Assembly: GCA_002238605.1 (NCBI GenBank)
Contig: MPMR01000023.1
Coordinates: forward strand, 1 to 63,888
Origin: BD2-11 clade cluster bacterium bin43
GTDB taxonomy: Bacteria > Gemmatimonadota > Gemmatimonadetes > Longimicrobiales > Gaopeijiaceae
Length of the DNA stretch: 63,888 nt
Direction: 5' to 3'
The notes under the pieces: generated by a model
The model's input: the letters and a program-made list of their open reading frames with translations, nothing else
What the model was told of the DNA's origin: nothing
Databases searched by the model: none
Program-made: the position numbers and the translations under genes
Part shown: piece after piece, positions 1 through 63,888 of the stretch
How the letters are laid out: every line of letters starts with the position of its first letter
Position numbering within the stretch: position 1 is the stretch's first letter

Positions 1-1325
1 CCTACGCCAAGGTGCGGGCGCTGACGCGCGTCGCGACGCCGGCGAGCGAGACGGAGCTGCTCGAGTTCGCGCGTGCCGGCTCGGCCGCGAGGCTGGAGCG
101 GATGGTGCGCATGTGGAAGAAGCTGTCTCGCGATGAGGAGTTGACCGCCGAGCAGGCCCGGCACCGCAGCCGCACGTTCTCGGTGTTCGTGGACGGCGAC
201 GGGATGTACGTGGTGAAGGGCCGGCTCGAGCCGGAGGTCGGAGCGGTGCTGATGCGCGCGGTGGAGGCGGCGTCGGATGCGCTGTTCCGGCGCGAGGGCG
301 GGGCCCGAGCCGGAGCAGGAATCGCAAGGAGTGTCAGGCGAGACGCCGGCGATGCGCGCCCGGAGCCGAAGCAGCGGCGGGCGGATGCGGTGGGGCTATT
401 GGCGGAGCGGGCGCTGGCGGCCGGGTTCGGAAGCAGCGAACTCGGCGACGAGCTGAAGACTCGATCCCACGACGATGGGCCCCGTGGCGAGGCGCCCCTT
501 TCGCAAGACAACGCGCTCCTTGCCCAGGACGAGGCGCCCCAATCCCGTGACGATGCGCCCCCTTCCCAGGACGAGGCGCCCCAATCCGAGGACGAGCCGC
601 AGACTCGGTCCCGCGAGAACTGGCAGGCGCAATCCCGCACCGAACCGCGCGCCTCCCGCGGCATCGAATCGGGCACCCGCGCGGAGCGCTACCAGGTGAT
701 GGTCCATTGCGACGCGGCGACGCTCGCGGCGGAGGGCGAGCCCGGACGCTCGGATCTGGACGGGATCCGCGTTTCCGCGGAAACGTCGCGGCGCATGGCG
801 TGCGATGCCGCGGTGGTGGCGATGGTCCACGCGAAGGATGGCTCGTTGCTGAAGGATAGCTCGCTGCTGAACGTCGGACGCAGGACGCGCACCATTCCTC
901 CGCACATCCGGCGTGCACTGGAGGAGCGCGACCGGGGATGCCGCTTCCCCGGGTGCGGGTGCAGGTTCACGGAGGCGCATCACGTGAAGCACTGGGCCGA
1001 CGGGGGTGAGACGAGCGTACGGAACACGCTGTTGCTCTGCCGGCGGCACCATCGCGCCGTTCACGAGCGACAGGTGAAGGTGTCGGTGAACCGCGATGGG
1101 ACGGTGCTCTTCTTCACGCCCAGCGGGAAGATGCTGGCGGACGCGCCGCGCAAGCCGACATCGGCGACCGCGCTGGGCAAGCCGAGATCGGCGCCGGCGC
1201 CGGGTGCCCCGCCGATGAGCAAGACTGTCGCCCTCTCAAACGGGGCCGCGCTTTACCGGGATTCCGATATCCCGTGGGAGATCGAGGCCAGGGCGCGCGA
1301 AGCTGTGGAGGAGCACCTGGGATGA
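1..1325 (+). CDS. DUF222/13E12-type HNH endonuclease, 5' end outside window
   Basis: The frame is open to the left edge; the first codons read YAKVRALTRVA, an internal part of the DUF222 domain, so the true start lies upstream and the GTG at 12 is not a start. The C-terminal part carries an HNH nuclease core: two Cys in CRFPGC, the EAHHVKHW block, an N in NTLLLC, then RRHHRAVHE (about 940-1075). Proteins of this class are usually annotated as HNH nucleases of unknown target and are often multicopy. Between the two domains lies a low-complexity linker of five 7-residue repeats (489-593). The function is inferred from motifs only. Confidence 0.85.
   Translation, partial: YAKVRALTRVATPASETELLEFARAGSAARLERMVRMWKKLSRDEELTAEQARHRSRTFSVFVDGDGMYVVKGRLEPEVGAVLMRAVEAASDALFRREGGARAGAGIARSVRRDAGDARPEPKQRRADAVGLLAERALAAGFGSSELGDELKTRSHDDGPRGEAPLSQDNALLAQDEAPQSRDDAPPSQDEAPQSEDEPQTRSRENWQAQSRTEPRASRGIESGTRAERYQVMVHCDAATLAAEGEPGRSDLDGIRVSAETSRRMACDAAVVAMVHAKDGSLLKDSSLLNVGRRTRTIPPHIRRALEERDRGCRFPGCGCRFTEAHHVKHWADGGETSVRNTLLLCRRHHRAVHERQVKVSVNRDGTVLFFTPSGKMLADAPRKPTSATALGKPRSAPAPGAPPMSKTVALSNGAALYRDSDIPWEIEARAREAVEEHLG
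489..593 (+). repeat. Five in-frame 21-bp repeats in the HNH gene linker
   Basis: Five consecutive 21-bp units encode the heptads EAPLSQD, NALLAQD, EAPQSRD, DAPPSQD and EAPQSED. The unit length keeps the reading frame, so copy-number change would lengthen or shorten the linker without breaking the protein. Confidence 0.85.
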
Positions 1326-1374
1326 TGGCGCCGTCAGCTCGCCGCTTGCCGCCTTCGGTGAAGCTCCATGACTG

Positions 1375-1409
1375 CTTACAGAAACTCCCGTCTCTTACAG
1401 AAACTCCCG
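1375..1409. repeat. 16-bp direct repeat, two copies
   Basis: CTTACAGAAACTCCCG occurs at 1375-1390 and again at 1394-1409 (19-bp period) in the 136-bp space between two convergent genes. No other feature is seen in that space. Confidence 0.7.
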
Positions 1410-1461
1410 CCTGCAACAGCCACGATAGTCGGCCAAGTGCAGTGGGGCGAAACCGATTCGG

Positions 1462-2007
1462 TCACGGCTCATACCCGAACTCCACCACATGCGCCCGCCA
1501 CGTCTCCGGGTCGCCCGGTGCGCCGTGCGCCTCCGAGACCACCTCGAGCCGGATGGGCGTCACCTCGATCAGCAGCACGCTCGCCTCCCGGTCCGGGTAG
1601 AACGGCGTCCACGACTCCTTCCAGTGGCGCGCCTTCGCCTCGGGGTCGTCGACCAGACGCGCCCGCCCGATCAGCGTGACGTACGCCGGCACGCTCTCGG
1701 CGAGATAGTGGAGCGCCACCCGGGGCCGTGCGCGCAGTTGGTCCACCTTGCGGCTGTCCGGATTGGTGGCCAGCCACACCACCCAGTCGTCGTCGGGCGG
1801 GAGGGGGTCCATGGCGCGCACCGCCGGAAAGCCCTCGTCATCCAGAGTGGCCATCGATACGAACGCCGCTTCCTCCGCCACCTCGCGCGCGATCCCGAGC
1901 AGCTCGGCGCGGGACGGCGTCTGGGCGCCGGCCGTGCTAGCGAACCCCAGCAGGGCGATCCACGCGAGAGTCGCGCTCGATTTACACATTTTACGCATTT
2001 TACACAT
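1462..2007 (-). CDS. Pyridoxamine 5'-phosphate oxidase-like flavin split-barrel protein, exported
   Basis: The mature part resembles the general-stress-protein-26/PNPOx split-barrel family: AAFVSMATLDDEGFPAVRAM followed by VWLATNPDSRKVDQLR and a conserved tail with HWKESWTPFYPD. These proteins bind FMN or a related cofactor and usually have redox or stress roles; the substrate is unknown. The N-terminus has a hydrophobic segment (SSATLAWIALLGFAS) and an AGAQ cleavage-like site, suggesting a periplasmic form, which is unusual because most relatives are cytoplasmic. Three ATGs sit 9 bp apart at 2007, 1998 and 1989, and the frame is open further to 2052. No clear ribosome-binding site decides between them. 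Confidence 0.7.
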   Translation of the reverse strand: MCKMRKMCKSSATLAWIALLGFASTAGAQTPSRAELLGIAREVAEEAAFVSMATLDDEGFPAVRAMDPLPPDDDWVVWLATNPDSRKVDQLRARPRVALHYLAESVPAYVTLIGRARLVDDPEAKARHWKESWTPFYPDREASVLLIEVTPIRLEVVSEAHGAPGDPETWRAHVVEFGYEP

Positions 2008-2008
2008 T
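1982..2008 (-). repeat. Nine-bp micro-repeat carrying three in-frame ATGs
   Basis: On the minus strand AAAATGTGT/AAAATGCGT-type 9-mers are repeated in tandem, placing a potential start codon every third codon and encoding the peptide series MCK-MRK-MCK. Confidence 0.6.
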
Positions 2009-2182
2009 CTACGTGTCTTACGCGTCTTGGTATTCCGTGCCTCGTTCCGCACCCGCCCTCCTCCCGATGCCTGCCGAGTCAGGGCAGGGTTTGGTCAAGG
2101 CAGGTTTCACCTGGAGCGGATGCCCCGGGGCGCGCGTCGTATAATGCACGCGGGCGCCTCATGAATCACGCGGGCGCGCGTA

Positions 2183-3295
2183 CTAGACATTAAAGAGCAC
2201 CCGCAGAATATCGCCGTCCTGCACGACGTAGTCCCTGCCTTCCACGCGCAGCCGTCCCGCCGATTTCACCGCCTGCTCGGATCCGTATTCCTCCAGGACA
2301 TCGCAGGGGATGACCTCCGCCCGGATGAAGCCGCGCTCCATGTCCGAGTGGATCTTCCCGGCGGCCCGTCGGGCATCGGTGCCCGCGCGGATGGTCCAGG
2401 CGCGCACCTCCGGGCCGGCCACGGTGAAGAAGGAGATCAGGTCCTGCAGCTGGTAGGCCGCGCGGATGAAGCGGTCGAGGGCGGGCTCGGCCAGCCCCAT
2501 GTCGCTCAGGAACTCCTGCTGATCCGCAGGCTCCAGCATCGCGATCTCGGCCTCGAGGCTTGCCGAAAGGGTCATGCCCCCGGCGCCCATGCGGGCCAGC
2601 GCTTCCTGGAGTTCGCCCGGCAGTGCGTCATCGAAATCGCCCGGCGGCGCGGCATCGAGATCGCTCAGCAGCGCGTCATCGAGTTCGTCCGGCAGCGCCT
2701 CCTCCGCATCGGCTTCCTCGCGATTGAGCACGGCCAGCAGCGGCGCGTCGGTGACCAGCGAATAGCCGCGCAGGAGCGAACGATCCAGTTCCGATTCCGG
2801 GACAACGCGCAGCGGCTGTTCCGACTCGAGGGCCTCGCGCATGCGTTCGAAGGCTGCGACCTCGAGCCCGCGCTTCGCCTCCTTGCGCGCCCGCTCCAGC
2901 CAGCGTTCGACGAACACCAGGTCGGCGAGGACGCACTCGGCGTGGAACGCCTCGAGTTCGGCTGCGGGATCGGGGGCGTGCTCGAGCGCCGGGTTGTCGA
3001 AGCCGCGCAGGACCAGGCAGAGGGCCTCCTGGTCGCGCACCTGCTGCAGCGCCGCGGTCGAGAGGCCGCGCTGTTCGGAGCCGTGCTCCCCGGGGATGTC
3101 GCAGAAGACGATGCTGGCGAAGGTGGTCTTGTTCGGCCGGTAGAGGGTCGAGAGCCACTCCACCCGGCGATCCGGGACGTCCACGACGGCGCGGCGCACC
3201 TCGCCCCCGTAACCGACCGGGACATCCTGACCGGTCATCGCATTGAACACGGTCGTCTTCCCCGAACCCGGGAATCCCACCAGGCCGACCTTCAC
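2183..3295 (-). CDS. ychF: YchF/OLA1-type P-loop NTPase with TGS domain
   Basis: The protein has the G1 motif GFPGSGKTT near the N-terminus, a switch-II-like DIPGEHGSEQ, the YchF-type NREE in place of NKxD, an alpha-helical stretch (ERWLERARKEAKRG) and a C-terminal TGS domain with the signature KIHSDMERGFIRAEVI. Its 370 residues fit the family (about 360). YchF/OLA1 proteins are ATP-preferring, ribosome-associated NTPases. I chose the GTG at 3295 because GGGGGAGAG lies just upstream and the protein then begins directly at the G domain; the frame is open upstream but without family similarity. An acidic block of four octapeptide repeats (2609-2704) is inserted before the C-terminal half. Confidence 0.85.
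   Translation of the reverse strand: MKVGLVGFPGSGKTTVFNAMTGQDVPVGYGGEVRRAVVDVPDRRVEWLSTLYRPNKTTFASIVFCDIPGEHGSEQRGLSTAALQQVRDQEALCLVLRGFDNPALEHAPDPAAELEAFHAECVLADLVFVERWLERARKEAKRGLEVAAFERMREALESEQPLRVVPESELDRSLLRGYSLVTDAPLLAVLNREEADAEEALPDELDDALLSDLDAAPPGDFDDALPGELQEALARMGAGGMTLSASLEAEIAMLEPADQQEFLSDMGLAEPALDRFIRAAYQLQDLISFFTVAGPEVRAWTIRAGTDARRAAGKIHSDMERGFIRAEVIPCDVLEEYGSEQAVKSAGRLRVEGRDYVVQDGDILRVLFNV
2609..2704 (-). repeat. Four in-frame 24-bp repeats inside ychF
   Basis: Four successive 24-bp units (2609-2632, 2633-2656, 2657-2680, 2681-2704) encode the octapeptides EEALPDEL, DDALLSDL, DAAPPGDF and DDALPGEL. The acidic peptide is absent from the YchF proteins I know. Confidence 0.85.
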
Positions 3296-3668
3296 GCTTA
3301 CTCTCCCCCGGTCTCGCGGATGATTCGATGCTCCTCGTCCGGGCCCTTCCCGGATCTCTCCGACCGCTCCGATCTGTGACGAATGGAAGCGCTGCCTCGG
3401 ATGATCATGATAATCGGAAGTACAAGTCTCGCGGGATGCGGAACCCGGCGATGCCGGCGGCCGAGACGCCATTTTCGTCCCCGCCAGCCTTGTATCGTCC
3501 CCGCCAGCCTTGCGCGGCTGACGCAAGCATGATTGCTTGCAGGATTCCGTTGCTGCATCGGTGCAGGATCAGATGTTTACCGGGGATCGGCGCACCCTGC
3601 CGGTTCCGGGGCATGACATGTCCGGCCGATGCCGGGCGAAACTGGACGGGCACGAGCGAGGACAGCGC
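3296..3668. other. Divergent intergenic region between ychF and the DUF1761 gene
   Basis: This 373-bp space separates two divergently transcribed genes and should hold both promoters. I see two copies of CGTCCCCGCCAGCCTTG (3476-3492 and 3496-3512, 20-bp period) and a perfect 6-bp hairpin GCAAGC-N6-GCTTGC at 3523-3540. No convincing coding sequence was found. Confidence 0.6.
3523..3540. repeat. Small inverted repeat (6-bp arms)
   Basis: GCAAGC and GCTTGC are separated by six bases, upstream of the DUF1761 gene. It could be an operator or a leader hairpin; it lacks the T-tract expected of a terminator. Confidence 0.4.
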
Positions 3669-4103
3669 ATGGAACCGACGGTCTCGGTCAACTACCTGGC
3701 CATCCTCGTCTGTGTCGTCGTCGCGATGCCGCTTGGATTCCTCTGGTTCGGGCCGCTGTTCGGCAAGGCTTGGGCCCGTCACATGGGAATGGAGGGCGAA
3801 GACGCCCAGGGAGGGATGGCCAGGGCCATGGTCATCTACGCTCTGGGCTCCTTCCTTCTCGTGTTCGTGCTTGCCCACTACGTGGCGCTGGTTCGGCCTT
3901 CCGCGTGGGGCGCGGGTCCCGATCAGGCGCCCTGGGTCTACGCCTGGAACGGCGCTTTCTGGCCCTGGCTGGGCTTCTTCCTTCCGCTTCAGATGGGGCG
4001 GGTTGCGTGGGAGGGGAAGAAGTGGGGGCTGGTCGCCATCAACTCCGGGTTCGACCTGGTCCGCCTCATGATCTTCGCGATCATCCTCACGCACTGGCAC
4101 TGA
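3669..4103 (+). CDS. DUF1761-like small membrane protein
   Basis: The 144-residue protein has four predicted hydrophobic segments. The first (NYLAILVCVVVAMPLGFLWF) is followed by GPLFGKAWARHMGM, the pattern I associate with DUF1761 integral membrane proteins of unknown function. I chose the ATG at 3669 because AGGA precedes it by about seven bases and the protein then starts directly before the first membrane segment. It stands alone, divergent from ychF and upstream of a repeat array. Confidence 0.6.
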   Translation: MEPTVSVNYLAILVCVVVAMPLGFLWFGPLFGKAWARHMGMEGEDAQGGMARAMVIYALGSFLLVFVLAHYVALVRPSAWGAGPDQAPWVYAWNGAFWPWLGFFLPLQMGRVAWEGKKWGLVAINSGFDLVRLMIFAIILTHWH

Positions 4104-4136
4104 TCCCTCACGTACTGGAGCGGCAGAAGTAGCGAG

Positions 4137-4275
4137 GTTGATGCCGGAGGGACGCAGCGGCTGAAGCCAGTGGGACACGGCGGTTGAAGCCAAGGGGACG
4201 CGACGGGTTGATGCCAGGGGGGTGCGGCGGTTGAAGCCGGAGGGAAGAGGCGGTTGATGCCGGCGGAACGCGGCG
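4137..4275. repeat. Six-unit degenerate 23-bp tandem repeat upstream of leuA
   Basis: The units start at 4137, 4160, 4183, 4206 (24 bp), 4230 and 4253. Each follows the scheme GGTTGAWGCC, then a variable G-rich centre, then a GGC-like end. There are no spacers, so it is not a CRISPR array. It fills most of the gap between the DUF1761 gene and leuA and ends 67 bp before the leuA start. Confidence 0.9.
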
Positions 4276-4342
4276 GCAATCCCCGGTCGCGGCGCAAGCT
4301 GTTACCATTTCTCCCGGCGGTACCGATTACCGAGGAGTACAC

Positions 4343-5548
<1,206 letters not shown>

Positions 5549-5557
<9 letters not shown>

Positions 5558-5635
5558 CCCGGCATGTACAGGTAGCCCGGCGTGTTCAGGTAGCCCGGAG
5601 AAACAGGTAGCCCGGAGAAGCAGGTTAACCCGGCC
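5549..5635. repeat. 17-18-bp tandem repeat at the 3' end of leuA
   Basis: The core CAGGTAGCCCGG recurs at 5551, 5569, 5587 and 5604, with a degenerate copy at 5621 (CAGGTTAACCCGG). The first unit supplies the TAG stop of leuA. Confidence 0.85.
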
Positions 5636-5709
5636 AGGTCGACGGGCCTTTTCCAACCCCACATTTACAGATCGCGCGCACGGGCGCGCACAGACGAGGA
5701 TACCGGCAG

Positions 5710-6699
5710 ATGAGCGAAGCGACGATGGGGAGCAATGGAGCCTCCACCGAACTTCTTCAGGGCAGGTCCGTGGCCGTCATCGGCTACGGCAGCCAGGGCC
5801 ACGCGCACGCGTTGAACCTGCGGGATTCGGGAGCCGACGTCGTGGTGGGTCTCTATGACGGAAGCTCCTCCGCGGAGAAGGCGCGCGCCGACGGGCTGAG
5901 GGTGGCTTCGGTCGCCGAGGCCGCCGACGGGGCGAACGTGGTCTCCGTCCTCATCCCGGACACGGTGCAGCGCGACGTCTACGAAGCCGACATCGAACCG
6001 TTTCTCGAGACGGGCGACACCCTCGTCTTCGCGCACGGCTTCAACGTGCACTACAACGAGATCGTCCCGCCCGACCACACCGACGTCATCCTGATCGCGC
6101 CCAAGTCCCCCGGGAACCGGGTGCGCGAGGAGTTCGTCGCCGGGCGCGGGGTGCCGGCGCTCTACGCGGTGCATCAGGATTCCACCGGCAACGCCACCGA
6201 GTTCGCCAAGGCGTACGCGGCCGGGCTCGGGTGCACGCGCGCGGGCATCCTCGAAACGACCTTCGCGGCCGAGACCGAAACCGACCTGTTCGGCGAGCAG
6301 GCGGTGCTGTGCGGGGGCTTCACCGCGCTGGTGCAGGCCGGTTTCGAGACGCTGGTGGAGGCCGGCTACGACCCCGCGCTGGCGTATTTCGAGTGCCTGC
6401 ACGAGCTGAAGCTGATCGTGGATCTGGCGTACAAGCACGGGATACAGGGGATGCGCCGCGAGGTGAGCGACACCGCCGAGTACGGCGACTACGTGAGCGG
6501 CCCGCGGGTCGTGGGCGAGGCCTCGCGCGCGGCGATGAAGGAGATTCTCGCGGAGGTGCAGTCCGGCGCCTTCGCCCGCCAGTGGATCGACGAGGCGCGT
6601 GGCGGGCAGGCGTGTTTCGACCGCATGCGGGTGGACGGGGCCGAGCATCCGATCGAGGTGGTGGGCAAGAAGCTGCGCGCCCACATGGCCTGGCTCTAG
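5710..6699 (+). CDS. ilvC: Ketol-acid reductoisomerase, class I
   Basis: IlvC converts 2-acetolactate to 2,3-dihydroxyisovalerate in valine, leucine and isoleucine synthesis. The 329 residues match class I enzymes. The Rossmann motif GYGSQGHAH is at 25-33, the catalytic AHGFNVHY at 108-115, the metal-site motif [10 protein letters not shown] at 188-197 and ECLHE at 227-231. Two deviations stand out. The cofactor loop reads VGLYDGSSS where NADPH enzymes usually have an Arg after VGL, and the conserved PKGPGH motif is PKSPGN. The start ATG follows GAGGA by about ten bases. The gene lies between leuA and ilvD; no ilvB/ilvN is in the window. Confidence 0.92.
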
Positions 6700-6715
6700 T
6701 CCGGGGGCGGCCCGG

Positions 6716-8410
6716 ATGACGAGCCCCCGACGACTTCCGCTCCGCAGCCAGGCGCTCGTCGCCGGGCGGGACCGGGCGGCGGCGCGCTCCATGCTGCGCG
6801 CGGTCGGGATGGAGGACGACGACTTCTCCAGGCCGCTGATCGCGATCGCGAACACCTGGACCGACACCACCCCCTGCAACGCCCACCTGCGCGACCTCGC
6901 CGACTTCGTGCGGCAGGGGATCCGCGACGCGGGGGGCATGCCGCTCGAGGTCAACACCATCGCCATCTCGGACGGCATCACCATGGGCACGGCGGGCATG
7001 AAGGCCTCGCTGGTGAGCCGCGAGCTGGTCGCCGACTCCATCGAGCTGGTGGGGGACGCCTACGGGTTCGACGGGGTGGTGGCCATCTCCGGGTGCGACA
7101 AGACCATCCCGGGGACGGTCATGGCGCTCGCCCGCCTGGATCTGCCGAGCCTGATGCTCTACGGCGGCTCCATCCAGCCGGGCCGCTACCGGGGGCGCGA
7201 CGTCACCATCCAGGACGTGTTCGAGGGGATCGGGGCGTGCGCGGCCGGCCGCATCAGCGAGGAGGATCTGGACGAACTGGAGCGCGCGGCGTGCCCGGGG
7301 GCGGGCTCGTGCGGGGGGCAGTTCACCGCCAACACCATGGCGACCGTCTTCGAGGCGATGGGCATCTCGCCGATGGGGAGCGGCTCGGTGCCGGCCACCG
7401 ATCCGGCCAAGGCGGGAGTCGCGCGCGACTGCGGCCGCCTGGCGGTCGACCTGGTGCGGCGCGGGGTGACGGCCCGGCAGATCCTCACGCGCGCGTCCAT
7501 GACGAACGGGGTCACGCTGGCGGTGGCCACCGGCGGGTCGACCAACGCGGTGCTGCACCTGCTCGCGGTCGCGCGCGAGGCGGGGGTGGAGCTCGACCTG
7601 GAGGACTTCGACCGCATCAGCGCGCGCACGCCCGTGATCGCGGACATGAAGCCGTGGGGGCGGTTCGTGGCCACCGACATGCACGCGGCAGGCGGGGTGC
7701 GGCTGCTGGCGGCCCGGCTGCTGGGGGCGGGGCTGCTCGACGGCGGCGCGGCCACGGTCACCGGGCGCACGGTGGCGGAGGAGGCGGAGCTGGCGGCCGA
7801 GGCGGCCGGACAGGAGGTGGTTTCGACCGTGGGGGACCCGGTGAAGCCGCACGGCGGCCTGCTCATCCTGAAGGGCAACCTGGCGCCCGACGGGTGCGTG
7901 CTGAAGGTGGCCGGCCCGGAGCGCGGCCATCACAGCGGCCCGGCGCGGGTGTTCGACTGCGAGGAAGACGCGTTCGAGGCGGTGCAGGCGGGCGCCATCT
8001 CCCCGGGCGACGTGCTGGTCATCCGGGGGGAGGGGCCGCGCGGCGGGCCGGGCATGCGGGAGATGCTGGCGGTCACGGCGGCGCTCACCGGGGCGGGGCT
8101 GGGGCCCTCGGTGGGGCTGCTCACCGACGGCCGCTTCTCGGGCGCCACCCACGGGCTGATGGCCGGCCACGTCGCGCCCGAGGCGGTGGACGGCGGACCC
8201 ATCGCGGCGGTGCGGGACGGCGACACGATCACCTTCGACGTGGCCGCGCGCACCCTTTCGGTCGACCTGAGCGACGAGGAGATCCGGGAGCGGGCGAGCG
8301 CCTGGCGCCCTTCCGCGCAGTCCGTCAACGGTCCCGCCACCGGCGTGATGCGCAAGTACGCGCGCCTGGTCGCATCCGCGTCGGAGGGCGCGGTCACCAA
8401 CCGGGCATGA
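6716..8410 (+). CDS. ilvD: Dihydroxy-acid dehydratase
   Basis: IlvD dehydrates 2,3-dihydroxyisovalerate to 2-oxoisovalerate with an Fe-S cluster. The 564-residue protein has the three cluster-associated cysteines in TPCN (C54), SGCDKT (C127) and GAGSCGGQFTANTM (C199), the arrangement found in [2Fe-2S] members of the IlvD/Edd family, and the C-terminal GPSVGLLTDGRFSG signature. The ATG at 6716 begins 17 bp after ilvC ends; the frame is open upstream inside ilvC, but only this start gives a family-like N-terminus. The gene is co-directional with leuC. Confidence 0.92.
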   Translation: MTSPRRLPLRSQALVAGRDRAAARSMLRAVGMEDDDFSRPLIAIANTWTDTTPCNAHLRDLADFVRQGIRDAGGMPLEVNTIAISDGITMGTAGMKASLVSRELVADSIELVGDAYGFDGVVAISGCDKTIPGTVMALARLDLPSLMLYGGSIQPGRYRGRDVTIQDVFEGIGACAAGRISEEDLDELERAACPGAGSCGGQFTANTMATVFEAMGISPMGSGSVPATDPAKAGVARDCGRLAVDLVRRGVTARQILTRASMTNGVTLAVATGGSTNAVLHLLAVAREAGVELDLEDFDRISARTPVIADMKPWGRFVATDMHAAGGVRLLAARLLGAGLLDGGAATVTGRTVAEEAELAAEAAGQEVVSTVGDPVKPHGGLLILKGNLAPDGCVLKVAGPERGHHSGPARVFDCEEDAFEAVQAGAISPGDVLVIRGEGPRGGPGMREMLAVTAALTGAGLGPSVGLLTDGRFSGATHGLMAGHVAPEAVDGGPIAAVRDGDTITFDVAARTLSVDLSDEEIRERASAWRPSAQSVNGPATGVMRKYARLVASASEGAVTNRA

Positions 8411-8464
8411 ACGCCCGGCCCGCCGGCGAGCCGGCATGATGAGCCCACCAGTCCACGAGCGCCA

Positions 8465-9874
8465 ATGAACGCCCGGCCCACCACCCTGTTCGAGAAGGTC
8501 TGGGAGCAGCACGTCGTGCGCCGCGAGGAGGGGCGCCCCGACCTCATCTACATCGACCTGCACCTGGTGCACGAGGTAACGTCGCCGCAGGCGTTCGCGG
8601 GGCTCAACGCGGCCGGGCGCGCGGTTCGCCGTCCGGAGCGCACCCTGGCCACCGTCGACCACAACGTGCCCACCACCCACCGCTCCCTCCCGGTCGCCGA
8701 CCCGGTGGCGACCCGCCAGATCGAGGCGCTCCGCGAGAACGCCGCCGAGCACGGCATCACCCTCTACGACATGGGGCACGACCGGCAGGGCATCGTGCAC
8801 GTCATCGGCCCCGAGCTGGGCGCCACCCGGCCCGGCATGACCATCGTGTGCGGGGACAGCCACACCTCCACGCACGGGGCCTTCGGGGCGATCGCGTTCG
8901 GGATCGGCACCTCGCAGGTCGAACACGTGCTCGCCACCCAGTGCCTGCTCATGGAGCGCCCGCGCAGCATGGAGGTCCGGTACCGCGGGCGCCTCGGGCC
9001 GGGGCTCACCGCGAAGGACCTGATCCTCCACACCATCGGCCGCATCGGGGTGGCGGGGGGGGCGGGGCACGTGCTGGAGTACCGCGGCGAGGCGATCCGC
9101 GCGCTCTCCATGGAGGGCCGCATGACGGTGTGCAACATGTCCATCGAGGCGGGTGCGCGCGCCGGCATGATCGCGCCCGACCAGACGACCTTTTCGTACC
9201 TGCGCGGGCGCCCGCGCGCGCCCGCGGGCAAGGCCTTCGACGAGGCGGTGGCGCGCTGGTCGACCCTGCGCACCGACCGGGGCGCGCGCTTCGACCGGGT
9301 GGTGGAGGTCGACCTGGCCGACCTGGAGCCGCAGGTCACCTGGGGGACCAATCCCGGCATGGTGGTCCCCGTGTCCGGGCGCGTCCCCGACCCCGCCGAC
9401 CTCGCCGACCCGGACAGCCGGGCCACCGCCGAGCGGGCGCTCTCCTACATGGGGCTCGAGCCGGGCACGCCCATGCAGGAGGTCGAACTGGACCGCGTCT
9501 TCATCGGCTCGTGCACCAACTCCCGCATCGAGGACCTGCGCGAGGCGGCAGGGGTCGCGCGCGGCCGCCGGGTGAACCCGCGCGTGAACGCCCTGGTCGT
9601 TCCCGGCTCCACGGCCGTCAAGGCGGCCGCCGAGGCCGAGGGGCTCGACCGCATCTTCCGCGACGCCGGCTTCGAGTGGCGCGAGTCGGGATGCTCCATG
9701 TGCCTCGGGATGAACGACGACATCGCCGGGCCCGGCGAACGCTGCGCCTCCACCTCCAACCGGAACTTCGAGGGCCGGCAGGGCAGGGGAGCGCGCACCC
9801 ACCTGGTGAGCCCGGCGATGGCGGCCGCGGCCGCCGTGGCGGGCCGTTTCACCGACGTGAGGAGCCGGATGTGA
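8465..9874 (+). CDS. leuC: 3-isopropylmalate dehydratase large subunit
   Basis: With LeuD it isomerises 2- to 3-isopropylmalate. The aconitase-fold protein (469 residues) keeps the early signature [19 protein letters not shown] and the three [4Fe-4S] ligands in GSCTNSR (C350) and CSMCLGMN (C410, C413). Its stop overlaps the leuD start (GTGA). A 15-bp copy of its start sequence (ATGAACGCCCGGCCC) lies 58 bp upstream, overlapping the ilvD stop, but out of frame. Confidence 0.93.
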
Positions 9875-10503
9875 GCGCCACCACCCACGGCATCGAGCCG
9901 CTGCGCCGCGTCGCGGGCATCGTGGCGCCCCTCGACCGCGCCGACGTGGACACCGACCAGATCATCCCCAAGCAGTTCCTGAAGCGGGTGGAGCGTGCGG
10001 GCTACGGGCAGTTCCTCTTCAACGACTGGCGCTTCCACCCCGACGGCTCGCCCCGCACCGACTTCGTGCTCAACCAGCCCGGCTACGCCGGCGCCGCCAT
10101 CCTCGCGGCGGGCCGCAACTTCGGCTGCGGCTCCTCGCGCGAGCACGCCGCCTGGTCGATCGCGGACTACGGCGTCCGGGTCGTGATCGCGCCGAGCTTC
10201 GCGGACATCTTCGAGTCCAACTGCTACCAGAACGGCATCCTGCCGCTGGCCCTGCCGGAAGAGGAGGTCGCGGGCGTGCTGGCCCGCGCCGTCGAGCATC
10301 CGGGCTACGCCCTGACCGTCGACGTGGAAGCGTGCACCGTGGGCGACGCCGCCGGATGGCGCCTCGGATTCGAAATCGACGACTTCCGGCGCCGGTGCCT
10401 GCTCGAGGGCCTCGACGACATCGGCCTCACGCTGCAGCTGGAGGCCGAGATCACCCGCTTCGAAGAGCGGGCGGCGGTCCGTCCGGCCGGGGGAAACCGG
10501 TAA
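9871..10503 (+). CDS. leuD: 3-isopropylmalate dehydratase small subunit
   Basis: This is the swivel subunit partner of LeuC. The 210-residue protein has the conserved [19 protein letters not shown], the substrate-binding [15 protein letters not shown] and [16 protein letters not shown]. The GTG start overlaps the leuC stop in a 4-bp GTGA, indicating translational coupling. leuB is not found in the window. Confidence 0.93.
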
Positions 10504-10519
10504 TCGGCTTCGAGACCCG

Positions 10520-11833
10520 TTGAGCGTTCCCGCGCCGCTCTCGCAGCGGACCATCCTGCTCTTCTGGGCTCCTCTGGCCGCCACATGGCTGATGATGGCG
10601 GTGGAGGGGCCCTTCCTCGCCGCGGTCATCGCCCGGCTGCCCGACGCCAAGATCAACCTCGCGGCCTACGGCGTGGCCTTCGCCATCGCAATGCTGGTGG
10701 AGTCCCCGGTCGTGATGCTGATGACCACCTCCACGGCCCTCGCGGAGGACGCGCACAGCTTCCGCAAGCTGCGGCGCTTCGCCTTCCTCCTGAACGCCGG
10801 CACCACCGGGGTGCTCCTGCTGGTGCTTCTGCCTCCGGTGTTCGACTTCATCGCACTCGATGTACTCGCGCTCCCCGGGGAGGTGGCGCTGCTCGTCGAG
10901 GGGGCGCTCCGGCTGCTTGTGCCCTGGCCGGCGGCGATCGGCTACCGGCGCTTCTACCAGGGGCTGCTGATCCGCGACGGGCGTACGCGCCTGGTGGCCG
11001 CGGGGACGGTGACGCGCATCTCCGCCATCGCCCTGACGGCGGTGGTGCTGGCCCGGCTGGGCATCCCGGGCACCCTGGTTGCGGCCGGGGCGATGACCGC
11101 CGGCGTGTGCACCGAGGCCGCGGCGAGCCGCTGGATGGCGCGCGGCTCCGTGGCGCGCATCCTCGCCCGCACCTCCGGGCCCCATCCCGGAGTGCTCAAC
11201 TACGGGATCATCTCCCGCTTCTACTACCCGCTCGCGCTCACCTCGCTGCTCGGGTTCGCGGCCCAGCCGCTGCTCACCTTCTTCATGGGCCGGGCTCCGG
11301 ATCCGGTCGAGTCGCTGGCGGTCTTTCCGGTTGTCGGCTCACTCACCTTCATCTTCCGCGCGGTGTGCCTGGCCTACCAGGAAGTCACCATCGCCCTGCT
11401 GGGCGATCGGCAGGAGCAACTTCCTTCGCTGCGCAGGTTTGCCCTGTCGCTGGGTCTCGTCACCACCGGCTGCCTCGCCGTCTTCGGGCTCACCCCCTTC
11501 TCCAGCGTGTGGTTCGAGACCATTTCCGGGCTCACCCCCGACCTGGCCGCCTTCGCCATCCTGCCCACCATCCTCTTCATCCCGCTGCCGTTCCTGTCGG
11601 CGTTCCTCTCGCTCGAGCGCGGGATCCTGATCAAGGCCCGCCTGACCCGGCCGGTGACGCTCGCGACCGCCACCGAGGTCGTGTGTATCGCTGTGGGCTT
11701 CCCGCTGATGGTGCAGGCCTTCGGCTGGGCGGGCGTCACCGCCGCGGCCGGAGCGTCGCTGGCCGGCCGGGTCGCCGCGGTGAGCATTCTGATTCCGTCG
11801 GCTGTCCGAGTAGTGCGTCGGGCTTCCCGGTGA
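10520..11833 (+). CDS. ANK/MOP-superfamily-like polytopic membrane transporter
   Basis: The 437-residue protein is almost entirely hydrophobic, with roughly 12 candidate transmembrane helices. The N-terminus (LLFWAPLAATWLMMAVEGPF) and the repeat pattern fit a MOP-type exporter or flippase. The region PLALTSLLGFAAQPLLTFFM resembles the pyrophosphate/citrate exporter ANKH more than typical NorM/MATE proteins; that is an impression by eye. It starts with TTG 16 bp after leuD and may be co-transcribed with the leucine genes, although a transport role for a pathway intermediate is only a guess. Confidence 0.55.
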   Translation: MSVPAPLSQRTILLFWAPLAATWLMMAVEGPFLAAVIARLPDAKINLAAYGVAFAIAMLVESPVVMLMTTSTALAEDAHSFRKLRRFAFLLNAGTTGVLLLVLLPPVFDFIALDVLALPGEVALLVEGALRLLVPWPAAIGYRRFYQGLLIRDGRTRLVAAGTVTRISAIALTAVVLARLGIPGTLVAAGAMTAGVCTEAAASRWMARGSVARILARTSGPHPGVLNYGIISRFYYPLALTSLLGFAAQPLLTFFMGRAPDPVESLAVFPVVGSLTFIFRAVCLAYQEVTIALLGDRQEQLPSLRRFALSLGLVTTGCLAVFGLTPFSSVWFETISGLTPDLAAFAILPTILFIPLPFLSAFLSLERGILIKARLTRPVTLATATEVVCIAVGFPLMVQAFGWAGVTAAAGASLAGRVAAVSILIPSAVRVVRRASR

Positions 11834-11949
11834 CGATACCTCCGGAAAGGGTGGCGCGCGCCCGGAAACCGCCCGCGCTCTCTGGCGAACAGGGGACGTT
11901 TCTGCGAAATTAGAGGACTCCGCCGCCACCAATCCGGTAAGGGAACGTC

Positions 11950-14247
11950 ATGAAATCCTGTCCTGCCCTGTCCGCGTGTATCCTGGCCTTCCTGGCCGCC
12001 GGCCCGCTGCTCGCCCAGAACTCGCAGTCGGAGCCCGGGAACGGAGCGTCGGGAGGGCCCTTGCCGATCGTCGCCACGGCGACCGAGGTGGCGGAAAGCC
12101 CCAGCGTCGACGGCGATCTCAACGAGTCCGCGTGGCAGCAGGCTGCGGTCATGACCGGGTTCACGCAGCGCGAGCCCATGGACGGGCAGCCCGCGAGCGA
12201 GCGCACGGAGGTCCGGGTCGTGTTCGACGAGGAAGCGCTCTACGTGGGCGTGTGGGCGTTCGACAGCCAGCCCGAAAACATCACCTACGGCGAGCGCATC
12301 CGCGACTACGAGGTACGCCAGAGCGACAACGTCGTCTTCGTGCTGGATACCTACAACGACGACCAGAACGGTTTCGTCTTCGGCACCACCCCGACCGGCA
12401 TCGAGTACGACGGGCAGGTCGCCAACGAGGGCCGCGGCGGCGGGCGCTTCCAGGGCGGCGGCTTCAACACCCGGCAACGCTTCCAGTCGGGATCCGGCGG
12501 CGGCTTCAACAAGAACTGGGACGGCAGCTGGACCGTCGCGACCACGACCGACGACCAGGGCTGGTATGCTGAATTCCGCATCCCCTTCAACACGCTGCGG
12601 TACGGCAACGACGTCGAGAACTGGGGGTTCAACGTGGCCCGGCGCATCCGGCGCCTGAACGAGGAGTCGTTCTGGACCCCGGTGCCAAGGGAGTTCAGTC
12701 TCTATCGCCTCAACTACGCCGGGGATCTCGAGGGACTGCGGCCTCCCTTCCAGCGCCTGGCCACCGTGACCCCGTACCTGCTGGGATCGACGGCACGGGA
12801 CTACACCAGCGCCACCGAGACCGGCTTCGGCCAGGACGGCAACGTAGGCGGCGAGGTCAAGTTCCAGGTCACGCAGGGGCTTACGCTCGACGTCACCTAC
12901 AACACCGACTTCGCCCAGGTCGAGGTAGACGATCAGCAGCTCAACCTCACCCGTTTCGCCCTCAACTTCCCCGAGAAGAGGCCCTTCTTCCTTGAGAACG
13001 CCGGCTTCTTCAGCGTGGGCGGCGGCGGCGCCGACCTGTTCTTCAGCCGCGCCATCGGCATCCACCAGGGTCAGCCGGTGCCGATCAAGGGGGGCGCGCG
13101 CCTCTCGGGCCGGGCCGCCGGCCTGAACGTCGGGTTGCTGCATATCGAAGCCGACGGCGTGAGCGATCTGGGAGCTGACGCTCACGGGTACTCGGTCGCC
13201 CGCCTCGCGAAGGAACTGCCCAATCGCTCCCGCCTCGGGGGCCTGTTCATCAACAAGAGCGGACCTGCCGGCGACTTCAACCGTACCCAGGCGGTCGATG
13301 CCGCCGTGGGCGTGGGAGAGGCGATCACCTTCGGCAGCTTCGTTGCGAGGACCGACGGCCCGGAAACCGCCAGCGACGAGTACGCCTGGGACTTTTCCGG
13401 AAACCTCAACATGCGGAGCTTTTCGCTGACGGGTCAGGTCCGCGAGATCGGAGAGGGGTTCAACCCGGAAGTGGGCTTCTTGCCGCGCAGGGGATACCGC
13501 TACTACCAGTACCACGTGATGTACAAGATCCGGCCGACATGGCTTCGCGAGATCCGGCCGCACGTGTCCTACTTCACCTACAACAGCCGCAAGAGCGGGG
13601 TCGAGACGGGCTTTCAGGAATCGGCCCGGCTGCACGTCGACTCCCACTGGGAGTGGCCCTCGGGGGCGCAGATCCACACCGGCGCCAACCTCGTCACTGA
13701 AGGGATTTACGATCCCTTCACGATCCGCGGGACGGACGTGACGATCCCCGTGGGGACGTACCGCGGCTGGGAATCGCAGCTGGTGTTCAACAGCAATGCG
13801 GCCGCCCGCCTGTCGGCCACGTCGCGGATCTCCTTCGGCAGCTTTCTCACCGGCAGCCGCACGGGCGGAAGCGGCTCCGTCACCTTCCGGCCGAATGCGT
13901 CGTTCAGCACGTCCGGGCGCGTCACCTACTTTGACGTGAGCCTGCCGGAAGGAGAGTTCGAGACAGTTCTGCTGGGGATGAACTTCGGCTACTTCTTCAC
14001 CCCGCGCATCTACCTGCAGTCGCTGGTGCAGTACTCGAACCAGGTCGACAGCTGGTCCGCCAACCTGCGCTTCGGCTGGCTGAACACCGCGGGAACGGGG
14101 CTGTTCATCGTCTACAACGACGTGCAGGGCTTCGACTATCCCGCCGGGCTCAACCACGACGGCGCCGGGCGCTTCGTCGAGAGCGGCACGCTGGCCCGTT
14201 CCCTGATCGTCAAGTTCACGCGGCAGTTCAACGTTCTCGGAGGATAG
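11950..14247 (+). CDS. DUF5916 outer-membrane protein with CBM9-like domain, copy 1
   Basis: The 765-residue protein has a signal peptide (residues 1-22, ending LLAQ), then a CBM9-like beta-sandwich (about 45-215: SVDGDLNESAWQQA, RTEVRVVFDEEALYVGVW, NDDQNGFVFGTTPTG). A long C-terminal region of alternating hydrophobic strands and aromatic turns follows, typical of a DUF5916 outer-membrane beta-barrel. Highly conserved blocks include FNVARRIRRLNEESFW and the QVEVDDQQLNLTRF/PEKRPFF region. Its function is unknown; the CBM9-like part suggests surface glycan handling. A paralogue at 16801 shares most positions. CopC starts two bases after its stop, so they are probably co-transcribed. Confidence 0.85.
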   Translation: MKSCPALSACILAFLAAGPLLAQNSQSEPGNGASGGPLPIVATATEVAESPSVDGDLNESAWQQAAVMTGFTQREPMDGQPASERTEVRVVFDEEALYVGVWAFDSQPENITYGERIRDYEVRQSDNVVFVLDTYNDDQNGFVFGTTPTGIEYDGQVANEGRGGGRFQGGGFNTRQRFQSGSGGGFNKNWDGSWTVATTTDDQGWYAEFRIPFNTLRYGNDVENWGFNVARRIRRLNEESFWTPVPREFSLYRLNYAGDLEGLRPPFQRLATVTPYLLGSTARDYTSATETGFGQDGNVGGEVKFQVTQGLTLDVTYNTDFAQVEVDDQQLNLTRFALNFPEKRPFFLENAGFFSVGGGGADLFFSRAIGIHQGQPVPIKGGARLSGRAAGLNVGLLHIEADGVSDLGADAHGYSVARLAKELPNRSRLGGLFINKSGPAGDFNRTQAVDAAVGVGEAITFGSFVARTDGPETASDEYAWDFSGNLNMRSFSLTGQVREIGEGFNPEVGFLPRRGYRYYQYHVMYKIRPTWLREIRPHVSYFTYNSRKSGVETGFQESARLHVDSHWEWPSGAQIHTGANLVTEGIYDPFTIRGTDVTIPVGTYRGWESQLVFNSNAAARLSATSRISFGSFLTGSRTGGSGSVTFRPNASFSTSGRVTYFDVSLPEGEFETVLLGMNFGYFFTPRIYLQSLVQYSNQVDSWSANLRFGWLNTAGTGLFIVYNDVQGFDYPAGLNHDGAGRFVESGTLARSLIVKFTRQFNVLGG

Positions 14248-14249
14248 GG

Positions 14250-14639
14250 ATGAGGGTCAGCCGGTCCGCCGCCGCGTCCCTTGCGGGATGCACGCTGCTG
14301 CTGGTTCTCGTTCTGACGGGCGCCCTCGACCACCTCGCGCTTCACTTCTCCCTGAGCAAGTCGGAGCCCGCGGCTGAAGCGGCGGTATCCCCGCCCGAGG
14401 AGTTGCGCCTGTGGTTCACGCAGGCGCCCCAGGACAAATCCACGTCCATACGCCTGCTGGCCGGCGATACGCTGGTCGAGACCGGTCCGGCGATCCCCGA
14501 CTCCGAGGACGACAAGGTCTACAGCGTGGCGGTCGAGCGGACACTTGAACAAGGCGCTTACAATATCGCCTGGCGGGCCATGGCCGCCGACGGCCATGTC
14601 GTGCGGGGCGAGATTCCCTTTACGGTCCAGGTTCCATAG
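14250..14639 (+). CDS. CopC-like periplasmic copper-binding domain protein
   Basis: The 129-residue protein has an N-terminal hydrophobic export signal, then a CopC fold: LSKSEPAAEAAVSPPEELRLWFTQAP at the N-terminus of the mature part and the family signature AADGHVVRGEIPFTV at the C-terminus. A His just after the signal region and the His of DGHVVRG are candidate Cu ligands. CopC proteins carry copper in the periplasm and usually pair with CopD, which is encoded 17 bp downstream. Confidence 0.75.
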   Translation: MRVSRSAAASLAGCTLLLVLVLTGALDHLALHFSLSKSEPAAEAAVSPPEELRLWFTQAPQDKSTSIRLLAGDTLVETGPAIPDSEDDKVYSVAVERTLEQGAYNIAWRAMAADGHVVRGEIPFTVQVP

Positions 14640-14656
14640 ACGCCGGTCTCCCCCTG

Positions 14657-15565
14657 TTGCCGATTGCCGACGCTCTCGTCGGCTGGCTGTTCTTTGCCGG
14701 GCTCATTACGGCCTGGGGGGCGGCCTCCAGCCGCTGGCTCATCGCGCCCCGGGTTCTGGGGCGCCGCCGTCATTCCGTCATCGCCGCCGCCCGCAGCGTC
14801 GGGCTGATCGGCTCGACCGCGCTCCTGGCCGGGGTCGGGCTCCTCTTCTGGCGACAGCTCCGCGACTTTCGCGATCCGCTCGTGCCCTGGGGGGAAGAGG
14901 CTTCGGTGCTCCTCGCGACGGACTGGGGCCTGAGCTGGCGGCTGATCACGGTCGGGGCGGTCGTGACGGTTGCGGCCTTCGCCTTCGCGGCGGCGGACGG
15001 CAGGGGGTCGGAGCTTCAGCGCGCAGCCTGGATCGTGGCGAGCGTGCTCGCGGGAGCGATGTGCGCCTTTCCGGCATTCACGGGACACGCGGTCGCCACG
15101 GAGGGCCTGCGCTGGCTCTCGATTCCCGCGGACTTCCTCCACGTCCTCGCCGCGGGGAGCTGGATCGGAGGACTGTTCTTCGTGCTCATCGCCGAACTCA
15201 GGGAGCGGCGGCGCAGCGGTCGGGGCAACGCCCTGCTTGCCGAAGTCCTGCCCCTCTTCTCCCAGGTCGCGCTCGTCGCGGGGGCCCTGCTGGTCGGGAC
15301 GGGGGCCCTGGCGTCCTGGCTTCACGTGGCGTCGCTGGACGCTCTGTTCTCGACGCGATACGGGCGCATCCTGCTGACCAAGATCGGGCTGGTCCTGGTC
15401 GTCCTGATCCTGGGGGCCGTGAACTGGAGAGTCCTGACGCCGAGACTGTGGGGCGTCGGCGGAGCTCGCCCGCTGCGCCGCAACGCGATCCGGGAGCTGA
15501 CCGTCGCCCACCTGGTCATTCTGGTGGCGGCTTTGCTGGTACGGACGCCGCCGCTCGAGGGCTGA
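14657..15565 (+). CDS. CopD-like copper resistance/uptake membrane protein
   Basis: The 302-residue protein has about eight hydrophobic segments and CopD features: TGHAVATEGLRWLSIPADFLHVLAAGSWIGG with conserved His in the membrane, and YGRILLTKIGLVLVVLILGAVNW near the C-terminus. CopD works with CopC in copper transport across the inner membrane. The start is TTG at 14657, 17 bp after copC. Confidence 0.8.
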   Translation: MPIADALVGWLFFAGLITAWGAASSRWLIAPRVLGRRRHSVIAAARSVGLIGSTALLAGVGLLFWRQLRDFRDPLVPWGEEASVLLATDWGLSWRLITVGAVVTVAAFAFAAADGRGSELQRAAWIVASVLAGAMCAFPAFTGHAVATEGLRWLSIPADFLHVLAAGSWIGGLFFVLIAELRERRRSGRGNALLAEVLPLFSQVALVAGALLVGTGALASWLHVASLDALFSTRYGRILLTKIGLVLVVLILGAVNWRVLTPRLWGVGGARPLRRNAIRELTVAHLVILVAALLVRTPPLEG

Positions 15566-15599
15566 TCGCTCCAGGGCGTCAAGACGAATTCGGGAGGTC

Positions 15600-16322
15600 G
15601 TGGAGCTGGTGGAATCCAACAGAACTCTCTCGTCCCTGGACGACGCCCGCCGCAAGGCCGTCGACATCCTGAGCGAGCAGTTTGCCCACGACCGGCTCTC
15701 GCTGGAGGAGTTCGAGGAGCTCGTGAGCCGGGTTCAGGAGGCCGGCGCCCTGTCCGGGATCCAGGCCGTGGTGGACCGCCTCCAGCTGGCTCCGGCCCGC
15801 GAAGGTCGGCCGTCGGGACAGGCATACGGCGAGCAGGCCTCGCAGCGCGACACGGATTCGGCGGTTGCCGTGCTGGGCGAAACCAAGCGAACGGGCCACT
15901 GGGTTCCGGCGAGAAAGACGAAGGTCGTCGCCACCCTGGGATCGGTGGCACTCGATCTGCGCGACGCGGGCCTCGGTCCCGGTGAATTCGACTTCGACGT
16001 CAAGGCGATTCTCGGCTCGGTCGAGATCATCGCGCCGGAGGGCCTCCAGGTGGAATGTGGCGGTTCTGCCATTCTGGGCAGCGTCGACCCGGGGCGTCCG
16101 ACTCCGGCGGCTCCGGGCGTCGACCGGCCGATCGTGCGGCTGAACTGCATGGCCGTGCTAGGCGAAGTGGAAGTGGACTTCCGGCTTCCGGGGGAGACCA
16201 AACGACAGGCGAAACGGCGCCGCAAGCTGGAAGACCGTCAGCGAAAACGCCTCGCTGCGGGTCGGTCAAGGATGAAGAGAGGATTCTCCGGGAAGCTGAA
16301 CCGCTTCTTCGACCGGCAGTAG
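15600..16322 (+). CDS. DUF1707 plus LiaF/DUF2154-like protein
   Basis: Residues 10-60 form a DUF1707 domain (DARRKAVDILSEQFAHDRLSLEEFEELVSRV), a short helical unit common in actinobacterial and other envelope proteins. Residues 85-210 resemble the LiaF C-terminal domain, with repeated VLG/ILGSV strands (VAVLGETKR, VATLGSVALDLR, AILGSVEII, MAVLGEVEVDFR). The extreme C-terminus is very basic (RQAKRRRKLEDRQRKR). No membrane segment is seen, so it is likely cytoplasmic or peripheral. The GTG start follows GGGAGG. Relatives are linked to cell-envelope stress sensing; the exact role here is unknown. Confidence 0.7.
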   Translation: MELVESNRTLSSLDDARRKAVDILSEQFAHDRLSLEEFEELVSRVQEAGALSGIQAVVDRLQLAPAREGRPSGQAYGEQASQRDTDSAVAVLGETKRTGHWVPARKTKVVATLGSVALDLRDAGLGPGEFDFDVKAILGSVEIIAPEGLQVECGGSAILGSVDPGRPTPAAPGVDRPIVRLNCMAVLGEVEVDFRLPGETKRQAKRRRKLEDRQRKRLAAGRSRMKRGFSGKLNRFFDRQ

Positions 16323-16349
16323 CCACCCCGACACCACTGAGGCCGAGTC

Positions 16350-16757
16350 ATGAGCGAAACCAACCGCGGCGGATTCAACGAGTTGACCCTCAACGTCCTC
16401 CGAATCGTAGCGGCGCTCCTGTTCATGCAGCACGGAGTCCAGAAGCTGTTCGGAGCGATTGGCGGGAACCAGGTGGAGACGCTGATGAGCCAGCCCGGTC
16501 TCGCCGGCATCCTGGAGTTGGGCGGAGGCCTGCTCCTGGCGGCGGGGCTCTTTACCCGCCCGGTGGCGTTCATTCTCGCGGGCGAGATGGCCGTGGCCTA
16601 CTTCATCGCCCACCTGCCGCAGGGGTTCTGGCCGATCATGAACCGGGGCGAGTTGGCGATGTTCTACTGCTTCACCTGGCTCTTTTTCTTCGCCAACGGC
16701 CCCGGCAGGTACTCGCTGGACGCCTGGCGCGCCGGCCGGGCGCAATCGTCGGCTTAG
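16350..16757 (+). CDS. DoxX family membrane protein
   Basis: The 135-residue protein has four hydrophobic segments and DoxX signatures: LRIVAALLFMQHGVQKLFG at the start, then GILELGGGLLLAAGLFTRPVAF and a final helix with MFYCFTWLFFFANGPGRYSLD. DoxX proteins are small quinone- or thiol-redox-associated membrane proteins of uncertain function. GAGG precedes the ATG. It lies in the same direction as the genes on either side. Confidence 0.85.
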   Translation: MSETNRGGFNELTLNVLRIVAALLFMQHGVQKLFGAIGGNQVETLMSQPGLAGILELGGGLLLAAGLFTRPVAFILAGEMAVAYFIAHLPQGFWPIMNRGELAMFYCFTWLFFFANGPGRYSLDAWRAGRAQSSA

Positions 16758-16800
16758 CCGCCTCTCGAGGCATCCCATCCCCGGAAAGAGGAAGCACCCC

Positions 16801-19086
16801 ATGTTCCCGCGAATCACTGCCGCCACCCTGGCAATCCTGACCGCTGCACCGCTGCTCGCCCAGGATTCGCAGGAGGAAGCGGGCAACGGGGGCGGCGGCG
16901 ACGTTCTTCCGGTGGTTGCCGCTGCCACCGAGGTGACCGAGGGCCCCATCATCGACGGCCGCCTGGACGAGGCCGCGTGGCAACAGGCCGCCGTCATGAC
17001 CGGCTTCATCCAGCGCGAGCCCATGGACGGGCAGCCCGCCAGCGAGCGCACCGAGGTGCGGGTCGTGTTCGATGCCGAAGCCCTCTACGTCGGCGTGTGG
17101 GCGTTCGACAGCCAGCCGGGCGACATCACCTACGGCGAGCGCATCCGTGACTACGAGGTGACCGAGAGCGACGCCATCGTCTTCGTTCTGGACACCTACA
17201 ACGACGACCAGAACGGCTTTGTCTTCGGCACCACTCCGACCGGCATCGAATACGATGGCCAGGTCGCCAACGAAGGGCGGGGCGGCGGCCGCTTCGGCGG
17301 TGGCGGATTCAACAGCCGCCAGCGTTTCCAGTCCGGCTCGGGAGGTGGCTTCAACAAGAACTGGGACGGCAGCTGGACGGTGGCGACCACGACCGACGAC
17401 CGGGGCTGGTACGCCGAGTTCCGCATCCCCTTCAACACGCTGCGCTACGGCAACGACGCGGCGACCTGGGGCTTCAACGTGGCCCGGCGCATCCGGCGCC
17501 TGAACGAAGAGTCGTTCTGGACCCCGGTTCCCCGGGAATTCAACCTCTACCGCCTCAACTACGCCGGGGATCTCGAAGGGCTGCGGCCTCCGTTCCGGCG
17601 CCTGGGCACCATGACCCCCTACGTGCTCGGCTCGACGGCCCGCGACTACACCAGCGCCACCGAGACCGGCTTCGGCCAGGACGGCAACGTCGGCGGCGAC
17701 GTCAAGTTCCAGGTCACGCAGGGACTCACGCTCGACGTGACCTACAACACCGACTTCGCCCAGGTAGAGGTCGACGACCAGCAGCTCAACCTCACCCGCT
17801 TCCGCCTCAACTTCCCGGAGAAGCGTCCGTTCTTCCTCGAGAACGCCGGGTTCTTCACCGTCGGAGGAGGAGGCGCGGACCTGTTCTTCAGCCGCGCCAT
17901 CGGCATCGCCGACGGTCAGCCGGTACCGATCAAGGGTGGCGCGCGACTCTCGGGCCGGGCCGCTGGGCTGAACGTCGGTCTGCTGCACATCGAGACCGAC
18001 GGGGCCGAGGGCCTGCAGGACTCGCAGGGGTACTCGGTGGCGCGCGTGGCCAGGGAGCTGCCCAATCGTTCGCGGGTAGGCGGCCTGTTCATCAACAAGG
18101 GCGGGGCGGAGGGCGACTTCAACCGCACCTATGCGGTGGACGGCGCGCTGGGCATCGGGGAGGCGCTTACCTTCAGCAGCTTCGCGTCGAGAACCGACGG
18201 GCCGGGAACCGAAGGCAACGAGTTTGTGTGGGATCTCTCGACGGGCTGGACCAGCCGGGACCTGGAGATCAACGCCAACGTTCGCGAGATCGGGGAGGGA
18301 TTCAACCCGGAGGTGGGCTTCCTGCCGCGCCGGGGATATCGCTACTACCAGGCCTTCGTGATGTACAAGATCCGCCCTTCGTGGCTCCGCGAAGTCCGGC
18401 CGCACGTCATGTACAACACCTATCACAGCCGCAAGACCGGAGTGGACCGGGGCTTCCAGGAATCGGCCTTTCTGCACATCGACACGCACTGGGAATGGCC
18501 CTCGGGCGCGCAGATCAATTCGGGCATCAACATGATCGTCGAGGGGCTCTACGAGCCGTTCCAGATTCGCGGTACCGATGTGGTCGTGCCCGAGGGGACG
18601 TACCGGGGCTGGGAGACCAACCTGGTCTTCAACACCAACGCGTCCGCCCGGCTGTCGCTGTCGTCGAGCGTCAACATCGGCAGCTTCCTGAGCGGAAGCC
18701 GCTGGGGCGGCGACGGCTCCGTCACCTTCCGGCCGAACGCGTCGTTCAGCACCTCGGCGCGCGTCAACTACTTCGACGTGAGCCTGCCCGAGGGGAACTT
18801 CGAGACGGTGCTGCTGGGGCTGAACTTCGGTTACTTCTTCACGCCGCGCGTCTATCTGCAGTCGCTGGTGCAGTACTCGAACCAGGTGGACAGCTGGTCC
18901 GCCAACCTGCGCTTCGGCTGGCTGAACACGGCGGGAACCGGCCTGTTCATCGTGTACAACGACGTGCAGGGCTTCGACTATCCGGCCGGGCTCAACCACG
19001 GCGGCGGAAGGTTCGTCGAGAGCGGGACGCTGGCGCGTTCCTTCATCGTCAAGTTCACCCGGCAGTTCAACGTGCTGGGAGGGTAG
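16801..19086 (+). CDS. DUF5916 outer-membrane protein with CBM9-like domain, copy 2
   Basis: The 761-residue protein is a close paralogue of the gene at 11950 along its whole length, with the same signal peptide type (LLAQ), the same CBM9-like region and the same barrel blocks (QVEVDDQQLNLTRF, EIGEGFNPEVGFLPRRGYRYYQ, QSLVQYSNQVDSWSANLRFGWLN). The C-termini are almost identical. Differences concentrate in barrel segments such as residues 430-480, which may be extracellular loops. AGAGGAAG lies about eight bases before the ATG. The pair brackets copC, copD, DUF1707 and doxX. Confidence 0.85.
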   Translation: MFPRITAATLAILTAAPLLAQDSQEEAGNGGGGDVLPVVAAATEVTEGPIIDGRLDEAAWQQAAVMTGFIQREPMDGQPASERTEVRVVFDAEALYVGVWAFDSQPGDITYGERIRDYEVTESDAIVFVLDTYNDDQNGFVFGTTPTGIEYDGQVANEGRGGGRFGGGGFNSRQRFQSGSGGGFNKNWDGSWTVATTTDDRGWYAEFRIPFNTLRYGNDAATWGFNVARRIRRLNEESFWTPVPREFNLYRLNYAGDLEGLRPPFRRLGTMTPYVLGSTARDYTSATETGFGQDGNVGGDVKFQVTQGLTLDVTYNTDFAQVEVDDQQLNLTRFRLNFPEKRPFFLENAGFFTVGGGGADLFFSRAIGIADGQPVPIKGGARLSGRAAGLNVGLLHIETDGAEGLQDSQGYSVARVARELPNRSRVGGLFINKGGAEGDFNRTYAVDGALGIGEALTFSSFASRTDGPGTEGNEFVWDLSTGWTSRDLEINANVREIGEGFNPEVGFLPRRGYRYYQAFVMYKIRPSWLREVRPHVMYNTYHSRKTGVDRGFQESAFLHIDTHWEWPSGAQINSGINMIVEGLYEPFQIRGTDVVVPEGTYRGWETNLVFNTNASARLSLSSSVNIGSFLSGSRWGGDGSVTFRPNASFSTSARVNYFDVSLPEGNFETVLLGLNFGYFFTPRVYLQSLVQYSNQVDSWSANLRFGWLNTAGTGLFIVYNDVQGFDYPAGLNHGGGRFVESGTLARSFIVKFTRQFNVLGG

Positions 19087-19137
19087 GGGCGAGGCCGGAC
19101 GGGGGACGGTCCGGCCGGATCCCCGAGGACCGGGTGA

Positions 19138-20469
19138 TCAGCCTCCGGCCTGAATCTCCATCGCGATGGCCTGCACCTCGTCGAGCACCCGGAGCAGGTT
19201 TCCGCTCCAGAGCATGCCGATTTCCTCCTCGGAATAGCCGCGGCGCACCAGCTCGAGGGTGACGTTGAAGGTCTCGGAAGCGTCGTCCCACCCCTCCACG
19301 CCGCCGCCCCCGTCGAAGTCGGAGCTGATGCCCACGTGCTCCAGGCCAATCAGGTCGACCATGTAGTCGATGTGGTCGACGAAGTCGGCGACGTCGACGT
19401 CGGGGGCCGTGCCGGACTCGTCGACGCGCTCGGTGGCCTGGCGTCGCGCCTCGGTCATGGTCTCGGCGTACGCGACCTGCTCCATCCGGGACCGGTCGGC
19501 CAGCTCGTCGTCATCCAGGACCTCGACCCCCATTTCGGCGGCGATCTCGCGTCCCTGCGCCCCGATGGCCTGTTGCCGTGCCTCAGCTTTCTCGGCGTTG
19601 ACGAAGCGGCGAAGCGCCACGGTCTGCACCACGCCCCCGTTCCCGGCTACCGCGAGAAGCTGCTCGTCGTCCAGGTTGCGGCTTACGTCGCTGAGTGCCC
19701 GGGCCGATGAATGGGAGGCCATCACCGGGGCGCGGGTCAGCTCCAGCGTCTGCATGATCGAGGGCTTGGAGGGATGCGAGATGTCGATCATGATCCCCAG
19801 CCGGTTCATCTCCGCGATCGCCTCGCGTCCGAGGTCGCTCAGGCCGTCGTGCAGGAAGTTGCCGTCCTGTTCGCCGGAGTGCGCGTCCGAGAACTGGCTC
19901 GGGCCGGTGTGGGCGAGGGACATGTAGCGGGCTCCCAGCTCGTGGAACTGCTCGATGCGTGAGAGGTCGAGGCCGAGCGAATACGCGTTCTCGACGCCGA
20001 TCATGGCCACCAGCTTGCCGGCGCCTGCAATGCGGCGCACGTCGTCGGAAGTCAGCGCCAGCTCGATGCGGTCCGGGGCGTACTCCTCCACCAGGCGATG
20101 GATGGCGGTGAACTTGTCCATCGCGTTGTCGTAGGCGGCCGCGTAGCCCTCGTCGTCGAGCGGGCCCTGCCCGGTGAAGACCACGAACCATGGCCCGTCC
20201 AGCCCCCCCGCCTCCAACTTCGGGAGGGTGACCTGCGTCGGCAGGTCCATCGTGTAGTTGCGCTCGGCGGTGAAGTTGGAGGTGTTGATGTCGTCGTGGG
20301 TGTCGAGCGTGATGACGCGGTCGTGGATCTCGCGGGCTCGGGCGATCATCTCTTCCTCGGATTCGGCGGAGGCTTCGGGAGCGGCATCGTCCCCGGCTCC
20401 GGCGCACGCGACGGTGGCGAGGGTGGCCATAAGGGCGAGTCGGCGGGAGAGGGGTCGAAGGGTCGTCAT
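19138..20469 (-). CDS. Membrane dipeptidase (peptidase M19), lipoprotein
   Basis: The 443-residue protein starts with a lipoprotein signal (lipobox LATVAC). It carries the M19 binuclear zinc ligands: DTHDD near the N-terminus, the Glu of GVENAYSLG, the His in MIDISHPS, the His in MASHSS, and a late DFDGGGG block (HVGISSDFDGGG). M19 enzymes cleave dipeptides, including D-amino-acid forms. The mature protein has an acidic stretch after the signal. I chose the ATG at 20469 since the upstream in-frame sequence has no signal-like features. The AIR-synthase-like gene lies upstream on the same strand with a 156-bp gap. Confidence 0.88.
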   Translation of the reverse strand: MTTLRPLSRRLALMATLATVACAGAGDDAAPEASAESEEEMIARAREIHDRVITLDTHDDINTSNFTAERNYTMDLPTQVTLPKLEAGGLDGPWFVVFTGQGPLDDEGYAAAYDNAMDKFTAIHRLVEEYAPDRIELALTSDDVRRIAGAGKLVAMIGVENAYSLGLDLSRIEQFHELGARYMSLAHTGPSQFSDAHSGEQDGNFLHDGLSDLGREAIAEMNRLGIMIDISHPSKPSIMQTLELTRAPVMASHSSARALSDVSRNLDDEQLLAVAGNGGVVQTVALRRFVNAEKAEARQQAIGAQGREIAAEMGVEVLDDDELADRSRMEQVAYAETMTEARRQATERVDESGTAPDVDVADFVDHIDYMVDLIGLEHVGISSDFDGGGGVEGWDDASETFNVTLELVRRGYSEEEIGMLWSGNLLRVLDEVQAIAMEIQAGG

Positions 20470-20625
20470 CGTAGAGCTCCCTGGCGTCCGGAGGGGCGCG
20501 GCCGTGTCATGCTTGGAGCCCCACGGGGGTTGTGGATGGCATGGGGTCCGCCGGTTGGCCACATGGGTTCAAGATAGGGCGGCGCGGGCGCACCGCGAGA
20601 GAGTCAGACTCGCCTGACGGGGTTG

Positions 20626-21654
20626 TCAGGGCAGACGCGTGATCTCGTCCGCCTCGAACCGCGGCAGCTCCCGCCGCGATGACCCACGCTCCAGTACGAT
20701 CCCCTGCGCGACCCGGACGAACCGGCCCACAACGCGTCCGGCGATGCCGGCGTCTCCCAGGCGCCGCAGGAGACGGTCCGTTCCGGCCTCCGAGCAGGCG
20801 ACAAGGAGCGCTCCGGAGCCGATGGCGCCCAGGATGTCGAGGCCGTAGTGACTCATCAGTCGGCTTGATTCGTCGAAACGCGGGATCTTCGCCTCCTCGA
20901 CGATCGCCCCGAGCCCCGACGCCTCGGTCATCTCCCGGATGGCCGTCGCTACGCCTCCCTCGGTTACATCGTGCATCGCGTGGACACCCGGCGTGCGGGC
21001 GGCGATACGGGCTTCGGGTACGACGCTGATCCCGGGATCTTTCAAGAAGCGGGCCGATGGCTCCCGGAACTCGGAGCCGAAGCTCCGGCTCACATCCTCC
21101 GCGTATTCGGTCGCGATGATGGCGGTGGCCTCGATGGCGATGCCCTTGGTGATCACGAGCAGGTCGCCTTCGCGCGCCCCGCCGCTCGGCTTCACGCGCT
21201 CCGGGAAGGCGACGCCGACCATGGCCCCGGCCACCACTTCGTGACGCGCGGCGGCGGTGACTTCGGTATGGCCTCCGGCGGGGATCGCGCCGACTTCGCG
21301 GCAGCCGGACCGGATGCCGTCCGCGATTTGCACGATGCGCGCCGCATCGGTCCCGGGGGGTACGAGAATCGAGGACAGGAACCAGCGGGGCTCTCCCCCG
21401 GTCGCGGCCACGTCGTTCGCGTTCACCACGACGGCGTGCCAGCCGGGATCGGCGCTCGGAAAGGTGATGGGATCGGCCGCCAGGACGATTCGTGGCTCGC
21501 TTCCGGCCGCGGCAACCGCGGCATCCTCGCCGGACGCGGGTCCCGGATCGAGCCCGGCGCCCCCGCCGAGTCGGCGCAGCACCTCGCGGAGCACGCGGGG
21601 CGGGATCTTTCCTTCGGGCAGTTGCTCCGAGGGACGTGTCCCGGTGTCGCTCAT
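20626..21654 (-). CDS. AIR-synthase-like (PurM/HypE fold) protein
   Basis: The 342-residue protein has the PurM-like ATP-binding fold seen in HypE, ThiL and SelD: GLDPGPASGEDAAV at the N-terminus, DPITFPSADPGWHAVVVNANDVAATGG in the metal and nucleotide region, GGHTEVT, and HDVTEGGVATAIREM in the second half. It lacks the C-terminal Cys tail of true HypE, and no hydrogenase genes are nearby, so the substrate is unknown. The ATG at 21654 was preferred over one 42 bp upstream. Confidence 0.7.
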   Translation of the reverse strand: MSDTGTRPSEQLPEGKIPPRVLREVLRRLGGGAGLDPGPASGEDAAVAAAGSEPRIVLAADPITFPSADPGWHAVVVNANDVAATGGEPRWFLSSILVPPGTDAARIVQIADGIRSGCREVGAIPAGGHTEVTAAARHEVVAGAMVGVAFPERVKPSGGAREGDLLVITKGIAIEATAIIATEYAEDVSRSFGSEFREPSARFLKDPGISVVPEARIAARTPGVHAMHDVTEGGVATAIREMTEASGLGAIVEEAKIPRFDESSRLMSHYGLDILGAIGSGALLVACSEAGTDRLLRRLGDAGIAGRVVGRFVRVAQGIVLERGSSRRELPRFEADEITRLP

Positions 21655-21791
21655 GCTCCGCGGCGCCGGAGATATATGGTCCATGGGCTCCAACATGCTT
21701 CACCGGGAGGGCATCGCCAAGAACTGGAGTGCCCGTCGGCCCGTTTGCACGCCCGTCCATCCGGGCGTGCGCCCGTGGCAATCTCCCGGGA

Positions 21792-22619
21792 TTAGTTCCC
21801 CTCGTCCGCCAAAGCCCACACCACGCGAAACCCTACATCCTCCGACTCGAAGCCGGAGTACAGGTACCTGACGCGGTGCGCGGCGCGAAGGGCGAACGGC
21901 GGGGAAAGAAACGAGCCGCCCCGCAATCTGCGCGAGTCATCATTCAGGGGCGTTCGCCCCGGATCGAACCAGATGGGCGCGACCCACTCCGCTACGTTCC
22001 CCGCCAGGTCGTGGATTCCTTCCGTCGTGGCGCCCTCGGGCCGGGCCATGACCTCGACCGCACCTCTCGGGTCGCAGGAGCGGAAATGTACCCGTTCGCA
22101 CGTCGGCTCCGAGTCGCCCCACGGGTACTTGCGTCTCTCCGAGCCTCTCGCCGCGAATTCCCACTGCACCTCGGTCGGCAGGCTTCCCCCTACGGAGACG
22201 GCGTAGGCCATGGCTTCCCGCCAGGTGACATTGACGACCGGATGGCGCTCCTCCCCGTTGGAGAACGCGTGCCCGGCGTCGAATCGGCGATACTCCTCGT
22301 TGGTCACCTCGTGTTCCTGCATCCAGAAGCTCTGGACCGTGCGTCGGCGCGGATACTCGTCCCGTTTCGAATATGGACTGCCCGGGGCGACGACTGTGTC
22401 CCAGTCATCGCTGCCGCTGATGAATGTGCCGGCCTCGATCAAAATCCCCCGGTTCACCGGGTCGACGACGCCCGGCGGCGGAGGCTGAGGGGTTGCGGCC
22501 TGGCCCAAACCGTCATCGAAGCGTCCCGTCCATTGCACCACGGCATAGCTGCAGATGAGGACCACACCAGCCAGCACGACCATGCCCCGCGTAATCGGCG
22601 CCCTGGATGCGAACCGCAT
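21792..22619 (-). CDS. FGE-sulfatase (SUMF1) fold protein, membrane-anchored
   Basis: The 275-residue protein has an N-terminal membrane segment (GMVVLAGVVLICSYAVV), then the formylglycine-generating-enzyme fold: FISGSDDWD, YPRRRTVQSFWMQEHEVTNEEY, NVTWREAMAYA, LPTEVQWEFAARG, YPWGD, DLAGNVAEW and a C-terminal RGGSF...GFRVV. The region that holds the copper-binding catalytic Cys pair in true FGE reads RGGSFLSPPFALRAAHR and contains no Cys. It is therefore unlikely to make formylglycine; relatives with this fold act as EgtB-like enzymes, kinase-associated domains or structural proteins. Confidence 0.75.
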   Translation of the reverse strand: MRFASRAPITRGMVVLAGVVLICSYAVVQWTGRFDDGLGQAATPQPPPPGVVDPVNRGILIEAGTFISGSDDWDTVVAPGSPYSKRDEYPRRRTVQSFWMQEHEVTNEEYRRFDAGHAFSNGEERHPVVNVTWREAMAYAVSVGGSLPTEVQWEFAARGSERRKYPWGDSEPTCERVHFRSCDPRGAVEVMARPEGATTEGIHDLAGNVAEWVAPIWFDPGRTPLNDDSRRLRGGSFLSPPFALRAAHRVRYLYSGFESEDVGFRVVWALADEGN

Positions 22620-22799
22620 GGTGGGTCCCACTCCTGAATTCGTTGTGGATGTACCGTTGATCTGCCGGAGAACATCAGTGACGCGACCGAGCGGAGGCAA
22701 GATGACACCTGCCGAGTTCGCGTTCCCCCCCACCGATTCCGAGCCGCGCATCGCCGACGGTGGTCGGATGTGTCACCGAGGGAACGCGCGGTGCAACTC

Positions 22800-23417
22800 C
22801 TACCCGATCGGAAACGCGATCCCCGCCTGGCCCGTGATCGCCCGATGCTTCTCGCCCTCCGCGTCGTCGACCACCTGACGCAGGCCCGGATTGTAGAGCG
22901 CGTCCAGCCTGAAGGAGACACCTCCCTGCGACGTCAGGGCGATGCCGACCCCGCCCGTCAATCCCAGGTCCAAACTGCGAACGGACGCACCGACATCCTC
23001 GCAGTCCTGTGAAATCTCCGATCCTCCCGCGCTGACTTCGATCGAGCAGCCGACGTTGATCGCGAGGGCGGGACCCAACAGGAAATACGGGCGAGCCCCG
23101 CCTTCGACCGGAATACCGATCCGAAGGAGCGCCGGAATCTCCACGTAGTCGAAATACGTGCCCCCGCTCACCGGCATCTCCTCGCCGAATTGCGCTCCCT
23201 TCCGCGCATGGAAAATGCCTGTCCTGAAGCCCGCATTGTCCGTGAATGGAAGATCGAGGGATATTCCACCTCCCACCCTCGTGGCCGGATCCGCCTCATT
23301 ATCGGTCTCCGACAGAGTCGTTCGGGCCACGGTAAAGTAGAGACCCACCTCCTGCGCGAGAACCGGGAGGGGGGCGATGGAGAGAAGCAGGACGGCGAAT
23401 GGAAGAATGCGGTGCAT
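22800..23417 (-). CDS. Small outer-membrane beta-barrel protein
   Basis: The 205-residue protein has a clear signal peptide (PFAVLLLSIAPLPVLAQ). It then shows alternating amphipathic strands ending in GIAFPIG, the pattern of PorT/OMP_b-brl-type 8-strand barrels: GGGISLDLPF, RTGIFHARKGAQF, YVEIPALLRIGIPV, RPYFLLGPALAINVGC, LDLGLTGGVGIAL. Two Cys (GCSIE and QDCED) could form a disulfide in one loop. Function unknown. The ATG at 23417 was chosen as it directly precedes the signal. Confidence 0.7.
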   Translation of the reverse strand: MHRILPFAVLLLSIAPLPVLAQEVGLYFTVARTTLSETDNEADPATRVGGGISLDLPFTDNAGFRTGIFHARKGAQFGEEMPVSGGTYFDYVEIPALLRIGIPVEGGARPYFLLGPALAINVGCSIEVSAGGSEISQDCEDVGASVRSLDLGLTGGVGIALTSQGGVSFRLDALYNPGLRQVVDDAEGEKHRAITGQAGIAFPIG

Positions 23418-23582
23418 GAATTGCCTCCGTATCGGTGGGAATGAATATGCCATGACCGAAATGTCATGACTCTGTCAAAGACAGGTGATCTCGCTCAGCC
23501 CGTGGGGCCTCTATTTACTCGCCCAAACGGGGGCGCTCCGATTGGAGAACCGGCATTATGAAAGCGAGTCGTCCCGATATCA

Positions 23583-26291
23583 TCAGAACGGCGCCAGCAC
23601 GCGCAGTTGCCACTGCCACTCGGGTTCGTGTGGATAGTCGATGCCCGCGCGCCAGCGCCCGGGGACCGGGGTTCCCTCCAGGTACCAGGGCGCGAGTGGC
23701 CTTGCCACGTCGAGGCGCAGGAACCCGTTGAAGACCGACACGCCAAAACCCGCGGACTGCAGGCTCGTTCCGTCCACCCTCGCCCGGTCGTGGAAGACCG
23801 AGAGGGCGACCAGGCTGACCCTGCGCTGCAACTCGATCCGGCTCCTCCAGACCTGTCTCCCGCTCATCACGGTCTGGGGATAGCCACGCAGCCAGTCACC
23901 GGAACTCCCGAGTCTCCAGATCTCCTCCGGGGCGGGGTCTCCCTCGACGCGGGCGCCACCCGCTTCCATCGCCATCGACAGAGCGGCCGGCAGGGGGATG
24001 ACCAGCATGCCCGTAACGGACAGGCGGACGTTGGGAAAGTCGCCGACCAGTCCCCGGAGCGAGACGTCGGCGCCCCCGTTCACCCTGCGTCCGGTGAGGC
24101 CGCCCCACCAGGGCCTCCAGTACACGTCGACTCCGTGCCGTCTTCTTGCGGCGCCGTCCAACGTCGTGTTCGTCTCGGAGAACAGGCTGAGCGACGTCCA
24201 GGAACGCTCGCGCCTCGCAGGGAGCAGCTGGATGGCGGCTCCCCGGACGACGTAGTAGTCGGAGGGATCGGCCACGTGAGCCCAGCGTGGCGGACGGTGT
24301 GCGGTCGCGGTTCCTCCCGTTCCCCGCAGCGTGTGGTAGAGCGAGAGCCGCACGCGCGGACCGGTCCGGCCATACTCCGTGGCCAGGTCGATACTGGGTT
24401 CGGCCCGCCCCGTTCCCGTCCGCACCGTCAGCGCGCCCCGGCCCCACGGGAAATCGCGGACCAGGCGGCTCCCCACCGACAGGCCTTCGATCGGGTTGTA
24501 GCGAATGAGCCTTGGGGACAGTATCGGTGGTTCGAAATGCCATGGGCTGACGCCCTGATTCGTCTCCGGGCCTCCCAGGTTGTCGGTACGGGGGGCGATG
24601 CCGATGGAATCCAGGACTTCGCCGGCCTCGTCGATCATGCCCCCGTAGAGTCCGCTTTCCCGCTCCTCCCAGATCGATGGGGGCAGAAGATCGCTCACAG
24701 CGAGCGCGCGCCACTCGCGCGGCATGATCACGACAGTGCCGGAATCGGGTTCCGACCCGTCCTTGACCACAACCGTGTCTCCCTCCTCGCGCCAGGACCG
24801 GACCAGCTCCTCGGTCGCGGGCACCGGATCCAGCGGATTCCCGGCACCCGTCGAGACTTCTTCCATCTCGAAGTCCCAGTCGTGAAAGGCCTGCATCGTG
24901 ACTCGATTGGATGCCTCTGCGTCCCATTCGTCTCCGCTGGTGATGTAGTGTGCAAAGCTCGCTCGCCGCGGAAGCCAGTAGCGGAGGTTCCACATGGAGT
25001 AGTCGACGACTGCTACGGGAACGCCGATTTCCATCCGGAGCCCCATCAGCGTGTTGAGGCCGTAGTTCAATATCCGGCCCGACAATCCGGGACGCGGCGG
25101 CGATGGCGCCTCGATGTCGCCCAGTGCCTTGCCCTGATATACATTGTCAACGTCCAGCAGGGACCCACTCCCCTTGCGAACGCTCAGCTCCGAATCGATG
25201 GGCTTTGCCGGACGATAGATGGTCCGCACCACCCCGAAGGTCTCGGGCTCGATCCACATCACGGCAAAGACCAGCCCGAGGTGCTGGGCGCGCGGGTGTG
25301 CGGTGACGCTCACCGCCTGCACGGACCTGCCCGCGAAGTCAACCGAGATCGTGTCTCCGGAGTGGAACTGGTAGAACCGCTCCGCGTCTTCGTCGAGCGG
25401 GGTCACGGAAGGCACAAACCAGGATTCCTCGGCCTTGGCCCCCAAGCCGGAGACGACGAAGAGGCTGAACGGATCACGGAGCGGATCCGCCGCAAAACGC
25501 GCCGCAACGCCTTCGGGCCGGCCGGGCTTGAAGCGCTGCCCGCCGATTTCCATGCGGGATCCCAGCACACGCAGAACAGTGGGCTGGCTCCTCGACCAGC
25601 GGACGCGGATGGCCGATTCCTGCCGCAAGACGGGCCGGTCACGGACCAGCATCGAGAATTCGATGGAGTTGCGCTCCCTGACCATGGCCGTGTAGGACTC
25701 GATGTCCGACAGCGCGGAATCGCGAGCGGCGCGCGCACCCTGGAGCAGGTGCCGGGCGGTTTCGTCGAGGTAGGCCTCCGAGGCGGATGTCTCTCCCGGG
25801 GTCTGGGCATCCGTTGGCTCATCTGCCGCCGCGACCGCGACCTCCGCTCCCGCCTGGCTGCCGACGATCGCATCCAGCGGCGATTTTTCCCGTCGCGCCC
25901 GGGGCACGATGATGATCTGGGAGCCCAGCTCCACGTAGCCCAGGTCGGTGCGGGCGAGCAGCTCGTCCAGGGTGCGCGCAATGTTTGCTGTTGCGCAGTC
26001 GCAGTCGACGAAGCGGTCCGAGGGGAGGAGGCTTGGGCTGAAGGCGATCTGAACCCGGGAACGCTCAGCGAGCTGGACCAGGGCTTCGGCGAGCGGTACC
26101 TGCCGGACGGACAATCGGGCGGCGTTGGCCAGCAGGCTGCCGGGCTCGGCGTCGACGCCGATTTCGCCGGTCATCCGCGCCACGTCCTGGCTGTCCTGCG
26201 CCGCGAGCCCCGGCGAAGAGACTCCCGCGAGCCACGCCGCGAGCAGAATCGGCGCGAGCAGCAGCCGTCCCAGCGGGACCCCACTCGGCAT
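23583..26291 (-). CDS. STN-domain outer-membrane protein with C-terminal beta-barrel
   Basis: The 902-residue protein has a signal peptide, then an STN (secretin/TonB N-terminal) domain at about 45-125 (LSVRQVPLAEALVQLAERS, IIVPR) very similar to that of the TonB receptor upstream. A region with long strands and a C-terminal barrel follows; RYNPIEGLSVGSRLV is a motif I associate with DUF5686-type outer-membrane proteins. No TonB plug domain is present, so it is not a standard receptor. The start overlaps the stop of the upstream lipoprotein gene (TGATG), indicating coupled translation. An STN domain in Gram-negative receptors usually contacts FecR, so this protein may share the upstream regulator. 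Confidence 0.65.
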   Translation of the reverse strand: MPSGVPLGRLLLAPILLAAWLAGVSSPGLAAQDSQDVARMTGEIGVDAEPGSLLANAARLSVRQVPLAEALVQLAERSRVQIAFSPSLLPSDRFVDCDCATANIARTLDELLARTDLGYVELGSQIIIVPRARREKSPLDAIVGSQAGAEVAVAAADEPTDAQTPGETSASEAYLDETARHLLQGARAARDSALSDIESYTAMVRERNSIEFSMLVRDRPVLRQESAIRVRWSRSQPTVLRVLGSRMEIGGQRFKPGRPEGVAARFAADPLRDPFSLFVVSGLGAKAEESWFVPSVTPLDEDAERFYQFHSGDTISVDFAGRSVQAVSVTAHPRAQHLGLVFAVMWIEPETFGVVRTIYRPAKPIDSELSVRKGSGSLLDVDNVYQGKALGDIEAPSPPRPGLSGRILNYGLNTLMGLRMEIGVPVAVVDYSMWNLRYWLPRRASFAHYITSGDEWDAEASNRVTMQAFHDWDFEMEEVSTGAGNPLDPVPATEELVRSWREEGDTVVVKDGSEPDSGTVVIMPREWRALAVSDLLPPSIWEERESGLYGGMIDEAGEVLDSIGIAPRTDNLGGPETNQGVSPWHFEPPILSPRLIRYNPIEGLSVGSRLVRDFPWGRGALTVRTGTGRAEPSIDLATEYGRTGPRVRLSLYHTLRGTGGTATAHRPPRWAHVADPSDYYVVRGAAIQLLPARRERSWTSLSLFSETNTTLDGAARRRHGVDVYWRPWWGGLTGRRVNGGADVSLRGLVGDFPNVRLSVTGMLVIPLPAALSMAMEAGGARVEGDPAPEEIWRLGSSGDWLRGYPQTVMSGRQVWRSRIELQRRVSLVALSVFHDRARVDGTSLQSAGFGVSVFNGFLRLDVARPLAPWYLEGTPVPGRWRAGIDYPHEPEWQWQLRVLAPF

Positions 26292-27277
26292 CAGCCTGCC
26301 ACCCCCGGCCCGCACAGCGGCGTATCCCCGGCTTCGTCCGCCGCGCGCGACTCCACCGAGACCTTCCAGCGCACCGCGGTTCCGAACATCCCGGTGCCGT
26401 CCCCGAAGACCGAAGGAATCACGGTCTCTCCGTTGATGTTGAGCCGGCCCTCCCGGATCCAATTGGCCCAGTTGCGGTCCAGGGCCGCGATGGTGACCTC
26501 GGCGCGCGCGCCCCCGGGAAGCCCCGCGTCCAGTGTACGATGCAGCTCCACGTTGTCGACATCGGACAGCAGCTCGAGCAGAAAGTCCGTGGGGAAGACC
26601 ATGTCGGTCACCTCGCGTCCCCGGCCGAGCACGGTAACCGGCAGGTACAGAGGGTCGGACGACGACCAGAGGCTCGGGCTCAGTCCGGTGACCTCGGCCT
26701 CGCCGACGTGCGCCCATGCGCCGTCCACGGGGGACCACGCGAAGCGATAGGCGGTGCCCGGCTCCACCCGGCAGCGGCCGTCCTCGACCGAGAGGCCCCG
26801 GGGCACGAACGCGTCGGGCATGCGGCTGGTTCCCTCCAGCACGGCGCCGTCCGGGGTCGTCACGGCCAGGGTGAGCAGTTCGCCGGGCGCGAATACGGCG
26901 GACGCCGCTGTGGCGGTATGGCAGGAACCGATGGGCCTCAGCTGGCCGTCCACCGTGTACGATTCCCTGCGCAGCACCGTGCACGTTCCCAGCGGATCCT
27001 CTTCCTCCACCAGGGAGAGGGAGCGTCCCGACGCGCCGGTGATGCGCACGGAAGCGCCCGGCACCTCCCTCAGCACCTGCTGCCATGCCTCGCTGACCAG
27101 CGCCACGGCCCGGGTGCCGATCCGCGTCGGCTCCGCTGGGTCGACGGTGAGCACGACCGTGGCCGAGGTGACCAGCATCTTCTGGCCGGACCCTGTCGGG
27201 ACATCGGTCACGTCGCAGCCGGCGGCACCTGCCGTCATCCCCAGCAGCGTAAGCACGCGACGCATCCCGGCACCCAT
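26291..27277 (-). CDS. Secreted lipoprotein, DUF4249-like, partner of TonB receptor
   Basis: The 328-residue protein has a lipoprotein signal (TAGAAGC). It then has several beta-rich segments in which an Ig-like domain is plausible (VVLTVDPAEPTRIGTRAVALVSE, FAPGELLTLAVTTPDGAVLEGTSRMP) and a C-terminal half with four Cys. The arrangement next to a TonB-dependent receptor resembles DUF4249 lipoproteins that accompany receptors in Bacteroidota, but the match is weak by eye. Start and stop both overlap neighbours by one base in TGATG, so it is coupled on both sides. Confidence 0.55.
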   Translation of the reverse strand: MGAGMRRVLTLLGMTAGAAGCDVTDVPTGSGQKMLVTSATVVLTVDPAEPTRIGTRAVALVSEAWQQVLREVPGASVRITGASGRSLSLVEEEDPLGTCTVLRRESYTVDGQLRPIGSCHTATAASAVFAPGELLTLAVTTPDGAVLEGTSRMPDAFVPRGLSVEDGRCRVEPGTAYRFAWSPVDGAWAHVGEAEVTGLSPSLWSSSDPLYLPVTVLGRGREVTDMVFPTDFLLELLSDVDNVELHRTLDAGLPGGARAEVTIAALDRNWANWIREGRLNINGETVIPSVFGDGTGMFGTAVRWKVSVESRAADEAGDTPLCGPGVAG

Positions 27278-29991
27278 CAGAACGACACCTCCACGCCGAG
27301 GGTGGGCAGGATCGGGAGCATGTGGTTGTCGGTTCTCGAAAGGTTCCCGTAGCTGTAGTGGCGCTGGTGCCAGAGCACGTTGTCGCGGTTGTAGAGGTTG
27401 ATCACGCTGAGGTAGGGCGACAGGGTGCCCCATCCTCTGTTCAGCGTCTTGCGCAAGCTGATGTCCAGCCGGTGGTATGCGGGCAGCCGGGCCCCGTTTC
27501 TGGGTCCGGGCAGCGCGGTCCTGACGCTCGCATCGTCGTAGCGCAGGTCGGTCAGCCGCTGCGTGTACTTGCGGAATCTCGCCAGCTGGGCCGTGTAGGG
27601 CGTGCCCGTGCCCAGGTTCCAGCGCAGGCCGGCCTCCACGCCCCAGGGCAGATCGCGCTGGATGGCCACGTCGATTACCAGGCGCCGGTCGAAGATCGGC
27701 GGGAATTCGATGACCGGCGGGGGCACCAGGCCCGCCTCGGTGTCCTCGAAGGACCGCGTGGCTTTCAGGAGGGATACGGACACCCATCCTCGCGTCCTGC
27801 CCGCGTCCTTGCGCACCATGGCGTCGATGCCGATGGAGCGTCCGTCGCCCGACAGCAGATCGTCCGCCGGAACCGTCGGATCGTCGGCCCAGTTCTGCGC
27901 GACCACGCCATCGAAGGTGCGGAAGTATCCCTCCGCGGACGCGAACCACTCGCGGTCGCTGCCGAAGAAGCCCTCCACGCCCGCCTGGACCTGGTCCGAG
28001 ATCACGGCCGGCACGTGTTCATCCGACAGGACCCACGCGTCCATGCCGATCGGCAGCCGCTCGTCGCGAAGCGAATGCAGGAACTGCGTGTGGCGTCCGC
28101 CCGCCACGCGCACCGCCCAGCGGCCGTCGCCCAGGAAGCGCTTGACGGCGAGGCGCGGCGACGGAACGGCCTCCGCCGGGCCGCCCCGTGGTCGCCAGCC
28201 GTCCCATCGCAGCCCGGCCTCGAGCAGCCACGGCCGGCTCGGGGTCCAGGTCAACTGCGTGTACGCGCTCGACTCCCAGCCGCTGCTCTCGCTGTTCTGG
28301 AAGTTCGGGGGAACGCCCTCGGACACGTTGCGGCTTTGCCGGTGGGTCGCCGCGAGTCCCGACTTCCATCGCGTGCGCGACGTGGGGCGGAGTTCCAGAT
28401 CGGCCCCGGCCGAGGACTGGCTGATCTCCGTCTCCACCCGCGTGTCCTCGTATGCCGTGAAGTTGAACCGGGCTCCGAAGCGGGAATACGAGCCGTGCAC
28501 CTCGAGCGTCCCTCCCCCGGGCATGAGATGGGTCCAGGATGCGCCGACGGCATCGTTGCCCCACGGCCACCGGACGTCCCAGCCCGCGCTCTCATCGTCC
28601 CCGAGATCGTCTACGACCGACTCGAGGCTCGTGAACAGGAACTCGAGCTCCCGAAGATTGATCCTGTCCCGCCCCGAGTACGCGTTGATGCGCACCCGGT
28701 CGCCCCCCTTCGTCCAGCCCTCGAAGACGGCCTGGAGGTCCGCGAGGGTGTAGGGGAATGCGGAGTCGGTCAGCCTGGTCACCAGGTCCCAGTAGCTCCG
28801 GCGCGCCGAGATCTTCCAGCGAACGGCGGCGAGCCCCAGGCCGTCCCGGATCCCCGGCGCGAGACCGCCCCGCACCGCGACGCGCGACGAGATCAGGCCG
28901 AGGCCGGCGTCCACGCCCAGGGTGCCGTCCCCGACGTCGGATTCCACGAGCAGCACCGACGACGTCCTTCCTCCGTACTCCGCGGGAAGGCCCCCGGTCC
29001 GGAGCTCGGCCCGCTCGACCATGTCCGGGTTGAAGACCGAGAAGATCCCGAGCAGGTGGTAGGGATGGAACAGCGGCACGCGGTCCATCAGGATGAGGTT
29101 CTGATCGCCCGAACCACCGCGCACGTTCAGGACGGCGGTGAAGTCCGACACCCGCGTCACGCCGGGAAGCACGCTCACGGCGCGGACCGGATCCGGCTCC
29201 GCGAGCCCCGGAAGGTTCCTGAGGTCCTCCCCGCCCAACTCGTGCACCGTGAGTCCCGCGGATTCCTCGAAGCGCGCCCGCTGGCGGCTGCGCCGGGCCT
29301 CGACGACCACGGCATCCAGTTCGATCGCCTCTTCGGCCAGGTCGATGTCGAGCCGGGAATCCGTGTCCGGCGCCAGGTCGATCTCCTGGTCGTGGAGGCC
29401 GTAGCCGATGCGCCCGATGGTCAGGCGGTAGCGGCCGGCCACGAGGTCGCGGAAGGCGAAGAAGCCGAGCGCGTCGGTGCCGGTCACGCTCTCGACGGTG
29501 GAGTCCGCCAGCAGCCTGAGGCGGACCGTCGCGCTGGCCACCGGCACCGCGACCTCCGAGCGCACCCGGCCGCTGAGGGTCGCATCCCGGGGCAAGGCTT
29601 CCCGCGGCGTCCGGGGCACGATGATGATCTGGGATCCGAGCTCGACGTAGCCCAGCTCCGTGCCGGCCAGCAGCTGATCCAGAGTGCCGGCAACGTTTCT
29701 CGTCGCGCAGGCGCAGTCGACGATGCGGTCCGACGGGAGGAGGCTGGGGCTGAAGGCGATCTGCACCCGGGAACGCTGCGCGAGCCGGACCAGGGCTTGG
29801 GCCAGCGGCATCCGGTCGATGGAGAGGCGGGCGACGCTTGCGAGCAGGGTGCCGGGCTCGGGGTCGACTCCGATCTCGCCCCTGAGTGCCGTCAGCTCGG
29901 TGTCCTGGGCGGGGACGGTTGCGGGAATGAGGAGGAATGCGACGGCCAGGAGGGCGGATGACATCCGGCGGATCCTGCCCTCCGGGGTCAT
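27277..29991 (-). CDS. TonB-dependent receptor with STN and carboxypeptidase-regulatory-like domain
   Basis: The 904-residue protein has, in order, a signal peptide (about 1-30), an STN domain (about 50-130), a CarboxypepD_reg-like beta-sandwich (DATLSGRVRSEVAVPVASATVRL to about 235), a plug domain (VHELGGEDLRNLPGLAEPDPVRAVS, NVRGGSGDQNLILMDRVPLFH) and a long barrel ending in LGVEVSF. It imports an unknown ligand across the outer membrane; the STN domain suggests surface signalling through the adjacent FecR and ECF sigma. Its start overlaps the fecR stop (ATGA) and its stop overlaps the lipoprotein start. Confidence 0.88.
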   Translation of the reverse strand: MTPEGRIRRMSSALLAVAFLLIPATVPAQDTELTALRGEIGVDPEPGTLLASVARLSIDRMPLAQALVRLAQRSRVQIAFSPSLLPSDRIVDCACATRNVAGTLDQLLAGTELGYVELGSQIIIVPRTPREALPRDATLSGRVRSEVAVPVASATVRLRLLADSTVESVTGTDALGFFAFRDLVAGRYRLTIGRIGYGLHDQEIDLAPDTDSRLDIDLAEEAIELDAVVVEARRSRQRARFEESAGLTVHELGGEDLRNLPGLAEPDPVRAVSVLPGVTRVSDFTAVLNVRGGSGDQNLILMDRVPLFHPYHLLGIFSVFNPDMVERAELRTGGLPAEYGGRTSSVLLVESDVGDGTLGVDAGLGLISSRVAVRGGLAPGIRDGLGLAAVRWKISARRSYWDLVTRLTDSAFPYTLADLQAVFEGWTKGGDRVRINAYSGRDRINLRELEFLFTSLESVVDDLGDDESAGWDVRWPWGNDAVGASWTHLMPGGGTLEVHGSYSRFGARFNFTAYEDTRVETEISQSSAGADLELRPTSRTRWKSGLAATHRQSRNVSEGVPPNFQNSESSGWESSAYTQLTWTPSRPWLLEAGLRWDGWRPRGGPAEAVPSPRLAVKRFLGDGRWAVRVAGGRHTQFLHSLRDERLPIGMDAWVLSDEHVPAVISDQVQAGVEGFFGSDREWFASAEGYFRTFDGVVAQNWADDPTVPADDLLSGDGRSIGIDAMVRKDAGRTRGWVSVSLLKATRSFEDTEAGLVPPPVIEFPPIFDRRLVIDVAIQRDLPWGVEAGLRWNLGTGTPYTAQLARFRKYTQRLTDLRYDDASVRTALPGPRNGARLPAYHRLDISLRKTLNRGWGTLSPYLSVINLYNRDNVLWHQRHYSYGNLSRTDNHMLPILPTLGVEVSF

Positions 29992-31010
29992 CGACTCTCG
30001 TCCGTGTTGCGCAGCTGCATGCGAACCCGTCCGTCGCCGATGCTGCACTGGGCGTCGATGACGTTGCAGATCACGGTCATGACCTCGTCCAGGGATCTGG
30101 ACGTGAACCACATGGTCAGCGTCCGCTCCAGCAGGACCGGATCCTCGACCGCAACTTGCGCGCCGTACCGCCGCTCGACTTCCCGGATGGCCAGGTCCAG
30201 CGGCGTGTCCTGGAAGATGAGGAAGCCCTCCAGCCAGGCGGCGGCTTCCTCGATCGGGGGCGCCGCGGTTACGGGGCCGGGCCGGCCCTCGATGATGCTT
30301 GCCGCCTGCCCGGCGCCGACCTGGACTTCCTCGTTCGCGGTTCCGAGCGCGACCGTTCCTTCGACGACGACGAGCCGGAGCTCGTCGAGCTGGGCGACCA
30401 GATGGAAGCGTGTACCGAGGACGCGCGCGGTGCCCGCCGCGGTGGTGACCCGGAACGGCTGCGCCGGGTTGCTGGCGATGGAGAAGAACGCCTCGCCCTC
30501 GAGGACGACGGCCCGGGCGGATCCGTCCACGTTGCGCACCCGGCTGCCCGGACCGAGGCGGATCACGCTGCCGTCGCCGAGGCGGACCATCGCGGTCTCG
30601 CCGGGCGCCGTGATGAATTCCTGCGACGCCAGGCTGCCCGCTCCCGCGCCGCTCGCGGCCGGGTCCCGGGCGTTCCAGATGACCAGGGCCGCCGCCGCGC
30701 AGGCCGCGGCGGTGGCCCAGCCGGCAAACAGCCCGAAGCGGGAGCGCGCGGGTCGGCCACGCGCCCGGCGGTCGTTTGCGCGCCGGATGGAAGCCGCTCT
30801 CCGGGCTTCCGCCCTGCGGACCACGAACTCGACGGTGGGTGGGGCGCCCGGCTCCACGTCCAGGTCCGCCGCGCGCCCGGCTTCGACCAGCAGGCCGAGG
30901 TCGTTCAGCGCCCGGCTGGCGTCCGGAGACTCGCCGAGCGACGCCTCGACCGATCGGTTCTCCTCGTCGGTCGTCTGGCCGCGCAGGTATCGAAGTAGCA
31001 GTTCGTCCAT
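29988..31010 (-). CDS. FecR-type anti-sigma factor with DUF4974-like C-terminus
   Basis: The 340-residue protein has a cytoplasmic N-terminus (MDELLLRYLRGQTTDEENR), a single membrane segment (FGLFAGWATAAACAAAALVIW) and a periplasmic FecR domain (APGETAMVRLGDGSVIRLGPGS, ARAVVLEGEAFFSI, FRVTTAAGTARVLGTRFHL). An STN-like tail follows (LDLAIREVERRYGAQVAVED). FecR proteins sequester or activate ECF sigma factors on receptor signals. The ATG at 31010 follows GAACGAGAG. It lies between the sigma gene and its receptor in one transcription unit. Confidence 0.88.
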   Translation of the reverse strand: MDELLLRYLRGQTTDEENRSVEASLGESPDASRALNDLGLLVEAGRAADLDVEPGAPPTVEFVVRRAEARRAASIRRANDRRARGRPARSRFGLFAGWATAAACAAAALVIWNARDPAASGAGAGSLASQEFITAPGETAMVRLGDGSVIRLGPGSRVRNVDGSARAVVLEGEAFFSIASNPAQPFRVTTAAGTARVLGTRFHLVAQLDELRLVVVEGTVALGTANEEVQVGAGQAASIIEGRPGPVTAAPPIEEAAAWLEGFLIFQDTPLDLAIREVERRYGAQVAVEDPVLLERTLTMWFTSRSLDEVMTVICNVIDAQCSIGDGRVRMQLRNTDESR

Positions 31011-31103
31011 CTCTCGTTCCCTTCGGTGATTCCTGCAGTGTCCTACACCGGACAAGCGCACAGCTCGCCGATGGCTACCATTCGCACTGGACGGGGGCTC
31101 AGC

Positions 31104-31745
31104 TCACCCATCGGCCGCCGCCACCACCCGGCGAACCGTCCTGAGCGCGGCGGACATCTGGTTCGCCACGGTTTGCGCCGAAACCTTCATCACTGCGGCC
31201 GCTTCCGCGTGGGTGAGTCCCCGCTGGAACACGAGCTCGAACACCTCGCGGCGGCGGTCCGGCAGCGACGCCACCGCGGCCCGGAACCTGTCCGCGAGCA
31301 GCGAGGCCTCGAGCATGTCGGCCGGACTCGGGGCGTGTCCGCCCCGTATCGCATCGTCACGCCCCTGCCGGTCCCGCCCGCGGGGCGGCGCCCCCCCCGC
31401 TCCCCCTCCTCCCCCCCCCGGCCGGCCCCGCCCGCCCCGCCGCCCCGCCCGCCGGCGCTTCCGGTCGATGACGAGGTGGCGGACGATGCGGTACAGGTAG
31501 ACCCGCGCGGAGCCCCGCGGCCGCCATCCGCGCCGCCGCTCCCATACCTGGATGAAGGCCTCCTGCGCGATGTCCCGCGCCAGGTCGACATCGCCCAGCT
31601 GACTCGCCGCGTAGCGCACAAGCTCGGGCCAGCACAGGTCCATCAGCTCGCCCAGGGCCGGCTCCGATCCCTCCCGGATCTCATCCATCAGCGAGGTCAG
31701 GGCGTCGTGCTGCGCCGAATCCGGGCTGGACCTGGTGGCTGGCAT
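31104..31745 (-). CDS. ECF sigma factor with glycine-rich homopolymer linker
   Basis: The 213-residue protein has sigma region 2 (LARDIAQEAFIQVWERRRGW, YRIVRHLVIDRKRR) and region 4 (SLPDRRREVFELVFQRGLTHAEAAAVMKVS). The linker between them is unusually rich in Gly and Arg and is encoded by runs of eight and nine C on the plus strand (31391-31398 and 31411-31419). Typical ECF sigmas of this group are shorter here. It is divergent from the AAA ATPase gene at 31902 and heads the fecR/TonB-receptor unit. A one-base slip in either tract would remove region 4. Confidence 0.85.
   Translation of the reverse strand: MPATRSSPDSAQHDALTSLMDEIREGSEPALGELMDLCWPELVRYAASQLGDVDLARDIAQEAFIQVWERRRGWRPRGSARVYLYRIVRHLVIDRKRRRAGRRGGRGRPGGGGGGAGGAPPRGRDRQGRDDAIRGGHAPSPADMLEASLLADRFRAAVASLPDRRREVFELVFQRGLTHAEAAAVMKVSAQTVANQMSAALRTVRRVVAAADG
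31391..31419. repeat. Two long C tracts (8 and 9) within the sigma factor gene
   Basis: The plus strand reads eight C at 31391-31398 and nine C at 31411-31419, with further short C runs around them. They encode Gly-rich codons on the minus strand. The exact run lengths could also reflect sequencing or assembly error. Confidence 0.8.
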
Positions 31746-31856
31746 CTGGTGCGGGGGTGTCGGATGGATCGGTCAGATGGCCTGAAGTAAGTAGCGCATG
31801 GCTCGGGTGATTCTACTACACCCGCAAGACGCCTGGGCTAACAGGCAACGTATTGC

Positions 31857-31892
31857 AATAGGTAGTTGACCAATTTTGCTCAATAACCTATT
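31857..31892. promoter_or_regulatory. Inverted repeat over the promoter of the ATPase/STAND operon
   Basis: AATAGGT (31857-31863) and ACCTATT (31886-31892) form 7-bp arms with a 22-bp spacer. They embrace the -35 element and overlap the -10 element, a position suited to a repressor site. Confidence 0.5.
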
Positions 31893-31894
31893 AT
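31866..31894 (+). promoter_or_regulatory. Near-consensus sigma70 promoter for the ATPase gene, probably leaderless
   Basis: TTGACC (31866-31871), a 17-bp spacer and TATTAT (31889-31894) match the primary-sigma consensus closely. The -10 element ends eight bases before the first base of the ATG at 31902, so transcription would start at or beside the start codon. No Shine-Dalgarno sequence is present. Confidence 0.65.
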
Positions 31895-31901
31895 ACCATC
31901 C

Positions 31902-33194
31902 ATGCGATACTTGGCTCCCTACCGGCGCCCTCATGTGGCCCGCCTGACCACCCTCCTGAAGGAGGATGGTCCGATGCGACTCGTCGCGGTCACGGGCCCG
32001 CGACAGACCGGCAAGACAACCTTGGTCCTTCAGGCGCTCTCGGATCTCGAGAACGACGGCGTTCCGTGCTGGTATCTGCCCGCTGACGACCCAACGCCGG
32101 ACGAGCCGCCCTTCGGCGCTCCACCTGCCATCCATGTCCTCATCCCTGGGCAAGTACCCGGGCCGGAGTGGCTCGTCTCAAGCTGGGAACGCGCCCGAAT
32201 CGCTGCGGAACGTTCGGCCCGCGGCATTGTGATGGTGCTCGACGAAATCCAGCGAATTCCGAACTGGTCCGGGGTCGTCAAAGGGCTATGGGACAGGGAT
32301 CGGCGTACCGGCTGTCCACTTCGCGTTGTGATCCTTGGCTCCGCTCCCTGGGCGATGTTGACGGGAATCCATGAAAGCCTGGCAGGCCGGTTCGACCCTT
32401 TCCCCGTAGCACACTGGTCGCTCGACGAAATGCAGCGCGCGTTCGGAGTGACCCTCGACGAGTACATCTTCTTCGGAGGCTATCCGGGCGCCGCCGTCCA
32501 CATCCGCAACCCTCGCAGGTGGCGAGGATACATCAGGCAGGCCGTGATGGCCCCCGTCGTCGAACGGGACATCCTCTCGCTGACACGCGTGCAAAAGCCG
32601 TCGCTCATGCGGGCGTTGCTGGACCTGGCCTCTGAGTATTCCGGCCAGGTTGTGTCCTACCGCAAGCTGCAAGGGCAACTCGATGACGCGGGCAACACCA
32701 CGACGCTGGCCCACTACCTGGACCTGCTCGCGGACGCCGGACTGGTCACTGGTCTGGAGAAGCACAGCGCCAAACCGCACCTGGTAAGGCGATCCAGTCC
32801 CAAGCTCAACGTATCGAACACCGCTGTCATGACGGTGAAGTACCCCGGTTCCTTCAAGCACGTCAAGTACGATGGCACCTTTTGGGGACGCCTGTGCGAA
32901 AGCACGGTCGGTGCGCACCTCCTCAACACGCTTTCCCCTGACGGGATCGTACGCCTGCAATACTGGAGGGACGCGACTTGTGAGGTCGACTTCGTGCTCT
33001 CGTCAGGGCGACGGCTGGTGGCGATCGAGGTGAAGAGCGGCCGCCGGCAAGGCAGACTTGCGGGTCTGGCGGCGTTCCAAGGCCGATTCCCGACTGCGAA
33101 GCGGCTCGTGGTCGGAACCGGTGGCGTGCCGCTGAACGAGTTCCTGTCCGAGGACGCCGAGTATTGGCTGGAGGAAGCTCACCGTGGCGATTGA
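31902..33194 (+). CDS. AAA_14-type ATPase with C-terminal DUF4143 domain
   Basis: The 430-residue protein has a Walker A motif GPRQTGKTT at 32-40, a Walker B region (IVMVLDEIQ, about 109-117), the family sequence FGGYPGA and the DUF4143 C-terminal domain. The latter includes EVDFVLSSGRRLVAIEVKSG, an ExK pattern reminiscent of a PD-(D/E)xK core that is usually inactive or uncharacterised in this family. AAA_14/DUF4143 proteins are abundant, often mobile and mostly without assigned function. Two relatives lie at 55180 and 56129 in this window. The last 11 bases overlap the next gene, so the two proteins are probably coordinated. Confidence 0.85.
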   Translation: MRYLAPYRRPHVARLTTLLKEDGPMRLVAVTGPRQTGKTTLVLQALSDLENDGVPCWYLPADDPTPDEPPFGAPPAIHVLIPGQVPGPEWLVSSWERARIAAERSARGIVMVLDEIQRIPNWSGVVKGLWDRDRRTGCPLRVVILGSAPWAMLTGIHESLAGRFDPFPVAHWSLDEMQRAFGVTLDEYIFFGGYPGAAVHIRNPRRWRGYIRQAVMAPVVERDILSLTRVQKPSLMRALLDLASEYSGQVVSYRKLQGQLDDAGNTTTLAHYLDLLADAGLVTGLEKHSAKPHLVRRSSPKLNVSNTAVMTVKYPGSFKHVKYDGTFWGRLCESTVGAHLLNTLSPDGIVRLQYWRDATCEVDFVLSSGRRLVAIEVKSGRRQGRLAGLAAFQGRFPTAKRLVVGTGGVPLNEFLSEDAEYWLEEAHRGD

Positions 33195-36100
33195 GCGAAC
33201 GGTGTCGCGATGGAGGGATGATCGATGGGAGTCGCTGGGCGAGAACCTGGCCGACTTTCGTTCGGCGCCTGCCTATGTCCTGCTCGGCGAAGCGGGGTCG
33301 GGGAAGACCACGGCGTTTGTCGGTGAGAGCGGTGATGGTGACAACTGCTGCTGCGTGACCGCCCGGCGCTTCATTCGTCGGGACCTTGGAAGCCACCCGG
33401 AGTGGAAACGGAAGACCCTGTTCATAGATGGGCTGGACGAGCAGCGTACCGGGGGTGGTGATCCATGTGAGCCACTGGACGAGATTCTGCGCCGGATCGA
33501 GCGGTTGGGCCAACCACGCTTCAGGCTTTCGTGTCGTGAGGAATCCTGGCTCGGGAGGAACGATCTCCGCGAACTCTCGTCCGTTGCGAGCGCTGGAGAC
33601 GTCCACCTGCTGCGGCTCGATCCGCTTAGCACGGTCGGCGCCCGCGAGATTCTGGCTTCTCTGAAAATCGGAGAGCCGGGCGACTTCCTATGGAACGCGA
33701 GCGACCGCGGGCTGGATGCCTTCCTTGAGAACCCTCTCCTCCTGGAGATGCTCGCCAAGGCGGTGACTCCCGAGTCGGCGGAACCGTGGCCCGACACCCA
33801 GCGAGCCACTTTCGAGCGCGCATGCAGGGAATTGGTCCAGGATCTGAACAGGGAGCACCGGGATGCATGGGACGGGACGCCGTATTCCGGCGAAGAGTTG
33901 GTCGCCGCAGCAGGTCGCTTGTGCGCCGTCATTCTGCTGTCCGACAAGCTGGGGTGGTCGCGGAGGGGGCCAGGTGATGACGACTACCCGCCGTTGAGCG
34001 ACGCCGGCGCGCCCCAGGAACTGCTCAAGTTCGCGTTGGACACAAGGCTGTTCGTCGGAAGCGCCGAGACCGGCAGACAGCCGCGCCACCGCCGGATCGC
34101 CGAGTTCCTGGCCGCAAGATACCTGGACGCGATGATCCGGGCGGAACTCCCCGCCACGCGGGTACTCGCACTGATGGCGGGCGGCGACGGGTTAGTGGCG
34201 CCCGACCTCCAAGGGGTGTCCGCATGGCTGGCGGCGTTGAACGGAGAGGCCCGTGATCTGCTGATCGACACGGACCCGATCGGCGTGGCATTTGGCGGAG
34301 ATGCTGGGCACTTGGATCAGCAGGAAGCCGAACGCCTCCTGACGCGGGTTGAGGACCGCCTCGAGTACAGGTGGATCATGCCGTCCCGGGCCTCCGTTGA
34401 CTCGCTGTTGGCGGGACCGGCCAGGACGCTGCTGTGGTGGCGGTTGCGTGATCCAGATCGTTCGGACGGGCGGCAAGCCCTGGTGGGCCTGTTGCTACAA
34501 GGGCTGGCGCCTCTTTCTGGTTTCGAAGCGGGATGGAAGCGGTCACCCCGGGTGAGTGCGGCCGAGGCTCAGGATCCGCTGCTGGCCGTCGTTCGGGACG
34601 ACACTTGGCAGCCTTACGTCAGGCAAATCGCATTGCGCGCTCTCATCCATGTGCTCCAGCCCGAGCCGGAGGGCCCGCGGGTACTGCTTCGCCTGCTTCG
34701 AGAGCTGTCAGATGGCCGAGTCCGGCGGGATGACCGGGACGAGCTGCGCGGTGAACTCTTGGCCTTTCTCTACCCGGCGCACATGCGCCCTGAAGTGATC
34801 TGGGACTACCTGCCGTCGAGCACCTTGCCGTCCGGCAAGGGGGTCTCATTCTGGGCCGGGGACTTGGTGGAGAAGTCATCCCCGGAGCAGATCAAAGCGC
34901 TCCTCGAAGGGCTGTTGAAAGAGCCTGAGGAGTTGCTGCCGGCTCTGAGTCACCGCAGGCTTGAGAGTGTGGTCTTCCGTTTGCTGGCACAAGCTCTGAA
35001 GCACTTGGGCGAGCAAACCGAAGTCGCAAAGCTGCTCCGGTGGTTCGGGCTGGTTGTGGCCGACCCCGAGCGAGCCGGGCTGGTGCTGGCCCACTGTCAA
35101 CATGTCCTCCGGCGATCCAGGCATACTCGGGAGCAGAAGGACATCTACCGTTGGCTCGGCGAGCATCCTGATATCCAGTTGGCGTTGATCCTGGAAGACC
35201 TTCGCCGAAACGAATCTCGACTTCAGGACCGCTTCCTCGATCGTGCGATCGGCAACAAGTTCCTGGGCGACCACGTTCCAGCGGACTTCCGTCGATGGTG
35301 TTTGCAACAGGCCATCGAACACGCGGAAAAAACGCCCCTTGTTGCGATCGGACTCCTTCGCTGGGCCACGATCACGAACGAGTCGTGGGGCTCAGCCCTG
35401 GACGACGAAGAGGTCGCTTACAGGATTCGCAGAGTGCCGTTGTTACGGGAGCGGCGCGAGCGGGTACTGGCAGCCGAGGCTCGGCACGCCGACGAGATGG
35501 CACGGCTGCAAGAGGCGCCTCCTTACTCAACCGTGCGAGAGCGACAGGCCAGCTACCTGGCGTCCATTCGCGAGCAACTTGCACCTCTGGAGGCAGGCGA
35601 AGGGCCCCCGGAGACGCTCCATGAGCTGGGACGCATCTATGTCAACGGCCTCGAAGCGGGCGGTCCCGACCAAGCACGAGCGGACCTGGATCTCCACCTG
35701 GGCTCCGACCACCAGCTCTTGGACGCAGTAGTCACCGGATTCCGTCGAATGGTGGGTCGAAGGGATCTTCCGGCCATGGAAGAAATCATTCGGCTCCGCG
35801 AGCGGCGGATGGCCTCATTGTACGAGCTTCCTTTTCTCGCCGGTCTGGCTGAGGACGAACGCGCCGGGGGGGAGGCGTTCGAGAGACTGGACGAAGCCGG
35901 GCTCCGCCGCGCATTGGCGTTCTATCTTCTTTCCCGGTTGCGAACCACGCGCCATCCAATCCCGGGACTCTTCAGTTACAAGGAGGACTGTCGACCCCAA
36001 TGGTACGGCCGGGCGCTTCGCGATCGCCCTCAAGCCGTCGCTGAAGTGTTCGTCGCGGTGAACCGCGTTCGTCTGCGGGCCAAGGAGTTGCCGGATCAAC

Positions 36101-37389
36101 ACCTGTACGACATGGCTGTGAAGGATGAATACGCCGCTGTAGCCCGGTCTGCTCTTCCGAGGTTGGTCACGCCATTCCCAAATCACTGCGCTGGGGATGC
36201 CCAACTGACCGCGCTGCACCAAGTGTTGCTCGCCGCAATCAGGCACATCCCGGATGAGCTGAACGAACTCGTCTCGGGGAGGCTGGCCCGGCGCGAGATG
36301 GATTTGGCCCAACGGGTCTACTGGCTGGCCGCGGGGAGTTTCGTGGCGCCCGACGAGTACCTGCCACGTCTGATCGACTTCCTCTCGGTAAGAGAGGAAG
36401 CGAGAGTCCACCATTTGGTCGACTTTCTGGTGCCGGTGACCACACCGCTACCCAACCAGGAGTGGCCAAACGCCCATCTGGCCGGGCTTGTCAGGGCGGT
36501 AGGAGCGAAGCTGCATTCACCGTGGGACGATGTCCCCGACTCGACCAATCACATTATGGGTGGCGACAGCACTGCCACTGGAATCAAGGCGGAGTCCCTT
36601 GTGAACGGGTGGATCGAGACTCTGGCGCACCGGATGAACGGCGACACGACCGCCGCGCTCGCTGACTTGGCAGACGATCCCGCCTTGACGAAGTGGAGCG
36701 GTAAGCTCCGGCGAGCCCGCGACGAGCAGGCCGAGCGACGGCGGGGTGTGACGCGGCGAGCGCCGACCGTGAGCGAGGTGCGCGAAGCGCTACAAGGCGG
36801 GCCTCCTGGCAGCTCGGCCGACTTGGCCGCGCTGGTAGCCGAGAGGTTGTGCCACCTGGGCAGGCGAACCCGGGACAGAAGCAGCGACGCCTGGATTCAG
36901 TACTGGCACACGGATCGAAAGGACCCCAAGGGCAGGAGGGTCATTTCGCCGATGCCCGAGAACGCCTGCCGGAGGGTGCTGATGTGGGGTCTGGAGCCCC
37001 TGCTCGAACTGCATCGCGTTGTGCTCAGCCAGGATGAACAGGTTGCCGAGGGTAGACATCCCGACATCATGGCGCACCACCATCCGTACGCCGTGCCCAT
37101 CGAGATCAAGCACACCGCCAGCCCGGATCTCTGGACCGCCGCAAGCGATCAGCTGCACGAACGATACTGTCGCGACCCCAGATCCGATGGCTACGGCATA
37201 TACCTGGTCTTCTGGTTCGGTGCCGACCACCTGAAGAAGCCTCCCCCGAGCGGTCGCCGTCCGGAATCGCCCGGCGAACTCGGGAATCAGTTGGAGGCTG
37301 CGTTGGCCCCGCAACACCGACACAAGATCGAGGTGATGGTGATGGATGTAAGCGAGCCAGCGGGACGCAGGACGGGATCGCCCCGGTGA
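33184..37389 (+). CDS. NACHT/STAND-like NTPase with C-terminal PD-(D/E)xK-like nuclease domain
   Basis: The 1401-residue protein begins with a P-loop NTPase: Walker A LLGEAGSGKTTA (33-44), a NACHT-type Walker B KTLFIDGLDE (77-86), RFRLSCREESW (112-122) and ENPLLLEMLAKA (about 182-193). A very long alpha-helical middle (about 250-1200) follows, with no motif I can name; HEAT or TPR-like repeats are possible. Near the end, HPDIMA...VPIEIKHT gives D1294, E1307 and K1309, a PD-(D/E)xK arrangement, followed by DGYGIYLVFWFG. STAND ATPases fused to nucleases are classic antiphage or conflict proteins. The GTG start overlaps the upstream gene by 11 bp. No transposase or phage genes adjoin it. Confidence 0.7.
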   Translation: MAIERTVSRWRDDRWESLGENLADFRSAPAYVLLGEAGSGKTTAFVGESGDGDNCCCVTARRFIRRDLGSHPEWKRKTLFIDGLDEQRTGGGDPCEPLDEILRRIERLGQPRFRLSCREESWLGRNDLRELSSVASAGDVHLLRLDPLSTVGAREILASLKIGEPGDFLWNASDRGLDAFLENPLLLEMLAKAVTPESAEPWPDTQRATFERACRELVQDLNREHRDAWDGTPYSGEELVAAAGRLCAVILLSDKLGWSRRGPGDDDYPPLSDAGAPQELLKFALDTRLFVGSAETGRQPRHRRIAEFLAARYLDAMIRAELPATRVLALMAGGDGLVAPDLQGVSAWLAALNGEARDLLIDTDPIGVAFGGDAGHLDQQEAERLLTRVEDRLEYRWIMPSRASVDSLLAGPARTLLWWRLRDPDRSDGRQALVGLLLQGLAPLSGFEAGWKRSPRVSAAEAQDPLLAVVRDDTWQPYVRQIALRALIHVLQPEPEGPRVLLRLLRELSDGRVRRDDRDELRGELLAFLYPAHMRPEVIWDYLPSSTLPSGKGVSFWAGDLVEKSSPEQIKALLEGLLKEPEELLPALSHRRLESVVFRLLAQALKHLGEQTEVAKLLRWFGLVVADPERAGLVLAHCQHVLRRSRHTREQKDIYRWLGEHPDIQLALILEDLRRNESRLQDRFLDRAIGNKFLGDHVPADFRRWCLQQAIEHAEKTPLVAIGLLRWATITNESWGSALDDEEVAYRIRRVPLLRERRERVLAAEARHADEMARLQEAPPYSTVRERQASYLASIREQLAPLEAGEGPPETLHELGRIYVNGLEAGGPDQARADLDLHLGSDHQLLDAVVTGFRRMVGRRDLPAMEEIIRLRERRMASLYELPFLAGLAEDERAGGEAFERLDEAGLRRALAFYLLSRLRTTRHPIPGLFSYKEDCRPQWYGRALRDRPQAVAEVFVAVNRVRLRAKELPDQHLYDMAVKDEYAAVARSALPRLVTPFPNHCAGDAQLTALHQVLLAAIRHIPDELNELVSGRLARREMDLAQRVYWLAAGSFVAPDEYLPRLIDFLSVREEARVHHLVDFLVPVTTPLPNQEWPNAHLAGLVRAVGAKLHSPWDDVPDSTNHIMGGDSTATGIKAESLVNGWIETLAHRMNGDTTAALADLADDPALTKWSGKLRRARDEQAERRRGVTRRAPTVSEVREALQGGPPGSSADLAALVAERLCHLGRRTRDRSSDAWIQYWHTDRKDPKGRRVISPMPENACRRVLMWGLEPLLELHRVVLSQDEQVAEGRHPDIMAHHHPYAVPIEIKHTASPDLWTAASDQLHERYCRDPRSDGYGIYLVFWFGADHLKKPPPSGRRPESPGELGNQLEAALAPQHRHKIEVMVMDVSEPAGRRTGSPR

Positions 37390-37494
37390 ACTGGACCATC
37401 AAGGCCATACACGCCGCGTAGGCATCAAGGTCTCGGGCAGGAACGGCAAGGATTCGGCTCGGTCGTCTGGCTGTCATCCGTCACGGCTCTTACC

Positions 37495-39300
37495 ATGTCC
37501 GGGTCACGCAATCGAGCTGGAGGCCATCCAGTGCAGAATCGCCACCGCATCCCCGTCCGACCTCAGGTCAGCGCCCTCCGGGACCACGTTCCCGCCGGAC
37601 CCCGACGCGTGCGTCGATCGTCTCCTATTCGAGGGATTGCCGCCCCGCTGCTCGGCGCCTTTCTCTGCATCGCGTCGGGCGCCTGCATGCAGACAGGCGA
37701 CGGGCCGCCCACGGACGACGCTCCCTTCGACGTCCTGATCACCAATGCGCGCGTGGTGGACGGCGCCGGCAACGCCTGGTTCCGGGCGGACGTGGGGGTG
37801 CGCGGGGACCGCATCGCCGCCGTGGGCCGCCTCTCGGGGCGCGCCGCCACCCGGATCATCGACGCGGCCGACCGTGTCGTCACCCCCGGCTTCGTCGACA
37901 TGATGGGCCAGGCCAGCCTGGTGCTCATCACCGATCCACCGAGCGCCGAGAGCAAGCTCCGCCAGGGCATCACCACCTATCTCTCCGGGGAAGGAGGCTC
38001 GCCCGCGCCCCAGAGCGCCCAAACCCAGCAGAATCCGCCCGTCATCGACGGCGATACGCTGCGCTGGCGCAGATACTCCGAGTACTTCGCGATCCTCGAA
38101 AGCTACGGCATCCCCATCAACGTAGTCCACGACGTCGGGCTCACGCAGGTGCGGCGCGTGGTGCTGGGGGTCGAGGATGTCGCCCCGACGCCGGAGCAGC
38201 TCGAGGAGATGCGGGAGCTGGTGCGCGAGGGCATGGAGGACGGGGCCGTCGGAGTGTCCACTTCTCTCATCTATCCGCCCGCCATCTACGCGAGCACCGA
38301 GGAGCTCGTGGCGCTGGCGTCGGTCGCGGGCGAGTACGGCGGCGTCTACTTCACGCACATGCGCAACGAGAGCCACGCGGTGCTGGAGGCCATCCGCGAG
38401 GCCACCACCATCGGCGAGGGCGCGGGCGTGCCCGTGCACATCTACCACCTCAAGGCCGCGGGCCAGCGCAACTGGCCGCTGATGGACGAGGCGCTCGCGC
38501 TCATCGACTCGGTGCGCACCGCGGGGATGGATGTGACCGCAGACATATATCCGTATATCCGGAACGGCATCGGGCTGGGGTCGTTCCTGCATCCGCGGCA
38601 CTACGCGCGCGGCACCCGGGCCTTCCTGGAGACGCTCTCGGACCCCGAGCTGCGCGCGCAGCTGAGGAACGAGGTCGAGACCGATTCGGAGTGGGAGAAC
38701 TGGTATCAGCATGTGGGGATGGACTGGAACAACGTCCTCATCGTGGCCGCGTCGGACGACGTGAATCCCGATGTCATCAACCGGTCCGTCGCGGAGGCCG
38801 CGGAGGTGCTGGGGACGGATCCCTGGAACGCCTTCTTCGACCTGGTACAGGCCGGGGGCGTGAGCGTGAACCCGCTGAGCATGAACGAGGAGCAGAAGTG
38901 GGCCGCTTTCCGGGCGCCCTTCGTCATGATCGACACCGACGCCTCGCCCGTGAACCCGGCCTCCACCGCCAGCTCGCACCCGCGCGCCTTCGGAGCGTTC
39001 CCGCGCGTGGTCGCCAAGTACGTGCGCGAGGACGGGGTCATCACCCTGGAGGAAGCGGTGCGCCGCATGACCTCGCTGGCGGCCCACCGGCTGGGCCTCT
39101 ACGACCGCGGCATCGTGGCCCCCGGCATGGCCGCCGACCTGGTCGTCTTCGACCCGGCCGAGCTGCGCGACATGGCCGAGTTCGGTTCGGGGGCGATGCG
39201 GTACGCGGAGGGGGTCGACTACCTGTTCGTGAACGGCTCGCTGGTCATCGACGACGGCGAGATGACCGATGCGCGGCCGGGAAGGTTGCTCAGGCGTTGA
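37495..39300 (+). CDS. N-acyl-D-amino-acid deacylase-like amidohydrolase, lipoprotein
   Basis: The protein (up to 601 residues) has a lipoprotein-type signal (APLLGAFLCIASGAC), then an amidohydrolase fold: FDVLITNARVVDGAGNAWFRADVGVRGDRIAAVG, SKLRQGITTYLSGEGGSPAP, YFTHMRNESHAVLEA, YHLKAAGQRNW and a C-terminal PGMAADLVVFDP. Where metal-dependent relatives have HxH after PGFVD, this protein reads PGFVDMMGQASL, so that metal site is altered. The ATG at 37495 leaves a long basic N-terminus; a GTG at 37609 would place the signal nearer the start. It precedes a TonB receptor by 41 bp. Confidence 0.75.
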   Translation: MSGSRNRAGGHPVQNRHRIPVRPQVSALRDHVPAGPRRVRRSSPIRGIAAPLLGAFLCIASGACMQTGDGPPTDDAPFDVLITNARVVDGAGNAWFRADVGVRGDRIAAVGRLSGRAATRIIDAADRVVTPGFVDMMGQASLVLITDPPSAESKLRQGITTYLSGEGGSPAPQSAQTQQNPPVIDGDTLRWRRYSEYFAILESYGIPINVVHDVGLTQVRRVVLGVEDVAPTPEQLEEMRELVREGMEDGAVGVSTSLIYPPAIYASTEELVALASVAGEYGGVYFTHMRNESHAVLEAIREATTIGEGAGVPVHIYHLKAAGQRNWPLMDEALALIDSVRTAGMDVTADIYPYIRNGIGLGSFLHPRHYARGTRAFLETLSDPELRAQLRNEVETDSEWENWYQHVGMDWNNVLIVAASDDVNPDVINRSVAEAAEVLGTDPWNAFFDLVQAGGVSVNPLSMNEEQKWAAFRAPFVMIDTDASPVNPASTASSHPRAFGAFPRVVAKYVREDGVITLEEAVRRMTSLAAHRLGLYDRGIVAPGMAADLVVFDPAELRDMAEFGSGAMRYAEGVDYLFVNGSLVIDDGEMTDARPGRLLRR

Positions 39301-39341
39301 CCACGACCGTCTCCTTCTGACGGACCGCGGGTACGGAACGT

Positions 39342-41981
39342 ATGAGTACAGTCCGTGTTGGTCCCGCCTTGATCCTGTTGCTCGGGACGGCCTTCTCGGT
39401 CGTGGCCCCGGCGCTGCGGGCGCAGGAGCCCCCCGACACGCTCTCCGTCCCCGATACCGTGCCCGCGGTGATGGAGCTGGCCGAGATCGTCGTCGTCGGC
39501 ACGCGGCGCGGCGGCAGGACCGCCGTCGAGTCCTACTCTCCGGTGCATGTCGTCAGCGCGGCGAACATTCGGGCGCAGGGAGCGGCCGACCTGCTCGACA
39601 TGCTGCGCACGGTCGTCCCGACCTTCAGCGTCAACGCGCAGCCGATCGGCGACGGCGCGACCATCGTGCGGCCCCCGAACGTCCGCAACCTGGCCGCGGA
39701 CCACACGCTGGTGCTCGTGAACGGCAAACGCCGCCACCGCGGGGCGGTCATCGCCTGGCTGGTACCCAAGGCCTCCGAAGGAGCCCAGGGCCCTGACCTG
39801 TCGGTGATCCCCTCGATCGCGCTGCAGCGGGTCGAGGTTCTGCGGGACGGGGCGGCGGCCCAATACGGCTCCGATGCGATCGCCGGCGTCATGAACTTCG
39901 TTCTGAGGGACGACCGCGACGGGTATCAGGTCGCGGCCGGCTACGGCCTGACCACGGAGGGCGACGGCAGACAGGCCCATGTCGCGATCAACACCGGACT
40001 GCAGCTCTTCGGCGGTGGATTCCTCAACCTGAGCGCCGAACTCGGCCAGGCGGGCGAGACCGTCCGCAGCGTCCAGCGGAACGACGCCGCGGCGCTGGAG
40101 GCGGCGGGCAACGTCCACGTCCCCAATCCCGCGCAGATCTGGGGGAGCCCCAACGTGAACGGCGACCTCAAGACCTTCTTCAACGCCGGCATTCCCGTGG
40201 GGGATCGCGCTCGCCTCTACGCCTTCGGGAACTTCGCCCGAAAGGAGACCGACGGCGGCTTCTACTACCGAAACCCCGACAACCGCGAAGGCGTGTACAC
40301 CCGGGGCGCCCATCGGCTGGTGGGCGACCTGACCGGCGACGGAAGCGGCGGATGCCCCGCGATGCTCGACCCCCGGGGCGGGTACTACCTGAACGGCACC
40401 TTCCAGGCCGATGCCTTCCGGCGCGACCATCCGGATTGCTTCGTCATCAACCAGTTCTTCCCCGGCGGCTTCACGCCGCGTTTCGGCGGCGACACCCGGG
40501 ACTACTCTGCGGTGGCCGGGGTGCGCGGCGAGGCCGATTCCGGCTTCACGTGGGACCTGAGCGCGGCGACCGGAACCAGCGATGTGGACTTCTTCATCCG
40601 CAACACCGTCAACGCGGCTCTGGGTCCGGCCAACCCCGCCGACTTCGCCTTCGATCCCGGCGCCTACCGCCAGGACGAGACGAACCTCAACGCCGACTTC
40701 TCCTACCCGGTCACGGTTGCGGTTCTGGCGTCCGACCTCAACGTCGCCTTCGGCGCCGAGTGGCGACGCGAGACCTTTCGGGTCCGAAGCGGCGAGTCCG
40801 ACTCCTGGGAACGCACCTTCGAGTGGAACGGGCGGACCGTCGACCTGCAGAGCCAGGGCTTCACGGCGGGCGCGAACGGGTTCCCGGGATTCAGCGAGGA
40901 CACCGAGGGGCGCTGGTCGCGGAGCAGCGGCGCCACCTATCTGGAGATGGAAGCGGATTTGCGCGAGCGCTGGTCCCTCGGTGCCGCTGTCCGCTTCGAG
41001 CACTACGACGATTTCGGAGCCACCACGAACGGAAAACTCTCCAGCCGCGCCGAACTCACCTCGGACCTGGCGCTGCGGGGCAGCCTGAGCACGGGCTTCC
41101 GGGGGCCGACCCCGGGGCAGGCGAACGCGATCAACGCGACCTCGAAGAACGCCGGTTCGGGCGACGAGCGGCAGGTGTCGATCGTGGCGACGATCGCGCC
41201 GTCGAGCCCCGTCGGCGTCGCGCTCGGAGGCAGTGCCCTCAAGCCGGAACGGTCGCGCAACGCGTCGCTGGGCCTCGTCTGGGACCGCGCGCCGGCCGCG
41301 ATCACACTCGACTGCTTCAGCATCCGCGTGGAGGACCGGCTGGCCCTCTCGAGGGACATCGAACTCAACCGGCCCGACCTCGGCCCGAGCCGGGTCCGCG
41401 AGGATCTCATCTCGACGCTCGAATCCGAGGGGCTGATCTCGGCCCGCAGCTGGAACTACATCAACTACTTCAACAACGACTTCACCACCTCCACGCGGGG
41501 ATGCGAGGCCGTGGGCAGCTACGTCCTCGAGGTCGGACGCGGCACGACGGTCCTCGATGCCGCCTTCAGTCGAACCCTCACGACCGTGGAGGCGTTTACG
41601 CCCGGCGGGCCCCTGGCGGACGAGCAGGAGATCAGGGACTACGAGTTCGGTCTGCCTCGTGACCGTTTCATCGCCTCCATCCGCCACGACGCGGGCGTCC
41701 TCAGCGCCCTGGCTCGCTTCAACTATTTCGGCGGCTGGTACGATTCGGAAGAGGATGAGGACTTCGGCGGCTACGGGACGGCCGACCTGTCGGTGAGCTA
41801 TCGGATCCGCGACGGACTCCGCGCGACCATCGGCGCGGACAACATCCTCGGCACGTATCCGGAACTGAACCCGAATCGCTTCACGGGACTCGGCAACAAG
41901 TACAGCCAGTACGCTCCAGCCGGGTTCAACGGCCGCTTCATGTGGCTGCGCATCGCGTTAGAGGGGTTCCGGGGTGGTTGA
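39342..41981 (+). CDS. TonB-dependent receptor (outer-membrane transporter)
   Basis: The 879-residue protein has a signal peptide (ILLLGTAFSVVAPALRAQ), a TonB-box-like segment (MELAEIVVVGTRR), a plug domain (VHVVSAANIRAQGAADLLDML, VEVLRDGAAAQYGSDAIAGVMNFVL) and a 22-strand-type barrel with the closing NILGTYPELNPNRF. It lacks an STN domain, unlike the receptor at 27277. The ligand is unknown; the adjacent amidohydrolase suggests an N-acylated or peptide-like substrate. The 3' end overlaps the convergent DUF5916 pseudogene by 24 bp. Confidence 0.9.
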   Translation: MSTVRVGPALILLLGTAFSVVAPALRAQEPPDTLSVPDTVPAVMELAEIVVVGTRRGGRTAVESYSPVHVVSAANIRAQGAADLLDMLRTVVPTFSVNAQPIGDGATIVRPPNVRNLAADHTLVLVNGKRRHRGAVIAWLVPKASEGAQGPDLSVIPSIALQRVEVLRDGAAAQYGSDAIAGVMNFVLRDDRDGYQVAAGYGLTTEGDGRQAHVAINTGLQLFGGGFLNLSAELGQAGETVRSVQRNDAAALEAAGNVHVPNPAQIWGSPNVNGDLKTFFNAGIPVGDRARLYAFGNFARKETDGGFYYRNPDNREGVYTRGAHRLVGDLTGDGSGGCPAMLDPRGGYYLNGTFQADAFRRDHPDCFVINQFFPGGFTPRFGGDTRDYSAVAGVRGEADSGFTWDLSAATGTSDVDFFIRNTVNAALGPANPADFAFDPGAYRQDETNLNADFSYPVTVAVLASDLNVAFGAEWRRETFRVRSGESDSWERTFEWNGRTVDLQSQGFTAGANGFPGFSEDTEGRWSRSSGATYLEMEADLRERWSLGAAVRFEHYDDFGATTNGKLSSRAELTSDLALRGSLSTGFRGPTPGQANAINATSKNAGSGDERQVSIVATIAPSSPVGVALGGSALKPERSRNASLGLVWDRAPAAITLDCFSIRVEDRLALSRDIELNRPDLGPSRVREDLISTLESEGLISARSWNYINYFNNDFTTSTRGCEAVGSYVLEVGRGTTVLDAAFSRTLTTVEAFTPGGPLADEQEIRDYEFGLPRDRFIASIRHDAGVLSALARFNYFGGWYDSEEDEDFGGYGTADLSVSYRIRDGLRATIGADNILGTYPELNPNRFTGLGNKYSQYAPAGFNGRFMWLRIALEGFRGG

Positions 41982-43966
41982 ATCGGGCCAGTCCGGCCCG
42001 TCCGCCTGGCCCGCAGGCCCCCCCGGCCGCCTACCCCCCAGGTTGAACAGCTTGCTGTACTTCACCACCAGCTGGCGCTGCTTCGGCCCGGCCAGAATCC
42101 CCGTGCGCTCGAGCGGTCCCCTGTGCCTCGCGTCGTTCCAGACGACGAACAGCCCGGTGCCGGCCGTGTCGAGCCACCCGAGCCGGAGGTTGGTGCCGAC
42201 GTCCCTGGTGTCGTCGTTGTACTGGACGTTGGTCTGCAGGTAGAGGCGGGGCGTGAACGAATACGACCCGTTTAACTGGACGACGGCGGTCGTGAAGCTC
42301 CCCTCGTCCAGCCGGACGTCGAAATAGTTCAATCGGACGTTGCCGCTGAACTTGTCGCCGTAGCGGTACGCCACCGTCGCGTTCGGACCGAAGCGGGTTC
42401 CGCTGTAGAACCCTCCCAGCGCCCATCCGCCCGACAGCGAGAGCGGGGCGCCCCGATTCGTGTTCGCGCGGAATTCCCAGTCCACGTTGTGGTACGTGCC
42501 GGCCGGGATGACGATGTCGTCCCGGATCGCGAACGGCTCCTCGACGCCCTCGTCCGTGAAGTTGAAGCCGGGGAGCTGGAAGAACGCGCCGTTCTCGAAG
42601 GCGAAGTGGTTGTCGATGTGGACCAGGTACGACTCGTTGAAGCCCCCCAGCGTCCAGAAGCTGTTCCCGGAGATGTGGGGCCGGAATTCCCGGAACCAGG
42701 ACACGCTCTCCGTGCGCATATGACGGAGAAAACGCCAGTTCACATGACGGTACCCGCGCCGGTTGACGAAGCCGACCTCCGGGTTGAAGGCGTCGCCGAT
42801 CTGCCGATACCCGGTCGCGACCTGCCAGTCGCGGGTGACGTAGCGCATGCCGCCGGCAAAGCCGTATTCGCCGTCGTTGAACCCTGAGCCGGGCGCGTCC
42901 TCCCCGATGGGGACCGGCGTGGTGGTGATGCCCGCCCACCCGTCGAAGGTCAGCGCCTCGCCGATGCCGAGCCGGCCGTCGATGCCGTAGGTGAGGTTGT
43001 AGTCATCCGCATCGGTGGTGTTGAGGCGCGACACGAAGATGGCGCCCAGCTGCGACCGGTTGCCGAGCTCCCGGTACGCCCGCAGCACGCCGAAGTTGTT
43101 GTCCGGCGCGATCTGGTTGCGGAGGCCGGTCTCGCCGTCGATGTCGAACGCGTCACTCGTCTGGATGTTGAGCACGCCGACCTGGAAGTCCCCGACCTTG
43201 CCCGTCATGCGCGCGCCCGCCTGGATCGGCACCTCCTGTCCGCCCGAAAGCCCGATGCGGCGGCTGAAGAAGAGTTCGGCCGACCGGCTCGCGCCCACGG
43301 CGAAGACGCCCGCGTTCTCCACGAAGAAGGCGCGCTTCTCGGGGAAGAAGAGGCTGAAGCGCGTGAGGTTGACCTGCTGGTCGTCCACCTCCGCCTGCGC
43401 GAAGTCGGTGTTCACCGTGAGGTCGAGGATCAGGCTCTGGTTGATGCCGATCTTGGCGTCGCCGCCGACCTGGCGGCCGTAGGCCACCTCCGGCGAGACC
43501 ACCCGGTAGTCCTTGATGCCGTCCGCGAGCGCGTACGGGCTGACCGTCACCGTTCGCCTGGCGGGGGCCTCCACCGAGAGCGTTCCGGCGAGCGAGATCC
43601 GGTACAGGTCGAACTGGCGGGGCAGGGGCGCCCACATCGACTGCTCGCTGTTGCGCCGGAGAGCCACGCGCCGATGTAGAGAGCGGCGTCGTCGTAGCCG
43701 ACCCGGACCTCCGTCGGCTGGGAGACGGCCTGGCCCTCGGAGGGCTCGCGCTGGATGAAGCCGTCGAGGGGCTCGAGGCCCGACCAGAGGGCGTCGTCGA
43801 GCCGGCCGTCGATGACGGGGGGCGCCGCGACCGCCGCCGCCCGCGCGTTGGGCGGCTGTCCGTTGGTTGGCGGCCCGTTGGGGGATTGCTGCGCGTGGAG
43901 CAGGGCGGGAATGCCGAGGATGCCGGTGAAGGCGATATGGCAAATCGTGCGCGCGAAGCTTCCCAT
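41958..43966 (-). pseudogene. DUF5916 outer-membrane protein, broken by an internal deletion
   Basis: The first part (43966 down to about 43665) encodes a signal peptide (GILGIPALLHAQ) and the CBM9-like start with VIDGRLDDALW and DDAALYIGAW. The remaining barrel is intact but in another frame, resuming at RRNSEQSMWAPLPRQFDLYR near 43660. In the intact copies at 11950 and 16801 the same two points are about 130 residues apart, so roughly 400 bp of the CBM9 region is missing and the frame is shifted. It lies two bases after the mscS stop in a co-directional group. A misassembly over the region is possible. Confidence 0.75.
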
Positions 43967-43968
43967 AC

Positions 43969-45282
43969 CTAGTCCGACACGCCGGACGGGGAATCCGCTG
44001 ACTTGGGGTCCCCATCCACCGGAGCCAGCGCGTCCCGCCTGCGCGGCAGGTCGCTCCCCGAGCGTTCCTGGAAGGCCCGCAGGCCGAATTCAGGCAGGAT
44101 CGCAAAGAGGTGGTCGAAGATCTTCGACTGGAAGGCCTCGTAGCTGAGCCATTCCGTGTCGTTGGAAAAACAGTAGATCTCGATCGGCGCGCCGTGCGGA
44201 CCGGGGGCCAGCTGCCGCACCATCAGGGTCATCTCCTGGTGCGTCTTCGGGTGCGCCCGAAGGTATCCCTCCACGTATGCGCGGAACAGCTCCAGGTTCG
44301 TCCGTTGCGAAGCCTCCGGAGTGCCGTTGCCATCTCCGCCGGACCCGGAGGGCTCGGAGCGAGCCACTTCATCCAGCCTGTCCCCGATATGGGCTCTCAG
44401 CCGCTCGCGCCGGGAAAGCTCACGGATCTCGTCGTCGTCGAGGAATCGCACCGAGTTCACATCGATGAGGATCGCCCGCTTGATGCGACGCCCTCCGGAT
44501 TCGGACATGCCGCGCCAGTTCTTGAAGGATTCGGCGATCAGCCTCTGAGTCGGAATTGTCGAGATCGTCTTGTCCCAGTTCTGAACCCTGACCGTGTGCA
44601 GGTCGATGTCGACCACCGTCCCGTTCGCGTTCACCTGCGGCACCTCCACCCAGTCCCCGATGCGCAGGATGTCGTTGGAGGTGATCTGGATGCTCGCGGC
44701 GAACGAGACCAGGGTGTTGCGGAACACGACCATCAGCACCGCCGCGAGAGCACCGATCCCCGACAGGAAGACGAGGGGGGAGCGGCCCAGCAGCGTGGCG
44801 ACCATCAGCACTCCGGCAATCACGTAGATGACGAGCGTGGCAACCTGCACGTAGCCCTTGATCGGCCTGGCAATCGACTCCGAGTAGGCCCGCATGTAGA
44901 TGTGGTGGAACGCTCCAACGAAGGCCGAGACGGTTCTGGCAAGCGTCAGCACGATGAACGCCGCCGTGAGTCGGCGGACGGCGGTCCAGAAAAGAATCAG
45001 ATAACCGGGCGCCAGCCCTGCTTCCGCCTCCGCCCGGGTCATCCCCAGGGCCGGAACGATTCCGTAGTAGACCACCAAAGCAGGTATGATCGGGGCGAGC
45101 CGTCCGAGCACGTTCTTGTCGAAGAAGCTCTTGTCGAGAGCGATTTCGGCCTCGCTGGCCACCCGTCCGAGAGCCTTGCTGAGGACCCGCGACTTCATCC
45201 AGTCGGCGATGACCGCGAGGACCACCAGGGCGCCCAGACCGATGGCCAATTGCCACCATTCCTGAGGGAAGGATTCTTCCAT
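43969..45282 (-). CDS. YbdG/MscM-like mechanosensitive channel (MscS family)
   Basis: The 437-residue protein has several N-terminal membrane segments, then the MscS pore and beta region: IGALAAVLMVVFRNTLVSFAASIQI, RIGDWVEVPQVNANGTVVDIDLHTVRV and IPTQRLIAESFKNW. The long C-terminal part and overall length fit the YbdG subgroup more than the short MscS. Such channels open on membrane tension to release solutes. It starts five bases after the permease gene and ends two bases before the DUF5916 pseudogene, so the three are probably one operon. Confidence 0.85.
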   Translation of the reverse strand: MEESFPQEWWQLAIGLGALVVLAVIADWMKSRVLSKALGRVASEAEIALDKSFFDKNVLGRLAPIIPALVVYYGIVPALGMTRAEAEAGLAPGYLILFWTAVRRLTAAFIVLTLARTVSAFVGAFHHIYMRAYSESIARPIKGYVQVATLVIYVIAGVLMVATLLGRSPLVFLSGIGALAAVLMVVFRNTLVSFAASIQITSNDILRIGDWVEVPQVNANGTVVDIDLHTVRVQNWDKTISTIPTQRLIAESFKNWRGMSESGGRRIKRAILIDVNSVRFLDDDEIRELSRRERLRAHIGDRLDEVARSEPSGSGGDGNGTPEASQRTNLELFRAYVEGYLRAHPKTHQEMTLMVRQLAPGPHGAPIEIYCFSNDTEWLSYEAFQSKIFDHLFAILPEFGLRAFQERSGSDLPRRRDALAPVDGDPKSADSPSGVSD

Positions 45283-45287
45283 GCGCG

Positions 45288-47045
45288 CTACCCGACCTGG
45301 CCCGTTGCTCCCACGGGATCCACCCGCACGGTCACGATGTCGGTGTCGTGGTACTTCTGGTGCCGCACCGACGTGGCGAGGTGACGGAGCAGCCTGAGCG
45401 AGAAATCCCGCTCCACGGGCACCTCGGCGGCACGCCCACCGACCAGCGCCAGGCGGTCTTCGATGTTGCCCTCCCCGGTCACCGCCAGGAACTCGAGCTC
45501 TGCCCCCCCGCCATCCGCCCGCGCCGTCACTCGCAGCCGCCGCTTGCCCGGAGCCCGGTCATCTTCCTTCGCCTGGTCCAGAAGAACGAGCAGCGTCTCT
45601 TCGGCTGCCAGGTCCAACCGGTTGGCAGTTTCCTCCGCGAGCTTCGAGCGAGACGCGAACTGCCCCAGGAAGTCCTGGATCTTCGGCAGCGCGCCCACGT
45701 TGAGGCCGGTCTCGATGCGCCGGCGCCGGGGCCCGGTCAGCTCCATGAAGACCGACAGCAGAATGGCGGTGAGCCCGCCCGAGGTCATCCCGTTCTCCAG
45801 CAGCGATCCGGCCCAGCCGAAGTACTCGCCCGGGATCTGGCCGCTCTGGAATCCGGCCCCGATCCAGAACGACACACCGATGATGGTCGCCTTGCGATAG
45901 TCGATGCCCTCCTGTGTGACCATCTCCACGCCCAGCACGAACAGGATCGCGATCAGGACGATGATGTAGGCGCCCACCACTGGGTCCGGGATTGCGAGCA
46001 GCACCGCCGTGGCCTTGGGGAAGAAGGCCAGCGCGATGAAGATGAGCCCGATGCACATGCCCACCCGGCGCGCGCCGATCCCCGTGATATCGACGATGGA
46101 GACGCTGTTCGAGTAGGTGGTGTTGGGAACCGTGGCGAGCAGACCCGACAGGAGGTTGCCCACGCCATCCGCCGCCACCGCGCCCTGCACGGCGCGGAAG
46201 TCGGTGGCCCGCCGCTCGCGCCACGACACCCGCTGGATCGCCATGCCGTCCCCGATGGTCTCGATGGCGCCGACAAGGGTGACGAAGATGAAGGCCGGAA
46301 GCATGGCCCAGAAGCCGGCGCTCAGGCTCAGGTCGAAGCCCGGCCATCCCGCGGTCGGCATCCCGAACCAGAGCGCCTCGCCCACGATCTCCATGTTGTA
46401 GGTCCCGAACCCGGCCGCGACCAGGCAGCCACCCACGGCCCCGATCACCGATCCCCACAGACGCAGCGCTCCCCGGGCCCGGAGGATGATGACCACGGTA
46501 ATCACGATTGTGGTAAGGGCAGTGAAGGGCGCGGCCGCGGGCGCGGCTCCCTCCGGCGCCACGAAGAGCAGGTCGAACCCGATGGGCATGACCGTGACCG
46601 CGATCAGCATGATCACGGTGCCCGCCACCGTCGGCGTGATGAAGCGCCTGAGCAGCGAGAGGCGCGACGAGATCAGGAACTGGAAGAGCGACGAAGCCAC
46701 GATCAGGGTGGCCAGCAGAGACGGCCCGCCCAGCTGCAGCGCCGCGACCGACACCGCGATGAACACCCCCGACGTGCCCATCAGCAGGATGTATCCGGCC
46801 CCGATCCTGCCCAGGGGTCGCGCCTGAAGCAGCGTCGAGATGCCGCACACGATCAGGGCCGCAAACGCAGCCCAGGCCAGATAGGTCTCGCTCCCGCCTC
46901 CGGCACGCACCACGATCGCCACAGTGATGACGATGCCCGCGATGTTCAGCAGGATGTACTGAAAGGCGAGCCCGAAGGAGACGCTCCAGCCCGGGGTCTC
47001 GTCGGCCTGGTAGCGGAGGTCCTGCCGTTGCGAGGAGGCGGGCAT
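45288..47045 (-). CDS. NCS2-type xanthine/uracil permease fused to HATPase-like domain
   Basis: Residues 1-450 form a polytopic NCS2 transporter: GAGYILLMGTSGVFIAVS, RFITPTVAGTVIMLIAV, FIFVTLVGAIETIGDG, TTYSNSVSIVDITGIGARRVG and IPDPVVGAYIIVLIAILFVLG. Such proteins import nucleobases with protons or Na+. The last 130 residues are soluble, with NRLDLAAEETLLVLL, GEGNIEDRL and SLRLLRHLATSVRHQKYHDTDIVTVRV, which resemble an RsbW/HATPase_c_2-type ATP-binding domain. The key Asn/Asp residues of an active GHKL ATPase are not obvious to me. It lies 63 bp downstream of an XRE/ImmA gene and five bases upstream of mscS. Confidence 0.75.
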   Translation of the reverse strand: MPASSQRQDLRYQADETPGWSVSFGLAFQYILLNIAGIVITVAIVVRAGGGSETYLAWAAFAALIVCGISTLLQARPLGRIGAGYILLMGTSGVFIAVSVAALQLGGPSLLATLIVASSLFQFLISSRLSLLRRFITPTVAGTVIMLIAVTVMPIGFDLLFVAPEGAAPAAAPFTALTTIVITVVIILRARGALRLWGSVIGAVGGCLVAAGFGTYNMEIVGEALWFGMPTAGWPGFDLSLSAGFWAMLPAFIFVTLVGAIETIGDGMAIQRVSWRERRATDFRAVQGAVAADGVGNLLSGLLATVPNTTYSNSVSIVDITGIGARRVGMCIGLIFIALAFFPKATAVLLAIPDPVVGAYIIVLIAILFVLGVEMVTQEGIDYRKATIIGVSFWIGAGFQSGQIPGEYFGWAGSLLENGMTSGGLTAILLSVFMELTGPRRRRIETGLNVGALPKIQDFLGQFASRSKLAEETANRLDLAAEETLLVLLDQAKEDDRAPGKRRLRVTARADGGGAELEFLAVTGEGNIEDRLALVGGRAAEVPVERDFSLRLLRHLATSVRHQKYHDTDIVTVRVDPVGATGQVG

Positions 47046-47108
47046 GGGATGGCGCTCGCGTTTGAAGGAACCTGTCCGCAGTGCGCCATTACCGGCGTTC
47101 CACGGACT

Positions 47109-48227
47109 CTACGCCTCGAAGTATGCTTCGTGGCCGTACGACTGGAGTAGCGCAGCCAGATCGGGAAGCGACAGCCCCAGAATGGTTGCCGCCCGCTGCA
47201 CCGAGAGGCGTCCCGTGTCCAGAGCGACGGCAATCAGCTTGACAAAGGGCCGACTGAACAAGGAGGGCGCACCGCAGCGCGACCGGTCATTCGCAGTCAG
47301 GCGCTCGTCATCCAGGGCATCGATTTCCCTTCTCGAGAGCAAGCCGAGGTTGCGAAGACGCCACTTGTAGGCTGAGGCGGAGACTCGAAGTCTGGCCGCG
47401 CCTTCCTTCAACCGGTCGTGCGGATCGGCCGACCGGGATCGGGACTCCCAGTGCTTCTTCACGATGATTCCGGGCATAAGGACGGCCGCCGCGAAATTCT
47501 CGGCCAGTTTTTCCGTGCGCGATCCTTTCCCTCGGCGCCGCACTTCAACCGCCTCCGTCCGCTCAGGTGGCATCGCGTCCCAGGTAAGCAGGTGGAACAG
47601 TTCGTGGGCCAGATCGAAGTTCCGGCGTCCTTCGGGCTCCCGACGGTTGATGAGAACGCAGCTGAATCCCGGGATGCGCGAGGCAGCTCCCGAAACGCCG
47701 TGCGGCGCATCAACATCGAGCACCACAATCCGCAGGCGATCCTCCATGACAGCCCGCAGTCTTTCCGCAGGGCATCGCCCGAGGTCAAAGCGATGTGCTA
47801 CCGCTTCGCCGGCTGCCATCGCATCTTCGAACGACGACGTACGTCGCAGGTTCAGCGCATGCCCAAGCCACCGCGGCCTTTGACCCTGCTCCCGGGACAG
47901 CTCCCGATACGTGGCGATCCATCGGCCGGCTCGGCGTTCAAACTCGTCGACAACCGCGGTTGAAACGCCTGGACTCGTCCGGAAGCTGAACTCGCCTTCG
48001 CCCTCCAGCCGGAATGCATCGGTGAAGTAGTCGAGGTCCACACCCAGAACGTCCATCGCCATGATGAACTCATTCGCGGCGAGCGCACGCTCTCCATCCT
48101 CGATCCTGGCAACGCTCTGACGGTGTTTCAGGCCGAGGCTGTCCGCCAGCTGCTGCTGGGTCAGGCCGGCTCGGTCACGGGCGGCCTTGAGGCGACGACC
48201 GATGCGCGTCCGATGTTGCATATACAT
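47109..48227 (-). CDS. XRE-family regulator with ImmA/IrrE metallopeptidase domain
   Basis: The 372-residue protein has an N-terminal HTH (IGRRLKAARDRAGLTQQQLADSLG), a central zinc-metallopeptidase of the ImmA/IrrE type with FDLAHELFHLLTWD, and a C-terminal helical part (SASAYKWRLRNLGLLSRREID, AATILGLSLPDLAALLQSYG). ImmA/IrrE proteins cleave partner repressors in response to DNA damage or other signals; here HTH and protease are fused. It is divergent from the CocE-like gene and precedes the permease. The ATG at 48227 lies just downstream of TTGCAA and TAATGT elements. Confidence 0.88.
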   Translation of the reverse strand: MYMQHRTRIGRRLKAARDRAGLTQQQLADSLGLKHRQSVARIEDGERALAANEFIMAMDVLGVDLDYFTDAFRLEGEGEFSFRTSPGVSTAVVDEFERRAGRWIATYRELSREQGQRPRWLGHALNLRRTSSFEDAMAAGEAVAHRFDLGRCPAERLRAVMEDRLRIVVLDVDAPHGVSGAASRIPGFSCVLINRREPEGRRNFDLAHELFHLLTWDAMPPERTEAVEVRRRGKGSRTEKLAENFAAAVLMPGIIVKKHWESRSRSADPHDRLKEGAARLRVSASAYKWRLRNLGLLSRREIDALDDERLTANDRSRCGAPSLFSRPFVKLIAVALDTGRLSVQRAATILGLSLPDLAALLQSYGHEAYFEA

Positions 48228-48233
48228 GAAGGT

Positions 48234-48262
48234 ACATTAATCTTGCAATAGATGATTTGCAA
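48234..48262 (-). promoter_or_regulatory. Candidate promoter/operator of the XRE/ImmA gene
   Basis: TTGCAA occurs at 48243-48248 and 48257-48262, each self-complementary. On the minus strand, TTGCAA (48262-48257), a 17-bp spacer and a weak -10-like TAATGT (48239-48234) lead directly to the ATG at 48227. This is a loose match, and the mRNA would be leaderless. Confidence 0.4.
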
Positions 48263-48327
48263 CACTGCATCTCGTGTAGTTCTTCCGATCCAGGAAGAGC
48301 GGCACGCCTGCCTCGGGAGTCCGCCCC

Positions 48328-50235
48328 ATGAAACGCCGAGACCAAGCGAACGCGGCCCCCGCGCCGCTGACCGCAGCCCCCGCGACCGTCGCGCTGGCTC
48401 TACTCGCACTCACCGCGTCCTGCGGCGACGCCCCGTCCTCCGGAGCGGGGGCGATCGGCCCGGCCAGCACGCTCGATCGCAACCAGGCGCTCCATATTCC
48501 CATGCGCGACGGCGTGCGTATCGCTGTCGATGTCTGGCTGCCGGAGGGGATCGAGCCGGGCGCGCGGCTGCCCACGATGATCCGGGCAACACGGTACTGG
48601 CGGGCCCGCGGATTCGTCGACGCGCCGATCGAGGGCGACTCCAACTTCGACGAGGCCGAGCGCTGGAACGGGGCAGGGTACGCGCTGGTTCTCATTGACG
48701 CGCGCGGGAGCGGGGCGTCGTTCGGCATCCGGCGCTTCGAGCTCGCCGAGGACGAAGTGCGCGACTACGGGGAGGTCGCCGACTGGATCGTAGCGCAGCC
48801 GTGGTCGAACGGCCGGGTCGGAGCCTACGGCGTTTCCTACGCGGGCAATACCGCGGAGATGCTGGCGGTCAACCGGAACCCGGCGGTGAAGGCGGTCGCG
48901 CCGCTCTTCAACGACTTCGACAACTTCGGCCACCTGGTCTTCCCGGGCGGCGTGCTCACCGTCGGCTTCCTGGAGAGCTGGTCAAACCGCACCCGCATGC
49001 AGGACCTGAACGACATCTGCGGGCTTTCAGGCGTGACCGGTGCGGAGTGCGACGAGCTGCGGCGCAACCAAGTGACGGGCGTCAAACCGGTGGACGCGGA
49101 CGGCGCCCTCATCGCCGCGGCGGTGGCCGAGCACGAAGCCAACACGGTGCCCTTCGGGGCGGCACTCGAATACGAGTTCCGCGACGATCCCTTCGGCCGC
49201 TACGACGAAACGAACGTCGGGCACCGCCGGAGCCCCTCAGGCCATCTCCCGCAGATCGAGGAGTCGGGCGCGGCGATGTTCATCGAGGCAGGCTGGCAGG
49301 ACGCCGGGACGGTGAACGGCACCCTGGGCCGCTACAACACCATCTCGAACTCCCAGCACGTCTTCATCGGACCGTGGGACCACGGGGCCCGCAACGACGC
49401 CGACCCGTTCAATCCCGACGATGCCCCGGTGGCGCCCGGCGCGGCGACCCGGTTTGCCCGGCTGGTGGCCTTCTTCGACGAACACCTCAAGGAGAGCGGG
49501 TCAGGGCGGACTCCGACCGAGATCAACTACTACACGCTTGGCGCGGACCGCTGGACGCGCACCGAGACCTGGCCACCCGAAGGCTTCGAGGATGAGATCT
49601 GGTACTTCGGCGCCGAGGGGACGCTGACGCGGGAGGCGCCGTCCGCGCCCGAGGCCGAGGACGCCTACACCGTCGACTTCACGGCGACCACGGGCACGCG
49701 CAACCGCTGGTACACCAACGGCGGCGGCGGCGACGTCGTGTACGGTGATCGCCGGGGCGAGGACGCGAAGCTGCTCACCTACACCAGCGCCCCCATGGAG
49801 GTCGACACGGAGATGACGGGGCATCCGGTGGTCACGCTGCACGTCGCTTCGACCGAGGCCGACGGCGCGTTCATCGTCTACCTGGAGGACGTCGCCCCGG
49901 ACGGAACCGTGCGCTACATCACCGAGGGACAGCTGCGCGCCGTGATGCGTGCGGTCACGGACGACCCGCCCCCATACCGCAAGTACGGCCCCCACCGCTC
50001 GGAACTGCGCGGCGATGCGATGCCGCTCGTGCCCGGTGAAGTCGCCGAAGTCAGCTTCGACCTGTGGGCGACCTCCGTGTTGATTCGGGAAGGCCACCGC
50101 ATCCGCGTCGCCATCGCGGGCGCGGACGCCGACACCTTCCTGCGCTATCCGCGGGATGGGGGCGTGCCGGTGCTTTCGGTTCAGCGGAACGCGGCCCACC
50201 CGTCCGCGATCGTCCTGCCGATGAAGCCGATGTGA
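48328..50235 (+). CDS. CocE/NonD family hydrolase (X-Pro dipeptidyl-peptidase-like), lipoprotein
   Basis: The 635-residue protein has a lipoprotein signal (ALLALTASC), then the CocE family core: RDGVRIAVDVWLPEG, YALVLIDARGSGASFG, nucleophile motif GVSYAG and WDHGARNDADPF with the catalytic His. A C-terminal jelly-roll domain follows (DTEMTGHPVVTLHVAST, GHRIRVAIAGADADTF). Family members hydrolyse acyl, ester or amide bonds, for example cocaine, glutaryl-cephalosporin or prolyl peptides; the natural substrate is unknown. It is divergent from the XRE/ImmA gene. Confidence 0.88.
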   Translation: MKRRDQANAAPAPLTAAPATVALALLALTASCGDAPSSGAGAIGPASTLDRNQALHIPMRDGVRIAVDVWLPEGIEPGARLPTMIRATRYWRARGFVDAPIEGDSNFDEAERWNGAGYALVLIDARGSGASFGIRRFELAEDEVRDYGEVADWIVAQPWSNGRVGAYGVSYAGNTAEMLAVNRNPAVKAVAPLFNDFDNFGHLVFPGGVLTVGFLESWSNRTRMQDLNDICGLSGVTGAECDELRRNQVTGVKPVDADGALIAAAVAEHEANTVPFGAALEYEFRDDPFGRYDETNVGHRRSPSGHLPQIEESGAAMFIEAGWQDAGTVNGTLGRYNTISNSQHVFIGPWDHGARNDADPFNPDDAPVAPGAATRFARLVAFFDEHLKESGSGRTPTEINYYTLGADRWTRTETWPPEGFEDEIWYFGAEGTLTREAPSAPEAEDAYTVDFTATTGTRNRWYTNGGGGDVVYGDRRGEDAKLLTYTSAPMEVDTEMTGHPVVTLHVASTEADGAFIVYLEDVAPDGTVRYITEGQLRAVMRAVTDDPPPYRKYGPHRSELRGDAMPLVPGEVAEVSFDLWATSVLIREGHRIRVAIAGADADTFLRYPRDGGVPVLSVQRNAAHPSAIVLPMKPM

Positions 50236-50250
50236 GGGACTGGAATACAA

Positions 50251-50281
50251 GTATCATACATCGCTAATACAGGAATGATAC
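50251..50281. terminator. Inverted repeat between convergent genes
   Basis: GTATCAT (50251-50257) and ATGATAC (50275-50281) form 7-bp arms in the AT-rich 56-bp space between the ends of the CocE-like and P450 genes. The arms are AT-rich and no T-tract follows, so termination is only a suggestion. Confidence 0.35.
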
Positions 50282-50291
50282 AGGAGATTGG

Positions 50292-51557
50292 CTAGCCCAC
50301 CCGCACGTCGAAGTGTTCGAGTCCCCTCAGGACGATGCTCGGCCGGTATCGCGGCGGGCGCGTGCCGAATTCGAGCCGGTCGAATCGCTCCAGCAGCACC
50401 TCGAGCGCGATCCGTCCCTCAAGGCGGGCGAGGGGCGCGCCGAGGCAGTGATGGATGCCCCGGCCGAACGAGATGTTCGGCTGGCCCGACCGCGTGATGT
50501 CCAGCTTCTCCGGATGGGGGAACCGTGCGGGATCGTGATTGGCGGATCCGATCAGGAGGGTGATCATGGTACCCTCCCTGATCGGCAGCCCCCCGAGTTC
50601 CATGTCCCGGAGTGCGACGCGCATGTCCAGCTGGACGGGTGCGTCGTAGCGCAGAAGTTCTTCCACCGCTGAAGGGATCAGTTCGGGCCGTTCCCTGAGC
50701 AGGGCGAGCTGGTCGGGGTGGCGCAGGAGGGCCCGGACTCCGTTCCCGATGAGGTTGGTGGTGGTCTCGTTGCCGGCCGTGAGGAGAAGGCGAAGCATCA
50801 CCAGCGTTTCCTCGGCGGTCAGCTTGTCGCCTGCGTCCTCGGCCTCGACCAGGCGCGAGACGAGATCGTCGCGGGGTTTGCGGCGGCGCTGCTCGATGAT
50901 GCCGGTGAAGTATGCCGCGAACTGCCGGGCGGCACGATACACCTTCCGTTCCTCTTCCGGAGAAAGGAAAGGCTCCAGGGCGCGCGCCAGATCGTCGGAC
51001 CAGACCTTGAAGCGCCCGAGGTCGCTCTCGGGAACCCCGATCATCCGGGCGATCACGATCGTGGGAAGCGGCACCGCGAAGGCCTTCATGAGGTCGAATT
51101 CCCGGGCCGCTCCGACCTGGTCGAGGAGCGTGCGCGCGGTGGCGCGGATGTAGTCCTCCATCGTCGCCACCTGGCGGGGCGTGAATGCCCGGTTGACGAG
51201 ACTGCGGAGGCGGGTATGGTCGGGCGGGTCCTGTGCGAGCATGCTCGGCGTGAGCTTCTTCCGCGTTGCAAGAGAGCCCTCCGAGGACGTCACCCTGCTG
51301 AAGTCGTTGCCGAAGCTCCTGTGGTCCCGGAGGATGCGGTCGATGTCGGCGTAGCGGGACACCACGACCTGGTCGGCGAAGATGCTGCGATGAATCGGGT
51401 CGCGCTGGCGGAGCTTGCGGTACAGCGGGTAGGGGTCGGCCACGAAGCCGGGCGAGAGCGGCCGGTAGGCGACTCCGGTTCGCAGCCACTCCCCGGTCAG
51501 CCGGATGTAAATGCCGGCCGCCCAGACGGCTCTTGCAATCGCGTTCCTGGGAACCAT
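50292..51557 (-). CDS. Bacterial cytochrome P450
   Basis: The 421-residue protein shows class-I P450 motifs: the I-helix LLLTAGNETTTNLIG, the K-helix ExxR in VEELLRYDAP, and the heme-binding loop ISFGRGIHHCLGAPLARLEG with the Cys ligand. TRLRSLVNRAFTPRQV is typical of the family. Such enzymes monooxygenate small molecules using separate ferredoxin and reductase, neither of which is in the window. I chose the ATG at 51557; the frame is open upstream but those residues lie over the oppositely oriented VPS10-like gene. Confidence 0.92.
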   Translation of the reverse strand: MVPRNAIARAVWAAGIYIRLTGEWLRTGVAYRPLSPGFVADPYPLYRKLRQRDPIHRSIFADQVVVSRYADIDRILRDHRSFGNDFSRVTSSEGSLATRKKLTPSMLAQDPPDHTRLRSLVNRAFTPRQVATMEDYIRATARTLLDQVGAAREFDLMKAFAVPLPTIVIARMIGVPESDLGRFKVWSDDLARALEPFLSPEEERKVYRAARQFAAYFTGIIEQRRRKPRDDLVSRLVEAEDAGDKLTAEETLVMLRLLLTAGNETTTNLIGNGVRALLRHPDQLALLRERPELIPSAVEELLRYDAPVQLDMRVALRDMELGGLPIREGTMITLLIGSANHDPARFPHPEKLDITRSGQPNISFGRGIHHCLGAPLARLEGRIALEVLLERFDRLEFGTRPPRYRPSIVLRGLEHFDVRVG

Positions 51558-51691
51558 TCCGTATTTTCCTGTCCCCTTCGCCTGCGGTGTCGCGGGCATG
51601 GGTGCAAGTACGCTGCCAGCCGGGTGCAGGTTGCATGCCGGCGCCGTGCTGGCGCGCGAGCAGTCGATTCTCCCGAAGCGGAAAAGCCAGC

Positions 51692-54600
51692 ATGAAAACC
51701 CAGCGCAGCTCGACCCCGAAACCCCGCCGCACCCGCCGCGCCACAGTCGTCCTCGCGGCCTTCTGCGCATTGACCAACGTGTTCCCATCCGGGCGCGCGC
51801 ATGCGCAATCCGCGCTCGAGACCGCCATCTCGCATCTGCAGTATCGCGAGCTCGGGCCCGCGCTCATGGGTGGGCGCATCGCGGACATCGCCGTGGTGGA
51901 GTCCAAGCCGCAGATCTTCTACATCGGCACGGGCACGGGCGGGGTCTGGAAGACCGAGAACCACGGGACTTCCTGGACGCCGGTCTTCGACGATCAACCC
52001 ACGAGCTCCATCGGCGACGTCACGCTCGACCAGTCGAACCCGAACCTGGTCTGGGTCGGCACCGGCGAGCCGCAGAACCGGCAGTCGTCGGGCTGGGGCA
52101 ACGGCGTCTACAAATCGGTCGACGGCGGCAGGACCTGGCGGCACATGGGGCTCGAGGGAAGCAAACACGTCGGGCGCATCCTCATCCATCCGCGCAATCC
52201 GGATGTCGTGTACGTCGCGGCGGTCGGGGATCTCTGGGGGCCCAACGAGGAGAGGGGTGTCTTCCGCACGCAGGACGGGGGCGAGAGCTGGGAGAAGGTG
52301 CTTTACATCGACGAGCACACCGGCGCCATCGACATGGCGATGGATCCGCGCGATCCAAACACCATCTTCGCGGGGATGTACCAGCGGCGGCGCACGGGCT
52401 GGGGGTTCAACGGGGGCGGCCCGGGGAGCGGGCTCTACCGCACCCTGGACGGGGGCGATAGCTGGACGGAACTGACCGAGGGACTCCCCGATGGAGATAA
52501 GGGACGCATCGGGGTGGAGGTCTTCCGCGGCGACGGGAACATCGTGTACGCGCTGATCGAGGCGGAGCCGAGGAGCCCGGGCCAGGGCTTCGGAGGGGGC
52601 GGAGGCCCGTCGCGGAGCGGCCTCTTCCGCTCGCTCGACCGCGGCAACACCTGGGAGAAAATGTCGGACACCAATCCGCGGCCGATGTACTACTCGCATG
52701 TGCGCATCGACCCCACCAACGTGGACCGCATCTACGTCCTCGGGGGCTCCCTGATGGTGTCGGACGACGGCGGGCGCACCTTCCGCAGCGACGGCGCCGC
52801 CCAGGTGCACGTCGATCACCACGCGCTCTGGATCAACCCCGCGGACCCGGATCATCTGATTCTGGGAAGCGACGGCGGCGTGGCCGCGAGCTGGGACGGC
52901 ACCGGGCACTGGCGCATGTTCGACAACCTGCCGCTGGGCCAGTTCTACGCCATCGGCCACGACATGCGCGATCCGTACTTCGTGTGCGGCGGGCTGCAGG
53001 ACAACGACGCGTGGTGCGGGCCCTCCAACACGCGCTCGTTCCACGGGATCCGCCACCAGGACTGGTACGAGGTGGCGTACGGCGACGGCTTCTTCGCGAT
53101 CGTCGACCCGACCGACTCGACCATCGTCTACGCCGAGTCGCAGCACGGGAACATGAACCGGTACGACCTCAACACCGGCGAGAAGATTCCCATGCGGCCC
53201 ATCACCGGCCCGCGCGAGAACGGCGACACCGCCAAGACCTACCGCTACAACTGGAACTCGCCGCTCCAGCTCTCGCCGCACGATCCGGCGACGGTCTACC
53301 TGGGCGCCAACTTCCTCATGCGCTCGCGGGACTACGGCATGTCGTGGGAGGAAGTCGGGGGCGTGGATCTCACGAAGCAGATCGACCGCGAGGAGCTCGA
53401 GATCATGGGCGTCGCCGGCTCCGAGCCGCAGATGTCGGTGAACGACGGCATCTCGACCTACGGCAACATCACCAGCTTCGCCGAGTCGACGGTGGCGCCG
53501 GGGCTGCTCTACGTGGGCACCGACGACGGCAACCTCCAGGTGAGCCGCGACGACGGCGCGACCTGGACCAACGTGGCCGACCGTATTCCCGGGCTGCCCG
53601 AACGCACCTATGTGAGCCGGGTCGAGCCTTCGCACCACGTCGAGGGGCGGGTCTATGCAAGTTTCGACGGGCACCGGAACGCGGACTACGCCGCCTACGT
53701 GTACGTGAGCGAGGATTACGGGCAGAACTGGTCCCGAATCACCGACGGGCTGCCCGACGGCTGGTCGGTGAACGTCGTAACCGAGCATCACCGCGCCCCC
53801 AACCTGCTCTTCGTGGGCAACGAGACCGGCGTGTTCGTGTCCGTTGACCGGGGAGGGCAGTGGGTCCAGCTCAAGAACAACCTGCCGACCGTGCCGGTCG
53901 ACGACATCCTCGTGCACCCGCGCGACAACGACCTGCTGGTGGGCACCCACGGCCGCTCGTTCTACATCCTGGCCGACGTGACCCCGCTGGAGCAGCTGTC
54001 GGAGTCGATGCTCGCGGAGGCGGGCCGGGTGTTCCCGCAGGCGAGGCCGACCATCATGTGGGCGGAGCGCGGCGACTGGCCCTTCCAGGGGGCGACCTAC
54101 CAGGCTCCCAATCCCCCGCGCGGGTCGCTGATCCGGTATTACCTGCGCGATGAGTGGGAAGCGCCGATGGCGGATGAGGACGAGGAGGAAGGGGGGAACG
54201 GGAACGGCGATGGGCGCGAGAATGGGGATTCCGGGCAGGACGCGGATGGCGACGCGGAGGCCGCCGGGCGCTCGGATGCGGATTCGGGACAGAACGCGGA
54301 TCAGGACGCCGACGGCGCCGGGCGCTCGGATGAAGATTCGGAAGCCTTCGCGCTGAGGATCACCGACCGCGACGGCAATCATGTCCGCACCCTCGAAGCC
54401 CCGAGCGACCCCGGCGTCAACGAGGTCGTATGGGACTGGCGCTTCGACGCGCCCTACGAGGCCGATGGCCAGCAGGGCGGTGGAGGAGGCGGCCCCTTCG
54501 GAGGCGGCACGCCCCAGGGCCCTGTCGCGCTCCCCAGCGTGTACACCGTGAGCATGGACGTCGGCGGGGAGACCTTCTCGTCGATGATCGAGATCCAGGC

Positions 54601-55060
54601 CGACCCGCGGCGTCCCATGACCATGGCCGACCGCATGGCCCGCCAGGACGCGCTGATGAGCCTGCACCGTCTGGCGGTGCCGATTCACGAGGCGACCCAG
54701 GCCATAAGCCGCCTGGAGGAGCAACTGGACGCGGCCGAAGAAATCATCGACGGCGCGGACGCGCCCCCCGAGGGCATCGAGGAGGAGCTGGAGGCCATCC
54801 GCGAAGCACTGGAGGAGATCGAGGAGGATGTCTCGGAGGCTCGCCAGAATGCAGGCGTGGCCCGGGCCATTCAGCAGTCCTCGGTCCACCCGACCGAGGA
54901 CCACATGTGGCAGGTTGACCACGCCTGGGAGGTCATGGGCGAGACGGTGCCGGAGCTGAACGCGGTGATCGAGGACCGGGTGCCCGCGCTCAACGCCCAA
55001 CTCTACGCGGAGGGCGTGCGTCCGGACGCGGGGGAGGCGGTGGAGATGCCGGGGCGGTAG
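51692..55060 (+). CDS. VPS10/sortilin-like BNR repeat protein, exported
   Basis: The 1122-residue protein has a signal peptide (RATVVLAAFCALTNVFPSGRAHAQ region), then many BNR/Asp-box repeats (GVWKTENHGTSW, GVYKSVDGGRTW, GVFRTQDGGESW, GLFRSLDRGNTW), the pattern of the sortilin-type beta-propeller found in many Gemmatimonadota secreted proteins. A conserved region YGDGFFAIVDPTDSTIVY follows, then an acidic insertion, a beta-sandwich-like C-terminus and a helical tail (EEQLDAAEEIIDGAD, EEELEAIREALEEIEED). Often annotated as a glycosyl hydrolase, it has no visible catalytic site here. It is divergent from the P450 gene. Confidence 0.85.
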   Translation: MKTQRSSTPKPRRTRRATVVLAAFCALTNVFPSGRAHAQSALETAISHLQYRELGPALMGGRIADIAVVESKPQIFYIGTGTGGVWKTENHGTSWTPVFDDQPTSSIGDVTLDQSNPNLVWVGTGEPQNRQSSGWGNGVYKSVDGGRTWRHMGLEGSKHVGRILIHPRNPDVVYVAAVGDLWGPNEERGVFRTQDGGESWEKVLYIDEHTGAIDMAMDPRDPNTIFAGMYQRRRTGWGFNGGGPGSGLYRTLDGGDSWTELTEGLPDGDKGRIGVEVFRGDGNIVYALIEAEPRSPGQGFGGGGGPSRSGLFRSLDRGNTWEKMSDTNPRPMYYSHVRIDPTNVDRIYVLGGSLMVSDDGGRTFRSDGAAQVHVDHHALWINPADPDHLILGSDGGVAASWDGTGHWRMFDNLPLGQFYAIGHDMRDPYFVCGGLQDNDAWCGPSNTRSFHGIRHQDWYEVAYGDGFFAIVDPTDSTIVYAESQHGNMNRYDLNTGEKIPMRPITGPRENGDTAKTYRYNWNSPLQLSPHDPATVYLGANFLMRSRDYGMSWEEVGGVDLTKQIDREELEIMGVAGSEPQMSVNDGISTYGNITSFAESTVAPGLLYVGTDDGNLQVSRDDGATWTNVADRIPGLPERTYVSRVEPSHHVEGRVYASFDGHRNADYAAYVYVSEDYGQNWSRITDGLPDGWSVNVVTEHHRAPNLLFVGNETGVFVSVDRGGQWVQLKNNLPTVPVDDILVHPRDNDLLVGTHGRSFYILADVTPLEQLSESMLAEAGRVFPQARPTIMWAERGDWPFQGATYQAPNPPRGSLIRYYLRDEWEAPMADEDEEEGGNGNGDGRENGDSGQDADGDAEAAGRSDADSGQNADQDADGAGRSDEDSEAFALRITDRDGNHVRTLEAPSDPGVNEVVWDWRFDAPYEADGQQGGGGGGPFGGGTPQGPVALPSVYTVSMDVGGETFSSMIEIQADPRRPMTMADRMARQDALMSLHRLAVPIHEATQAISRLEEQLDAAEEIIDGADAPPEGIEEELEAIREALEEIEEDVSEARQNAGVARAIQQSSVHPTEDHMWQVDHAWEVMGETVPELNAVIEDRVPALNAQLYAEGVRPDAGEAVEMPGR
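54227..54334 (+). repeat. Two 54-bp repeats in the acidic insertion
   Basis: Imperfect 54-bp units (54227-54280 and 54281-54334) each encode 18 residues with the pattern DSGQ-A-D-GRSD. Their Asp-rich sequence suggests cation binding. The copies keep the reading frame. Confidence 0.85.
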
Positions 55061-55088
55061 GGACAACCAGAGGTAGGCGCATCAGCTG

Positions 55089-55180
55089 ATCGACACATGG
55101 CCGCGGGCGTAATCGACACATGGCCGCGCATGTAACCGACAATTGGACGCGTTGCTAATCGACACATGGCCGCTATGTTG
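55089..55180. repeat. Four-unit 23-bp tandem repeat
   Basis: The units begin at 55089, 55112, 55135 and 55158. Three contain ATCGACACATGGCCGC and the third is diverged (ACCGACAATTGGACGC). The array starts about 30 bp after the VPS10-like gene and ends where the remaining AAA/DUF4143 coding sequence begins. Confidence 0.88.
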
Positions 55181-56106
55181 CGGCGAAGGCCGACCCGGCG
55201 GGGTTCATCGCGGCGCTTCCGAAGAAAGCCGCCATCGACGAGATTCAGCGTGCGCCCGAGCTGCTTCCCGCCATAAAGCGGTCCGTGGACATGGATCGCC
55301 GGCCGGGACGATTCGTTCTCACCGGCTCGGCAAATCTCCTGCTGCTCCCCACGGTCACGGAATCCCTGGCCGGACGCATGGAGGTCGCCCGCCTCATGCC
55401 TCTGGCGGAATCGGAAAAGCAGCGTCGACCCGGGCGCTTTCTGGCCGACCTGTTGGAGGGCGCGGTGACGCCGGCGTTGCGCCCCGGGAGACCGGAGAGC
55501 GATGCCCTTGACCTCGCGCGGAGGCTGGTCTCGGGCGGATATCCGGAGCCTCTCGGCCGGAGCCCGGCACGTGCTCGCCAGTGGCATCGGCAGTACGTCC
55601 GAAGCATCGTGGATCGAGATGTCCTGGATGTGGGAAGGGTGCGGGATGCGAACGCGGTCGCGCGTCTGCTGCGACTTCTGGCCGTGCGCAACGGGGAGCT
55701 GCTCAACACGGCCGGGCTGTCGCGGGAACTGGGTCTGGCGGGTCTCTCGTCCGAGGACTGGATCACGGATCGGGCCCGCATGGGCCATCTCCTCGAGTCG
55801 TTCGTCGCCCATCAACTGGTGACCCAGGCCGAATGGACCGAGCCCGAACTCCAGTTCTGGCATTTCCGAGACAAGGATGGGCAGGAGGTTGACCTCGTCA
55901 TGACGCTGGGCGCGCGCACGTGGGGGATCGAGGTCAAGGCGACGAGCGCGCCGGAACGGTCTCCGGGCCGCGGCCTGGCTCGGCTTGCGGCATTGTGCGG
56001 CAGCGACTTCGCGGGCGGATTCCTCCTCTACAACGGCCGTGACATCCTGCCGCTCGCCGGCGAACGAATGCTGGCAGTGCCGCTGAGCGAGCTATGGACG
56101 CGCTGA
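55180..56106 (+). pseudogene. AAA_14/DUF4143 ATPase lacking its N-terminus
   Basis: From about 55180 the frame reads AAKADPAGFIAALPKKAAIDEIQ, homologous to the middle of AAA_14 proteins, and it continues through RRPGRFVLTGSANLLLLPTV and the DUF4143 domain with EVDLVMTLGARTWGIEVKATSAP to a stop at 56106. The Walker A region expected about 60 residues earlier is missing; an in-frame TAA at 55156 and the 23-bp array take its place. The ATG at 55285 could still give a 273-residue product without a P-loop. Its nearest relative here is the gene at 56129. Confidence 0.7.
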
Positions 56107-56128
56107 ACGCGCGAGTGTCAGGAGCTGC

Positions 56129-57388
56129 TCAAACCACCTTCCACCACGGCGCCGCGAGCACCCCGGGAGTGATCCACTCGACCGAGTCCCCGCCGTGCAA
56201 CAGCAGGCCGGCGCGCGTGGTCCGGTGGTACTCGGCCCGGAACGCACGCAGACTCGCGGTGTCACGGAGGCGCGGACGCCTGGTGGCCTTGACCTCGATG
56301 GGTAGCACCGACCCGTCCACCTCGATCACGAAGTCCACTTCCTCGCCGGTGGTCGTACGCCAGTGCAACACGTCGGCGCGACGGGGCCGGGAGTCCCGCC
56401 AAGCCAGCAGGTCCTGAAGTACGAGGTTCTCCAGATGCGCACCCCGGGGTTCGTCCTCCTGAGACAGGTGCATCGCCAGACCCGTATCGCTCCAGTACAG
56501 CTTTGGAGCCTTGATCAACCTCTTGGTGCGGTTCACCGAATACGCGGGGATTCGCACGAGCAAGTAGGAGGTCTCCAGCAGGTTGAGCCAGCGGTGGACC
56601 GTCGGCTGCGGAAGGCCGATGTCCCGGCCCACCTCCGTCTGATTGAGCAACGCACCGAGGCGCAGGGCCGCCGCGCGCATGAGCCGCCGAAAATCCGGAA
56701 GGGCTGCGATCGAGGAAAGAGCCTGCAGATCCCGCTCCAGATAGGTCCGCACGTAACCATCGAACCAGATCGCCCGCTCAGCAGGAGCATCGAGATGGAC
56801 GGCGGGAACCGGGAAACCGCCACGGCGCGCGAGCGCCCGCCAGTCCTCCGGATCGGTGGGGTGCTCCCTCACTACATCGAGCCAATCCTGGTCAGGAGAC
56901 TCGATCAGTTTCTCCCAGATGCCGCACCGGCCAAGTCCCGATTGCTCTCGTCGCGCCATCGGCCACAGGGTCAGGTAACTGGCGCGACCCGCCAATGACT
57001 CCGACACCCGTCGCATCAGAAGCAGGTTGGCGGACCCGGTGAGCAGGAACCGTCCCGGTCGCCGCTCCCGGTCGATCTCTCGCTTGACGGCGCTCAGGAG
57101 GTCCGGCTCGCGCTGCACTTCGTCGAGCGTTACCGGCTGGCTGCCTCTGACCAGCGCATCCGGGTCGTGCCGCGCCAGGTGGAGCACGTCCAGATCGTCG
57201 AGCGACAGGTAACGGCGAGTATCGGGAGTCGGTTGCCCGGTCCCGCCGGCCTGCGAGGATCGACCCAAGGCGCGAGCGAGCGTGCTCTTTCCCGTCTGGC
57301 GGGCCCCGGCGACGACGACGGCTGGCATGACGCGCATCATGGCGTCGAGGGTGCCGGCAACGGCGCGGGCGAGCGGCAAAGCATTCAT
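56129..57388 (-). CDS. Complete AAA_14-type ATPase with DUF4143 domain
   Basis: The 419-residue protein has Walker A GARQTGKST near residue 25, YLSLDDLDVLHLARHDPDALV, a Walker B TLDEVQREPDLL, RRPGRFLLTGSANLLLM and a DUF4143 C-terminus with EEVDFVIEVDGSVLPIEVKATRRP. It faces the truncated relative (convergent). I chose the ATG at 57388 because it gives the usual short N-terminus before the P-loop; an ATG at 57406 lies inside a palindrome. No partner gene is obvious; the next gene is on the opposite strand. Confidence 0.85.
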   Translation of the reverse strand: MNALPLARAVAGTLDAMMRVMPAVVVAGARQTGKSTLARALGRSSQAGGTGQPTPDTRRYLSLDDLDVLHLARHDPDALVRGSQPVTLDEVQREPDLLSAVKREIDRERRPGRFLLTGSANLLLMRRVSESLAGRASYLTLWPMARREQSGLGRCGIWEKLIESPDQDWLDVVREHPTDPEDWRALARRGGFPVPAVHLDAPAERAIWFDGYVRTYLERDLQALSSIAALPDFRRLMRAAALRLGALLNQTEVGRDIGLPQPTVHRWLNLLETSYLLVRIPAYSVNRTKRLIKAPKLYWSDTGLAMHLSQEDEPRGAHLENLVLQDLLAWRDSRPRRADVLHWRTTTGEEVDFVIEVDGSVLPIEVKATRRPRLRDTASLRAFRAEYHRTTRAGLLLHGGDSVEWITPGVLAAPWWKVV

Positions 57389-57393
57389 AGCGT

Positions 57394-57408
57394 GAATGAT
57401 AATCATTC
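57394..57408. promoter_or_regulatory. Palindromic candidate operator upstream of the AAA/DUF4143 gene
   Basis: GAATGATAATCATTC is a perfect palindrome apart from its central base. It lies six bases upstream of the ATG at 57388 and overlaps the alternative ATG at 57406. Confidence 0.5.
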
Positions 57409-57515
57409 ATGACGTGAATGGACATCTGGAGGCCGGGCACTCATCCGGAGGCTCAATTCTTGGTATCTTCCATGCCGTGCGCGTCTCGGAGCCCCGATGA
57501 GGGGAAAGGGAGAGA

Positions 57516-58649
57516 ATGTACGACGTCATCGTGATCGGCGTGGGCGGGATGGGCAGCGCCACGGTCTACCAGCTCGCGCGGAGCGGCTGCAGGGTGCTGG
57601 GCCTGGAGCAGTTCACCGTCCCGCACGCGTTCGGCTCCTCGCACGGGTCCACGCGCATCATCCGCCTGGCGTACTCCGAGGGCCCCCAGTACGTCCCGCT
57701 GCTCCGGGCCGCGTATCGATACTGGAGGGAGCTGGAGGAGGTCACGGGCGAGTCGATCCTCGTGGTGACCGGCGGTCTCGACATCGGGCCGCCCGACAGC
57801 CCCAAGGTCGAGAACTCCCGGCGCTCGTGCATCGAGCACGGCATTCCCTTCGAGGAGCTCGACGGCGCGGAGGTCAACCGGCGCTTCCCCGGCTACCGGG
57901 TCCCCGAATCGCTGCGGGCCATCTACCAGGCGGACTCCGGCTATGTGCGCTCGGAAGTGGCGATCCGGGCGCATGCCGCCGCGGCGCGGGAGCTGGGCGC
58001 GGAGATCGTGACCGGGTCGCCGGTGCGCAGATGGGAAAAGCGCCCCTCCGGCTTCCGGGTGGAGACCGCCAGCGGCACATATGAGGCCCGGCAGCTGGTG
58101 TTCACCGCCGGCGCGTGGGCGGGCCGGCTGGTGCCGGAGCTCGCGCCCCTGTGCCAGCCCGAGCGGCAGATCATGCTCTGGACGGAGCCCCTGAACCCGG
58201 CGCCGTTCGAGCCGGAGCGGTTCCCGATCTTCGTGCTGCAGGCCCCTCTGGGACGCTACTACGGCTTCCCCCGCGACCGCGGCGAGGGGTTCAAGATCGG
58301 CAAGTATCATCTTCGCGTGCAGCCCGTGCCCGACCCGGATCACCTGGACCGGGAATGCTCCCCGGAGGACGAAGCCGCCGTGCGCGAGGGAGTCGCGGCC
58401 TACTTCCCGGAGGCGAACGGCCCCACCCGCCGCATCGTGGCGTGCATGTTCACCACCAGCCCCGACGAGCACTTCATCCTGGACCGCCACCCGGCCATGG
58501 ACGACGTGTTCATCGCCGCCGGCTTCTCCGGCCACGGCTACAAGTTCTGCAGCGTGATCGGCCGCATCATGGCGGACTTCTGCCTGGGGGAGGAAGGGAA
58601 GTGGGGGGTGGAAGGGTTCGGGTTGGGGGAGGGGAGGTTCTCGGCGTGA
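57516..58649 (+). CDS. N-methyl-L-tryptophan oxidase/monomeric sarcosine oxidase-like flavoenzyme
   Basis: The 377-residue protein begins with the FAD motif VIVIGVGGMGSATVYQLA, then SHGSTRIIRLAY, and the flavin-domain segment ACMFTTSPDEHFILDRHP. The Cys there corresponds to the covalent 8-alpha-cysteinyl-FAD site in sarcosine oxidase (MSOX Cys315). The tail GFSGHGYKFCSVIG is also family-typical. Enzymes of this group oxidise N-methyl amino acids and release formaldehyde and H2O2. GGGAAAGGGAGAG precedes the ATG. Confidence 0.85.
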   Translation: MYDVIVIGVGGMGSATVYQLARSGCRVLGLEQFTVPHAFGSSHGSTRIIRLAYSEGPQYVPLLRAAYRYWRELEEVTGESILVVTGGLDIGPPDSPKVENSRRSCIEHGIPFEELDGAEVNRRFPGYRVPESLRAIYQADSGYVRSEVAIRAHAAAARELGAEIVTGSPVRRWEKRPSGFRVETASGTYEARQLVFTAGAWAGRLVPELAPLCQPERQIMLWTEPLNPAPFEPERFPIFVLQAPLGRYYGFPRDRGEGFKIGKYHLRVQPVPDPDHLDRECSPEDEAAVREGVAAYFPEANGPTRRIVACMFTTSPDEHFILDRHPAMDDVFIAAGFSGHGYKFCSVIGRIMADFCLGEEGKWGVEGFGLGEGRFSA

Positions 58650-59051
58650 TTTCTCCCCCGAGAAGGAAATCCTCGCATACGCTACTTGGACGACGACTCC
58701 ACACACGCGAGGGTCCGGCAGCCTCGTCCTCGATTTGCCGATTCGGTGAATCTATGGTTCCAAGCGGCAACTCTACAGACGCACCCTGCCGTCAGTCGAC
58801 ACCACAAGCACCGACACGTGACTGATCTCCGACGAGCTTGGGCGAAGAGAGTGGGTAAGCCATCGCACCACGTCGTGGAACTGCGCATCGAGGCATTCTT
58901 CCCACGATCACGTGGCCCTCTCTGCCAAGTCCGAGGAACCATCAGTGTTCCCAGTCCGACTACCCGCGAGGCGGAGCGGCAACATCTTGCCCGCCTCCTC
59001 ATCGCCCGCGCCTCGATTTCAGCACCAATAGAGCATTTGGCAATCCGCATT
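58650..59051. other. Intergenic transition into AT-richer DNA
   Basis: These 402 bp hold no gene I can support. The frame of the downstream gene is open back to a TTG at 58686, but the predicted peptide here is of mixed composition with no recognisable pattern. Codon use changes from GC-rich to more AT-rich towards 59050. Confidence 0.5.
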
Positions 59052-60098
59052 ATGAATATCACCTTTACCCGTTTTGACACGTTGAAACACACCATGGAGA
59101 TAACGGATATCCGAATGTCTCGAACTATGTGGTGGGAAAAAGAGTACATCGAAAATCCATACATGCGCGCATTGCCCATGAAGGAGATGAACGAACGTTT
59201 TCACGACATTATAGCCAACAGCGTGGATATCACTGACGGAGGCAAACTGGGCCTGCGAGGTCGCACTAGTAGGATCGAATGGATGAGATACTGTCAGCAT
59301 GTTCTCGTGGAAGCAAGAAACCGTGAGTTACCATATCCCCTTTTCCTAGACAAGAGATATTCTCCAAAGGAGGACGACAACTCCTTCATGTCGTCAGTTA
59401 GGGGAGATCATTCGACCCGAGCGGCTGGTGCCGTGGTGAGGCGGCTGAGCGGTCGGGTCGAGAATTTCCATGCCATAAAGTACGGTGAGTATCAGTACAT
59501 GAAGAAGCTGCTAGCAACGGGAGAAATGTTGATCCAGTCTTCGCGTGGTTTCGACAAGGATTCCTATAATGAGGCACGCCGGGACGATGAAAACTCCGTA
59601 AGCATATTTGGAGTGGACACGATGGATGGGACAGCCATACCCGCATACGACGTTGCCGGTCGGAGCGATCAAGACCGGATGACTACGTTCTCTTCATCAA
59701 CGGATCGAGACTACATGTTGTACTGCATGGCCGGCACGTTATCCTCAACCTTGTTTGCACATTTTGGCCAAAGGGATGACTCTTGCGTTATAATACATGA
59801 CATCGATGAGTTCGTGCAGAGGGTTGATCACGGTACAAGAGAATTATTCCCTCCGGAGAACTTCATTTTTGCCCACGGCTGGGTGACATACTTTGACCCG
59901 CTCGGTGCAATTCCAATCACGCCTCCGATACCGGAGGGATCAGAAGTACCCATACCGTTTCTGAAACATTTCCGACACGCGTACCAGGACGAGTACCGAT
60001 ATGTGTGGTTTCCGAGGGCACCCAAGAAGGATGGTTTGTCGTTGGAGAAGGTGTGGATTGGGTGTCTCCACGACATAGCTGAGATCATCCGAATCTAA
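59052..60098 (+). CDS. Unknown protein, weakly DUF2971-like, AT-richer than neighbours
   Basis: The protein (348 residues from the ATG at 59052) is not one I can assign with confidence. Its layout resembles DUF2971 proteins: YGEYQYMKKLLATGEMLIQSS, RRDDENSV, DYMLYCMAGTLSSTLFAHFGQ, SCVIIHDIDEFVQRV, VTYFDPLG and KHFRHAYQDEYRYVWFP. DUF2971 functions are unknown. It has no signal peptide or membrane segment. The start is uncertain: no clear ribosome-binding site precedes 59052, and ATGs at 59094 and 59115 are also possible. Base composition is visibly lower in GC than the surrounding genes, a sign of acquisition. It is followed 14 bp later by another unknown gene. Confidence 0.6.
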   Translation: MNITFTRFDTLKHTMEITDIRMSRTMWWEKEYIENPYMRALPMKEMNERFHDIIANSVDITDGGKLGLRGRTSRIEWMRYCQHVLVEARNRELPYPLFLDKRYSPKEDDNSFMSSVRGDHSTRAAGAVVRRLSGRVENFHAIKYGEYQYMKKLLATGEMLIQSSRGFDKDSYNEARRDDENSVSIFGVDTMDGTAIPAYDVAGRSDQDRMTTFSSSTDRDYMLYCMAGTLSSTLFAHFGQRDDSCVIIHDIDEFVQRVDHGTRELFPPENFIFAHGWVTYFDPLGAIPITPPIPEGSEVPIPFLKHFRHAYQDEYRYVWFPRAPKKDGLSLEKVWIGCLHDIAEIIRI

Positions 60099-60105
60099 AG
60101 GAGAT
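60099..60105 (+). promoter_or_regulatory. Strong ribosome-binding site fixing the start at 60113
   Basis: AAAGGAG directly follows the previous stop codon. It is too close to an ATG at 60104 but has good spacing to the ATG at 60113. Confidence 0.6.
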
Positions 60106-60112
60106 GTCGACG

Positions 60113-60730
60113 ATGAAGAGCGGTTTGACACAGGAACTGAGGGAGAGATTGAAAGAACGAAGCACTCAGGACCATCCCCTCCCGGCGAACTATTTTGTGA
60201 GCGTCGACTGGGAGGACAGGCAGGAGGTGCAAGGCATGCCCACATGCTATTCCACACTTGCGACGGGAGTATCGATGGACGGCAATCGCTACCCCAGCGA
60301 GAATGTGCTATTGGATTTCAATGAGCTATCGCACCAAGGATTCGTGATGAGTAGTGACGACGTCATCTATGGGGCGTCTTGTCGCTTTCGAGTGTGTGAC
60401 AGTAACGAGGCAGTAGGCAGAATAGTAGAGACGGCGAACGAGAGACGCGCTTTCCCGGTAATCTATTGTGAAGTGTGGATTCACTTTTCTAGTGATGAGG
60501 AAGAGATCGAGAGTTTGAAATATGGAATGAAACGATTCGCCGGGCTTCTTACACGAATTGAACTGCAGAAGGAAAGAGGGAGTACAGTAGCGAAGGTGTG
60601 GGGCGGACATCGCGGGATTGTTGTCAGCAAGGACGCGGAGGACACGAACGTTGCTGCCAATGCGTGGGATTGCCCGGTGCCCCTGAAGCTACCAGCCTGG
60701 GGCCGCGCCGGCAGCACGGCGGTTCCGTAG
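60113..60730 (+). CDS. Unknown protein of AT-richer cassette, C-terminus replaced by IS21 sequence
   Basis: The 205-residue protein starts MKSGLTQELRERLKER and matches no family I recognise. It contains YCEVWIHFSSDEEEIESLKYGMKRFAG and VAKVWGGHRGIVVSKDAED, with no membrane segment or signal. The start was set by the AAAGGAG site. It follows the DUF2971-like gene by 14 bp and probably shares its transcript. From about 60694 the sequence is IS21 istA DNA on the other strand, so the last dozen residues (LPAWGRAGSTAVP) come from the insertion element. The natural C-terminus is therefore lost or altered. Confidence 0.55.
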   Translation: MKSGLTQELRERLKERSTQDHPLPANYFVSVDWEDRQEVQGMPTCYSTLATGVSMDGNRYPSENVLLDFNELSHQGFVMSSDDVIYGASCRFRVCDSNEAVGRIVETANERRAFPVIYCEVWIHFSSDEEEIESLKYGMKRFAGLLTRIELQKERGSTVAKVWGGHRGIVVSKDAEDTNVAANAWDCPVPLKLPAWGRAGSTAVP

Positions 60731-61262
60731 TGGGTGGCCAGTCCTTGGTACCTCGGGTTCAGGTCCGGTTCGTAGCGGCGGGCTCGCGGACCGTGGCCTT
60801 CTCGTTGTCCGGGATCACGAGTTAGGGCACCCCGCCCCAGAACTCGAACATCCGGACGTGGGACATCGTCCAGTCCGGCAGCGCGCGGCTACAGGTCACG
60901 TCCACGAAGGTGCGTTTCGAGGCGCCGAGAGGGCCGACGAAGATCATGGCGTCGCGGACCTCCCCGGTGGGGCCCCGGTCCACCACCGGGAAGCCCGAGC
61001 CCGCATAGTCGACTAGCGCCTTCTCGCCCGTCCGGTAGACCTGCCTCATAACGACATCGAGTCGCTCCTGCTACGCCTTGTAACGCTCGCAGAACCAACT
61101 GTACTGATAGCCGTTCGGTTGAACCGCTCGGTACTCCAGCCACAGCAGCTTCAGCGTCACGCCCTTGTGGCGCTGAAGCTCCTGGTGGACCTCGCCCCAG
61201 TCCGGCTCCGGCCGCCGGACCCGCGACGGCGGCGGGGGTGGGAACAGCGAGCAGGCACGCCG
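60694..61262 (-). pseudogene. IS21-family istA transposase remnant
   Basis: Read on the minus strand, the fragment gives FPPPPPSRVRRPEPDWGEV, TLKLLWLEYRA and WFCERYKA. A TAG stop then stands where IstA has Trp, followed by ERLDVVMRQVYRTGEKALVDYAG, PVVDRGPTGEVRDAMIFV and LPDWTMSHVRMFEFWGGVP. A second stop follows, then LVIPDNEK and, in another frame, RRYEPDLNPRYQGLATHYG. N- and C-termini are missing, and no istB is present. Confidence 0.85.
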
Positions 61263-61434
61263 TCGGGTGAAATTGGCGGTCGAGAACGCGAAGATAGCCG
61301 AGGCCGTGCCGGATGCGGTGGAAGCAGCGCCGGAGATCATCGAAGACCATGTGGATGTGATGCACCCGGACGACTACTTCACGCCGGAGATCCTCGAAAT
61401 CCAAGCCCGGGCGGATTGGATCAGATCGAAGGGG

Positions 61435-62556
61435 TTAGGGTTTCCTCTTCCTCGCCATCTGCGTGGTAATGTCCACCACTCTCCGCCTGTCTACTTCCAC
61501 GCTCTTTCCAGCGATGGTAGCGAGGATGGCTGTGCCCCAGCCCAGATGTGCTGCCATTGCAGATGGTGCCTGACCAGTCTTCGCTTGATACTGATTGAAC
61601 GCTAGGTTCAATAGCTCGGGTGCAAGCGGTTCAGGCTCGGCTGGCTCAGGAACACCACTCCGCCAGCCTCTTGATGATACAATCTGCATGTATCGTCGAA
61701 AAGAAGCTGGCCCGAGGAGTTGCAGCTGGCGCGCTCGGTATAAGATAGACTGGATGCTCACACGCCAACGTCGTTTCATGGTAACAAGCCCGTCGAAACG
61801 GTCACCTGATTGGATGTATCCCCAGAACTCTCTCCTGAACGTCTGCTTCGGTAACAGAAACGCGCCCGCGAAGTGCTTCGCTTCCCGCTCTTTGGTCTTC
61901 GGGGTCTTGCTCTTATCTCCTTGATGCAGGACCATGTGGCCGAGCTCGTGCGCACAGCTCTGTATCGCACGCGAGCTAGAACCGCGCGTCCTGTTCAAAA
62001 CCACAAGTCCTTGGTCGTCGAAGCAGACGCTTAGCGCGTCCACTTCCCGTGCCTCGGTGTCTATGGAAGACACAACGATCCCGGCGTTCTCTAGGACGCG
62101 CGTGATGCTATGAATTGGTCCCTGCCCGAGATACCAATGCTTGCGACACCTCGCCGCCGCCGTTTCGATGTCGTCCTGGGTGCTGGCCACCACCGATGGA
62201 ACATCCAAAGAGGGCATCGCCACCTGCTGGCGGAGAAAGCGAATCCATTCCACCGAGAGGGTCCCGAACGCAGATAACTGTTGTCGTATCCTTCCCGGGA
62301 TGGTGGCTAGGCTTCGATATGCGATGTCGTCCTTGCTGAACTCCACGAGCGCGGGGCCGTAGAAGTAGTTCTCGTGCACGTCTAGGACATCGCACAGTGC
62401 TTCCAATATTTCCCCAGCCGGTGCTGACAATCCGTGCTCGTAGCGCCATACCGTTGTTGGCGTTACGGCCATACGCTTGGCTAGGGCCAACTGGGTAAGA
62501 CCCTGAATTCGCCGGGCTGTCCTTAGCCGTACACCCGAGAATTCATCTCTAGTCAT
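61435..62556 (-). CDS. XRE-family regulator with ImmA/IrrE metallopeptidase domain, second copy
   Basis: The 373-residue protein has an HTH (RLRTARRIQGLTQLALAKRM) and a zinc-metallopeptidase motif SCAHELGHMVLHQGD. A C-terminal helical part contains AKTGQAPSAMAAHLGWGTAI. It differs in sequence from the XRE/ImmA protein at 47109. Its ATG overlaps the stop of the upstream unknown gene in ATGA, so the two are translated together, an arrangement common in toxin-antitoxin and phage-resistance pairs. It ends against the IS21 remnant and a short unassigned fragment. Confidence 0.85.
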   Translation of the reverse strand: MTRDEFSGVRLRTARRIQGLTQLALAKRMAVTPTTVWRYEHGLSAPAGEILEALCDVLDVHENYFYGPALVEFSKDDIAYRSLATIPGRIRQQLSAFGTLSVEWIRFLRQQVAMPSLDVPSVVASTQDDIETAAARCRKHWYLGQGPIHSITRVLENAGIVVSSIDTEAREVDALSVCFDDQGLVVLNRTRGSSSRAIQSCAHELGHMVLHQGDKSKTPKTKEREAKHFAGAFLLPKQTFRREFWGYIQSGDRFDGLVTMKRRWRVSIQSILYRARQLQLLGPASFRRYMQIVSSRGWRSGVPEPAEPEPLAPELLNLAFNQYQAKTGQAPSAMAAHLGWGTAILATIAGKSVEVDRRRVVDITTQMARKRKP

Positions 62557-63185
62557 GCATCCCCCACCGCAGGGCGATGATCCGTCTTGTGCAAATCGTC
62601 TCCTACGGAAGGTGGCGGCAGTTCAACTGCTTCCTCGCGCAGATCGTCGAGAGAGTGAGTTTCCACGTCGTCAGCAACTTGAATCTGCCATTCGTTGGAG
62701 ACATGGCCACTAGAAGAGACCTGACAAAACGTCACCGAAACCGGTTTGCACCAGTCGTCGACCTCAACCACCAGACGATAATACGCTGTTGGATCGTGAA
62801 ACAGGTCATCCGATTCCTGGATGGTGAACAGCTCAAGCAGGTTCGCGGAGGCGTACTTGGTTGGTGCGCTTTGCGACGGGTCGCCTCGGTAGAACCGAAG
62901 CGGAACTCCACCTATCTTGATGAGGAATTCACGGTTGCTGGTCTTTGCTACCGACAGCCAGTCGCGGTAGCCGGCGTAGAGTGCTGCCTCCGTTAGCGCA
63001 TGACACGTCCGATCATAGGCTACGCACCCGATGGACCACGGGCTGTCTCCTAGTTCCCACTTCGCACCCATTGCCGCACTGAGCCGAGCCTTCCACAGAA
63101 TCGTCCCGACCTTGATGAGCCTTCGTTGCGTAAACGCCGGATGGAGTTGCCATGGCTTGGGGTTCTTCATCTTCATCGCCTCCAT
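62553..63185 (-). CDS. Unknown conserved partner of the XRE/ImmA gene
   Basis: The 210-residue protein has no recognised domain. Visible features are KVGTILWKARLSAAMGAKWELGD, WSIGCVAYDRTCHALTEAALYAGYRDWLSV, LIKIGGVPLRFYRGDP and YYRLVVEVDDWCKPVSVTF. It has no signal or membrane segment. I have an impression of similar proteins beside other ImmA/IrrE genes but cannot name the family. AGGAGAG precedes the ATG at 63185 with good spacing. Its stop overlaps the XRE/ImmA start by 4 bp, which supports a functional pair, perhaps effector and regulator. Confidence 0.65.
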   Translation of the reverse strand: MEAMKMKNPKPWQLHPAFTQRRLIKVGTILWKARLSAAMGAKWELGDSPWSIGCVAYDRTCHALTEAALYAGYRDWLSVAKTSNREFLIKIGGVPLRFYRGDPSQSAPTKYASANLLELFTIQESDDLFHDPTAYYRLVVEVDDWCKPVSVTFCQVSSSGHVSNEWQIQVADDVETHSLDDLREEAVELPPPSVGDDLHKTDHRPAVGDA

Positions 63186-63197
63186 GGGCGTCTCTCC

Positions 63198-63245
63198 TGT
63201 GATTTTTTCATCAGATGTGATTTTTTCATCAGATGTAATTTTTAC
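63198..63245. repeat. 18-bp direct repeats upstream of the unknown/XRE-ImmA pair
   Basis: TGTGATTTTTTCATCAGA occurs at 63198-63215 and 63216-63233, and a partial copy begins at 63234. The first copy ends the leader just upstream of the ribosome-binding site of the gene at 63185. It is an attractive target for the adjacent XRE regulator. Confidence 0.7.
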
Positions 63246-63334
63246 ACGCTCACCGGGTCGGTGTTCCGCTCGGAGAGGTGTGATGGCATAGAAGGAAGCT
63301 GGCGATTGCCGGGAGTGCGGCTTCGGAGTCCCCT

Positions 63335-63560
63335 TCAGGGATCGCGGTGACGCCCACCCGTCACCGCTCTGCCGACGAACTCCCTCCACGTCAGCCGCCT
63401 CGCGACTAGCTGGGTAACGATGTAGCCCATCCTGCCCATCGGGGACAGCTCTCGGATGTTGTGGTAGCCCGCCAATTCCTTGACGTACCTGTGCAGGTGC
63501 TTCTTGCTCTACCAGTGGAAGGTGCCCCTGTTCGACCCCTTGATCGTGGACCTGCCCCGC
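63335..63560 (-). pseudogene. IS1595-like transposase C-terminal remnant
   Basis: On the minus strand the frame reads RGTFHW, a TAG stop, then SKKHLHRYVKELAGYHNIREL, GRMGYIVTQL and LTWREFVG, ending at a stop at 63335. GTFH-x-SKKHLHRYV-E is typical of the C-terminal part of IS1595/ISXO2-type DDE transposases. The N-terminal catalytic part is absent. Confidence 0.55.
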
Positions 63561-63715
63561 TTTCACGGACAGTTGGTTTCTGTGGTTGATGGTGTGTGAT
63601 TTTGTTTCTTCTCTGCCCTCTCCAACACGGGAGAGAGGCAACGAGCGACCCGTACGAAGCGAGCAGACGGGAGAAGCCCGGAGAGCTTCGGCCGCCCCGG
63701 CGCTGCAGGTTCGCT

Positions 63716-63888
63716 TCAGGCCGCATGGTTGAGTTCCTCGAAGTTCGCGGGCGACCTGTAGCCCAGCGCAGAGTGGAGCCGGCGGGTGTTGTAGAAGCCC
63801 TCGATGAAGCTGAAGACCTCTCGCCGGGCCTCGGCCACTGTCGGAAAACTACGCCGGTCGAGAAGCTCGCACTCGAGCGTCGCGAAGA
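63716..63888 (-). CDS. IS3-family transposase (orfB) C-terminal part, cut by window end
   Basis: The 57 visible codons read FATLECELLDRRSF, then VAEARREVFSFIEGFYN, RRLHSALGYRSP and a stop after ANFEELNHAA. This is the last part of the DDE integrase domain (rve_3) of IS3-type OrfB, including the catalytic Glu near ECEL. The rest lies beyond the window, so completeness cannot be judged. Confidence 0.85.
   Translation of the reverse strand, partial: FATLECELLDRRSFPTVAEARREVFSFIEGFYNTRRLHSALGYRSPANFEELNHAA

Follow-up and report, generated by a model that had tools for sequence, protein, structure and literature searches.

Positions 31902 to 37389 of the window (the whole 63,888-nucleotide stretch of DNA analysed here) carry two overlapping genes that we read, with a probability of roughly 0.4, as a self-regulated, NLR-like, DNA-cleaving defence cassette in which a DUF4143 ATPase would act both as an operator-binding repressor and as a partner of the receptor. 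The broader reading, that the receptor is an NLR-type nuclease of conflict or defence with a genuine DUF4143 partner, is probable. The open reading frames, their motifs and their pairing are not products of chance, as they are conserved in tens of genomes. What is new, as far as the literature was searched, is the conserved coupling of the two genes, their fusion, their joint insertion and a family-specific candidate operator.

Domain architecture of the gene pair

Gene 1 (31902..33194, forward strand) begins with ATG and encodes 430 residues, while gene 2 (33184..37389, forward strand) begins with GTG and encodes 1401 residues; an ORF check recovered both frames and the 11-bp overlap between them that a first-pass annotation of this DNA had described. 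The gene 1 product matches the AAA_14 profile (4.5e-18; residues 26-177, 31977..32432, forward strand) and the DUF4143 profile (1e-22; residues 221-380, 32562..33041, forward strand), and it is a member of the PDC-S01 family, as it matches the PADLOC model PDLC04791 over residues 7-422 (2.5e-141). It also contains a PD-(D/E)xK motif (E333, E361/D363 and E376-x-K378), which within the DUF4143 domain appears, judging by sequence pattern, to be preceded by a wHTH-like stretch. In 50 aligned proteins from paired loci, the Walker motifs and residues E361, D363, E376 and K378 vary little or not at all. By frequency, PDC-S01 reportedly ranks fourth among the defence candidates of prokaryotes, and it is listed as a single-gene candidate without validation or a validated role (PMC12988326). 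Gene 1 departs from that listing, as it comes with a receptor-nuclease gene and with a candidate operator specific to the family. Many other DUF4143 proteins are found alone, without a receptor, and the domain reportedly comes up in a paper about Thermus Argonaute. At two loci a more distant DUF4143-like ORF adjoins the pair (L020, 25-1299; L132, 562-1743), as if such ATPases cluster.

The gene 2 product is an EruA-like NACHT receptor. The Walker A (LLGEAGSGKTTA) and Walker B (FIDGLDE) motifs and residues D1294, E1307 and K1309 were found where the first-pass annotation had placed them, and the STAND/NACHT fold that it proposed is seen in the predicted structure of residues 1-430 (33184..34473, forward strand), which was modelled at a pTM of 0.84 and comprises NACHT, winged-helix and HD2-like elements. 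This model matches NLRC4 over 379 residues (Z 22.2, rmsd 4.3), and NLRP3 and NOD2 match as well; by sequence, the Pfam NACHT profile remains below its threshold (12.3 bits vs 26.7). The first residue of the model aligns with NLRC4 residue 133, at the NACHT module of that protein, which leaves no space for an effector at the N-terminus, in agreement with the earlier suggestion that the effector lies at the other end. Residues 431-1179 (34474..36720, forward strand) are presumed to form a helical sensor, judging only by their position and by homology to EruA.

The C-terminal domain (36790..37386, forward strand) is likely a DNA-cutting domain of the PD-(D/E)xK type. Residues 1180-1401 were modelled at a pTM of 0.77 as an alpha-beta3-alpha-beta core that holds the D...E-x-K motif, which upholds the nuclease-like assignment of the first-pass annotation, and PD-(D/E)xK nucleases account for nearly all of the top-ranking PDB chains (Can2 with a Z of 7.4, PaqCI, BglII and EcoRV). 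Taken alone this fold match is moderate, since all Z values are below 8 and no Foldseek E value is below 0.001, but it is strengthened by the invariance of the motif residues: D1294 and E1307, as well as E1259, Q1323 and Y1328, are invariant in 38 aligned full-length relatives, and K1309 is conserved in 37 of them. Searches with gene 2 gave no significant Pfam assignment, no relative of solved structure in the PDB by sequence, and among phages nothing beyond a 14% C-terminal match.

Relationship to EruA and other NACHT proteins

Gene 2 shares full-length homology and the NACHT-to-C-terminal order of domains with EruA, which NCBIfam describes as a NACHT domain-containing antiphage protein. Residues 20-1390 align with positions 16-1318 of the 1318-position EruA model NF058535 (4.2e-210), and the score of 701 bits misses the curated equivalog cut-off of 1000 bits. 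A second copy in the same genome reaches 914 bits, and two relatives exceed the cut-off: a solo plasmid-borne one (L059, 1189.6 bits) and a paired one on a viral contig (L065, 1031.9 bits). The relatives above the cut-off carry the same conserved nuclease-like motif as gene 2. The plasmid EruA relatives, L059 among them, stand alone, whereas gene 2 is accompanied by a DUF4143 ATPase gene and the dyad described below. The match to HyoA (NCBIfam NF058534) is far weaker and only partial (9.8e-26), making it a distant cousin; a literature search for EruA and HyoA found no paper describing them.

The logic of a NACHT/STAND NTPase joined to a PD-(D/E)xK nuclease is shared with bNACHT25, bNACHT32 and Avs-type STAND proteins. 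In bNACHT25 and bNACHT32 the effector is N-terminal (PMC12169576), as it is in the Avs type, whereas in gene 2 the NACHT module begins at residue 1, the nuclease-like domain is C-terminal and a partner gene is present. The first-pass annotation knew of no described system with this combination. With regard to the DUF4143 pairing that judgement stands as far as the literature was searched; the union of NACHT and C-terminal nuclease is already catalogued as EruA, and PDC-S01 is already a listed candidate. PADLOC, which it had proposed as a check, assigns gene 1 to PDC-S01 and has no model, Avs included, that matches gene 2.

Conservation of the pairing

Relatives of gene 2 occur in 35 of the 395 genomes covered by our Gemmatimonadota search, and every intact receptor gene with enough upstream DNA is immediately preceded, on its own strand, by a DUF4143 gene. 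The same pairing is found in a second phylum, that of a Rhodothermales MAG (G400), and on the viral contig L065, and overall there are 48 distinct DUF4143-receptor pairs with near-constant spacing; both the operonic link that the first-pass annotation proposed and the conserved co-occurrence that it named as a check are thus borne out. Where no intact partner is visible, either a contig end truncates the locus (L004, L006, L032 and L115, among others) or the copy is a decayed fragment (L007 and L037), and in one case (L123) the partner frame is broken in a near-copy of an intact pair (L124). The receptors diverge to 21% identity with the pairing kept. The two proteins show correlated pairwise distances (r 0.916, with none of 5000 permutations as high), a result for which shared descent alone could suffice.

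Outside these pairs, the partner can be missing. Seven plasmid EruA relatives that were inspected are solo (one each from Pantoea, Bradyrhizobium, Agrobacterium, Burkholderia and Dolichospermum, and two from Vibrio), and an EruA-like gene on the viral contig L066 also lacks the partner. The first-pass annotation had held that homologues occurring consistently without the DUF4143 gene and outside defence regions would speak against its proposal. This applies only in part: solo homologues do exist, but some of them sit beside defence-type genes (Ppl and Abi in Pantoea, SIR2 in Bradyrhizobium and TIR in Agrobacterium). In the receptor tree, which is unrooted and contains few solo sequences, the paired forms occupy one side of a single branch (SH-aLRT 99). 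The partner is therefore not obligatory across the family, and pairing marks one branch of the receptor tree. A DNA search of E. coli genomes with the Pantoea relative gave no match. As L065 (paired) and L066 (solo) are both IMG/VR contigs, viral or proviral DNA may be a vehicle for either form.

These data bear on whether the two genes could be independent single-gene defences that by chance share a promoter and move together. That both types also occur alone is what such a reading expects; however, the pairing requires a single change on the tree, has outlasted the deep divergence of the receptors at near-fixed spacing, and is accompanied by the gene fusion described below, and we regard this explanation as quite improbable.

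Fusion of the ATPase to part of the receptor

Nine distinct proteins join a DUF4143 ATPase to a segment corresponding to receptor residues ~782-1202 (35527..36789 in gene 2, forward strand), with both the NACHT and the nuclease domain absent. Most are ~870 residues long (eight span 862-890 residues and one is cut short), and they form one group (support 99) within the paired-form part of the DUF4143 tree. The fusion suggests that in the two-gene form the ATPase contacts this part of the receptor. No exact TTGAGTA dyad (see below) lies upstream of the fused genes, so the candidate operator is not universal. One fused gene (L057) is preceded by another inverted repeat of greater length, GTAAGCTAT...ATAGCTTAC, perhaps an operator that has diverged.

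The fused proteins also bring to the fore a reading in which both products are effectors or form a sensor-effector partnership, the DUF4143 ATPase being a second nuclease or a DNA-loading motor recruited by the NACHT receptor; the dyad would then just tune expression, perhaps through another binder. The physical teaming that the fusion suggests fits this proposal, as does the completeness of the Walker and PD-(D/E)xK motifs of gene 1, which are conserved in the 50 paired proteins and whose active-site columns are intact in all 19 fused sequences of the alignment. Yet many DUF4143 proteins stand alone, and the dyad accompanies DUF4143 genes even where there is no receptor, which points to self-regulation. 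On balance we find the co-effector proposal doubtful.

A dyad in the promoter of gene 1

Immediately ahead of gene 1 lies a block that is kept among divergent copies (three relatives). It contains a dyad, commonly TTGAGTA-N4-TACTCAA, located at a near-fixed distance from the start of the DUF4143 gene. In the window the operator-like dyad is TTGACCA-ATTT-TGCTCAA (31866..31883, forward strand), a clade-specific form in which six of the seven base pairs between the arms match. In the clade of the window, GCA/TGC has replaced GTA/TAC in the two arms (L011), and such a matched change speaks for recognition of the dyad as such. The window dyad covers the -35 element of a promoter-like site, TTGACC-17-TATTAT (31866..31894, forward strand), and ends 18 nt before the ATG, which itself follows the -10 element by 7 nt. 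The promoter-like pattern is weak evidence when taken alone (one found against 0.6 expected).

The exact dyad occurs 14 times in the 395 genomes, as compared to zero for a reversed control, and 11 of the 14 copies lie just upstream of DUF4143 genes (ten by coordinates and the eleventh, L201, by direct reading). In the genome from which the window derives, a search allowing up to one mismatch returned a single match, upstream of its second pair. The dyad is also present upstream of a group of stand-alone DUF4143 proteins of ~407 residues, and Thermus and Collinsella DUF4143 homologues are preceded by TACTCA-containing sites or dyads. Upstream of position 923 of L194, a Collinsella plasmid, two nested or tandem dyads of the ACTCAGTATACTGAGT type precede a stand-alone DUF4143 ATPase. 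No dyad was found upstream of solo EruA genes. Because it occurs with stand-alone DUF4143 genes and is absent at solo EruA genes, the dyad goes with DUF4143, and most simply DUF4143 proteins would be what binds it. Many pairs of the second phylum and some in Gemmatimonadota show no clear dyad. In viral contigs the exact dyad occurs in at least 120 stretches, a number to be read against the large size of the collection, in which chance copies are expected; none of the 80 such loci examined had a DUF4143 ORF.

Insertion of the cassette

The two genes and their promoter, and nothing more, make up an extra 5.6 kb in the window (31822..37461, with no strand assigned; its borders are placed to within a few bases). 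Nine congeners lack this segment at the orthologous intergenic site, where ~31751-31820 is joined straight to ~37465. The GC content of the inserted segment is 64.0%, as compared to 67.7-68.7% in its flanks, and neither terminal repeats nor an integrase were seen at its borders. The cassette is best read as a mobile two-gene unit. The insertion starts right after an inverted repeat, GTAG(TAG)...CTACTAC (31790-31820), which lies between an ECF sigma gene and an amidohydrolase gene and is kept in all of the empty congener sites that were read; it may be a landing site. Elsewhere in the genome of the window there is another pair, divergent from the first (L002), as well as a fusion (L003), and some genomes hold several divergent copies. 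A toxin-like gene with a PIN domain (PF01850; L002, 969-1454) adjoins the second pair. The window pair lies outside any defence island, its neighbours being an ECF sigma/FecR/TonB system and the amidohydrolase, and few of the genes neighbouring other pairs are defence genes.

Such housekeeping surroundings would suit a chromosomal pair for DNA processing or repair with no part in immunity. This we consider very unlikely, given the patchy distribution (35 of 395 genomes), the empty orthologous sites, the several divergent copies in some genomes and the homology of gene 2 to a curated antiphage protein.

That a single genome of the genus carries the insertion is also what would be expected of an addiction module akin to a toxin-antitoxin system, in which gene 2 would be a toxic nuclease and gene 1 its neutraliser and repressor, the cassette mainly maintaining itself or its element with any effect on phage being secondary. 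The antidote-first gene order, the gene overlap and the palindromic candidate operator over the -35 element are in line with this account. Against it, the insertion in the window carries no mobility gene, solo EruA relatives persist without a partner, so that no antidote is needed there, and autoinhibition is the norm for NLR-like sensors. We therefore think an addiction module unlikely.

Proposed mechanism and implications

In the defence cassette reading that we prefer, the long middle region of the EruA-like receptor would sense a cue of infection, the receptor would oligomerise through its NACHT module in the manner of NLRs, and the clustered C-terminal PD-(D/E)xK domains would cut DNA, so that either the phage or the cell dies. 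The putative winged-helix part of the gene 1 protein would sit on the palindrome in the shared promoter and hold expression low, and its ATPase/nuclease body would dock on the C-terminal part of the receptor's middle region, either keeping the receptor inactive or licensing its nuclease. The receptor half of this scheme draws on what is established for NLRs and bNACHT proteins (PMC12169576 for the version with an N-terminal nuclease), and the regulator half on the dyad, the fusion and the gene order; we infer DNA cleavage, dyad binding by the gene 1 protein and contact between the two proteins from these comparisons. A role in defence, most likely against phage, is suggested by the full-length homology to the curated antiphage protein EruA. 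The reading is weakened by the position of the window pair outside a defence island, by the solo EruA relatives that lack the ATPase, and by the score below the EruA cut-off.

A wider and more tentative idea concerns the PDC-S01 family as a whole. Its DUF4143 ATPases could be STAND-like regulators that bind operators of the TTGAGTA-N4-TACTCAA type, and in one large lineage they may have been recruited as a subunit that guards and represses an NLR-like receptor ending in a nuclease, such that loss of guarding or of operator binding during infection would both derepress and activate the receptor. Alongside the curated EruA, the pair described here shows an NLR layout that is inverted, in that the effector follows the sensor, and that is accompanied by a partner protein. 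The shared operon, the fusion, the joint insertion and the DNA site specific to the family link PDC-S01 to an NLR-like receptor, and a very common and unexplained bacterial family thereby gains a job that can be tested.
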